DNA of 39,990 bases, taken from positions 1-39,990 of the IMG/VR virus record IMGVR_UViG_3300037432_000005. One strand, given 5' to 3'. The translations under genes were made by a program, and so were the position numbers. Positions 1-39,990 of this stretch are shown in pieces. The stretch is from a virus. The notes under the pieces were generated by a model that saw only the letters and a list, made by a program, of their open reading frames with translations, did no database searches and was not told the DNA's origin. How positions within the stretch are numbered: position 1 is the stretch's first letter; the number at the start of each line of letters is the position of its first letter.

Positions 1-127
1 GGCGGCGCTGGCTGAGTACGAGCAGGCTAAGGGCCCGAGCTACACGCCGCCCGTGCCGCCGCCAGCTGAGCTGGGTTTCGACATCGACAAGTGGAATCGG
101 ATGCCGCGCGCCGAGCGCCGCGCCGTT
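1..127. repeat. Terminal direct repeat (assembly overlap of a circular genome)
   Basis: Bases 1-127 are identical to 39864-39990. The repeat lies inside a small open reading frame that reads through the junction without interruption, which shows that the two window ends are adjacent in the real molecule. A 127-nt overlap equals a common maximum k-mer of short-read assemblers, so this is more likely a circularisation overlap than a biological terminal repeat. The unique circle is then 39,863 bp. Confidence 0.95.
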
Positions 128-157
128 CTGCGCTTCGCGAAGAAACGACGGAAGTAA
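1..157 (+). CDS. Small basic protein, C-terminal part (gene spans the circular junction)
   Basis: This is the 3' part of a 64-residue gene whose ATG is at 39826. The frame runs through the terminal overlap and stops with TAA at 155-157. The predicted protein has an Ala/Glu-rich helical start, a Pro-rich middle (PPVPPP), and a strongly basic end finishing KKRRK. The stop overlaps the next start (TAATG), which indicates translational coupling. The gene lies between the two terminase subunits, a place where actinophages often carry small packaging-associated or unknown genes. No family was recognised. Confidence 0.7.
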   Translation, partial: AALAEYEQAKGPSYTPPVPPPAELGFDIDKWNRMPRAERRAVLRFAKKRRK

Positions 158-342
158 TGGTCGCTCGATTTAAGCCGGTCAGAATAGACCTGACAGAATC
201 GGGCATAAAGCTTATCGCTGCATACCTGCAGGATAGAATGGGAATGTCGCAGGAAGAGTCAGAAGTGGCGGCGCTTAATTATCTCGACGAAAGAGGTCCA
301 TTCTTTATCGAGATGCAGATTGAGGCCGAAAAGAGAAAATGA
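157..342 (+). CDS. Small protein upstream of large terminase, unknown
   Basis: The gene encodes 61 residues, starting at the ATG that overlaps the preceding TAA (TAATG); its TGA overlaps the terminase ATG (ATGA). The segment KPVRIDLTESGI followed by two predicted helices has the general shape of a small ribbon-helix-helix or helical protein, but this is only a resemblance. Codon use is clearly more AT-rich (AGA, ATA, TTA codons) than in neighbouring genes, which suggests a recent acquisition. Function is unknown. Confidence 0.6.
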   Translation: MVARFKPVRIDLTESGIKLIAAYLQDRMGMSQEESEVAALNYLDERGPFFIEMQIEAEKRK

Positions 343-2120
343 CCATCGAGACCGCCCGGCGACCCGACGAGTTCGCCGGCTACCGACGCGACCCATGGTT
401 CGGTACGCAGGCATGGGTCTCGTTGCCGTGGCCGGACGTGCCGGCCGCGAAGGAGCGGCTGATCCGGAACTCGCTCGGGCCCGGGCTGATCGACTGGGCG
501 GAAGGACGCGGCGAAGGCCCCGGCCTGATCCACTACCAGACCGGCGACCCGTGGCGGTACACGGCGGGGCAGAAGCGATTCCTGATCCTGTGGTACGCCT
601 ACGACCCGGAAACGGGACGTTTCACGTACCGCCGCGGAGTCAAGCGCGGCGCCAAGGGCACCGGGAAAGACCCGTTCGCGGCGTCGTGGCTGAACGGCGA
701 GCTCGTCGGCCCGACGCAGCTTGCCTGGGACGAGGACGAGCAGCGCTGGTACGGGCGGGCGCACGGCATGCCGCTTGTGCAGATCGCGTCCAACTCCGAG
801 GCCCAGAGCAAGGACGTCCTACGGGTCGCGAACGCTATGTGGTCGCGGGAGGCGCGCGAGTTCTACGACCTCGATTGCGGCGAGACGCGCACGAATATCC
901 GCTACTCGGGCGGCCGCATGGAGGTGCTGACCGCCTCCGAGATGAGCGCCGAAGGCGACCCCGCCACCGCGATCGCACTCAACGAGACCCACCACATGAC
1001 GCGGACCTCGGGCGGGCACCGGGTGGCCGCGGTCGCCCGGCGTAACGTCGGCAAGTCGCCGGCCTACCTACAGGCGCGCATGATCGACTTCACGAACGCG
1101 CACCCGCAGGGCACCGACAGCGTGGGTGAGAAGTCGTTCGAGGCGTGGCAGGCGCAGATGTCCAATCCGAAGCTCAAGCAGGACATCCTGTACGACTCGA
1201 TCGAGGCGCCGCCGGAGCTGGACGCCTACAAAGAGGCGGACCGCAAAGAGGCGCTCCGGGCGGCGTACGCCGATGCCCCGTGGGCAGACCTCGAGCGCCT
1301 CGACGGCGAAGTCATGGATGCCGAGACGTCGCTCGCCGACACGATCCGGTTCTACTTCAACGGTCTGGCCGCGGCCGAGGACGCGTGGATCGACCCGCGC
1401 AAGTTCGACGCGCTGGCCCGGCCGGACATCGTGGTCGCGGACGGCACGCAGATCTCGATGTTCCTGGACTGCTCGAAGAGCGGTGACGCGACCGGCCTGG
1501 TCGGGTGTCGGCTGAGCGACGGCTTCGTGTTCAAGATCGGGTGCTGGGTACCGCCCCGCGGCAAGGCCGGTGAGGGCTACCTCGTGCCGCGCGAGCAGGT
1601 CGACGGCGCGGTTCGGTTCGCCTTCGACAAGTACAAGATCGAGTGGTTTGGCGTCGACCCGTCACCGGCCAAGGACGACGAGACCGAGGCGCTCTACTGG
1701 CTACCGCTCGTCGACGAGTGGCACCGCGACTTTCACAAAAAGCTCAAGGTGTGGGCATTCAGCCCACAGGGTCACAAGGCCACCAACGCCGTCCTTTTCG
1801 ACATGCGCATCAAGACGCCGGGCGGGCAGGCACGTAACGCCCTGTTCACGCAGGCAGCGATGCAGACCGCCAGCGACATCGACGAGGCCGGCACGCTGCT
1901 GTGGGACGGCGACACGCTCTTCAAGACGCACACTCATCAGGCCAAGCGCCGGACCAACCCCTGGGGCGTCAGCCTCGGCAAGGTGACGCGTGACTCCGAG
2001 AAGCACATCGACCTCGCGGTTTGCATGGTCGGCGCTCGAATGGGGCGCCGGACCGTACTAAACTCCGGGAAGGTGCGCACGCGTCGTGACGGCGCCCGAT
2101 CTGGACGGGCGGTTTTCTGA
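339..2120 (+). CDS. terL: Terminase large subunit
   Basis: This 593-residue protein is the ATP-driven DNA packaging motor and nuclease. A P-loop (RGAKGTGK, residues 103-110) and a Walker B-like strand with the catalytic acid (AIALNETHHM, residues 211-220, Glu216) mark the N-terminal ATPase. The C-terminal RNase H-fold nuclease is suggested by ISMFLDCSKSGD (Asp377, Asp383), a later FGVDPSPAKDD, and the late HIDLAV aspartate. Length fits the family. The start ATG overlaps the stop of the preceding gene. The order small subunit, small genes, large subunit, portal is typical of actinophages. Confidence 0.95.
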   Translation: MTIETARRPDEFAGYRRDPWFGTQAWVSLPWPDVPAAKERLIRNSLGPGLIDWAEGRGEGPGLIHYQTGDPWRYTAGQKRFLILWYAYDPETGRFTYRRGVKRGAKGTGKDPFAASWLNGELVGPTQLAWDEDEQRWYGRAHGMPLVQIASNSEAQSKDVLRVANAMWSREAREFYDLDCGETRTNIRYSGGRMEVLTASEMSAEGDPATAIALNETHHMTRTSGGHRVAAVARRNVGKSPAYLQARMIDFTNAHPQGTDSVGEKSFEAWQAQMSNPKLKQDILYDSIEAPPELDAYKEADRKEALRAAYADAPWADLERLDGEVMDAETSLADTIRFYFNGLAAAEDAWIDPRKFDALARPDIVVADGTQISMFLDCSKSGDATGLVGCRLSDGFVFKIGCWVPPRGKAGEGYLVPREQVDGAVRFAFDKYKIEWFGVDPSPAKDDETEALYWLPLVDEWHRDFHKKLKVWAFSPQGHKATNAVLFDMRIKTPGGQARNALFTQAAMQTASDIDEAGTLLWDGDTLFKTHTHQAKRRTNPWGVSLGKVTRDSEKHIDLAVCMVGARMGRRTVLNSGKVRTRRDGARSGRAVF

Positions 2121-3595
2121 TGGTGCTGAGCGCCGATGACGTGTTTGCGGCAGCCAACGACATGGAGAGCATGCTCAATCAGGAGCGCACGCAGCTCGAC
2201 GTCCTGCGGCTGTACTCCACGGGCAAGCAGCGCATGCCGATCGTCATCCCACAGGATGCCCCGGTCGAGGTCCGCGAGATGGCCCGGATCTCGCGCATCA
2301 ACCTGATCAAGATAGTCATCGAGTCGCTGGTCGAATCGCTCTTCGTCGACAACTTCCGCAGCATCGACCCGCCGGCGAACCCCGAGGACGACCCCGCGCA
2401 GGCGATCTGGGCGGTCTGGCAGGCCAACCGCTTCGACGCCAAGCAGTCCGCGCTCTACCGGGCCGTGTTCGAGTACGGCTACGCGTACGAGCGCATCGTG
2501 CCCGGCGTCGACCAGCGGACCGGCGAGAAGCGACCCGTCATGCGAGCCGTCTCGCCGCGGCGCATGACCGCCCTCTACGTCGACGACAACGACGACTGGC
2601 CCGCCTACACCTTCGAGAAGCGCCGCCGCGGCCGGCACTTCATCTACGAGCTGACCGACGAGCAAGGTCTGATCTACACGCTCGGCCGCGACGACAAGGG
2701 CAGGTTCGGCCTCATCGGCGATCCGGCCGATACCGGTCTCGGCTACAACCCGACCGTGCGGTTCATGGACGCCGAGGACCTCGACCTCGAGGACGAACCC
2801 GTCGCGCTCTCGCTCCCGGCGCCGGCGGGCAACGAGACGTGCGTCGTGGCCGGTCAGGTCGCGCCGCTGATGACCCTGCAGGATCAGGCGGACATGACCA
2901 CGTTCGCGCTCAAGGGCGCCGAGTGGTATTCCGCCTTCCGCCAGCGGTACATCAAGGGATGGACGCCCGGTAACCGCGGCGAGAAGATGCGCATGGGCGC
3001 CTCGCAGGTGTGGTCGTTCGAGGATCACCCCGACGACATCGAGCTCGGCGAGTTCAACCAGACCGAGCTGTCCGGCTTCCTGAACTCCCGGGCCGAGACC
3101 GCCCGGTTCGTCGCCACCCTGTCGCAGACCCCGGTGCACGAGCTGATCGGCGAGCTGGTCAACCTGTCCGCCGAGGCGCTCGCGGCGGCCGAGGCCGGCC
3201 GGGACCGCAAGACGGATGAGCGCAAGACGGGCATGGGTGAGTCGCACGAGCAGTCCGCCCAGTGCATCGGCGACCTGATCGGCGTCGAAGTGCCCGACGA
3301 CTTCGAGGTCGTCTGGCGCGACACGTCCGCCCGGGCCTTCTCGGCAGTCGTCGACGCCCTCGGCAAGCTCGCACAGATGCTGCAGATTCCCCCGCAGATG
3401 CTCTGGGACCGCATCCCCGGCTTCACGCGGCAGGACGTCGAGCGGGCCAAGCTGCTCGCCGCACAGGGCGACTCGCTCGGCCAGCTCACGTCCCTGCTCG
3501 ACCGCCAGGCGGGCACCGTCAACCCGGGCACGCCGCAGCCCGGCGAGACGCAGACGCAATCCGGCCTGATCCTGCCTCCGGGGACGCGTACCTGA
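2120..3595 (+). CDS. Portal protein
   Basis: This 491-residue protein fits the SPP1 gp6-like portal family. It would form the dodecameric ring at the capsid vertex through which DNA is packaged and to which the connector binds. The start ATG overlaps the terminase stop (TGATG). The N-terminal half (ARISRINLIKIVIESLVESLF, then EYGYAYERIVPG) and the segment after residue 240 rich in QDQADMTTFALK look like actinophage portals. A Gln/Thr-rich tail ends the protein. Position between terminase and the MuF-like gene supports the call. Confidence 0.9.
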   Translation: MVLSADDVFAAANDMESMLNQERTQLDVLRLYSTGKQRMPIVIPQDAPVEVREMARISRINLIKIVIESLVESLFVDNFRSIDPPANPEDDPAQAIWAVWQANRFDAKQSALYRAVFEYGYAYERIVPGVDQRTGEKRPVMRAVSPRRMTALYVDDNDDWPAYTFEKRRRGRHFIYELTDEQGLIYTLGRDDKGRFGLIGDPADTGLGYNPTVRFMDAEDLDLEDEPVALSLPAPAGNETCVVAGQVAPLMTLQDQADMTTFALKGAEWYSAFRQRYIKGWTPGNRGEKMRMGASQVWSFEDHPDDIELGEFNQTELSGFLNSRAETARFVATLSQTPVHELIGELVNLSAEALAAAEAGRDRKTDERKTGMGESHEQSAQCIGDLIGVEVPDDFEVVWRDTSARAFSAVVDALGKLAQMLQIPPQMLWDRIPGFTRQDVERAKLLAAQGDSLGQLTSLLDRQAGTVNPGTPQPGETQTQSGLILPPGTRT

Positions 3596-4407
3596 TGGCC
3601 GTCACCGAGGCCGCATCGCGGCTGACCGTCGAGTACCGGGCTGAGCAGCTCGCGCTAAGGGCGGGCTCGATCCGTAACCTCATGCTGCTCTGGAAGGCGG
3701 TCGACCCGACCAGGCTCGGTGACACGATCGACGTGTTCTCCCACGCCGCCGCGCTGCTTACGTCGCAGGGCTTCGATCAGTCCGCGGCGCTCGGCGAGCA
3801 GTACTTCACGGCGTTTCGCGGCGCCGAGAACGTACGCGGGCGCGCGCCACGTATAGGCCTGCCGGCCAAGCTGTCGCTCGCCAAGACGCAGGGCCTGCTA
3901 CGGGGGAGCGCCCTCTCGGGCATCATCAACGCGCGCCGGTCCGGCGCCTCGCTGCAGATCGCGTCGAGCAATGGACTGGTCAACGTCATCGGCACGATGG
4001 CCAAGCTCATCCTGACCGGCGGCAATAACACCGTGCTCAACGGCGTGCAGGCCGACCGCCAGGCGACCGGTTGGGCGCGCGTCACGTCGTCCGGCGCGTG
4101 TGCTTTCTGCCGCATGCTGTCGTCCCGCGGCGCCGTCTACCGCTCGGAGCGCTCGGCCGGTTTCGAGCCGCATGATCATTGCGCGTGCACGGCCGAGCCG
4201 ATCTACGGCGCTGCCACGCCCCTCGACCAGTCGAAAGAGCATCGGAACGAATACCAGACCGCGCAGGCATGGGCGCGTCAGGCTGGTAATCTCTCGTCAG
4301 GCACGTCTAACAACGCGCTTAACAACTACCGCCGCTGGCTTGCGGCGGGTAAGCCGACACCGGGCTCAGACGGTGGTGCAAGCGACGGAGGAAATTCCGG
4401 TGAGTGA
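3595..4407 (+). CDS. MuF-like minor head protein
   Basis: The gene encodes 270 residues, starting at an ATG that overlaps the portal stop (TGATG). The C-terminal half carries a Cys/His cluster (GACAFCRMLSSRGAVY ... HDHCACTAEPIYG) typical of MuF/VG15-like head morphogenesis proteins, where it probably binds zinc. These proteins attach to the portal and often enter the cell with the DNA. No separate prohead protease was recognised in the window. The last bases overlap the scaffold gene. Confidence 0.85.
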   Translation: MAVTEAASRLTVEYRAEQLALRAGSIRNLMLLWKAVDPTRLGDTIDVFSHAAALLTSQGFDQSAALGEQYFTAFRGAENVRGRAPRIGLPAKLSLAKTQGLLRGSALSGIINARRSGASLQIASSNGLVNVIGTMAKLILTGGNNTVLNGVQADRQATGWARVTSSGACAFCRMLSSRGAVYRSERSAGFEPHDHCACTAEPIYGAATPLDQSKEHRNEYQTAQAWARQAGNLSSGTSNNALNNYRRWLAAGKPTPGSDGGASDGGNSGE

Positions 4408-4978
4408 CGGCGGCGAAGGCGGCACGAGCGAGAAGACCTACACCCGCGACGAGGTGAAGTCCATGATCGCCGCGGAGGTCCGCAAGACGCAGCAGAGGTT
4501 CTCGGACTACGACGAGCTCAAGCAGGCGGCCGAGGCCGCGGCCGGCAGCAAGTCGCAGCTTGACAAGATCCAAGATGCTCTCGACAAGGCCAACGCTCGC
4601 GCTGAGCGCGCCGAGGCGGACGCACTTCGCTCAGCGGTCGCGCAAGAACTCGGCCTGACCGCCAAGCAGGCGCGGCGACTCTCCGGGGCGACCCGCGACG
4701 AGCTGCTCGCCGACGGTCGTGAACTGATCGAAGACCTCGGCATCAAGCCGGGCAGCAAGGACGGGGCCGGCAACGGCGCCGAGGGTGACGGTAAGCCGCA
4801 GGACGGCGCGGCCGAGGGGGACGGCGCCGGCACGACGGAGGACAACGACGACGCCCGTACGCGGGCGCCGCGGGCGCGGCCACGCGAGTCGCTGCGCTCC
4901 GGCGCCGCTATGAGCGAGCCGAGGACCGACGAGATGGACCCCCGCAAGCTCGCCGAATCGGTGGCGAAACGGTTCTAG
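4400..4978 (+). CDS. Capsid scaffolding protein
   Basis: This 192-residue protein starts at GTG 4400, chosen because a GGAGG ribosome site lies at 4387-4391. The middle is a long charged helix or coiled coil (ELKQAAEAAAGSKSQLDKIQ, then ALDKANARAERAEADALR). It is followed by a Gly/Asp/Glu-rich flexible region and a C-terminal helix ending LAESVAKRF. This composition and the position just before the coat gene are characteristic of scaffolding proteins that shape the procapsid and then leave it. Confidence 0.85.
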   Translation: MSDGGEGGTSEKTYTRDEVKSMIAAEVRKTQQRFSDYDELKQAAEAAAGSKSQLDKIQDALDKANARAERAEADALRSAVAQELGLTAKQARRLSGATRDELLADGRELIEDLGIKPGSKDGAGNGAEGDGKPQDGAAEGDGAGTTEDNDDARTRAPRARPRESLRSGAAMSEPRTDEMDPRKLAESVAKRF

Positions 4979-5025
4979 ACAGCGCGGAACGGACAGAGTG
5001 CCGGCCGCCGAAGAAAGGGAGATAG

Positions 5026-6006
5026 GTGCCTAACACCTTCCTCAAGGCGACCCAGATCGCGCAGATGACGGTCGGCCTGCTCTACCGTGACCTGACCGTT
5101 GCGGGCACGGTGTGGACCGATGCCGTCAACCCGGGCGAGTTCACGGGCGCCTTCAACGACACCGTGACCATGCGCGTCCCGGCCCGGCGCACCGCCCGCA
5201 CGCGTACCCTGCGCGCGGGTACCGCCATCGTCAACGACACCTCGACGGAGTTCGGCGTCGACGTCAAGCTCGACACCGACGTCTACAACGGCGCGCCGAT
5301 TACCGACGAGGACCTGTCCCTGTCGATCACGGACTTCGGCGCGCAGATCCTGCAGCCGCAGACCCGCGCGGTCGCCGAGGGCCTCGAAGACAAGATCGCC
5401 GACACGATCGAGGGCGCGACCTACCAGGCCGGCATGACCGTCGACGCAGACAACGCCGAGTTCGACGACGACCTCAACAACACCGACTGGTACAAGGTCT
5501 TCACGCGGTCGCGCAAGCTGCTCAACCAGAAGAACGTCCCCCCGACCCAGCGGTTCGCGCTGGTCGGCACCGACGTCGAGGAGCAGATCCTCAACTCGGA
5601 TCGCCTCGTGCGCTTCGACAACATCGGTGAGGAAGCGCCGCAGGCGCTGCGCAACTCGGTCATCGGCACCCTGGCCGGCTTCGTGATCGTCCCGTCCAAC
5701 TCGATCGATCCGGGCGGCGCGTACGCGTACCACCGGACCGCCTTCGTGATGGCGACCCGCGCCCCGCTCGTGCCCCGCGGCGTGGCCTTCGGCACCACGC
5801 AGAACCTCGGCGGCGGCGGCTCGACCGGCTACTTCAACGGCGTGTCCGCTCGGTGGATCATGGACTACGACTACACGAACACGACCGACCGGTCGCTCGT
5901 GAACTCGTGGGTCGGTACCGCGGTCGTCAAGGACCCGGTTACGCCGTCGGACCCCGCGTCGACCTTCGTCCTGAACCGCGCCGTCAAGATCACCAACGGT
6001 AGCTGA
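5026..6006 (+). CDS. Major capsid (coat) protein, HK97 fold, P22-coat-like
   Basis: The gene encodes 326 residues. GTG 5026 was chosen because an AAAGGGAG ribosome site lies about 6 nt upstream. The opening (MPNTFLKATQIAQMTVGLLY), the later TVTMRVPARR, and ITDEDLSLSITDFG match coat proteins of actinophages in the P22 coat/gp5-like family. The protein would form the icosahedral shell. It follows scaffold directly and has the expected size. Codon use is strongly biased to C/G-ending codons, consistent with high expression. Confidence 0.92.
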   Translation: MPNTFLKATQIAQMTVGLLYRDLTVAGTVWTDAVNPGEFTGAFNDTVTMRVPARRTARTRTLRAGTAIVNDTSTEFGVDVKLDTDVYNGAPITDEDLSLSITDFGAQILQPQTRAVAEGLEDKIADTIEGATYQAGMTVDADNAEFDDDLNNTDWYKVFTRSRKLLNQKNVPPTQRFALVGTDVEEQILNSDRLVRFDNIGEEAPQALRNSVIGTLAGFVIVPSNSIDPGGAYAYHRTAFVMATRAPLVPRGVAFGTTQNLGGGGSTGYFNGVSARWIMDYDYTNTTDRSLVNSWVGTAVVKDPVTPSDPASTFVLNRAVKITNGS

Positions 6007-6008
6007 TC

Positions 6009-6164
6009 ATGCCTCTCACCCTTCCGGCGCCCGACCCGAAACGCGAGTCCGAGCAGGCCACGGCCGAACTCAAGGACACGCGCGAGGGTCTGCGCCGGAG
6101 GGCTGAGGGCACCGTTTTCGTCCCCGACGCGGCGCCCGGCGCCGACCCGATTCCCTGGGAGTAG
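6009..6164 (+). CDS. Small protein after coat gene, unknown
   Basis: This 51-residue ORF lies two bases after the coat stop and two bases before the next ATG. The protein is Pro-rich at both ends (MPLTLPAPDP; AAPGADPIPWE) with a charged helix between. Its place in a tightly packed structural operon and the good codon use argue that it is real. It may be a minor capsid or head-completion peptide, but no family was recognised. Confidence 0.6.
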   Translation: MPLTLPAPDPKRESEQATAELKDTREGLRRRAEGTVFVPDAAPGADPIPWE

Positions 6165-6166
6165 GC

Positions 6167-6520
6167 ATGGCAGGATTCGTCGCTTCGGGCCTCAACGACG
6201 CGGTTAACGGCATCGCGACCGCGGGCACGTGGATCAGCGCGCACACCGCAGACCCGTCGACCGGCGGCGGCAGCGAGGTCACGGGCGGCACCTACGCCCG
6301 CAAGCAGACCACCTGGGCTGCCGCGTCCAACGGCGTCCGCGCGGGCTCGCAGGTGAGCATCGACATCCCGGCCGGCACGACCGTGACCCACTGGGGCGTG
6401 TGGTCGGCCTCGTCGTCCGGCACCTTCAAGGGCGGCTTCGCGCTCGACGACCCGGAGGCCTTTGGCTCAGCGGGCACGCTGCAGCACACGCCGACTCTCT
6501 CGGTCGCCAACCCGGCGTAA
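6167..6520 (+). CDS. Small structural protein, decoration or tail-fibre-like
   Basis: The protein is 117 residues, rich in Gly, Ser, Ala and Thr, with predicted beta strands. Segments such as TWISAHTADPSTGGGSEVTG and TTVTHWGVWSASSSGTFKGG resemble a family of short actinophage proteins usually annotated as minor tail or fibre proteins, which often carry an H-x-A/G-D-P signature as here (HTADP). Its place right after the coat gene would also suit a capsid decoration protein. The exact role in the virion is an inference. Confidence 0.6.
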   Translation: MAGFVASGLNDAVNGIATAGTWISAHTADPSTGGGSEVTGGTYARKQTTWAAASNGVRAGSQVSIDIPAGTTVTHWGVWSASSSGTFKGGFALDDPEAFGSAGTLQHTPTLSVANPA

Positions 6521-6523
6521 CCC

Positions 6524-7786
6524 GTGGCGACCCGCCACAATCTCAGCCCGAATCCGGCCGCCAAGAACAACGTCACGGGCTGGCAGCAGAGCGGCGCCGT
6601 CGCGCCCACGCGCGTCACCGGCCTGGCCGCCTCGGGCGCGCCGCGCGATACCGGCGCCCAGTGGACGTCCGGCACCTATCAGACGACCGCTTTCGGCGCC
6701 GCCTCGGCCGGCAACGTCTACACCGTCTCGGCCTACGTGCGCGCGTCGACGTTCAACGCGTCCGGGAGAAACGTCTACGTCAACTTCTCGCGCTCCTCCG
6801 GCGGCGATACGCAGCCCTCGAGCGTGAGCGTGTCCTACGTGGCCGACACGTGGCAGCGGGTCAGCATCACGGCCACCGCGCCGGCCAACACGACCGGCGT
6901 CGGGCTGCTGCTCGACGGGCTGAACGCATCCACGCAGACCGTGACCGCGACCGCCGTACTCGTCGAGCAGGCGGGCTCGCTGGCCGACTACTTCGACGGC
7001 GACACAGCGGGCGCGACGTGGGACGGAACTGACGGCAACTCGTCCTCCACGCTGTCCGATACGCCGCCCCCCGTCGTCACGACCGGGACCGCGCCGGCCG
7101 AGGCGGCCGCCTCGTCGAGTACCACGACGGTCCGGGTCGCCTCGTCGACGGCGCCGGTCGAGGCCTCGGCGAGCAGCACCACGAGCACGGCTCGCATCAC
7201 ATCGGGCACGGGCGCCGCCACGCTGTCGGCCTCGAGCAGCTCGGCGACCGCCCGGAGCACGACGTCGACGGCCCCCGCAGCCGCGGTCGCCGAGGCCACC
7301 GCAGCCGGCGTTCGCCCGAGCACGGGGCAGGGCGCCGCAGCGGCTTCCGCGACCGCCCAGATCGTCACCGAGCGCGTCACGGCCGGTACTGCGGCGGCCG
7401 AGGCGACCGCGACGACGACCGGCGGGGACGTGCGCACGACCGCGGGCACGGGCGCCGCCGAGCTGAGCGCTCACGCCGCCACGAGCACCGTCCGGCATAC
7501 GGCCGGCGCAGCGGGCGCACTGGCCACCGCGCACGGCTCGACGACCCGCACGGCGAAAACGTCGAGCGTCGCCCAGGCCGGGGCCGGCGCCTTCGCCTCG
7601 ATCAGCACGCTGCGCACGATCACGGGTACCGCCCGGGCGATCGCCACGGCGTCGGCGAGCCCGACGGCCGTAGCGCACAGCGGGCACCCGCGCATCCTGA
7701 CTAGCACGGTGCCGCTGGCCGAGGAATCGATCGGGCCCGGGGGACGTATCGTTACCTCGACGCAGCCGCGACCGCAGGAGGTTTGA
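6524..7786 (+). CDS. Carbohydrate-binding-like protein with about ten 20-residue repeats
   Basis: The gene encodes 420 residues, starting at GTG 6524, three bases after the previous stop. Residues 1 to about 165 look like a jelly-roll, carbohydrate-binding-module type domain, with the typical opening NLSPNPAAKNNVTGW. From about residue 185 to 395 there are about ten degenerate 20-residue repeats of the form (S/T)GTAxAxAxAxxxTxTxRxT. They are extremely rich in Ala, Ser and Thr and poor in hydrophobics. This suggests an extended surface fibre or spike, possibly glycosylated given the nearby glycosyltransferase genes. Its position before the connector genes is unusual for a receptor-binding protein and would suit a capsid fibre. 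Confidence 0.65.
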   Translation: MATRHNLSPNPAAKNNVTGWQQSGAVAPTRVTGLAASGAPRDTGAQWTSGTYQTTAFGAASAGNVYTVSAYVRASTFNASGRNVYVNFSRSSGGDTQPSSVSVSYVADTWQRVSITATAPANTTGVGLLLDGLNASTQTVTATAVLVEQAGSLADYFDGDTAGATWDGTDGNSSSTLSDTPPPVVTTGTAPAEAAASSSTTTVRVASSTAPVEASASSTTSTARITSGTGAATLSASSSSATARSTTSTAPAAAVAEATAAGVRPSTGQGAAAASATAQIVTERVTAGTAAAEATATTTGGDVRTTAGTGAAELSAHAATSTVRHTAGAAGALATAHGSTTRTAKTSSVAQAGAGAFASISTLRTITGTARAIATASASPTAVAHSGHPRILTSTVPLAEESIGPGGRIVTSTQPRPQEV

Positions 7787-8484
7787 TGCGCCGCTACGAC
7801 CCCGGCGACAAAGCCGCACTGCGGCATACGGTCGTCGACGAGGACGGGACGCCGACCGACGCGACGGTCGCCTTCACGTACACCCCCCCGGGCGGCGACC
7901 CGACGCCCCTCACGCCGACGCACGGCGCCACGGGCGTGTACGACGTCCTCGTGCCCGCCCCGGATTACGGCGTCTACAGCTGGGTCTGGTCGGTCTCCGG
8001 CACGATCGTCGACTTCGAGACCGGCAAGTTCTACGTCGCCGACAACGACAGCTTGCTCCTGCCGCCGCTCGCCAGCTTCGACCTGTTCGTCCGCAAGCTC
8101 GGCTACACGCCGACCGGCCCCGAGGCGGACCGGGCCGGCGACATGCTCGACGCCGCGTCGACGCTGATCCGCGACCTTGCCGCCAAGACGTGGGTCGACA
8201 CCGACACCGGTGCCCTGCAGGACGTCCCGCGGCGTGTCGCGCGGGTGTGCGTCGAGTCCGCCTACCGCGCCTTCGGCAACCCCGAGGCGCTCACGCAGCG
8301 CGGCATCGGCGACAGCAACAAGAGCTTCGACCGGGCCAAGCGCGAGGGTGGCGAAGCGGTCTACCTGACCAAGCGCGAGGAAGACGACGTGCTTGCCGCC
8401 GCGGGGTCGTCGACCTTCGCAGCGATCACGCTGGTCAGCCCGTACAGCGCCGACCAGCTTCTCGACCCGTGGGTCGAGGCATGA
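7786..8484 (+). CDS. Head-tail connector (adaptor) with N-terminal beta domain
   Basis: This 232-residue protein starts at ATG 7786, which overlaps the previous stop; AGGAGG lies at 7776-7781. Residues 1-85 form an immunoglobulin-like or beta-sandwich domain (TFTYTPPGGDPTPL ... GVYSWVWSVSGTIVDFETGKFYV). Residues 95-200 are helical and resemble HK97 gp6/SPP1 gp15-type adaptors (LGYTPTGPEADRAGDMLDAA ... RVARVCVESAYRAF). Adaptors bind the portal ring underneath. The extra N-terminal domain is less usual and may be exposed. Confidence 0.7.
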   Translation: MRRYDPGDKAALRHTVVDEDGTPTDATVAFTYTPPGGDPTPLTPTHGATGVYDVLVPAPDYGVYSWVWSVSGTIVDFETGKFYVADNDSLLLPPLASFDLFVRKLGYTPTGPEADRAGDMLDAASTLIRDLAAKTWVDTDTGALQDVPRRVARVCVESAYRAFGNPEALTQRGIGDSNKSFDRAKREGGEAVYLTKREEDDVLAAAGSSTFAAITLVSPYSADQLLDPWVEA

Positions 8485-8828
8485 CGCTCCCGGTCGGCGC
8501 CTACGAGCTGCGCGAGACGCTGACCAACTGGCGGCGCGTCTCGACGCCCGATCCGCTCGGCGGCACCTCGAGCACGCTGCAGCAGGTAGGCAGCGTGCAG
8601 GCCAGGGTGTCACAGCCGACCGCGGCCGAGCAGCTCGAGGCGCAGCAGGCCGGCAGCAACCTGACGATGATCGTGCACATGCTCCCGGGCACGGCCGTCT
8701 ACCGGGGCGACGAGCTGCGCCGCGCCAACGGCGACAAGCTGCGGGTCAAGTACACGATCTCGCCGTCCGACCCGTCCGCCTACCTGCGCGCCGACTGCGA
8801 GCAGATACAGGCCGAGGGGTCGCAGTGA
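8481..8828 (+). CDS. Head-tail adaptor/stopper
   Basis: The gene encodes 115 residues, starting at an ATG that overlaps the previous TGA. The sequence (LTNWRRVSTPDPLGGTSS ... VQARVSQPTAAEQLEAQQ ... YRGDELRRANGDKLRVK) fits the phage head-tail joining family (SPP1 gp16-like): a small beta-barrel that closes the portal and meets the tail. Position directly after the gp6-like adaptor supports this. Confidence 0.75.
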   Translation: MTLPVGAYELRETLTNWRRVSTPDPLGGTSSTLQQVGSVQARVSQPTAAEQLEAQQAGSNLTMIVHMLPGTAVYRGDELRRANGDKLRVKYTISPSDPSAYLRADCEQIQAEGSQ

Positions 8829-9496
8829 GCGAGCCGACCTGGACGATCCTCGTGCCCACCGTGGCGCCGCGCGCCGAGAAGTTTGAGCGCCTGCTGGGCA
8901 TCCTGCTGCCGCAGCTCGACCCCTACGGCGGTCGCGTACGGGTGCTCGCCTATCTGAACCATGGCGTGCCCGTGCTCGGTGCCATCCGCGACCGCCTCGT
9001 CGACACCGCCACCAGCGACTACGTGTCGTTCATCGATGATGACGACACGGTGGTCCCCGATTTCGTTGACCGGATCGTCGCCGCGCTCGATAGCACGCCG
9101 TCGCCGGATCACGTCGGCTTCCGCCTCGAGTACATCGTCAACGGCGTGCACGAGCAGTACGTCGATCACTCGCTGCGCTGGCCACGGTGGGGGCGCTACG
9201 ACGGCATGCTGTGCCGGGACTTCACTCACGTCGACCCGATCCGGCGCGAGATCGTCGCGACCGGCCGCTTCGAGACCATGCGCCCGGGCTGGGCTGAGGA
9301 CCGGCATTGGGTCAAGCAGGTGCGCGGCCTGCTCCGGGGACGCATCGAGGCGTACGTCGATGACGTTCTGTATCACTATCGCTACTCGCCGGAGAACAGC
9401 ATGTGGACCCGCGCGGTCGCCAACGCGGGCATTCCGCTTGGCGAGCGCAAGCCGGTTGAGCACCCGCACTTCGCTTGGCACCCGGACTCAGACTGA
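8825..9496 (+). CDS. GT-A family glycosyltransferase 1
   Basis: The gene encodes 223 residues, starting at GTG 8825, which overlaps the previous stop. The N-terminus is a Rossmann-like GT-A fold (WTILVPTVAPRAEKFERLL), followed by the acidic metal/nucleotide-sugar motif FIDDDDTVVPDF and an EDRHWVKQVRG segment that looks like the acceptor-side acid region of family 2 enzymes. Actinophages are known to glycosylate capsid and tail proteins with enzymes of this kind encoded among virion genes, so a virion protein is the likely acceptor. A second glycosyltransferase lies at 9845-10570. Confidence 0.8.
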   Translation: MSEPTWTILVPTVAPRAEKFERLLGILLPQLDPYGGRVRVLAYLNHGVPVLGAIRDRLVDTATSDYVSFIDDDDTVVPDFVDRIVAALDSTPSPDHVGFRLEYIVNGVHEQYVDHSLRWPRWGRYDGMLCRDFTHVDPIRREIVATGRFETMRPGWAEDRHWVKQVRGLLRGRIEAYVDDVLYHYRYSPENSMWTRAVANAGIPLGERKPVEHPHFAWHPDSD

Positions 9497-9521
9497 GCAG
9501 GAACCTGCTAGGCTCGCGAGC
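9495..9521 (+). promoter_or_regulatory. Operator-overlapping leaderless promoter for the Acb2-like gene
   Basis: CCTGCTAGG at 9504-9512 is preceded by a degenerate inverted copy (GAGCAGG, 9495-9501). The -10 TAGGCT (9509-9514) ends 7 nt before ATG 9522, and there is no ribosome site, so the transcript is probably leaderless. This gives an internal promoter inside the connector operon. Confidence 0.65.
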
Positions 9522-9848
9522 ATGACTGATGAGATGATTCAGTACGGCTCGGCCGAGCACGCAGCGGATATCACTGTCGACCGCCAGCCGGCCACGCGTG
9601 ACGCGATGCAGTGGCTCACGTTTCGGCATCTGCCGCCGAACCTGCAGGCGTTTTCGGCTCCGTTTTTCGACGCGGCGGTTTCGCTACTCAAGCGCATCTC
9701 TGCTGACTCGCCCGAGCTGACCTCGGCGCTGAACGGGCTGATCGCCGCCAAGGACCACGCGATGCGAGCGGGCATCAAGAGCGATACCGGGCGCGCGGGC
9801 GCCGTTCCCCGCCCACAGAAGGTCGTCGCGCCACCGGTGTTCTCGTGA
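9522..9848 (+). CDS. Acb2/Tad1-hairpin-like protein (candidate anti-CBASS/anti-Thoeris sponge)
   Basis: The gene encodes 108 residues. The block TFRHLPPNLQAFSAPFFDAA, an acidic helix, and then ALNGLIAAKDHAMRA match my recollection of the Acb2/Tad1 hairpin family (an F-x-H-L-P-x-x-L-Q-x-x-S start and an A-L-x-x-L-x-x-A-K-D end to a two-helix hairpin). Acb2 proteins form hexamers that bind cyclic di- and trinucleotides and so block CBASS; Tad1 relatives bind the Thoeris signal. It is not a virion-type sequence although it sits among virion genes, and it has its own promoter (9495-9521). The family match is from memory, not a search. Confidence 0.55.
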   Translation: MTDEMIQYGSAEHAADITVDRQPATRDAMQWLTFRHLPPNLQAFSAPFFDAAVSLLKRISADSPELTSALNGLIAAKDHAMRAGIKSDTGRAGAVPRPQKVVAPPVFS

Positions 9849-10570
9849 CCGACCCGTCCGCGCGACCGCTGCTCGTGATCATTCCGACCCGCTCGCGCCC
9901 CGAGGCGGTCGATCGGGTCATGAACGCGTGGCAGGATACGGGCGCATTCCAGGTCGCCGAGCCGCTGTGGGTCTATGACCGGGACGACCCCCGGGCGGCC
10001 GAGTACCTACCCAAGTTTGACCGCTGGGGGGGGCTCCTGCGCTGCCGCAGCATCCCGCAGTGGAAGCCGATGGTGCACAAGCTTGACGTCGCGGCGCTCG
10101 ACTACGCCCGCTACTTCGACCACCGCCACATCGGCTTCGCCGGCGACGACCACCTGCCGCGGTCGCACGGCTGGGCACACGACATGGTGGCCGCGCTCGA
10201 CTTCATGGGCACCGGAATCGTCTACCCGAACGACGGGTATCAGGGCGAGAAGCTGGCGACGTCGTGGGCCATGACCGCGAACATCGTCAGGGCCCTCGAG
10301 CGCATGGTGCCGGCGCCCGTCGAGCACCTCTACTGTGACAACGCTGTCATGGACCTCGGCCGAGCGCTCGGCGCGCTGCGGTATCTGCCCGACGTCTTGG
10401 TCGAGCACATGCACCCCGTCGCCGGCAAGGCGGCCGATGACGAGCAGTACGACCGCGTGAACAGCCGCGGGCAGTACGCTAAGGACCGACCGGCGTACAA
10501 GCGCTGGCGGGCGGACGGTGGGCCCGAACGGTGCGCCGAGATCATCAAGGGGGTAGGAGTTAATGGCTAA
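9845..10570 (+). CDS. GT-A family glycosyltransferase 2
   Basis: The gene encodes 241 residues, starting at GTG 9845, which overlaps the previous stop. It has a GT-A opening (LLVIIPTRSRPEAVDRVM), an acidic motif in GFAGDDHLPRS, a WVYDRDD strand, and a C-terminal VLVEHMHPVAGKAADDEQYD segment that is typical of actinophage glycosyltransferases. It is not closely similar to the enzyme at 8825-9496, so the two probably add different sugars or act in sequence. A virion acceptor is inferred from context. Confidence 0.8.
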   Translation: MTDPSARPLLVIIPTRSRPEAVDRVMNAWQDTGAFQVAEPLWVYDRDDPRAAEYLPKFDRWGGLLRCRSIPQWKPMVHKLDVAALDYARYFDHRHIGFAGDDHLPRSHGWAHDMVAALDFMGTGIVYPNDGYQGEKLATSWAMTANIVRALERMVPAPVEHLYCDNAVMDLGRALGALRYLPDVLVEHMHPVAGKAADDEQYDRVNSRGQYAKDRPAYKRWRADGGPERCAEIIKGVGVNG

Positions 10571-11117
10571 CGGCAGCATCGTCATTGCCCGCCGTAACGG
10601 AGTCCTTCACGGGCCCGACGGCGAGCGCTACCCCGTGCGTTCCGGCCGGACGCTGGCCGACGCGGATCACCCGGTCGTCGCGCTGTATCCCAAGGTCTGG
10701 GTGCCGGTCAACATCACGCTGCGGACGCCGGACGGCGCCGGCACCGATCAGCCGACCCCCGACGCCGACACGTGGGATCCGGCGCGCGAGGGCGCACAGA
10801 ACACCGAAGGCGAACCGTCCGAGGAGATGGAACTCGCTGCCCAATTCCGGCGCCTCGCAACCGCCCTGCGTGACCGGAACGCACTGACCGACGGTCCGCT
10901 CACGGCCGCCGAGGTCGTCGATCAGGTCATGGCCATCATCGACGAGTGGCAGATGCCGAAGGTCGGCCCTGTCGACGACGAGCCTGAGGCGGACCCCCGA
11001 GACGCCCTCGTGGGTCGCGAGGAAGTGCGCGCGTGGGCGAAGCTGGCCGGCCTCGCGGTCGCCGACAAGGGGCGGCTCGCGAAGGAGATCTACGCCGCCT
11101 ACCACGAGGCGCACTGA
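10563..11117 (+). CDS. Connector-position protein with Lsr2-like C-terminal domain
   Basis: The gene encodes 184 residues; ATG 10563 has GTAGGAG just upstream. The N-terminal 60 residues (SIVIARRNGVLHGPDGERYP ... HPVVALYPKVWVPV) look like a short beta domain seen in actinophage head-tail proteins. Residues 150-184 (VRAWAKLAGLAVADKGRLAK then EIYAAYHEAH) match the DNA-binding end of Lsr2, including R-x-W-A-K, a K/R-G-R loop and the I-x-x-A-Y end. Lsr2 binds AT-rich minor grooves in actinobacteria. Such a domain in a connector gene may bind packaged DNA or act as a regulator. Confidence 0.6.
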   Translation: MANGSIVIARRNGVLHGPDGERYPVRSGRTLADADHPVVALYPKVWVPVNITLRTPDGAGTDQPTPDADTWDPAREGAQNTEGEPSEEMELAAQFRRLATALRDRNALTDGPLTAAEVVDQVMAIIDEWQMPKVGPVDDEPEADPRDALVGREEVRAWAKLAGLAVADKGRLAKEIYAAYHEAH

Positions 11118-11118
11118 G

Positions 11119-11490
11119 ATGGCCGGCCGCGCCAAGGTCACGGTCACGGGACTCGACGAGCTCGAGCGCAAGCTCCGCGCGCTCCCGGACATCATCAACC
11201 GCGCAGCCAAGCGGGCGGTCGCCGAAGAGACCCACGAGACCGCTCAGGACATGCGCCGCAACGCGCCGCGCGACACCGGGCACCTCGTCGAGGGCATCAA
11301 CGAGCAGTACGTCAAGGACGGGCTGACCGGGCGTGCCGTGTCGACCGCGGACTACACGACCTACGTCATCCACGGCACGAGCACGCACGCGCCCGACGAC
11401 TTCATCGAGCCCGCGGCGCAGCGTGCTCGACGCCGCTTCGCGGGTCGCGTCGAGCAGTACGCCAAGGAAGAGCTCAAGAGGCTCGGATGA
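11119..11490 (+). CDS. HK97 gp10-like tail completion protein
   Basis: The gene encodes 123 residues, starting one base after the previous stop. The sequence TGLDELERKLRALPDIINRA, then NAPRDTGHLVEGI and a C-terminal HAPDDFIEPAAQRAR matches the HK97 gp10-like family, which includes proteins of the neck/tail completion region. Its place between connector and tail terminator is canonical. Confidence 0.85.
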   Translation: MAGRAKVTVTGLDELERKLRALPDIINRAAKRAVAEETHETAQDMRRNAPRDTGHLVEGINEQYVKDGLTGRAVSTADYTTYVIHGTSTHAPDDFIEPAAQRARRRFAGRVEQYAKEELKRLG

Positions 11491-11933
11491 CGATGATCAG
11501 CACGCCCTCACAAAACGCCCTGCAGACCGCCATCGTCGCCGTTCTGCGCGGGGACACGGCGTTGACCGCGCTGCTCGGCGGCGCCAATCCGGCCAAGGTC
11601 GTCGGACCACGGGCGCCCGAAGGCCTCGCGGAACCGTACGTGTTAGTTGGCGACCATTTGTCGATTCCTGACAACACGCACACGTCGTTCGGGCGCGACA
11701 TCACGATCACGCTGCACGTATGGACGCGGGCCCGGTCGGTCGGCCCCGGTCAAACCATCTCGAATCGGGTCAATGAGTTGCTCGACCATCAGGTCGCCGC
11801 GCTCAACGCGCACATGGTCGGGCATCGGGTCGTCGCGATCCGGCAGACCTTCGATCAGGCGCTGCAAGATCCTGACCCCGAGCTGCTGCACCACGTATTA
11901 AGATTTCGCTGCGAGACGACTCAAACCTCCTAA
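11487..11933 (+). CDS. Tail terminator protein (DUF3168-like)
   Basis: The gene encodes 148 residues; ATG 11487 overlaps the previous stop, and ATG 11493 is a second possible start. The order of features (QNALQTAIVAVLRGDTALTA, then EPYVLVGD, ITITLHVWTR, and a final HHVLRFRCETT strand) is that of DUF3168/lambda gpU-like terminators, which cap the tail tube and fix its length. It directly precedes the tube gene, as expected. Confidence 0.85.
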   Translation: MTMISTPSQNALQTAIVAVLRGDTALTALLGGANPAKVVGPRAPEGLAEPYVLVGDHLSIPDNTHTSFGRDITITLHVWTRARSVGPGQTISNRVNELLDHQVAALNAHMVGHRVVAIRQTFDQALQDPDPELLHHVLRFRCETTQTS

Positions 11934-11942
11934 GGAGCCACC

Positions 11943-12374
11943 ATGGCCGGCCGTGATGCATTCGGCACCCTGCTGCAGCGCGGCGACGACGCCGGCGCGG
12001 TGTTCACGACGATCGCCAACGTCACCTCGATCGGCGGCCCCGAGCGGTCGCGAGACACGATCGACGTCACGGCGCACGACTCCCCGGGCGGCTGGATGGA
12101 GTTCGTCGGCAGCCTCAAGGACGGCGGCGAGATCTCCTGCGACATCAACTATGACCCCGCCGAAGTCACCCACGACCTCGACGACGACTTCGATGACGTC
12201 GACCCGCGGCACTGGCGCATCGTCATCCTGCCGGACACCGAGGACGAGCACACGTGGGCGCTGACCGCCATCCTGACCAAGCTCGGCGACGAGTTCCCGT
12301 ATGACGACAAGATGGCCCGCTCGCTGACCCTCAAGGTCACGGGCAAGCCGATCCTCACGGCGACGGGTAGCTGA
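11943..12374 (+). CDS. Major tail tube protein
   Basis: The gene encodes 143 residues and is preceded by TAAGGAG with good spacing to ATG 11943. FTTIANVTSIGGPERSRDTI, then VTAHDSPGGW and GEISCDINYDPAEV, matches the tail tube fold of Gram-positive siphophages (beta-rich, acidic). The C-terminal DDKMARSLTLKVTGKPIL is the closing strand region. It forms the hexameric rings of the tail tube. Codon use is highly biased. Confidence 0.9.
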   Translation: MAGRDAFGTLLQRGDDAGAVFTTIANVTSIGGPERSRDTIDVTAHDSPGGWMEFVGSLKDGGEISCDINYDPAEVTHDLDDDFDDVDPRHWRIVILPDTEDEHTWALTAILTKLGDEFPYDDKMARSLTLKVTGKPILTATGS

Positions 12375-12380
12375 CCCCGT

Positions 12381-12420
12381 TAGTCGGCTAGCATAATCCT
12401 GCTAGTTACCTGCTAACCGG
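12381..12420 (+). promoter_or_regulatory. Operator pair and probable promoter before the tail chaperone genes
   Basis: CCTGCTAGT (12398-12406) and ACCTGCTAA (12408-12416) are two direct, degenerate copies of the dispersed element. Unlike most sites in the genome, the downstream gene has a leader with GGGAGAG upstream of ATG 12433. The CATAAT at 12392-12397 could be a -10. The position would give independent control of the distal tail genes. Confidence 0.45.
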
Positions 12421-12432
12421 GAGAGACGACAC

Positions 12433-12828
12433 ATGGGGTTCCTGACCCGCGACGCCATCATCGAGGCGGACGACGTTACGTACGACACGGTTTCCTGCCC
12501 CGAGTGGGGCGGGGACGTGCGCCTGCGCAGCATCCGAGGCGCACAGCGCGACGCGTACGAAAACGCCGTCCTGTCCTCCAACGGCAGCGACACGAAGATG
12601 AACCTGCGCAACGCCCGCGCCAAGCTGATCGTCCTCTGCGCCGTCGACGAGGACGGCCGGCCGCTGTTCACCAGCGACGACGTGTCCGCGCTCGGACGCA
12701 AGAACGCCAAGCCGATCGACCGCCTGTTCTCGGCCTGCCTCAAGCTGACCGGCATGGGCAAGGGGGACGTCGACAAGCTCACTGAAAATTTCGGCGAGAC
12801 CCTGGACGACGACGAGCTTTCCGAGTAG
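12433..12828 (+). CDS. Tail assembly chaperone, short form (gpG-like)
   Basis: The gene encodes 131 residues, starting at ATG 12433. It is the unshifted product of the two-frame chaperone pair that coats the tape measure during tail assembly in siphophages. The acidic end (GETLDDDELSE) and position between tube and tape measure are canonical. The last codons contain the slippery site at 12786-12792. In a normal phage most ribosomes stop here at TAG 12826-12828. Confidence 0.88.
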   Translation: MGFLTRDAIIEADDVTYDTVSCPEWGGDVRLRSIRGAQRDAYENAVLSSNGSDTKMNLRNARAKLIVLCAVDEDGRPLFTSDDVSALGRKNAKPIDRLFSACLKLTGMGKGDVDKLTENFGETLDDDELSE

Positions 12829-13142
12829 CGCTCGCGCTCGGCTGCACGGTCGGCGAGCTGCTGGCCCGGATCGACGCCCGCGAGCTGACCGAGTGGGAGG
12901 CGTACGAGCGGGTCGCCGGACCGCTCGGTCAGGAGCGCCTCGACCACCTGTTCGCGATGCTGCAGGCGACCATCGCGAACGTCAACCGGGGCCGGACACA
13001 GCGGCCGTACAAGGCTGACGACTTCATGCCGAGATGGGGCGTCGGCAAACCGGCCGGCCCGATGACCGGTGAGGATATGCTCAGGGCGGTCAAGCGGGTC
13101 AACAAGACGATGGGCGGTGCGACAGGTGGCGACGCTAGCTGA
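12433..13142 (+). CDS. Tail assembly chaperone, frameshifted form (gpGT-like)
   Basis: A canonical -1 slippery heptamer, A_AAT_TTC, lies at 12786-12792 in the frame of the short form. The -1 frame is open from 12786 (a TGA in that frame ends just before it, at 12783-12785) to the stop at 13140-13142. The fusion is about 236 residues; the added part reads GCTVGELLARIDARELTEWE and QERLDHLFAMLQATIANVNR, as in other gpT domains. An AT-rich heptamer in such GC-rich sequence is itself notable. The extension has no good independent start, which supports frameshifting. Confidence 0.88.
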
Positions 13143-15141
13143 CCTGCTTGTCGAGATCGGCGTAGGCACGAAGGAAGTCGCCGAGGGCGTCAAAGAGGCT
13201 GAGGGCAAGTTCAAAAAGGGCTTCGCCGGCTTCGCCGTCCTCGGCGGTATCGCCGGCGGCTTCATCGGCTCACAGCTCATGGCCGGCATCGATTCGGTCA
13301 TCGAGAGCAGCAAGCCGACCGCCCTGCTGCAGGCCCAGCTGGGCGCCGGCACCCCGATCGCCGCCGCAGCCGGCAAGGCCGCTGGTGAGGTCTACGCCAA
13401 GGGCGTCGTCGACAGCATGGAAGACGCCACGGGCGCCGTGAAAGCGGCCGTTCAGCAGGCGCTCGTGCCGCCCAACGCGTCGTCCTCGCAGATCGCCGAG
13501 GTCGCTAGCCAGATCAGTAACCTCGCGACCGTCATGGAGGAAGACGCCGGCAAGGTCAGCGCGTCCGTCGGCCAGATGATCAAAACCGGCCTGGTCAAGA
13601 ATGCGCAGGAAGGTTTCGACCTGCTGCAGAAGGGCATCGAGGGCGGCGCCAACAAGGCCGAGGATCTGCTCGACACGTTCAACGAGTACGGGACTCAGTT
13701 CCGCAAGCTGGGCATCCAGGGCCCACAGGCTATGGGCCTCATCTCGCAGGGGCTCAAGGGCGGCGCCCGCGACGCCGATATCGTCGCCGACGCCCTCAAA
13801 GAGTTCTCGATCCGGGCGGTCGACGGCAGCACGACCACGGCGCAGGGCTTCAAGTCGCTCGGCCTCAATGCCCAGAATATGGCCGAGAAGATCGGCAAGG
13901 GCGGCAAGACGGCGAACGACGCCCTCAGCTTGACCCTCAACCGCCTCCGAGGCATCAAGGATCCGGTCAAGCAGGCGCAGGTCGCCACCCAGCTGTTCGG
14001 CACACAGGCCGAGGACCTCGGCAAGGCGCTCTACGACCTACACCCCGAGACCGCGGCCAAGCAGCTGGGCAACTTCGCGGGCGCCAGCAAGAAAGCCGGC
14101 GACGCCCTCGAGGAGTCTGCCGGCGCGCGCCTTGAGAAGTTCAAGAGGTCGCTACAGAACGACCTGACCAATCAGCTCGCCAGGCTCATCCCGTACATCG
14201 ACAAGACGTTCGGGTGGCTGAAAAAGAACTCCGATTGGGTACAGCCACTTGCGATCGCGCTGGGCATCCTGGCCGCGGCGATCGGCGTGGCGAGCCTCGC
14301 GCAAGCCGCGTGGAATGCCGTCCTGTTCGCGTCGCCGTTTGTGTGGGTCGCCGCAGCGATCGTCGGCCTCGTGGCGCTGATCGTCTACCTTGCCACCAAG
14401 ACGCAATTCTTCCAGACCATCTGGGCTGGCGTGTGGGGCTTCCTCAAGGCGGTCGGTGCGTGGTTCGCCGGGCCATTCGCGCACTTCTTCGTGGCCGCGT
14501 ACAACGCCATCGTCAGCGCGGCCGTGACGACGTGGCACGCGCTCGTGACCGCCTTCACGGCCGTCAAGAACTTCTTCGCCGGAATCGGCGCATGGTTCGC
14601 CGGGCCATTCGCCGGATTCTTCGTGCGCCTCTACAACTCGATCATATCGGCATTCACATCCATTAAGAATGGCGTCGTGAATGCGTTCGTTTTCCTCAAG
14701 AATAAAGCTATTGCTTGGGTGAACTACTTCCTCGGCCTGCCCGGTCGGCTCGCCGGCGCCCTCCGTAACATGTTCTCGCCTCTGTGGACCGGCTTCAAGG
14801 GCATCATCAACCGCGTCATCGGCGCGTGGAACGGGCTGCACTTCTCCATTCCGTCGTTCAACATCGGGGGGATGCACCTCGGCGGCGGGTCGATCGGCGT
14901 GCCGCACATCCCGATGCTGGCCGACGGTGGCGTCGCAACCGGCCCGACGCTCGCGGTCGTTGGTGAGGCCGGCCCCGAGGCGATCGTCCCGCTTAACCGC
15001 GCCTCGTCGATGATGCCGGGGCGCGAGACGCCGCCCGTCGTCGTACAGATCGTCCCTGGCGGCGAGCGCGAGTTCCGCACGTGGATCAAAAAGAGCATCC
15101 GCGTTAAGGGCCCGATCGCAGGCACCGCGGCGGTCGCCTGA
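13126..15141 (+). CDS. Tape measure protein
   Basis: The gene encodes 671 residues from GTG 13126, which overlaps the end of the chaperone extension. It has the usual make-up: a helical N-terminus with a Gly-rich membrane-like segment (FAGFAVLGGIAGGFIG), a long helical middle, strongly hydrophobic stretches around residues 380-440, and a C-terminal LADGGVATGPTLAVVGEAGP motif found in many actinophage tape measures. It contains two GAWFAGPFA copies. At 0.15 nm per residue it predicts a tail of about 100 nm. Bases 14640-14715 are unusually AT-rich. Confidence 0.92.
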   Translation: MATLADLLVEIGVGTKEVAEGVKEAEGKFKKGFAGFAVLGGIAGGFIGSQLMAGIDSVIESSKPTALLQAQLGAGTPIAAAAGKAAGEVYAKGVVDSMEDATGAVKAAVQQALVPPNASSSQIAEVASQISNLATVMEEDAGKVSASVGQMIKTGLVKNAQEGFDLLQKGIEGGANKAEDLLDTFNEYGTQFRKLGIQGPQAMGLISQGLKGGARDADIVADALKEFSIRAVDGSTTTAQGFKSLGLNAQNMAEKIGKGGKTANDALSLTLNRLRGIKDPVKQAQVATQLFGTQAEDLGKALYDLHPETAAKQLGNFAGASKKAGDALEESAGARLEKFKRSLQNDLTNQLARLIPYIDKTFGWLKKNSDWVQPLAIALGILAAAIGVASLAQAAWNAVLFASPFVWVAAAIVGLVALIVYLATKTQFFQTIWAGVWGFLKAVGAWFAGPFAHFFVAAYNAIVSAAVTTWHALVTAFTAVKNFFAGIGAWFAGPFAGFFVRLYNSIISAFTSIKNGVVNAFVFLKNKAIAWVNYFLGLPGRLAGALRNMFSPLWTGFKGIINRVIGAWNGLHFSIPSFNIGGMHLGGGSIGVPHIPMLADGGVATGPTLAVVGEAGPEAIVPLNRASSMMPGRETPPVVVQIVPGGEREFRTWIKKSIRVKGPIAGTAAVA

Positions 15142-17891
15142 TGGCTCAGTACCCGGTCCCGTTCGACATCAGGGTCAAGATGGCCCCGGGCGCCAGCCCT
15201 GACGGCGAGCCACTGCTGTGGACGTGGGAGGACTTCTCGTCCTACCGGCGGCAGTCCGACGCCATTGAGCTGAACGTCGGTCGCGCCGACGAGTCGGATG
15301 AGGTCGAGGCGGCTGACTCGTCGCTCACGCTCGACCTGCGCGATGGGCTGCTCTCCGGGCGCAACCCGAACAGTCGCCTCTACGGCAAGATCGGCACGAA
15401 CACCCCGATCCGGTACGTGCTGCCGCGTATGACCGACACGTTCGACAACCGCACAGGCACCAATGGCTGGGGCACGTCGACGTCGGGCATGCCGTGGAGC
15501 AACACGGCGGGGTTCTACGCCGTTTCCGGCGGTAAGGGCACGGTCACGCTGACCGGTGCCAACACCGCGACGAGCAACTTTGCCGTGGGCGGCGATACGC
15601 GCCACTTCGACTTCTGGTACTCGGCGAGCATCTCCGCGGTCACGACCGGGGCGGCGTGGGCGACCGCGATGTACGCCCGCTACATCGACAACAACAACAA
15701 CTATCGGTTGCACGCTGAGTTCCAGCCCGCCAACAAGGTCAGCGTCAAGATCGTCCGGGTGGTCGACGGCGCCGAAACGACCCTGTTCGAGAACGTCGCC
15801 GTCGATGGCGTCACGTACACGGCGGGCGCCAAGCTGTGGGTGCATGCGCAGGGCACGGGCCCGTACCTGCGCGTCAAGGTGTGGACCGGGACGCTCGCCG
15901 ACGAGCCGTTGCTCTTCCAGGGCAACGCTTCCGACGGGCAGATACGCGGCGGCGGCGTCGGGATTCTCAACTGGCGCACGGGCGGCGTGACCAACGCGGG
16001 CGGCTTGACCGTTAGCTACGACGACATCCAGCTCGACGCCATCGTATGGGAGGGCAACGTCCCGGCCTTCCCGCCCGAGTGGGACAAAGGCGGCGAAGAC
16101 TCCTACGCCACGATCGCCGCCGCCGGACCGCTCCGGCGGTTCAACCAGGGCGACCCGCCCGTGGTCAGCGCGCTCACGGGGCAGTTGAGTGACGTCGCGC
16201 TCGGCGGTACGGGTTTCTGGCCGTTCGAAGACGCGGCGGGCTCGAAATCAGCCGCCAACAAGATCAACGGCGGCGCGCCGGCCATCGTGACCGGGGCGGT
16301 TTCCTTCGCGGCAGACAGCGACTCGGTACCGGGCACGACCACGATGGCTCAGCTGGGCCAGACGACCGGCATGCGGGTCACGGGCACAGGCAAGGGGAGC
16401 ACGGGCACGGGATTCGCCGGCCTCGGATTCTTCAAGGTGCCCGCCATCCCCCCGGTCAACAACACCCTGATCGAGTGGCGCTGCGCCGGCACCGTGCCGA
16501 TCTGGCGGGTGACGTTCAACAGTACGGGCATGTTCATGCGGGCGTTCAAGCCGAACGACGACGGCACCCTGAACGAGGTCGTCACGGGCACGACCGCGGT
16601 CTACCCCGACGGCATCCCGCTCGTGCCTTTCTCTGTGCAACTCGAGCTGGCGCAGTCCGGTAGCAATATCGCGTACACCCTGCTCGCGAACGCCGTCGGG
16701 TCGGAGAACTTCTGGGTCATGGGCTCGGGCACCGTCGCCGGCACGGTGGGCAGCGGGCAGGCCTTCACCCTGCTCGGCAGCACGGGCACCTACGGCATGT
16801 CGTTCGGGCAGATATGGCTGGGCCCGAACACGCTGCCCTATGTCGACCCCGGCTTCCTGGCGGTCGCCAACGGCTTCGCCGGCGAGCCGTCCACCGACCG
16901 TATGACCCGCCTGTTCGGCCAGCGCGGGATCAGCCTGCTACTCCCGCTCGACCTCGGGCCCGGCGTCGGCGAGCGCCTCGGCGCGCAGAAGCCGGGGACG
17001 TTCCTGGCGACCGTCAAGGACACCGCTCAGGCCGACCGGGGGCCGCTCATCGAGAGCGGCTCGACGCTCGGCTTCCTGCCCCGCGACGGCCGCTACAACC
17101 CGCGCACGGTCCTCACGATCGACTGGACGGCGGGCGGCTTCGCCGAGGCACCCAAGCCGGCCGACGACGATCAGCGGCTGCACAACATGTGGACCATCAG
17201 CAGGTCCGGCGGGTCGTCGGCGACCGCGCAGAACGACGCCTCGATCGCCAAGCGCGGCGCCGTGCCGAGCAGCGATGAGGTCAACATCGAGGCGGACGGC
17301 CGTCTGCAGGCCTACGCCGACTGGTACACCGCGCTCGGGTCGATCGACGAGCTCCGCTGGCCCTCACTGCAGCTCGATCTGGTCAAGCACCCGGAGTACA
17401 TTCCCGCAGTGCTGAGCATGGAGATCGGCTCGCTGGTCAAGGTCGTCAACCCGAAATCTCAGGTCGCCGGCGCCGTGATCGAGGTGATCGTCGAGGGCAT
17501 CAAGCAGAGCATCGGCCGGTATCAGTGGGACGTCGAGCTGACCTGCTCGCCGGCGACGCCGTTCAACGCGATCGCCGTCTACGACGATGCCGCTTCGAGG
17601 CGCGACACGACGTCGACCACGCTCAACGCCAACCGGTCGACCACCGATACCTCATGGGTCTTCAAGACGGCGAACGCCGTGGAGGTCTGGTCGACGGACG
17701 CCGGCGATTACCCGCTCGACGTGAACTGCGGCGGCGAGAAGATCACCGTCACCGCCATGGGCGCCGTGAGCGGGACCGCGCCTAACCTGCTGCAGACGGC
17801 GACGGTCACCCGCTCGGTGAACGGTATCGTCAAGGCTCAGACCAGCGGGTCGCCTATCAGCCTGTGGCGTCCGGTCTACTACGGGCTGTAG
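15141..17891 (+). CDS. Large tail tip protein with lectin-like insert
   Basis: The gene encodes 916 residues, with ATG 15141 overlapping the tape measure stop. The first 95 and the last 350 residues are rich in strands and resemble distal-tail/tail-hub proteins of actinophages (SLTLDLRDGLLSGRNPNSRL; LGPGVGERLGAQKPGTFLAT). Between about 100 and 310 and again around 380-560 are beta-sandwich regions of concanavalin/LamG type (DTFDNRTGTNGWGTSTSGMP; GTGFWPFEDAAGSKSAANKI). This suggests a hub protein that also binds host glycans. It seems to replace separate distal-tail and hub genes. Confidence 0.8.
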   Translation: MAQYPVPFDIRVKMAPGASPDGEPLLWTWEDFSSYRRQSDAIELNVGRADESDEVEAADSSLTLDLRDGLLSGRNPNSRLYGKIGTNTPIRYVLPRMTDTFDNRTGTNGWGTSTSGMPWSNTAGFYAVSGGKGTVTLTGANTATSNFAVGGDTRHFDFWYSASISAVTTGAAWATAMYARYIDNNNNYRLHAEFQPANKVSVKIVRVVDGAETTLFENVAVDGVTYTAGAKLWVHAQGTGPYLRVKVWTGTLADEPLLFQGNASDGQIRGGGVGILNWRTGGVTNAGGLTVSYDDIQLDAIVWEGNVPAFPPEWDKGGEDSYATIAAAGPLRRFNQGDPPVVSALTGQLSDVALGGTGFWPFEDAAGSKSAANKINGGAPAIVTGAVSFAADSDSVPGTTTMAQLGQTTGMRVTGTGKGSTGTGFAGLGFFKVPAIPPVNNTLIEWRCAGTVPIWRVTFNSTGMFMRAFKPNDDGTLNEVVTGTTAVYPDGIPLVPFSVQLELAQSGSNIAYTLLANAVGSENFWVMGSGTVAGTVGSGQAFTLLGSTGTYGMSFGQIWLGPNTLPYVDPGFLAVANGFAGEPSTDRMTRLFGQRGISLLLPLDLGPGVGERLGAQKPGTFLATVKDTAQADRGPLIESGSTLGFLPRDGRYNPRTVLTIDWTAGGFAEAPKPADDDQRLHNMWTISRSGGSSATAQNDASIAKRGAVPSSDEVNIEADGRLQAYADWYTALGSIDELRWPSLQLDLVKHPEYIPAVLSMEIGSLVKVVNPKSQVAGAVIEVIVEGIKQSIGRYQWDVELTCSPATPFNAIAVYDDAASRRDTTSTTLNANRSTTDTSWVFKTANAVEVWSTDAGDYPLDVNCGGEKITVTAMGAVSGTAPNLLQTATVTRSVNGIVKAQTSGSPISLWRPVYYGL

Positions 17892-17899
17892 GGGGAGAT

Positions 17900-18373
17900 A
17901 TGACAACCGGTAGTAAGCTCAAGGCGCTCGACAACCCGCCTTTCGCGAACGACTACGAGGGCACCGACGAGACCACGATCACGAGCACGTACAGCGTGGG
18001 CACGGCTACCTGCGGCACGACGTTCGTCGCGCCGACCAGCGGCATCGTGGTCGTGTTCTGGTCGGCTCGCGTCGAGGTCGCCACGAGCGCCGGATTCATC
18101 GGCGTGACCGTGCAGGTCGCCTCCGGATCGACCATCGGCAGCGGAGCGGTCGTGGCGGGCAACGGGGCCGCCGCCGATAACAGCTGCATCGAGACGCGCA
18201 GAGGCACAGGCACTGCGGCAGACACGCGTATCCAGGCCTCAATGTTCAGGATCGTGACCGGCTTGACCCCAGGCGCCACGTACAACGCCGTCGTCATGCA
18301 CCGCGGTATCAGTGGCGCTATCGCTGGAACCGTCTACGAGCGCGGCATCATGGTCATGGCCATGCCGTCGTAA
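17900..18373 (+). CDS. Minor tail protein (trimeric fibre-tip-like)
   Basis: The gene encodes 157 residues; GGGGAGAT directly precedes ATG 17900. The protein starts with a short coiled N-terminus and continues as an all-beta domain (FVAPTSGIVVVFWSARVEVA; LTPGATYNAVVMHR) like the C-terminal head of small fibre proteins in Streptomyces phages. It would form the tip that meets the receptor. The final TAA (18371-18373) is also part of the next promoter. Confidence 0.6.
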   Translation: MTTGSKLKALDNPPFANDYEGTDETTITSTYSVGTATCGTTFVAPTSGIVVVFWSARVEVATSAGFIGVTVQVASGSTIGSGAVVAGNGAAADNSCIETRRGTGTAADTRIQASMFRIVTGLTPGATYNAVVMHRGISGAIAGTVYERGIMVMAMPS

Positions 18374-18382
18374 GCTAGCAGC
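18371..18382 (+). promoter_or_regulatory. Leaderless promoter for the endolysin gene
   Basis: TAAGCT (18371-18376) ends exactly 6 nt before ATG 18383, and no ribosome site is present. The spacer reads AGCAGC, so GCTAGCAG partly resembles the inverted form of the dispersed element. It would let the lysis genes be transcribed separately from the tail operon. Confidence 0.5.
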
Positions 18383-19123
18383 ATGAGCACGTCACAGAAC
18401 GGCTGGCCGGTCGACGCGACCGGCGGCCGGCAGGACGAGGGCGCGATCCTCGGAAGCGTCCATGTGCCCAACGGCATCCTGGCCGGCGACGTCGCCATCG
18501 TGTTCCGATGGCTCGCCAAGCGCTTCGACAGCGAGGTCGAGAAGCTCAAGGCGGGCACGTGCTGGGGCTGGTACAACCGGCCGATCCGGGGCAGCAGCTC
18601 GATCAGTAACCACGCGAGCGGCACGGCGGTCGACTTCAACGCCGATCAGCACCCGCTCGGCACCGACGCGCCCAAGACCTTCTCGGCCAAGCAGATCACA
18701 GCGATCCGGAAGATCGTCACCGACTCCGGCGGCGTACTGCGCTGGGGCGGCGATTACTCCGGCCGCAAGGACCCGATGCACTTCGAGATCAACGCGAGCG
18801 CGGCCAAGGTCAAGGCGCTCGCCAACAAGATCCGGGCCGGTAGCGCCCCGGGGCAGGAGGACGACGTGACGCCGCAGGACAAGCAGGACATCATCAACGG
18901 TGTGGTGGCCGCGCTCACCAAGGAAGTCAAGCTCAACGGCGCTGACGGCAAGCCGGACGGGACCTACGAGACGCCGATCGGCAAGGCGGCGCTCTCTCAG
19001 GGCATCCCGGACGGCATGGACCCGAAGGGCGCCCGCCAGCCGGCATGGGTCGTGCTGCGCAACCTAGGCAAGGCGGTCTACGCGCTGGCGCAGGACGTCG
19101 CGCAGCTCAAGTCGAAGGCGTAG
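18383..19123 (+). CDS. Endolysin, M15/VanY-like L-alanyl-D-glutamate or D,D-peptidase
   Basis: The gene encodes 246 residues. The catalytic domain (about 20-150) has the zinc motifs of M15 peptidases: SNHASGTAVDFN (His77, Asp84) and DPMHFEI (His133). It would cut the peptide part of the cell wall at lysis. Residues 155-246 are a separate helical region (VTPQDKQDIINGVVAALTKE; ARQPAWVVLRNLGKAVYALA) common at the C-terminus of Streptomyces phage lysins, probably for cell-wall binding. The membrane genes and holin follow at once. Confidence 0.88.
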   Translation: MSTSQNGWPVDATGGRQDEGAILGSVHVPNGILAGDVAIVFRWLAKRFDSEVEKLKAGTCWGWYNRPIRGSSSISNHASGTAVDFNADQHPLGTDAPKTFSAKQITAIRKIVTDSGGVLRWGGDYSGRKDPMHFEINASAAKVKALANKIRAGSAPGQEDDVTPQDKQDIINGVVAALTKEVKLNGADGKPDGTYETPIGKAALSQGIPDGMDPKGARQPAWVVLRNLGKAVYALAQDVAQLKSKA

Positions 19124-19243
19124 CCGGTCCGCTTAAGGGTCGCTTAAGGTTCAGGCAACACAGCTTCCCGTTCGGGTGGGCGGCCCACGGGTAGGTTGTG
19201 GCGTACGGCGACCCTTCAACCTGCCCGGATTGGCGGATCATGA

Positions 19244-19546
19244 GTGAGCGCACGGCAGCAACAATCGGCCCCAGGATGGCCGCGCGTCCTACTCGACCTC
19301 GCGGCATTCACCTTCCCTTGGGTGGTGATCTTCAAGCAGGCGGGAATCGGCTTCTCTCCCCCGACGGAAGTCAGCGAGCCGCTCCTGTGGCTGATGGGAG
19401 CGATTCTCGGCGTTCCCGGCGTCGGCCAGATCTTGGCCTTCAAGTATGGCGGTGGCACTGGTACGGGCGACTCGCCGCGGCTGGATCGCTCGCCGGACTT
19501 GCCGCCTTCGGCATCGTCGTCCGTCACATCGGGGGCTGAGTCGTGA
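19244..19546 (+). CDS. Small membrane protein of the lysis cassette
   Basis: The gene encodes 100 residues from GTG 19244. Two hydrophobic segments (VLLDLAAFTFPWVVIFKQ, residues about 16-38; LLWLMGAILGVPGVGQIL, residues about 47-66) are followed by a Ser/Pro-rich tail. Such proteins lie between endolysin and holin in many Streptomyces phages and may be a second holin or antiholin. An ATG at 19240 opens a different frame with poor, Arg/Pro-rich sequence, so the GTG frame is preferred. The upstream 120 bases hold only a CGCTTAAGG near-repeat and no clear terminator. Confidence 0.6.
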   Translation: MSARQQQSAPGWPRVLLDLAAFTFPWVVIFKQAGIGFSPPTEVSEPLLWLMGAILGVPGVGQILAFKYGGGTGTGDSPRLDRSPDLPPSASSSVTSGAES

Positions 19547-19833
19547 GCCCGTTGCGCAGCTGGATGACGACCCGCGGACTGCCGTCCTGGTACTCGTGGG
19601 TCGTCGTGGTGATGCTCCCGGTCATGGCGTCGATGGCGGTGCTCGTGGTCTCCCTGCGGGTCAACGAGCGCTCGATCGAGCGGGAGCGTGCCGCGCGCGA
19701 GGCGACCGACCAGGCGCTCTGCTCGGTGTTTGCGCCGCTCGACGATCAGTACAAAGCGACGCCCCCGCCCACCAAGTCGGGCAAGGTGTTCGCCGCGAAC
19801 ATAGCCGCAGCTCGGGCCAAGGTCTGTCACTGA
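19543..19833 (+). CDS. Membrane-anchored protein with periplasm-type domain, lysis cassette
   Basis: The gene encodes 96 residues, with GTG 19543 overlapping the previous stop. One N-terminal membrane segment (SWVVVVMLPVMASMAVLVVS) is followed by a charged helix (NERSIERERAAREATDQ) and a short domain with two Cys. This shape resembles the small spanin-like or accessory lysis proteins of actinophages, but the role is an inference from position. Confidence 0.6.
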   Translation: MSPLRSWMTTRGLPSWYSWVVVVMLPVMASMAVLVVSLRVNERSIERERAAREATDQALCSVFAPLDDQYKATPPPTKSGKVFAANIAAARAKVCH

Positions 19834-19849
19834 GCCGTACCATCGGAGC

Positions 19850-20086
19850 ATGACCTACGGCAAGAACTTCTGGCGCCAGGCCCTCGAACGGGCCATCAAG
19901 AGCGCAGCTCAGGCCGTCATCGGCGCCGGCCTGCTGGCCGAGCCCTTCGACGTCCTGCACTTCGACTGGAAGGTCGCCCTCGGCGCGGCGGTCGGTGGCG
20001 CCGTCCTGTCGACCCTCACGTCGATCGTGACCGCGGGCGTCGGACCGACCGACGACCCGTCGACCGTGACCAAGACGACCCCATGA
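19850..20086 (+). CDS. Holin, r1t-type
   Basis: The gene encodes 78 residues. The opening FWRQALERAIKSAAQAVIGA, the middle DWKVALGAAVGGAVLSTLTS and a polar tail match the r1t holin family, which has two membrane segments and opens the membrane for the endolysin. TACCAT (19838-19843) ends 6 nt before ATG 19850, so a leaderless transcript is possible; GGAG immediately before the ATG is too close to be an ordinary ribosome site. Confidence 0.85.
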   Translation: MTYGKNFWRQALERAIKSAAQAVIGAGLLAEPFDVLHFDWKVALGAAVGGAVLSTLTSIVTAGVGPTDDPSTVTKTTP

Positions 20087-20113
20087 AAAACGCCCCCGGG
20101 ACTCCGGGGGCGT
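20086..20113. terminator. Bidirectional terminator between convergent operons
   Basis: ACGCCCCCGG (20090-20099) and CCGGGGGCGT (20104-20113) form a perfect 10-bp stem with a 4-base loop. On the minus strand the stem is followed by five Ts (AAAAA at 20086-20090), so it terminates the long minus-strand operon; on the plus strand it follows the holin and has a weaker tail. Confidence 0.85.
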
Positions 20114-20129
20114 CTCACGTGCCGGGCGG

Positions 20130-20567
20130 CTACCGATTGAACGGGTTGAACGGCTCGGCCGGCGGCGCATCGAGCGCGGGCGTCTGATTCATCGGCGCGA
20201 CGACCTCGGCCGGCGACGGCCCGGGAACGGGGCCACCCGGCACGGGCGCCGCGCTCGCGGCCTGATGCTCGGCGAGCTTGTCGGCCTCGATCTCGGCCTT
20301 CGTCCGGCGCCGACGCGTCTGCCTCGGAACCGTCGCGTCCTGAAACACGGGCTCGCCCGTGGCCGGCACGACGCCGCCGGTAGCCAGCGTGCCCTGTTCG
20401 GCGCCGAGCGCCTCGGCGACCGCCTGCGGCGCGAAGCGTGCCAGCATCTCGGCCTCGGCGAGCAGCTCGACGATCGTCGCGTAGTCGTCGCCGACCCCAT
20501 CGGCCGCCGGCGTGAGCCGCTCGACCGTAACCCGATACCTGTCTCCCACGTCATACCCCTTCGTCAC
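20130..20567 (-). CDS. Unknown protein at end of the replication/recombination operon
   Basis: The gene encodes 145 residues from GTG 20567, overlapping the RusA-like gene by 17 bases. The N-terminal 65 residues look like a small folded domain with a helix (YATIVELLAEAEMLARFA). The rest is Pro/Ala-rich and disordered with a basic patch (RQTRRRRTKAEIEADKLAEH) and the tail PFNPFNR. No family was recognised. The operon suggests a role in DNA replication or recombination. Confidence 0.6.
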   Translation of the reverse strand: MTKGYDVGDRYRVTVERLTPAADGVGDDYATIVELLAEAEMLARFAPQAVAEALGAEQGTLATGGVVPATGEPVFQDATVPRQTRRRRTKAEIEADKLAEHQAASAAPVPGGPVPGPSPAEVVAPMNQTPALDAPPAEPFNPFNR

Positions 20568-20997
20568 TGATCACGATGATCGCCCCCGGCGCCCGGGCGG
20601 CGTACTGCTTGCTGAGGTTGCCGATCCGGACGACCTGCGAGTCGTCCGCGAAGACCCGAGCCGTCTTGCCGTGCGCGCCACCGAGGGCGTCGAGCGTCGC
20701 GCGCAGCAACTTGTCGATGTCAGGCGTGCCGACCGGCCTGTCGGTCCCCTCGGCGCGGCACTGCTCGGGTAGCAGCAGGAACCAACACTGCTCGATGTGC
20801 ACCGCGGTCGGCGCCGGGAAGAGCGGGAGCGCGGCCGGATTGACGCCGCCCTCTCGGTAGGCCTGGAACACGCCCGTTCGGACCGCGGTCCGCCACGCGG
20901 GCAGGTACGGCGACGCCTCGAGCAGCTGACCGTGCGCGCCCTGCCCCTTGGAACCTTGCGGGGCAGGGCGGCCGGTCACTCGGATGTTCAGTCTCAC
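20551..20997 (-). CDS. rusA: RusA-like Holliday junction resolvase
   Basis: The gene encodes 148 residues from GTG 20997, overlapping the upstream gene by four bases. The opening VTGRPAPQGSKGQG, the core TPDIDKLLRATLDALGG, and ARVFADDSQVVRIGNLSKQY carry the conserved acidic residues of RusA-family endonucleases, which form homodimers and resolve branched DNA before packaging. Length and neighbours fit. Confidence 0.88.
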   Translation of the reverse strand: MRLNIRVTGRPAPQGSKGQGAHGQLLEASPYLPAWRTAVRTGVFQAYREGGVNPAALPLFPAPTAVHIEQCWFLLLPEQCRAEGTDRPVGTPDIDKLLRATLDALGGAHGKTARVFADDSQVVRIGNLSKQYAARAPGAIIVISDEGV

Positions 20998-21818
20998 GCG
21001 GCCGCGAGAGGGTGCGGTACCTGTCCGGTCCGAACGAGGTCGAGGTAGTTGCGAGCCGCCGCGGTGTCGGCCTCGGTCGGCGCCTGCAGGTACCAGGGCG
21101 AGTTACGCTCGGGCCCGCTCTTGACCGGGCGGCCGATGACGAGCCCCGGCGCCGCGCCCGGGCCCTGCGGCAGGAACGGCGTGAGCTGCGCGATCAGCTT
21201 GGTCTGTGAGATCCACATCCCCCGACGGATGTACGGCAGTTGCGCCGTGTCGGTGTGCGGCTGATTGCGCGTCAGGTCGCCGCCCCACTGCACGGGGCTG
21301 TAGCCCCCACGGCCGTCGTCGATGACCACGATGGTCGCGGTCACCTGGTCTTGCATCAAATTGCCGGACGCCCGGTCCTGATCCGTGATGAAGCCGGGAT
21401 TCTTCGGCTTGCTCTCCCGGGAGTGCGGGAAGAACAGGACGAGCCGACCGTACATGTTCTCCAGCTTGGCGCCCTTACCGTCCGCGCTCGGCGGGGGCGG
21501 GGGCGCAGCGTTGATCATGCTCGGGTCGAGCGCCGGCGGCGCGCCCTGCGGCATCGGCGTGTAGGCCTGCGGCTGCTGCTGGGGACCGCCGTAGACCGCG
21601 GGCGAGTTCTGGGCGCCGGGGGCGACACCGTACGGGTTGCTGTACGGACTCTGCGTCGGCGGCACGTAGGCCTGTGGCTGCTGCGGGGCGTACGCCTGAG
21701 CGGGCTGCTGAGGCGGGTAGGTCTGCGCCGGGGGCCGCTGCTGAGCACCCGCGAACGGGTTGTTCGGCTGCGCCGACGCCTCCTGCGCGGGGACGTTCTG
21801 AGCGAACGGATTGGTCAC
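20994..21818 (-). CDS. Pro/Gln-rich protein with C-terminal folded domain, possible ssDNA-binding protein
   Basis: The gene encodes 274 residues from GTG 21818. Residues 1-115 are low-complexity Pro/Gln/Tyr/Ala with repeated NPF(A) motifs (TNPFAQN, NNPFAGAQQ). Residues 120-274 are a strand-rich domain (LENMYGRLVLFFPHSRESKP ... VTATIVVIDDGRGG), a shape that would suit an OB-fold. Proteins of this type occur beside RusA and exonuclease genes in Streptomyces phages, so ssDNA binding is a reasonable but unproven role. Confidence 0.6.
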   Translation of the reverse strand: MTNPFAQNVPAQEASAQPNNPFAGAQQRPPAQTYPPQQPAQAYAPQQPQAYVPPTQSPYSNPYGVAPGAQNSPAVYGGPQQQPQAYTPMPQGAPPALDPSMINAAPPPPPSADGKGAKLENMYGRLVLFFPHSRESKPKNPGFITDQDRASGNLMQDQVTATIVVIDDGRGGYSPVQWGGDLTRNQPHTDTAQLPYIRRGMWISQTKLIAQLTPFLPQGPGAAPGLVIGRPVKSGPERNSPWYLQAPTEADTAAARNYLDLVRTGQVPHPLAAA

Positions 21819-21849
21819 TGGGGACCCGCTTTCTGTGTGCGTTTAACTT

Positions 21850-22444
21850 CCTTCGGTGACGACCTCACCCGCTAGTCGTCGTGGCGGCCCGATCCTGCGT
21901 AATGCCGCTACACCGTTCTCGCACCGTGACCGGGAGTCGAACCCGGACCGTTCCCCTTTCGAGGGACCCTCTGCCAGAGAGCTGTCACGATGCCCAACTC
22001 TGTCGAGCTGGGATACGACTACCGTACGGCTCTAGAAACCGTCCGGTCGAAGAGCAGGAGTTCTACGGGGGTCGCCTGAGACGGTGCGTCGCTTCCGTCA
22101 CACTGGCTTCCCAGTTCCGGGCGTACGTCCCGGTTCCGTTCCGCTTCCTTCCTGCCGCGACCGCCCGAGGGATTCGATCCCCAGCATCACGCCCACCGGG
22201 CGGACGGCCGGACCCAGATGCTATCCGGGCCAGTTCGGGGCGGTGTGTACCGCGAGCTTTAACCGACCTAGGTTCGACCGGACCGCCCCTTGAGCTTTGG
22301 GGCCCGTCTTTCCGGGCTGTCAGCTTGGCTACCTAGTCCCGGCCTGAGGCAGGAGCGGAGAACCGCTCTCTTCGAGTTCGCTTCGGGCTTGCGCCTGTGG
22401 GCTCCGTCTAGTTCTCAGTCATTTCCGGTGGGGCTTGCCTTACA
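21850..22444 (-). ncRNA. Large structured non-coding RNA (about 0.55 kb), GOLLD/ROOL-like in setting
   Basis: This 0.6-kb stretch has no credible protein gene on either strand. It follows a near-consensus minus-strand promoter (22451-22478) and is full of short stems: 21993-22012, 22026-22042, 22102-22115, 22117-22133, 22183-22222 enclosing 22190-22202, 22237-22243 with 22283-22289, 22285-22303, 22302-22317 and 22353-22368. In two of them a wobble pair on the minus strand would be an A-C mismatch on the plus strand, so the minus strand is the functional RNA. A tRNA-like domain lies at its 3' end. Phage GOLLD and ROOL RNAs have this size and often lie next to tRNAs; membership is not shown. 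Confidence 0.6.
21922..21991 (-). tRNA. tRNA or tRNA-like domain, anticodon uncertain (GAA, or CGA)
   Basis: On the minus strand a 7-bp acceptor (ATCGTGA with TCACGGT), a CTCT/AGAG D stem with the GG of the D loop, an anticodon-type hairpin TCCC-TCGAAAG-GGGA, and a perfect T arm CCGGG-TTCGACT-CCCGG can be drawn. A 7-base loop gives anticodon GAA (Phe) but puts C at position 33 instead of U; a shifted loop would give CGA (Ser) with poor pairing. CCA is not encoded. These flaws suggest a divergent tRNA or a tRNA mimic attached to the structured RNA. Confidence 0.5.
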
Positions 22445-22450
22445 ACTCAA

Positions 22451-22478
22451 AGCCTAGCAGGTTCCTAGCAGGTGTCAA
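22451..22478 (-). promoter_or_regulatory. Strong promoter of the structured RNA, with tandem operators
   Basis: On the minus strand TTGACA (22473-22478) and TAGGCT (22451-22456) are separated by 16 bases, the best promoter match in the window. Two direct copies of CCTGCTAGG (on + as CCTAGCAGG at 22453-22461 and 22464-22472) fill the spacer and run into the -10. The -35 lies just after the stop of the exonuclease gene. The start point would be near 22444, just before the RNA. Confidence 0.8.
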
Positions 22479-22481
22479 CAC

Positions 22482-24014
22482 CTACGCCGGAAAGCCCTGC
22501 GCGCCGTTCCAGCCGCACGCGCACTTGCCGCCGCCCGTGTGCAGCGAGCGCTGTACGCACTCGATCTGCCGTCGCCGAGCGTCCGCCGCCTCGGCCACGC
22601 GGCCGCCCCACGTACGCCCGCAGACCTCGGTGTAGATGCGCCACGTCTCGGCGAGCATGTCGAGGCCGGTCGCCGCCCACACGTTCTCGATGGCGCTGCG
22701 GTCGATCTCGTCGAGCTGACCGGACACCGTTGCCGCCGCTGCGGTCGGCAGGGCGTCGCCACGGTTACCGGCCGGCGCCCACGAGACATTTCCATCGGCG
22801 CCCGTAATCGCGACCATCTCACGCGGCGCGCCGTCCCCCGTGATCGTGAGCTGGTCACCGGGTATCGGGTTGGTCACCCGCTCAACTGGCGGCACCTCGA
22901 GCGCGGCGCTGGCGTGGTGCAGCGCCGCCATGGTCGCGCCCACGTCGTTCGCCCGGGCCGCGTCGAGCACCGCGGTCGCCAGGCTCGGCGCCGGCGGGCT
23001 GTCGGGGCGGTTCGGGTTGCCGTAGTCGCGGGCCATCGTGTGCTCGACGAACGTCTCAGCGACCTTGGGCTGCTTGATGCCGGGCATCTCGGCGAAGAGC
23101 CCGCCCTGCACGCCGAGCTTGCGCCGCGCGATCGACTCGTCGTTAGCCTGTTCGCGAGCCCGCACCGCGAGACGCCACCCGGCGGTAAGGTCGACGAAGA
23201 GCGGCTTGACGTGCCCGGTCTCTTTGTCGATGTGCACCACGATGGCGACGTCCTGCCGCACGCACGGCATGTCGACGTAGCGCCCCTCGGGCAGCCACAT
23301 CCGCTCGGCCCGGGAGTAGGTGGCGAGCTGGGGGCCGATGTGCAGCCCGTTGCGCCACGGCTCGCCCTCCGTCTTGACGTCGCCGACGACCCCGAGTTGA
23401 CCGGTCGCGGCCGTCAGCTTGTCGTGCTCGTGCGGCGCGTGTCCGTGCTGGCACGTCCCGGGCCCGAGCAGGGCCAGGTCAACGCGGTAGATCCGGTCGA
23501 GCGTGCCGGCGACGTTTAGCCGGTCGTTCACGACGGTCCGCTCGATCTCGACGACGTGCCAGTCGTTCAGCTCGATCAGCTTGGCGTAGTTGCGGACCGC
23601 GAGGGAGTACGTGGCCGGCAGCCCGGCGGCGACCTGCTCGACGGGCTCGCCGCGGTCGACCCGCTCGGTCAGCGTGTGCACCGCGGTCCCCGACACGCCA
23701 CCGTCGGTCGTCTTGGCGGCCTCAAAGGCGGTCTCCGACAGCTTATTCAGGTCGGCCTTTTGCTCCCTCGTGTAGCCGTCCGGCCCGGGCCGGCCGATCG
23801 CCTTGACGGCGAGCACGAGGTCGTCGCGCAGTGCCATGCCGATCGCGACCTGCCGCCGGTACCACTTGTCGAGCGCCTCGCGGTCGGTCTCGACCTTCTT
23901 GACCAGCGAGGTCGCGCGCTGGAACTCGCGCCCCTCGTGGTCCTTGTACCAACCCCAGCGCCCCGTATTCGGCATGGTGCCGACGAGGGCGTGCGCGGCC
24001 TGCTGCTCGGTCAT
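22482..24014 (-). CDS. PD-(D/E)XK exonuclease, RecB/Cas4-like
   Basis: The gene encodes 510 residues from ATG 24014, chosen because it overlaps the upstream stop (ATGA) and has good codon use. The nuclease motifs are in order: GTAVHTLTERVDRGEPVEQV (motif with His), VVEIERTVV, NVAGTLDRIYRV (G-x-x-D), GVVGDVKTEG (D-x-K) and GPQLATYSRAE (Q-x-x-x-Y). It probably trims DNA ends for recombination with the RusA-like and ssDNA-binding proteins downstream. A C-terminal segment has CACGWNGAQGF and may bind zinc. The protein is longer than the usual 300-350 residues. Confidence 0.82.
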   Translation of the reverse strand: MTEQQAAHALVGTMPNTGRWGWYKDHEGREFQRATSLVKKVETDREALDKWYRRQVAIGMALRDDLVLAVKAIGRPGPDGYTREQKADLNKLSETAFEAAKTTDGGVSGTAVHTLTERVDRGEPVEQVAAGLPATYSLAVRNYAKLIELNDWHVVEIERTVVNDRLNVAGTLDRIYRVDLALLGPGTCQHGHAPHEHDKLTAATGQLGVVGDVKTEGEPWRNGLHIGPQLATYSRAERMWLPEGRYVDMPCVRQDVAIVVHIDKETGHVKPLFVDLTAGWRLAVRAREQANDESIARRKLGVQGGLFAEMPGIKQPKVAETFVEHTMARDYGNPNRPDSPPAPSLATAVLDAARANDVGATMAALHHASAALEVPPVERVTNPIPGDQLTITGDGAPREMVAITGADGNVSWAPAGNRGDALPTAAAATVSGQLDEIDRSAIENVWAATGLDMLAETWRIYTEVCGRTWGGRVAEAADARRRQIECVQRSLHTGGGKCACGWNGAQGFPA

Positions 24015-24298
24015 TCCTCTACCTCGAATCCTGCTGCCCGGAAGGCGGCGATCAGCGGCTCTCTCATGTCGTTCTTGCTGTCGTGCGTCCACCATGGAAA
24101 TTCGTCGGACGCCGCATCGATGACGTCGGCCGTGATCTTCACGCGCGTCGCGGTCTCGATGGCGACCTCGGCCGCCTCGCGCGCGCCGACGTCAAAGGTC
24201 GCGTCCCAGAACGACTCGCGGGCCCGCTGCCGGCGGTCGGCGAGCGCCGTGCATTCGGCCGGCCGATCGCAATGCGATCCGTCCCGGTGCCAGCTCAC
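24011..24298 (-). CDS. Unknown small protein with N-terminal Cys/His cluster
   Basis: The gene encodes 95 residues from GTG 24298, which overlaps the upstream stop (GTGA). WHRDGSHCDRPAEC at residues 3-16 could form a metal site. The remainder is a helical region (FDVGAREAAEVAIETATRVK) ending FPWWTHDSKNDMREPLIAAF. No family was recognised. It is translationally coupled to the exonuclease. Confidence 0.6.
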   Translation of the reverse strand: MSWHRDGSHCDRPAECTALADRRQRARESFWDATFDVGAREAAEVAIETATRVKITADVIDAASDEFPWWTHDSKNDMREPLIAAFRAAGFEVEE

Positions 24299-24549
24299 GA
24301 GAGCGCGCCCTTGTACAGCACGATAGCGTTGGGCGGAGCGTCGGCGTCGTCGCTGTCGGGGTAGTGCACCTCGATGGCGTCGTAGCCGTCGCGGGTGAGG
24401 TCGCTCAGCGCGAGCAGGTACCACGAGCCCGCGGTGCTCGGCTCGCCCTGCTCGTTGTAGTTCAGCTCGCGCGCCCGCAGCTCGGTCAGGTTCTCCGAGG
24501 TCTCGGCCGGCAGCTTCACGCCGCCCGGGCCGGCGTTGATCGGGACCAT
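24295..24549 (-). CDS. Unknown small acidic protein
   Basis: The gene encodes 84 residues from ATG 24549 (TGATG overlap with the upstream stop). It is acidic, with SWYLLALSDLTRDGYDAIEV, then HYPDSDDADAPPNA in the middle. No family was recognised. The four-gene string 24818-24011 is fully overlapped, which points to co-translation. Confidence 0.6.
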   Translation of the reverse strand: MVPINAGPGGVKLPAETSENLTELRARELNYNEQGEPSTAGSWYLLALSDLTRDGYDAIEVHYPDSDDADAPPNAIVLYKGALS

Positions 24550-24818
24550 CACGTTCCACTCTCCCAGTGCTCGGCGATCAGCTCGACCGAGCCGAACGCG
24601 TCGATCAGATTCTGTGCCGCCCAGAACTCGGCGGACATGTCGGGCTGGTCAATCACCGTGACCTCGATGCCGGCCGGGGGCCAGCCGGTCACGCGCTGGC
24701 CGTGCCGCACGAGCGTGACCGCCAGCGTCGGCTCGCGCTCGATGTGCTCGACGCCCCACAGGGCGCCGTCATGCCCAAGCACGACGGCGCCGCTGTGGAC
24801 CTGCTCATACGTCGTCAC
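24549..24818 (-). CDS. Unknown small protein
   Basis: The gene encodes 89 residues from GTG 24818, which overlaps the upstream stop (GTGA). The first half looks like a small beta-barrel (SGAVVLGHDGALWGVEHIE ... LAVTLVRHGQRVTGW) similar in outline to SH3-like or KOW-like folds, followed by a helix ending LIAEHWESGT. No family was recognised. Confidence 0.6.
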   Translation of the reverse strand: MTTYEQVHSGAVVLGHDGALWGVEHIEREPTLAVTLVRHGQRVTGWPPAGIEVTVIDQPDMSAEFWAAQNLIDAFGSVELIAEHWESGT

Positions 24819-25660
24819 GCCGAGATCTGCGCGATGAACTCGTCGAGCTTGTCAATGGCCTGCGTGGCGCTGGCGAAGACCCGACTGATCTCCGTCAGCA
24901 CGCCGGCCGCCTTCGCGCTGGCGTCGTCGTTCGCCGTGTCGGCGAGCGCGATCAGGCCGGCCGCCTCGTCAACGCGCTGCGGGTTGCTCGCCGAGTTCAT
25001 GGCGGCCGCGGCCACGAGCTGGCCGGCGTTCATGAGCAGTTGCTCGATGGCCATGAGCTTCGAGTCGAGCAGCTCGACGATGTTCGTGGCGGCCGAGCAG
25101 TCCTCCTGCGCGCTGCCGAGCGCCGTCTTGGCGAGCGCGATAAGGCTGATCGTGTTCTCGTTGGCGCTGGTCACGTGGCCCCTTCCCTTGATCTGATGAC
25201 CTTCGACGTGCGCCGGGAACGGCTTCCCGGCCTGGTCAGCTTCGGCTTCCTCGGTGTCGCTCGGTCGCGGCGGGTAGTAGTCCTCACCCGGGCGGTTCAG
25301 GTGCCCCAGTTCGCCGATCCGCTTGAGCTGCTGGATACGTTCGTTCTCCTGCTTGTAGTTGGTCACGCCGCGTGATGCGAACTCGTTGATCCGCTGCGCG
25401 TTCGCCGTGATCCACCGCTCCTCGTGCTCGGCGAGCACCTCGCGGCCCCGGTCGCTGAGCGGGATGAGCAGGTGCGACGCCGGGCACCACGTCTGGTACC
25501 AGTAGTTGGGCCCGGCGATCACGTGCTGCTCGACCGTGACGACCGACTCGTCGAGGCGGTCGGACGCCGGAGCGTGCCGCAGGAGCGCGACCTGCTGACG
25601 GCACCGTGAGAAAGGACATGGGATCGAGTTCACCTCGATCTCGATCTTCGGTCGCGTCAT
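24815..25660 (-). CDS. Unknown protein with zinc-type cluster and long helical C-terminus
   Basis: The gene encodes 281 residues; ATG 25660 overlaps the stop of the lipoprotein gene (ATGA). The N-terminal 75 residues hold PCPFSRC and a later WCPASHLL, which together could bind one zinc ion. Residues 80-130 form a charged helix, and residues 165-281 are long amphipathic helices rich in Ala, Ser and Leu (IVELLDSKLMAIEQLLMNAG), suggesting a coiled-coil oligomer. No family was recognised. Confidence 0.6.
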   Translation of the reverse strand: MTRPKIEIEVNSIPCPFSRCRQQVALLRHAPASDRLDESVVTVEQHVIAGPNYWYQTWCPASHLLIPLSDRGREVLAEHEERWITANAQRINEFASRGVTNYKQENERIQQLKRIGELGHLNRPGEDYYPPRPSDTEEAEADQAGKPFPAHVEGHQIKGRGHVTSANENTISLIALAKTALGSAQEDCSAATNIVELLDSKLMAIEQLLMNAGQLVAAAAMNSASNPQRVDEAAGLIALADTANDDASAKAAGVLTEISRVFASATQAIDKLDEFIAQISA

Positions 25661-25830
25661 TGGGTACCGTCCGGCACGCAGATCTTGACGTGGCCGGTCC
25701 CGGCGCACGTCGTCGCCCCACCGTGCGGCGCGTCGTCCTGCGGACCGCAGCCCGCGAGCGCCCCGATGATGAGGCCGGCCAGCACGGTCAGCGCGACCGC
25801 GACCAGGAAGTAACCGACGGCCTGTTTCAT
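25657..25830 (-). CDS. Small lipoprotein (57 residues)
   Basis: ATG 25830 lies two bases after the previous stop, and the TGA overlaps the next ATG. The protein is a classic lipoprotein precursor: short positive start (MKQ), hydrophobic core (YFLVAVALTVLAGLIIG), and lipobox LAGC with Cys28. About 29 outside residues with two more Cys follow. It would be lipidated and held on the outer face of the membrane. Phage lipoproteins are often superinfection-exclusion factors; that role here is an inference. Confidence 0.7.
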   Translation of the reverse strand: MKQAVGYFLVAVALTVLAGLIIGALAGCGPQDDAPHGGATTCAGTGHVKICVPDGTQ

Positions 25831-25832
25831 GG

Positions 25833-26027
25833 TCAGACTTTCTCGATCTGCGCGGTGAACGTCTGCCCGTTCGGCAATGCGATCACCATCCGCGCGAAGC
25901 GGCTATTACCCGACCCGGGCGTGACGCCCACTCTGGCACCCCGCAGCGAGCTGCGGTCCGTCTCGGCCCTGCGCTGCACGAAGCTGCCGAGCACTTCCGC
26001 GACGTTCTGTGCGCTCATCTCTCCCAT
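25833..26027 (-). CDS. First gene of the minus-strand operon, unknown
   Basis: The gene encodes 64 residues. ATG 26027 is preferred over GTG 26033 because it lies 7 nt after the -10 (TAGGTT, minus strand) and so fits the leaderless pattern. The protein has an N-terminal helix (AQNVAEVLGSFVQRRAETD) and a C-terminal pair of strands (FARMVIALPNGQTFTAQIEK). No family was recognised. As the first gene beside the operator-rich divergent promoter it could be regulatory. Confidence 0.6.
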   Translation of the reverse strand: MGEMSAQNVAEVLGSFVQRRAETDRSSLRGARVGVTPGSGNSRFARMVIALPNGQTFTAQIEKV

Positions 26028-26091
26028 ACCCACTAACCTAGCAGGAACCTGCTAGGTGCGCAACCTGCTAGGTACATGCTAAGGTCAGCGC
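26028..26091. promoter_or_regulatory. Divergent leaderless promoters with three operator copies
   Basis: CCTAGCAGG (26037-26045) and CCTGCTAGG (26048-26056) form an inverted pair, and a third CCTGCTAGG lies at 26064-26072. Leftward: TTGCGC (minus; 26058-26063), 17 bases, TAGGTT (26035-26040), then 7 nt to ATG 26027. Rightward: TGCGCA (26057-26062), 17 bases, TAAGGT (26080-26085), then 6 nt to ATG 26092. The two -35 elements share TGCGCA. This is the densest operator cluster in the window. Confidence 0.75.
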
Positions 26092-26391
26092 ATGGCGAAC
26101 AACGCGACCGCGGCGGGGCCGCGGTTTTCCGAATCCCTATCCGTCCTGATCGACCGACCGACCCGCGAGCTGATCATGGGTCTCGCGCTCACGTCGGCTG
26201 ACGCCGCCGGCACGAGCCGCCCGAAGGAAGGCGAGACCCTGCGCGGTCTGATTGCCGCCGCGGTCGACGACCTCGAACGCACCATGAGCAAGCGCGCCTT
26301 TCAGGCCACCCGGGCACGCGGCGCGAAGTGGCTCGCCGACCGCGACGCCGAGGCCGCGGCGCGCAAGCGCGACGCGCTCGCGCAGGCGTAG
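26092..26391 (+). CDS. Ribbon-helix-helix regulator candidate
   Basis: The gene encodes 99 residues and is the only gene between its operators and a terminator. FSESLSVLIDRPTRELIMGL, then ALTSADAAG and GETLRGLIAAAVDDLER, fits a strand-helix-helix layout of Arc/MetJ/omega-type repressors, followed by a long basic helix (KRAFQATRARGAKWLADRDA). Such proteins bind short repeats arranged directly or inverted, as seen at the dispersed CCTGCTAGG sites. Three copies lie in its own promoter region, so autoregulation and control of the regulon are inferred. Confidence 0.55.
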   Translation: MANNATAAGPRFSESLSVLIDRPTRELIMGLALTSADAAGTSRPKEGETLRGLIAAAVDDLERTMSKRAFQATRARGAKWLADRDAEAAARKRDALAQA

Positions 26392-26413
26392 GCTCACAAT
26401 CCCGAGAAACAAG

Positions 26414-26454
26414 ACGCCCGCGGCGACCGGTTAGGCGGTCAGCGCGGGCGTTTG
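26414..26454 (+). terminator. Terminator after the regulator gene
   Basis: ACGCCCGC (26414-26421) pairs with GCGGGCGT (26444-26451); inside it GACCG and CGGTC form an inner stem. TTT follows. It separates the regulator from the primase gene. Confidence 0.7.
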
Positions 26455-26498
26455 CGTCCACTGGGGTGAGCAGACTGTCAAATCATGGGAGATGTGAC

Positions 26499-29219
26499 TT
26501 GTCGGATACTACATATAGGGGCCCGTTCGAGCGAGCCGCCCACATCTATCGGGCTGCAGGTTGGCACGGCACGCTACCGCTCGGCGGCGCCCCCGGGCTG
26601 AAGTTCCCGCCCCCGGGCGGGTGGACCGGACACGGCGCGCCGTACCCGTCCGGCGGCGACGTGCAGGCCTGGATCGAGACACACGGCGACCGCAACATCG
26701 GCCTGCGCATGCCGCCGGGTGTGATCGGGCTCGACGTCGACGACTACCGCAACAAGACGGGCGCCGCCACGCTCGCGCAGCTCGAGGCGCAGTGGGGGCC
26801 GCTCCCGGCGACCTGGGTCAGCAGCGCGCGGCCGGCGCCGTCCGGCATTCGCTTCTACCGCGTGCCGACACACTTCGACGGCCGCGAGATCAACTGGCCC
26901 GGGGAGGCCGGCAAGTTCATCGAGATCATCCAGACCGGCCACCGGTACGCGGTCGTCTGGCCGTCCACTAACCCCGAGGCCGATGGCGCGCTGTACGAGT
27001 GGCGCTACGGAAACGTCCTCTGCGGCGGCGACATTCCCCGGCCGGAGGAGCTCGCCGAGCTGCCCGAGGCGTGGGTGCGCGGTCTGGCGCTCGCCTACGA
27101 CCGGGCCGAAAAGGGCAACCTTGGTAGTGGGGCGCTGGCCGACTGGTGGCAGGCGCTGCGTAGCGAGGGCCCGATCTGCATGCCTATCCACAGAGTGTTG
27201 ACGAAGGCTGTGGACGACCTCAAGGACGTCAACGGCGCCAGGCACGAGACCGCCCGCGACGCGCTCGCCGCCATCGTGCGCTTCGGCGCTGAGGGTCACA
27301 TCGGCGCCGCCCGGGCGACCTACGCGCTCTCGCAGTCGTTCGAGCTGGCGGTCGGCGCCGAGCGGGTCGCGAACGGCGAATGGACGCGGCTGTGGAACGG
27401 CGCCGTGCAGCTGGCCGCGGCCGCCGAGCCCGCCCCGCGACGGCACTGCGAGCACGACCCCGGCGCGACGCTGCCGGACTTCGACCCCGCAGCGTTCCTG
27501 GCGATCGCCGAGGCACAGCGTCTCGAGCGTGCCGAGCAGGCCGCGGCCGCCAACCGCTCGCGGGTCGGCGAGATGACCGAGGGGCTCGAGCGCCTCCCTT
27601 TCGATGAGCGCGCCGCCGCGCTGCGCCTGCTGATTCCCGAGATCGCCACATGGGCGCCGGCCGAGCGCGGCGTAGCGCGCGACATGCTCGCCCGTAGCGC
27701 GCTGTCTAAGCTGGGCGTGACCGAGTTCAACGAGCTGATCAAGGCCGAGGACCGGGCCCGCAAGCAGGCAGCAGCCGACGCGGCGCACGCCGCGGCCAAG
27801 CAGCAGCACGCCGAGCGGGTCGCCGATGCCGTCGAGAAGGGGGTGCTCTTGCCGGCCCCGATGGCGCCCGTCGACGTCGCCCGGGCGCTCGCCGGCCGGA
27901 TGACGATCCCTGCCCGCTGGTGGCGTGGGGACTACTACCTGCACAACGGCACGCGATACGTGCAGTGGCGCGACGAGGCGGTCGACAACTGGCTGTACAC
28001 GCAGACCGCCGACGCCGTGTTCGAGAGCGCCGACGACGAGGGCGGGACGAAGCCGTGGCGCCCGACCGAGACCAAGATCTCGGCGGTCGGCCACGCCCTG
28101 TCCCGCGGGGTGCTCTACCGGGACTCCGACGCCGAGTCCGACGACAGCGCCTCGCAGGTGGCCTGCAGCAACGGCGTCTATGACGTCGCCAGTGACACGC
28201 TGCTGCCGCATGACCCCGCCCGCTTCAACCTGCAGTCCGTCCCGTTCCCGTACGACCGGGACGCGAAGTGCCCGACGTGGGAATGGTTCCTCTCAGACGT
28301 CCTGCCGCCGGACGCGATCCGGCTACTGCGGCAGTGGATCGGCTACGTGATCTCCGGCCGCACCGACCACGAGAAGCTCTTGCACATGCAAGGCCTGCCG
28401 CGCTCGGGCAAGGGCACGACCGGCATGGTCGTCGAGGCGCTGCTCGGCGAAGAGAACGTGGCCAGCCCGAGCATCCCGAAGCTGGTCACGACGTTCGGCG
28501 AGCAGCCACTCATCGGCAAGACACTCGCCATCATGAGCGACATCTCGTGGCAGCACCGCGACATCGTGCAGGCGGTCGAGACGATCAAGGCGATCGTCGG
28601 GCGCGACTCCCGCGACATCGACCGCAAGAACCGCGAGGCGTGGCACGGGCGGCTCGGCGTCCGGTTCATGATCATGGGCAACGACCTGCCCAGCTTCAAG
28701 GACGCGTCCGGTGCCCTGGCCACCCGCATGATGCACATCCGGTTCCCGGGCACGGTGGTCGGTCGCGAGGACCCGACACTCAAGGCGCGCCTGCTCGACG
28801 AGCTGCCCGGCATCCTGGCGTGGGCCATCGAAGGCCTGCGCGACCTGGACGCGGCCGGCCGTTTCCATGAGCCCGAGTCGTCCCGCGAGCTGGCGGCCGA
28901 GGTGCGCCGTCAGCAGGGTCCCGTGCAGCCGTTCATCGAGGACACGTGCGCATTCGCGGCCGCCGCACCGCCGGTCCCGCTCGACGAGTTGTTCCCGGCC
29001 TACCGGGCCTGGGCGGTGCGCAACGAGGTCGAGCACAAGCTCGACAAAGAACGGTTCTCGCGCGCGCTGACCTCGGCCGGCCTGACCGTCGAGCGCAAGA
29101 TGATCAACGGTGTGCGGGCGCGGCGCGTGCTCGGCATCGTGCCGCAGGTCGTCGAGGGGCGGTCGGCATGGGTCGCGCTGCTCAACCCGCACGGGCTGGA
29201 CGTCCCGCCGGTAACGTGA
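26499..29219 (+). CDS. Primase-polymerase / SF3 (D5-like) helicase
   Basis: The gene encodes 906 residues from TTG 26499, chosen because GGGAGA lies about 7 bases upstream; GTG 26466 is an alternative without such a site. Residues 1-200 are a prim-pol domain (WHGTLPLGG, HGDRNIGLRMPPGVIGLDVDDY with acids near 79-82). The C-terminal half is an SF3 helicase of the D5/P4 type with Walker A GLPRSGKGT (632-640) and Walker B-like LAIMSDISW. A winged-helix tail ends with MINGVRARRVLGI from residue 868. It should prime and unwind at the origin, with the host polymerase doing synthesis. Confidence 0.9.
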   Translation: MSDTTYRGPFERAAHIYRAAGWHGTLPLGGAPGLKFPPPGGWTGHGAPYPSGGDVQAWIETHGDRNIGLRMPPGVIGLDVDDYRNKTGAATLAQLEAQWGPLPATWVSSARPAPSGIRFYRVPTHFDGREINWPGEAGKFIEIIQTGHRYAVVWPSTNPEADGALYEWRYGNVLCGGDIPRPEELAELPEAWVRGLALAYDRAEKGNLGSGALADWWQALRSEGPICMPIHRVLTKAVDDLKDVNGARHETARDALAAIVRFGAEGHIGAARATYALSQSFELAVGAERVANGEWTRLWNGAVQLAAAAEPAPRRHCEHDPGATLPDFDPAAFLAIAEAQRLERAEQAAAANRSRVGEMTEGLERLPFDERAAALRLLIPEIATWAPAERGVARDMLARSALSKLGVTEFNELIKAEDRARKQAAADAAHAAAKQQHAERVADAVEKGVLLPAPMAPVDVARALAGRMTIPARWWRGDYYLHNGTRYVQWRDEAVDNWLYTQTADAVFESADDEGGTKPWRPTETKISAVGHALSRGVLYRDSDAESDDSASQVACSNGVYDVASDTLLPHDPARFNLQSVPFPYDRDAKCPTWEWFLSDVLPPDAIRLLRQWIGYVISGRTDHEKLLHMQGLPRSGKGTTGMVVEALLGEENVASPSIPKLVTTFGEQPLIGKTLAIMSDISWQHRDIVQAVETIKAIVGRDSRDIDRKNREAWHGRLGVRFMIMGNDLPSFKDASGALATRMMHIRFPGTVVGREDPTLKARLLDELPGILAWAIEGLRDLDAAGRFHEPESSRELAAEVRRQQGPVQPFIEDTCAFAAAAPPVPLDELFPAYRAWAVRNEVEHKLDKERFSRALTSAGLTVERKMINGVRARRVLGIVPQVVEGRSAWVALLNPHGLDVPPVT

Positions 29220-29234
29220 CATGGGTCACAAACG

Positions 29235-29271
29235 CCTGATAGGACTACCTAAAACCTGCTAGGTTTACGTC
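29235..29271 (+). promoter_or_regulatory. Operator pair and leaderless promoter
   Basis: CCTGATAGG (29235-29243) and CCTGCTAGG (29255-29263) are direct copies. The -10 TAGGTT (29260-29265) ends 6 nt before ATG 29272. No good -35 is seen. Confidence 0.65.
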
Positions 29272-29436
29272 ATGCCCAACGTTAACGATGACGAGTACGA
29301 GACCCTGAACTTCGCCGACGAGAGCGATTACCTCGACGACACGTTCACGCCCGACGTCGAGCCTGAGTACGACCCGTGCGCCCGCGGCCGATGCGTCGAC
29401 CCCGAGGCGCACGCCGAGGGCGGTCACGACTACTGA
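29272..29436 (+). CDS. Very acidic 54-residue protein
   Basis: This short gene lies between an operator-controlled promoter and a terminator, so it is a single-gene unit. The protein has about 17 Asp/Glu and only two Arg in 54 residues, with a C-terminal Cys/His cluster (CARGRCVDPEAHAEGGH). The charge and size recall DNA-mimic inhibitors such as anti-restriction proteins, but no sequence match was recognised. Confidence 0.6.
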   Translation: MPNVNDDEYETLNFADESDYLDDTFTPDVEPEYDPCARGRCVDPEAHAEGGHDY

Positions 29437-29457
29437 ACGCCCGTTAAGCTGGACCCG

Positions 29458-29487
29458 CAGCCCTCAGGCCTTACCGCCTGAGGGCTG
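29458..29487. terminator. Bidirectional terminator
   Basis: CAGCCCTCAGGC (29458-29469) and GCCTGAGGGCTG (29476-29487) form a perfect 12-bp stem with loop CTTACC. It lies between the plus-strand acidic gene and the end of the minus-strand winged-helix gene, whose stop codon (29464-29466) is inside the stem. Confidence 0.8.
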
Positions 29488-29952
29488 TCTGCGGTTGCGC
29501 CAGCGCATGCCGATGATGCGTCGCGCTCGGTCTCCGTTGATCATTTCTCGCCGAATGTCGACGTCCTGGGGAAGCACCTCACGGAGCTTGCGCCCGAACA
29601 TGCCGGACCCCCACCCCTTGCCGTACTGCTCTTCGAACAGGTCGTGCAGCTCGGTCAACTCGACGTGCTCCGTGCCGCCGCCCAGCAACGGGTTAGCGCC
29701 TCGCAGGTGCCCGAGCATGCTTACGTGGCCCGGTTCGATGTGCTCGGCCACGAAGGCCGCTAGGTCGGGCTCGGCGGTGCGCGCGGTACCTACCGGCTGA
29801 ACTCGGACCGGTGCCGCGGGCGCGCACTCGTGCTCGGGCTCGTGGAGGTCTGACAGGCGCGACCATCGGGGCGCAGTAAGCGTGAGCGATTCGCCGCATT
29901 CGGTACATGTGATCGGAATGCTGAGTTCGCGCTGAACGCGTAGGTTCGACAT
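29464..29952 (-). CDS. Zinc-finger / winged-helix protein related to the primase tail
   Basis: The gene encodes 162 residues from ATG 29952, selected because TACGTT ends 7 nt before it. The N-terminus has a zinc-type site (CTECGESLTL ... HEPEHEC). The C-terminal 70 residues (VELTELHDLFEEQYGKGWGS ... MINGDRARRIIGM, the latter from residue 137) align with the winged-helix tail of the primase-helicase (MINGVRARRVLGI). The gene lies against the candidate origin, so it may bind origin DNA or modulate initiation; this is an inference from similarity and place. Confidence 0.65.
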   Translation of the reverse strand: MSNLRVQRELSIPITCTECGESLTLTAPRWSRLSDLHEPEHECAPAAPVRVQPVGTARTAEPDLAAFVAEHIEPGHVSMLGHLRGANPLLGGGTEHVELTELHDLFEEQYGKGWGSGMFGRKLREVLPQDVDIRREMINGDRARRIIGMRWRNRRQPSGGKA

Positions 29953-29959
29953 GCCCAGT

Positions 29960-29988
29960 AACGTACCGGGTAGACCGCTGTACCGCAA
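29960..29988 (-). promoter_or_regulatory. Leaderless promoter of the winged-helix gene, without operator
   Basis: On the minus strand TTGCGG (29983-29988), 17 bases, TACGTT (29960-29965), then 7 nt to ATG 29952. It has standard spacing and lacks the CCTGCTAGG element, so it may be constitutive. Confidence 0.65.
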
Positions 29989-30023
29989 GGTATCCGTTGG
30001 GCACCCACCGGGCTGCCCGATCA

Positions 30024-30264
30024 AAAACCGCCCCTGACCAGGGCATTGCCCGGTTACCCGGTTATTTGCGCGACTATGGTCAGAGAGAAGAGACAGAAAA
30101 AAATAAGATGTCTACTAAACTAGTAGGTATTGATATTTTTCCGGGACAGAAAAAGTCAGCTACCATAGGGCAGGTAACCGGGCATCCGGGCAATCCCCTG
30201 GTCAGAGGCGGTTTCGAACCGGGCACCCGCTACCGGGTAACCGGGCAGTGAACCGGGCAGTGCC
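30024..30264. other. Candidate replication origin with iterons
   Basis: Arms 30024-30064 and 30175-30215 form an imperfect inverted repeat (35 of 41 bases), and CTATGGT (30074-30080) is matched by ACCATAG (30162-30168). Between them lies an AT-rich core (30081-30160) with A and T runs in an otherwise GC-rich genome. AACCGGGCA occurs directly at 30176-30184, 30217-30225, 30239-30247 and 30251-30259, and inverted at 30047-30055. The core holds AACTAGTAGG, close to the inverted operator. Iterons plus an AT-rich melting region beside replication genes are hallmarks of an origin; an attachment site is the main alternative. Confidence 0.6.
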
Positions 30265-30268
30265 GAAA

Positions 30269-30285
30269 CCTGCTAGGTTGCCAGC
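30269..30285 (+). promoter_or_regulatory. Operator and leaderless promoter for the secreted I36-like gene
   Basis: CCTGCTAGG at 30269-30277 overlaps the -10 TAGGTT (30274-30279), which ends 6 nt before ATG 30286. The -35 area falls in the origin iterons. Confidence 0.65.
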
Positions 30286-30684
30286 ATGAGAAACCGCATC
30301 ATGGCCGCGCTCGCCGGCCTCGTCCTCACGCTGGGCCTCTCGGCGGCCGTCGCCGCCCCGGCGCAGGCAGACATCTCGCAGTGTGCGAACGGTCAGATCT
30401 GCATCTGGACGGGCACGCTGCAGACCGGATCGTTCGCCGAGTACCAGAGCAGCACGATTTACCAGGCGTCCGGTCACTGCTGGAAGTTCGCGGCCGGCAC
30501 GTTCAACAACTCGATCAGCTCGTCGGCCTCGAAGTGGGTCATCAACGGCTTCCGGGTGACCTACTACGACAACAACGTGTGCACGGGCACGAGCATCCAC
30601 TACGACAGCCAGCCGTATGCGCTCGGCAGCTTCCCGAGCGGCTGGGACAACCGGATCGGGTCGATCAGCGTCACCATGATCTGA
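30286..30684 (+). CDS. Secreted peptidase-inhibitor I36-like protein
   Basis: The gene encodes 132 residues. A clear Sec signal peptide (MRNRIMAALAGLVLTLGLSA, cut after AQA at about residue 28) is followed by a small beta-gamma-crystallin-like domain: CANGQICIWTGTLQTGSFAE, a paired Cys in HCWKFAAG, and a final WDNRIGSISV. This is the layout of family I36 inhibitors such as the Streptomyces metalloproteinase inhibitor SMPI. It would be exported by the host. A phage copy suggests a host-modifying cargo gene. A strong terminator follows. Confidence 0.75.
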   Translation: MRNRIMAALAGLVLTLGLSAAVAAPAQADISQCANGQICIWTGTLQTGSFAEYQSSTIYQASGHCWKFAAGTFNNSISSSASKWVINGFRVTYYDNNVCTGTSIHYDSQPYALGSFPSGWDNRIGSISVTMI

Positions 30685-30698
30685 CCCGTTCAAGATCA

Positions 30699-30726
30699 AG
30701 TCCCCGGTTCGCCGGGGACTTTTTTT
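30699..30726 (+). terminator. Strong intrinsic terminator
   Basis: AGTCCCCGG (30699-30707), TTCG loop, CCGGGGACT (30712-30720) and a run of Ts to 30726. It ends the secreted-protein unit. Confidence 0.92.
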
Positions 30727-30753
30727 ATGTGTCGATGCAAGCATAATGGTGAA

Positions 30754-30822
30754 TGTGGTCTGCGTTACATTGCCCAGTTCAGACCCCCTAAAACCTACTA
30801 GGTCTGCTACACTTACAGCATG
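30754..30822 (+). repeat. 69-bp promoter repeat, copy 1
   Basis: Bases 30754-30822 and 31025-31093 match at about 65 of 69 positions and both end with the ATG of a gene. Each has CCTACTAGG (30794-30802 here), a -10 TACACT (30808-30813) and 6 nt to the ATG (30820). The conserved TTGCCCAG upstream is too far from the -10 to be a -35, so it may be an activator or second regulator site. Confidence 0.8.
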
Positions 30823-31017
30823 ACGAAGACAGAGAAGATCGAAGCGGAAATCGCCAAGCTGGCCGGCGACCGGGGCGACATCGGGGGCCTGCTCGAGGAC
30901 CTCCGGGCGGCCGTCCGAGCCGAGATGCGGCGGGACCTGCTTGCCGACCTGCGGGACCCGCGGATGGCGCTGACCACGGTCACCGAGGCGGTCGACTTCA
31001 TCAAGAGCAACTACTAG
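30820..31017 (+). CDS. Small charged helical protein, unknown
   Basis: The gene encodes 65 residues: IEAEIAKLAGDRGDIGGLLE, DLRAAVRAEMRRDLLADLRD and a short Thr/Val end. It is helical and rich in charged residues, like a small coiled-coil or DNA-binding accessory protein. It is a single-gene unit between two copies of the same promoter. No family was recognised. Confidence 0.6.
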   Translation: MTKTEKIEAEIAKLAGDRGDIGGLLEDLRAAVRAEMRRDLLADLRDPRMALTTVTEAVDFIKSNY

Positions 31018-31024
31018 GAACGGG

Positions 31025-31093
31025 TGTGGTCTGCGTCACATTGCCCAGCTCAGACCCCCTAAAACCTACTAGGTCTGCTACACTAATAGCATG
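31025..31093 (+). repeat. 69-bp promoter repeat, copy 2
   Basis: This is the second copy of the promoter at 30754-30822, with CCTACTAGG at 31065-31073, -10 TACACT at 31079-31084, and 6 nt to ATG 31091. The duplication places two unrelated small genes under the same control. Confidence 0.8.
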
Positions 31094-31309
31094 ACGATGA
31101 CAGAGATTGACTGGGACGCCGAGGAAGCCGCCGCCGCGAGCATCGGACACGACCTCTACTGCTACCAGTGGGCGGCCGAGATGCTCGAGGTCGAGGACCC
31201 GACCGAGCAGCTGAGGGCGCAGATCGCCGCCGGGACCTACATCTGCCACTGCGAGAACAGCGAGTACTGGAACCAACCCAACAAGGCGTGGAACGTGGCG
31301 CCGGAGTAA
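31091..31309 (+). CDS. Small acidic Trp/Cys-containing protein, unknown
   Basis: The gene encodes 72 residues, acidic, with several aromatic residues (LYCYQWAAEMLEVEDPTEQL; ICHCENSEYWNQPNKAWNV) and a CHC motif. The promoter is shared in sequence with the gene at 30820 but the proteins are unrelated. No family was recognised. A GGGCCCC-GGAA-GGGGCCC hairpin (31316-31333) follows, without a T run. Confidence 0.6.
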   Translation: MTMTEIDWDAEEAAAASIGHDLYCYQWAAEMLEVEDPTEQLRAQIAAGTYICHCENSEYWNQPNKAWNVAPE

Positions 31310-31343
31310 GGGAGCGGGCCCCGGAAGGGGCCCTCCGGGCGCG

Positions 31344-31357
31344 TAAGCTGCTCGGTC
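31344..31357 (+). promoter_or_regulatory. Possible leaderless promoter
   Basis: TAAGCT (31344-31349) ends 8 nt before ATG 31358. No operator copy and no clear -35 are seen. Confidence 0.4.
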
Positions 31358-31612
31358 ATGGGAGATACGACGGAGATCCAATTCACGCAGCAGGGCTACC
31401 GCCAGCTGGTCAAGGCGCTACGCGAGGCGCGCCCGAGCGAGGCGCCGGCCCCGGAGCCCGAGCCGCTCAATGCGATGGTCAGCGACGGCGAAGCGGCCTA
31501 CCTCGACCCGCAGGGGCTCCTCCGCTGGGTCAGGCTCGACCGCGCGACCGATGTACCGGACACGTGGCGCCCCCTGCTCGTGGGGCGGTCGAGGCGAGAG
31601 CAGGGGACGTGA
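31358..31612 (+). CDS. Unknown small protein
   Basis: The gene encodes 84 residues. The N-terminal helix (QQGYRQLVKALREARPSE) is joined by a Pro/Glu linker (APAPEPEPL) to a small domain (DGEAAYLDPQGLLRWVRL). No family was recognised. It is the first of three genes ending at the terminator near 32030. Confidence 0.6.
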   Translation: MGDTTEIQFTQQGYRQLVKALREARPSEAPAPEPEPLNAMVSDGEAAYLDPQGLLRWVRLDRATDVPDTWRPLLVGRSRREQGT

Positions 31613-31800
31613 GAGCGCTCTCTCGGATGTGCTCGACGTGCATGCGCCGCATGCTGCGTCCGCTGACCGGCGACCTGTTCATCTGCGTCGAGTGCGACAC
31701 GGCGCAGGACAGGACCGACGTCACGCGCCGCGGCTGTCCGCCGAACATGCCCGGGGCGAAAGACGGGTATACGTTCGTGGGACAGTTCCCGAACGCCTAG
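31609..31800 (+). CDS. Zinc-ribbon small protein
   Basis: The gene encodes 63 residues from GTG 31609, which overlaps the previous stop (GTGA). CSTCMRRMLRP and FICVECDTA give two CxxC knuckles, the pattern of a zinc ribbon. It may bind nucleic acid or a host enzyme. No specific family was recognised. Confidence 0.6.
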   Translation: MRALSRMCSTCMRRMLRPLTGDLFICVECDTAQDRTDVTRRGCPPNMPGAKDGYTFVGQFPNA

Positions 31801-31808
31801 GAGTGATC

Positions 31809-31988
31809 ATGAGCGACACCGACAACCAGCAGCCGCAGCCCGAGGCCGGCGCCACCGACGAGACGGTCGCCCTGCACGGCGCGCAGGCGCGCGAAGAGCA
31901 GTACGAGCAGCCCGAGACCGTGGCGCTCGACAGTGACACGCTGATCGCCAAGACGTCGGACGACGAGAGCGACAACGAGCAGGCCTGA
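31809..31988 (+). CDS. Small acidic disordered protein
   Basis: The gene encodes 59 residues, with TAGGAG before ATG 31809. The protein is rich in Gln, Glu, Asp and Thr (NQQPQPEAGATDETVAL; KTSDDESDNEQA) and probably disordered. No family was recognised. A terminator follows. Confidence 0.55.
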   Translation: MSDTDNQQPQPEAGATDETVALHGAQAREEQYEQPETVALDSDTLIAKTSDDESDNEQA

Positions 31989-31999
31989 GCAAGCGACCT

Positions 32000-32034
32000 A
32001 GGACGGCCCCACTTCCCCCGGGGCCGTCCTTTTT
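32000..32034 (+). terminator. Strong intrinsic terminator
   Basis: AGGACGGCCCC (32000-32010), a 9-base loop, GGGGCCGTCCT (32020-32030) and a run of Ts to 32034. Confidence 0.92.
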
Positions 32035-32038
32035 CGTG

Positions 32039-32074
32039 TTGTCAGACCTACTAGGTTCCTGCTAGGGTTGGCGC
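32039..32074 (+). promoter_or_regulatory. Operator pair and leaderless promoter of the methyltransferase
   Basis: TTGTCA (32039-32044), 18 bases, TAGGGT (32063-32068), then 6 nt to GTG 32075. CCTACTAGG (32047-32055) and CCTGCTAGG (32058-32066) fill the spacer with a TT between them. Confidence 0.72.
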
Positions 32075-32695
32075 GTGAATCTTGCTATTGCCGACCCGCC
32101 ATATCCCCCCTTTGTAGGTTCCGGCGGGCGTAAGAACCGAGCCTCACGCTGGTACGGATACGGTCAGCGCTCGGTCAAGGATCGCCCGGCTGATCGGCAT
32201 GAGAGCGCTCATGAGTGGGATGATCCGACTCGGCACCGGGCCCTGCTGCTGCAGTTGCTCGACGTGACAGACGGCTTCGCGATTTGTACGTCCCCCGATG
32301 GGCTGGCCGCGTATGGCGAGCTGCCCGCGGCTGCACGTATCGCCGCATGGGTGAAACCGAACGCCAATCCCGGGTCGCATCGCATGCGTTCGCTGTGGGA
32401 GCCCGTCATCGTGTATTGCCCGGAGGGGCGTAGGTCCAACAGGGGGGGGCGTGGCATGGTTCCGGACGTATGGACGGGCAATGCCCCTCGTTCCGGCTTC
32501 CCGGGCGCTAAGCCGGAAGGATTCACGCGATGGATTCTCGACTGCCTGTCGTACGACCCATTCGTCGATGCCGTGTGGGACGTTTTTCGTGGATCGGGCG
32601 CGGTCACCGGCGCGGTCATCACGTACGCGAGAGAGCGCGGCGCCGAGGTATCTTCGGACGCTAACGGTGTTGTTAACCTACTAGGTTCCTGCTAG
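32075..32695 (+). CDS. DNA adenine N6-methyltransferase
   Basis: The gene encodes 206 residues from GTG 32075, 6 nt after the -10. The catalytic motif DPPY is at residues 7-10 and the SAM-binding FRGSG at 171-175. This order, with the catalytic motif first, is that of beta-class enzymes, close to the MT-A70-like phage methyltransferases. No restriction enzyme lies beside it, so it is probably an orphan that protects phage DNA or has a regulatory role. GC content and codon choice are lower than in the neighbours. Its stop codon TAG (32693-32695) lies within the next promoter's -10. Confidence 0.8.
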   Translation: MNLAIADPPYPPFVGSGGRKNRASRWYGYGQRSVKDRPADRHESAHEWDDPTRHRALLLQLLDVTDGFAICTSPDGLAAYGELPAAARIAAWVKPNANPGSHRMRSLWEPVIVYCPEGRRSNRGGRGMVPDVWTGNAPRSGFPGAKPEGFTRWILDCLSYDPFVDAVWDVFRGSGAVTGAVITYARERGAEVSSDANGVVNLLGSC

Positions 32696-32704
32696 GCTCT
32701 GAGT
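32670..32704 (+). promoter_or_regulatory. Operator pair and leaderless promoter
   Basis: TTGTTA (32670-32675), 17 bases, TAGGCT (32693-32698), then 6 nt to ATG 32705. CCTACTAGG (32677-32685) and CCTGCTAGG (32688-32696) are arranged as at 32047-32066. The whole promoter overlaps the end of the methyltransferase gene. Confidence 0.75.
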
Positions 32705-32851
32705 ATGACAACCCGACCGGTCGAGCACTGTGACTTCTGCTGGCGGCCGCCGAAAGCGACGGTTCTGGGTAAGCGCCGACGATGGAGTCGGGCGCGCTGG
32801 TACTTCGTCTGCACGGAGTGCCTCACATCCCGGAAGTGGCGCCGTGGCTGA
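32705..32851 (+). CDS. 48-residue zinc-finger protein
   Basis: HCDFCWRPP and VCTECLTSR supply four Cys in two CxxC pairs, and the region between is very basic (GKRRRWSRARW). This is a compact zinc ribbon able to bind nucleic acid. It is the first gene of the operon that runs to about 35.5 kb. The next gene's start overlaps its end. Confidence 0.65.
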   Translation: MTTRPVEHCDFCWRPPKATVLGKRRRWSRARWYFVCTECLTSRKWRRG

Positions 32852-33122
32852 CCCGTACGCGATCTTCGCCAATGCCCCCGAGAGCAAACGCAACCTGATC
32901 AAGACGGTGCTGCCGGAGCTCTACGACTGCCTTGCGCGGGTCGACGGACCCGAGTCCGAGCGCCTCGTATGGTGCGCGGTCGCCGGAGAGGAGCACCTGC
33001 AGGCGCGCGTCCCGGCCGTTGGGCGGTTCGTCCGTGGCGGCGCGCCTGCCTGCGCCGAGCACCTGCGTAAGGCCGGCATCACCAAGCCCTGGCCATTGAG
33101 CGCGAAGGAGAACTACGGATGA
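32844..33122 (+). CDS. Unknown protein
   Basis: The gene encodes 92 residues from GTG 32844, chosen because the frame upstream overlaps the zinc-finger gene and reads as low-quality Arg/Gly sequence. The protein has helices (ESKRNLIKTVLPELYDCLAR), a WCAVAGEEHLQARVPAVGRF segment, and ends with ACAEHLRKAGITKPWPL. No family was recognised. Its TGA overlaps the next ATG. Confidence 0.6.
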   Translation: MADPYAIFANAPESKRNLIKTVLPELYDCLARVDGPESERLVWCAVAGEEHLQARVPAVGRFVRGGAPACAEHLRKAGITKPWPLSAKENYG

Positions 33123-33397
33123 TCATCCGCATCAACGCCGACACCGCGGGGCGGGCCCTGCGCGAGCTGCACGAGTCGCGGGGGATGTCGCGCCGCGCGT
33201 TCGCCAGGCAGCTCGGGCAGCTCACCATGCGCGACCCGCTGAGCGTGAACGAGCAGCTGTACGAGTGGTGCCGGCCGGAGCACGTCAACGGCCGATACCC
33301 GAACATGATGACCTACGAGACGGCGCTCAACGCCCTCGGCCTGCAGCTCGCCATCGTGCCTGTCGAGACGCTCGATAACCGCCATTCTGATGCGTAG
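33119..33397 (+). CDS. Cro/C1-type helix-turn-helix protein
   Basis: The gene encodes 92 residues. The helical N-terminus RALRELHESRGMSRRAFARQ fits the first helices of a Cro/C1 (XRE) fold. The region around NEQLYEWCRPEHVNGRYPNM, then TYETALNALGLQLAIV, closes the fold in the way of phage HTH proteins. It could be an alternative regulator for the dispersed operators or an autoregulator of this operon. No operator lies directly upstream because the gene is internal in the operon. Confidence 0.6.
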   Translation: MIIRINADTAGRALRELHESRGMSRRAFARQLGQLTMRDPLSVNEQLYEWCRPEHVNGRYPNMMTYETALNALGLQLAIVPVETLDNRHSDA

Positions 33398-33596
33398 GTG
33401 GCTAGTCGTCGACGCCGATAAGCACCGGGTTGCGAAAGCGCCGGGCGCTTCGGGCCTGTGGGCGGGCTACTGTCCCGCTCGCGGTGTCGACGACCTGATC
33501 TACGCGCACGGTTTCCCGATGATGTTCGCGCTCTTCGCGACACCGTGCCCACACCTCGACGAGAACTACGACCCGATCGGCGGTGACGACGAATGA
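33390..33596 (+). CDS. Unknown small protein
   Basis: The gene encodes 68 residues, with ATG 33390 overlapping the previous gene by 8 bases. It begins with a strand (RRWLVVDADKHRVAKAPGAS), has several Phe/Met residues in the middle and an acidic end (DENYDPIGGDDE). No family was recognised. Confidence 0.55.
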   Translation: MRRWLVVDADKHRVAKAPGASGLWAGYCPARGVDDLIYAHGFPMMFALFATPCPHLDENYDPIGGDDE

Positions 33597-33751
33597 AGTT
33601 CGCGTTCCGGTGCCTGCTCGGGCACGACTGGTACCCGTGGTCGCACAAGCGGAACCTGCCGATTGTCGGGTGGACGACATCACGGCGCCGCTGCCGTCGG
33701 TGCGGGCGCAAAGAGGAGCGCATGCACCTGACGTGGGGGCCGCTGACGTGA
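33593..33751 (+). CDS. 52-residue zinc-type protein (DUF1660-like)
   Basis: ATG 33593 overlaps the previous stop, and its TGA overlaps the helicase GTG. FRCLLGHDWYPW (Cys, His) and CRRCGRKE (two Cys) could hold one zinc ion, a pattern seen in small prophage proteins of the DUF1660 type. It is very basic in the middle, which suits nucleic-acid binding. Confidence 0.6.
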   Translation: MKFAFRCLLGHDWYPWSHKRNLPIVGWTTSRRRCRRCGRKEERMHLTWGPLT

Positions 33752-35328
33752 TCACGCTGTTCGATTACCAGCAGGAGCTCGTCGACGGCGCGATCAAGAC
33801 GTGGCAGGCCGGCGCTCGGCGCATCGCGATGGTGATGGCGACCGGCGGCGGCAAGACGCCGACCTTCTCCAAGCTCGCCGGCATGTGCGCCGAGGCCGGC
33901 CAGGGCGTGCTCGTGCTCGCGCACCGCACCGAGCTGATCAGTCAGGCGATCGACAAGCTGCAGCAGGTCAATCCCGGCCTGCGCATCGGTCGTCTGCAGG
34001 GCACCACGAAGGAGTACCGGGCGCCGGTGGTCGTGGGCAGCGTGATGACCGCGGCGACCGCGACCACGCTGCCGCTGTTGCGTATGCGGCGGTGGGGGCT
34101 GATCGTCGTCGACGAGACGCACCACATCGTGGCCGAGACGTACATGCGCGTGCTGCGTGAGCTGGGCGCCTTCGAGCCCGACGGACCGCTCGTGCTCGGC
34201 GTCACGGCGACGCTCGGCCGCGCCGACCGCAAGGCGCTCGGCGACGTGTTCGAGGCGGTCGTCGAGCCACAGATCGGCCTGCTCGACCTCATCCGCCGCG
34301 GCCGCCTCGTGCGCCCCCGCGGCATCCGCGTACGCATCGCGGACCTCGACCTGTCGCGCGTACGGAAGGTCGCCGGCGACCTCGGTCAGAAGCAGCTCGG
34401 CGCGGCTATGTCCGCCGCCATGGCGCCGCAGCGCATCGTCGAGGCGTGGCACGAGCACGCCCGAGGCCGCCCGACGATGGCGTTCATGCCGTCGATCGAC
34501 GTGTCGAAGGAGGTCGTCGAGGCATTCCGGGCAGCCGGCGTGTCCGCGGCGCACATCGACGGCACGACGCCCGACGACGAGCGCGACCGCCTGCTCGACG
34601 AGTTCCGGGCCGGCCGGATCACCCTGATCAGCAACGTCGCGCTGTTCACCGAGGGCACCGACCTCCCGATGATCGAGTGCGTCATCCTCAAGATGACCAT
34701 GAGCGAGCTGCTGTATCAGCAGATGGTCGGTCGCGGGCTGCGCCTACATCCCGGTAAGCGTGACTGCGTGATCCTTGACCCGACCGGCGTCACGGGCCGG
34801 CACAAGCTCGCCACGATGGTCAACCTGAACGGCCCGGGCGACGTCGACGTCGGCGAGATTCCCGATGACCTGCTGATGTACGAGGAAGACGTCCCGGAGG
34901 CGGTTGACGAGCAGCTGGCCGAGGACGTCGGCAAGGTCGAGCAGGAGTACGCCGACGGCGACCTCGACCACGAGCTGTTCGACCTGTTCGCCGAGAGCCA
35001 TTCGGCGTGGCTGCGCACCGCGGGCGGCATATGGTTCCTGCCGACGCCGAGTGGCTTCGTCTACCTCGCGCCGCGCCCGCACGACCGCTATGACCTGTGC
35101 TGGTACGCCAGCGCGGTGCGGTACCAGCGCAACGCCGGCCCGGACCGCGGCGTCATTCAGGCCGACATGGAGATCGGTTACGCCATGGCCGCGGGGGATG
35201 CCTACGTGGCCGGCGTGCCGCACTGGCAGAACGGTAAGGACGCCCCGTGGCGGTCCAACCCGCAGCACACGGCCCGCTACGACGCGAACGCGAAGCAGCG
35301 GGCCTCGGCGGTGCTCGATGGCCAGTAA
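33748..35328 (+). CDS. SF2 DEAD/DEAH-box helicase
   Basis: The gene encodes 526 residues from GTG 33748. Motifs are in order: Q-like DYQQELVDGA, Walker A ATGGGKT (31-37), DETH (122-125), TAT (153-155), SNVALFTEGTD, and motif VI QMVGRGLRLHPG (Gln325, Arg329). This is a UvrB/RecG-like SF2 helicase domain pair as in many phage helicases. Residues 400-526 are a C-terminal extension with aromatic-rich sequence (GGIWFLPTPSGFVYLAPRPH). It probably unwinds DNA during replication or recombination. Confidence 0.9.
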   Translation: MITLFDYQQELVDGAIKTWQAGARRIAMVMATGGGKTPTFSKLAGMCAEAGQGVLVLAHRTELISQAIDKLQQVNPGLRIGRLQGTTKEYRAPVVVGSVMTAATATTLPLLRMRRWGLIVVDETHHIVAETYMRVLRELGAFEPDGPLVLGVTATLGRADRKALGDVFEAVVEPQIGLLDLIRRGRLVRPRGIRVRIADLDLSRVRKVAGDLGQKQLGAAMSAAMAPQRIVEAWHEHARGRPTMAFMPSIDVSKEVVEAFRAAGVSAAHIDGTTPDDERDRLLDEFRAGRITLISNVALFTEGTDLPMIECVILKMTMSELLYQQMVGRGLRLHPGKRDCVILDPTGVTGRHKLATMVNLNGPGDVDVGEIPDDLLMYEEDVPEAVDEQLAEDVGKVEQEYADGDLDHELFDLFAESHSAWLRTAGGIWFLPTPSGFVYLAPRPHDRYDLCWYASAVRYQRNAGPDRGVIQADMEIGYAMAAGDAYVAGVPHWQNGKDAPWRSNPQHTARYDANAKQRASAVLDGQ

Positions 35329-35536
35329 GCGCCGAATCCGGCGCCTGCGAGGCGACATCACCAATCTGTGCCCGACCAAGAAACGCCGTTACCTGACTGC
35401 CGCCGAAGCCCAGTTCGCCCTGGTCAGCGCCCGCAACAAGCGCGAGAGGGAAGGGCAGACCGGCCACGTCGAGCAGCGCATCTACTCCTGCCCGAAGTGT
35501 TACGGGTGGCATCTCACGTCGATGCACCTTGCATGA
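35318..35536 (+). CDS. Small basic zinc-type protein
   Basis: The gene encodes 72 residues, with ATG 35318 overlapping the helicase end. The N-terminus is very basic (SKRRIRRLRGDITN), then TKKRRYLTAAEAQFALVSAR, and SCPKCYGWHLTSMH has the two Cys and two His of a zinc knuckle found in small phage proteins. Probably binds nucleic acid. Confidence 0.6.
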   Translation: MASKRRIRRLRGDITNLCPTKKRRYLTAAEAQFALVSARNKREREGQTGHVEQRIYSCPKCYGWHLTSMHLA

Positions 35537-35558
35537 CCTAGCAGGAACCTGCTAGCTT
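35529..35558 (+). promoter_or_regulatory. Inverted operator pair and promoter
   Basis: CCTAGCAGG (35537-35545) and CCTGCTAGC (35548-35556) form an inverted pair. TTGCAT (35529-35534), 18 bases, TAGCTT (35553-35558). Unlike most others this transcript has a leader, with GAGAGGG before ATG 35601. Confidence 0.68.
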
Positions 35559-35600
35559 TACGGACGTCAGCACGACGATGGATATCGAGAGGGATAGATC

Positions 35601-36095
35601 ATGACGCAGTACCAGGCCGCAAAGCCGCCCCGCAAGCCGTGGAAGACCTGGCAGAAGGTCATCGTCATCACGTTCTTCACGCTGACCGGCATCCTGTGCT
35701 GCGGCGGCATCTTCTCGAAGGCCTTCGAGGCGCACGACGCGCAGGGCGTCGCGACGCCGACCGTGGCCGAGGCCGGGCAGGCCAGCGCGGACGTCGTGCA
35801 GAGCGTGGCGCCGGCGCCGAAGGCGGCGACCAAAAGCACGACGAAGCCCAAGCCGGCCCCGGTGACGATCAAGGGCGACGACATCGTTCACGTCGGTGAG
35901 GACGCGCCAGCCGGCACGTACCGCGCGGCCACGGCCGTCGACCCGGGCGCTAACTGCTACTGGATGAAGTCCTCGGACGCCGAGGGCGAGAACATCATCG
36001 ACAACGACCTGCCGTCTGGCGGCCGGCCACAGGTGACGCTCAAGGCGGGCCAGTGGTTCACCTCGAGCGGTTGCCCGACCTGGGTCAAGAAATGA
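35601..36095 (+). CDS. Membrane-anchored extracytoplasmic protein
   Basis: The gene encodes 164 residues. A basic start (KPPRKPWKTWQK) precedes one membrane segment (VIVITFFTLTGILCCGGIFS, residues about 20-40), a Lys/Pro/Thr-rich linker, and an outside domain (HVGEDAPAGTYRAATAVDPG; QVTLKAGQWFTSSGCPTW) common in secreted streptomycete proteins. It is probably anchored with the domain outside. In a phage this suggests superinfection exclusion or host change. Confidence 0.7.
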   Translation: MTQYQAAKPPRKPWKTWQKVIVITFFTLTGILCCGGIFSKAFEAHDAQGVATPTVAEAGQASADVVQSVAPAPKAATKSTTKPKPAPVTIKGDDIVHVGEDAPAGTYRAATAVDPGANCYWMKSSDAEGENIIDNDLPSGGRPQVTLKAGQWFTSSGCPTWVKK

Positions 36096-36172
36096 GCTTC
36101 GGGGGAGCGCTGACCGCGCTCGCCGGCGCCGCGTACCTCGGGCTCGCCGTGCTCTGGGCGGTCGTGAGCTGA
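36092..36172 (+). CDS. 26-residue membrane peptide
   Basis: ATG 36092 overlaps the previous stop (ATGA). The whole peptide is one membrane span (LTALAGAAYLGLAVLWAVV) with short polar ends. The coupled start and gapless context make it credible, although so short an ORF could be chance. Confidence 0.45.
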   Translation: MSFGGALTALAGAAYLGLAVLWAVVS

Positions 36173-36174
36173 CC

Positions 36175-36705
36175 ATGAGCCCGTTTCACTGCGGCTCGTG
36201 CGGCTACCTGAGCGCCTATCACGTCCTCGGGATGTGCCCCGGCCTCAAGACGAAAAAGTGGACCGACCGAGATCCGGTCGACGGCGCCCTGTGGCGCGAG
36301 ATCATGGCCCGCGACGTCGCGGCACGCATGCGGGCCATGGACGAAGAGACGCGACCCTACGAGCCGATCATCATCCCGGCGCCGATCGTTCCCGCTCGGC
36401 CGCCGCGGTCCCGGACCGAGTTCGCGGGCGCACGAGGTAAGCAGGCGGCCGGCCTCGGTGCGGCGGCCGCGAAGAACGGCTTCCAGGTCGCGCCGTTCTA
36501 CTGGCAAGCCGGCGACGGCGCGGAGGGCTGCGCCGTGAAGGGCTTCCGAACAGAGCTCGCGTTCGTGGCCACCTGGAAGCGGCCGCCCGGGCACGCCGGC
36601 AGGGCCCCTGGCTGGCGTACGGATATCGCGTACATCTGGAACCCCAGCGACCGCCGAGGTCCGCAACGCATCACCCATACCGATCTTGAAGGGATAGTCA
36701 CGTGA
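36175..36705 (+). CDS. Unknown protein with N-terminal zinc ribbon-like motif
   Basis: The gene encodes 176 residues. FHCGSCGYLSAYH and MCPGLK give a Cys-rich start. The middle is a Pro/Ile linker (IIIPAPIVPARPPRSR). The C-terminal half (FRTELAFVATWKRPPG ... GWRTDIAYIWNPSDRRG) is strand-rich. No family was recognised. Confidence 0.6.
   Translation: MSPFHCGSCGYLSAYHVLGMCPGLKTKKWTDRDPVDGALWREIMARDVAARMRAMDEETRPYEPIIIPAPIVPARPPRSRTEFAGARGKQAAGLGAAAAKNGFQVAPFYWQAGDGAEGCAVKGFRTELAFVATWKRPPGHAGRAPGWRTDIAYIWNPSDRRGPQRITHTDLEGIVT

Positions 36706-39990: not shown

Follow-up and report, generated by a model that had tools for sequence, protein, structure and literature searches.

A small protein of an undescribed family as the predicted regulator of operator-bearing leaderless promoters in uncultured actinophages

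The Arc and Mnt proteins of phage P22 are small regulators that recognize short adjacent operator subsites and control their own synthesis, and Arc acts at one promoter region and not genome-wide. In Mycobacterium tuberculosis, the ribbon-helix-helix antitoxin MazE6 is an autorepressor whose 18-bp operator includes the TANNNT -10 element of its own promoter (PMC9477884). The immunity repressor of Cluster A mycobacteriophages has many sites, the stoperators, across an actinophage genome; these asymmetric sites are recognized by a single repressor monomer, which has two DNA-binding domains, and they also halt elongation (PMC9283540).

The locus described here is part of an IMG/VR virus record that was analyzed over its entire length (39,990 bases, 68% G+C; called the window in the following) and whose terminase is nearest to the terminases of Tsukamurella phage TPA4 (65%) and Gordonia phages. 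The gene at 26092-26391 (+) encodes a 99-amino acid protein, called P, from a leaderless ATG start, and it is likely that P is a phage regulator and autorepressor that acts on operators across the genome. P resembles Arc and Mnt in its small size and in the short adjacent sites at its own gene. In contrast to Arc, however, its sites are distributed over the genome, and there was no significant profile similarity in an alignment that included Arc, without Mnt. MazE6 provides a precedent for a small autorepressor placed over its own -10 element, but it controls one operon and has a toxin partner, whereas P would control about ten phage promoters, has no toxin partner and no detectable sequence relation to MazE6. 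With the Cluster A repressor, P shares the many sites over one phage genome (15 exact ones in the window), but the sites of P are near-palindromic and located on promoters, and P lacks a helix-turn-helix match. P is a member of an undescribed protein family, and its apparent role is of a known kind.

The operator word CCTGCTAGG is present in 11 exact copies in the window (0.18 +/- 0.44 expected), and the number of exact CCTRCTAGG sites increases to 15 once CCTACTAGG is counted too; relatives with the whole record counted have 3-10 exact sites each. The consensus is a near-palindromic 11-bp sequence, ACCTRCTAGGT. ACCTACTAGGT is a perfect odd dyad and the dyad ACCTA-C-TAGGT is perfect at several sites, a symmetry that would fit the binding site of a dimer. 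A total of 36 site pairs are spaced by exactly 11 bp, in both direct and inverted orientation. This is in line with a sequence-only reading of the locus, which had argued for a ribbon-helix-helix protein from short half-sites with fixed spacing in either orientation, but this trait is not unique to the ribbon-helix-helix (MetJ/Arc) superfamily. The 9-bp pairs with a 2-base gap mentioned there were also recovered, inverted at P and direct at three other loci (22453/22464, 32047/32058 and 32677/32688). Among the matches listed in a literature search for the operator word all were unrelated. Furthermore, the tandem operator has 0 matches in 257 Gb of bacterial and archaeal genomes and is therefore neither a host promoter nor the box of a host regulator.

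The divergent promoter of P contains three exact operator copies, as originally read: copy 1 at 26037-26045 (-), copy 2 at 26048-26056 (+) and copy 3 at 26064-26072 (+). Copies 1 and 2 are inverted to each other over 10 bp without a mismatch, separated by a 2-base gap (11-bp period), and copies 2 and 3 are direct repeats at a spacing of 16 bp. Copy 1 holds the extended -10 element (TGCTAGGTT, 26043-26035) of a leftward leaderless transcript, which starts with the ATG at 26027 of a 64-amino acid gene (25833-26027, -), the first gene of an operon that includes the exonuclease. Copy 3 is centered at about -24 from the start of P and lies in the spacer of the P promoter, whose extended -10 element TGCTAAGGT (26077-26085, +) is located 6 nt before the ATG and is a degenerate operator copy with 2 mismatches. 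The layout agrees with the earlier suggestion that one complex could act over both divergent transcripts, as the -10 elements of both promoters are covered by sites, in the window as well as in the relatives. The proposal of TGCGCA (26058-26063) as a shared -35 element is weak. The hexamer is 16/17 nt away from each of the two -10 hexamers, but only 3 of its 6 positions agree with TTGACA and the relatives do not retain it in their upstream sequences, and we rejected it as a conserved -35 element.

The reality of the P gene is indicated by a coding-like G+C profile and by conservation in the relatives. Downstream of P and before the primase gene there is a strong G+C-rich hairpin of the AACGGCGCGG...CCGCGCCGTT type (about 26412-26453, +; z = -3.66), and a comparable strong hairpin is located 3' of P in all 15 relatives with downstream DNA read (among L027-L042 and L159-L163). 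It has no strong U tract and is absent from the terminator scan list, but it is likely a terminator or attenuator, which agrees with the description of P as standing alone before a terminator. The conservation of this hairpin between P and the primase gene sets P apart from the replication operon.

Throughout the window, the sites overlie the extended -10 element (TGCTAGnnT) and the spacer of leaderless promoters. In the window and 8 relatives, an ATG follows TGCTAGnnT at a distance of 6-7 nt in 33 of 73 cases (about 1.5 expected), which is, as judged from the sequence, the geometry of a leaderless transcript, and a TTG is present 17-18 nt upstream of the -10 element in 11 of 18 tandem promoters of the same set. 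Operators coincide with the -10 element at 9504-9512, 29255-29263 and 30269-30277 (all +), in front of the leaderless genes 9522-9848, 29272 and 30286. At 32047-32066 and 32677-32696 (both +) two operators are arranged in tandem 11 bp apart, and the second one forms the -10 element of the leaderless GTG gene 32075 and of the leaderless gene 32705, respectively. A degenerate tandem with one mismatch in each copy is found at 39026-39045 (+), with the first copy as -10 element of the leaderless gene 39043. CCTACTAGG is located in the promoter spacers of the leaderless genes 30820 (30794-30802, +) and 31091 (31065-31073, +). An inverted pair is present at 35537-35556, consisting of 35537 (-) and 35548 (+) with one mismatch, and the tandem operators 22453 and 22464 (22453-22472, -) belong to a leftward promoter upstream of the tRNA-Phe and 21818 genes; the tRNA-Phe (gaa) gene itself is located at 21921-21991 (-). 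An operator-blind promoter search of the window (TGnTAnnnT, 5-8 nt, then ATG or GTG with an ORF of at least 25 amino acids) yielded ten leaderless promoters, all of which carry an operator. A sigma-70 consensus scan did not pick up the operator-bearing promoters, probably because TAGGnT differs from TATAAT.

With the 26092 product alone as query, the IMG/VR collection and phage records gave no match, and homologues surfaced only after contigs had been collected by the operator. Scanning IMG/VR for the paired operator alone led to contigs with the same promoters, and each of the 7 long contigs that the DNA pattern alone recovered from this phage group encodes a P homologue, with 32-44% identity to the window protein. 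Four further P-bearing contigs were found by protein alone, each with operators upstream of the homologue, and another five through the helicase or the 24549 protein, by searches independent of both P and the operator. In total, there are 16 homologues besides the window's own, all of them in uncultured related phages, and bacterial genomes searched with the P family gave no match. At least two sites with at most 1 mismatch are located just upstream of P in 16 of the 17 genes including the window, compared with 1.3% of random 110-nt stretches. These sites are typically centered at about -14, -26, -51 and -62 from the ATG and cover both divergent promoters. The 7 operator-found contigs are not independent evidence for the operator, in contrast to the nine others, eight of which have at least two upstream sites. 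Among 19 records sampled by other genes, exact sites are present in all 5 with P (3-10 sites) and in none of the 14 without P, which are distant phages and independent lineages only in part; a backward control pattern has 0-6 copies in the sampled records. Both P and the sites are absent from Tsukamurella phage TPA4 and Gordonia phage TinyDot. In a 22.9-kb contig fragment (G004) tandem sites are present and no P was found. The most divergent member (G020, L163) has only 3 perfect sites and degenerate copies before P, and an altered specificity of its homologue is possible. The long contig G007 (60% G+C over the part read) also matched the DNA pattern but lacks P, and this match was judged unrelated because the sites cluster in one short repeat-rich stretch.

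The co-occurrence of gene and operator in 17 phage records and the conserved self-regulating position strongly support the proposed regulator identity of the 26092 product. Since no leaderless promoter here lacks sites, any leaderless gene would be expected to have an operator in front of it, P included, and co-inheritance of unrelated core traits within one phage group might conceivably yield the same co-occurrence. Seven genes are kept in all 8 relatives (RusA-like nuclease, 274-amino acid protein, exonuclease, 24549, P, primase and helicase), and among them P alone combines small size and lack of a family assignment with a non-acidic composition in the window and a start at a conserved self-operator. 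Across the family the pI of P ranges from 5.3 to 10.0 and is not uniformly basic.

An alternative that we regard as improbable is that the 9-bp word is simply the strong extended -10 element of the phage (TGCTAGGTT), duplicated at some promoters and bound by host RNA polymerase only, while P does something else. In many promoters one copy indeed coincides with the -10 element 6-7 nt before the ATG. However, full copies are present in the spacer, apart from the -10 element, at 26064, 30794 and 31065, which indicates that the operator is more than a promoter word. Moreover, the upstream ACC half is kept before TGnTAnnnT even though no -10 rule requires it, and both the exact 11-bp spacing of direct and inverted pairs and the co-occurrence of the sites with P speak against polymerase as the only binder. 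We also consider it quite unlikely that another phage protein binds the sites, either the helix-turn-helix-like 33119 product or the conserved 89-amino acid protein 24549. The first (33119-33397) has a weak HTH_31 match (E 0.019) and is the sole clear helix-turn-helix candidate, but it was matched in only 1 of the 12 records searched. The second is conserved in all 8 relatives, but it has no DNA-binding family match, a net charge of -10 and a pI of 4.5, so that P is the only conserved small protein free of the objections raised against these two. The 24549 gene (24549-24818, -) encodes an acidic core protein with 48-64% identity in the relatives and without any family match. Finally, P as an activator or as a regulator of elongation or antitermination at the same sites has a similarly low probability: the sites are linked to promoters and small early regulators of similar size are common among phages, but the sites overlap the -10 element and the spacer, so that a protein bound there would obstruct polymerase, and a TTG -35 at the usual distance in many of the promoters makes an activator seem unnecessary.

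For P as a repressor, we infer the following mechanism, including binding itself, repression rather than activation, the dimer arrangement and the timing. Most likely, P would bind ACCTRCTAGGT as adjacent dimers at intervals of one helical turn (11 bp). The operators lie on the extended -10 element (TGnTAnnnT) and on the -35/-10 spacer of leaderless sigma-A-type promoters genome-wide, and the likeliest effect of bound P would be to keep RNA polymerase off these elements. In this way P would repress its own gene, the divergent operon with the exonuclease and some ten further transcripts, which would probably serve to shut off early genes at a set time. As the P family has no match in bacterial genomes, we consider a role in early-gene timing more probable than one in immunity; among the window proteins scanned, which were part of the protein set, none was recognized as an integrase or lysogeny repressor. 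An unannotated protein family would thereby gain a probable function and be tied to a defined DNA word, and a regulator together with a regulon would become available for an actinophage group in which no cultured member was found here. Furthermore, operators inside leaderless -10 elements would couple phage timing in a compact way to a transcription style that is common in actinobacteria.

The chances that P has a ribbon-helix-helix fold are about even. The helical part of the proposed layout was recovered, since helix A (22-39) and helix B (46-64) are present at high confidence in both AF2 monomer models, which were built from 8 and 12 sequences, but neither contains a strand. In the N-terminal segment (12-21), residues 12-19 are modeled as helix with low-to-middling confidence, as are residues 19-24 (L037 numbering) in the second model. 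Strandless monomer models neither prove nor exclude the fold, because the ribbon would form between two monomers. Conservation along P is ambiguous as well, with a stronger strand-type moment in 15-21 and a stronger helix-type moment in 12-20. Sequence searches against Pfam, PHROGs, NCBIfam and PDB gave no significant match and no helix-turn-helix match. In hhalign against CopG, Arc, Rv0298 and a designed relative the probability was 0.5%, with EQLHVLVDxxT aligned to the CopG strand in the expected register. A Foldseek search of the model against PDB and BFVD gave no significant match, and the histone rows in its output were dismissed as weak helix matches. The sole ribbon-helix-helix chain in a second structural comparison, the MazE-mt10 antitoxin (8ypj), is at rank 2 in VIA (Z 4.3, rmsd 4.0, 49 aligned), which is within noise. 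Only tentatively would we go further and take P as the founder of a new DNA-binding family outside the ribbon-helix-helix proteins that serves as master switch of this uncultured actinophage group through operators fused to leaderless -10 elements.

Two observations concern the promoters themselves. The leaderless gene 9522-9848 (108 amino acids) is nested in a longer ORF, for which a gene caller that goes by length would place the start at 8961, and the operator-promoter at 9504 likely marks the true start. In addition, near-identical promoter cassettes (CCCCCTAAAACCTACTAGGTCTGCTACACT) at 30770-30830 and 31041-31100 precede two unrelated-looking small genes and represent a duplicated promoter.
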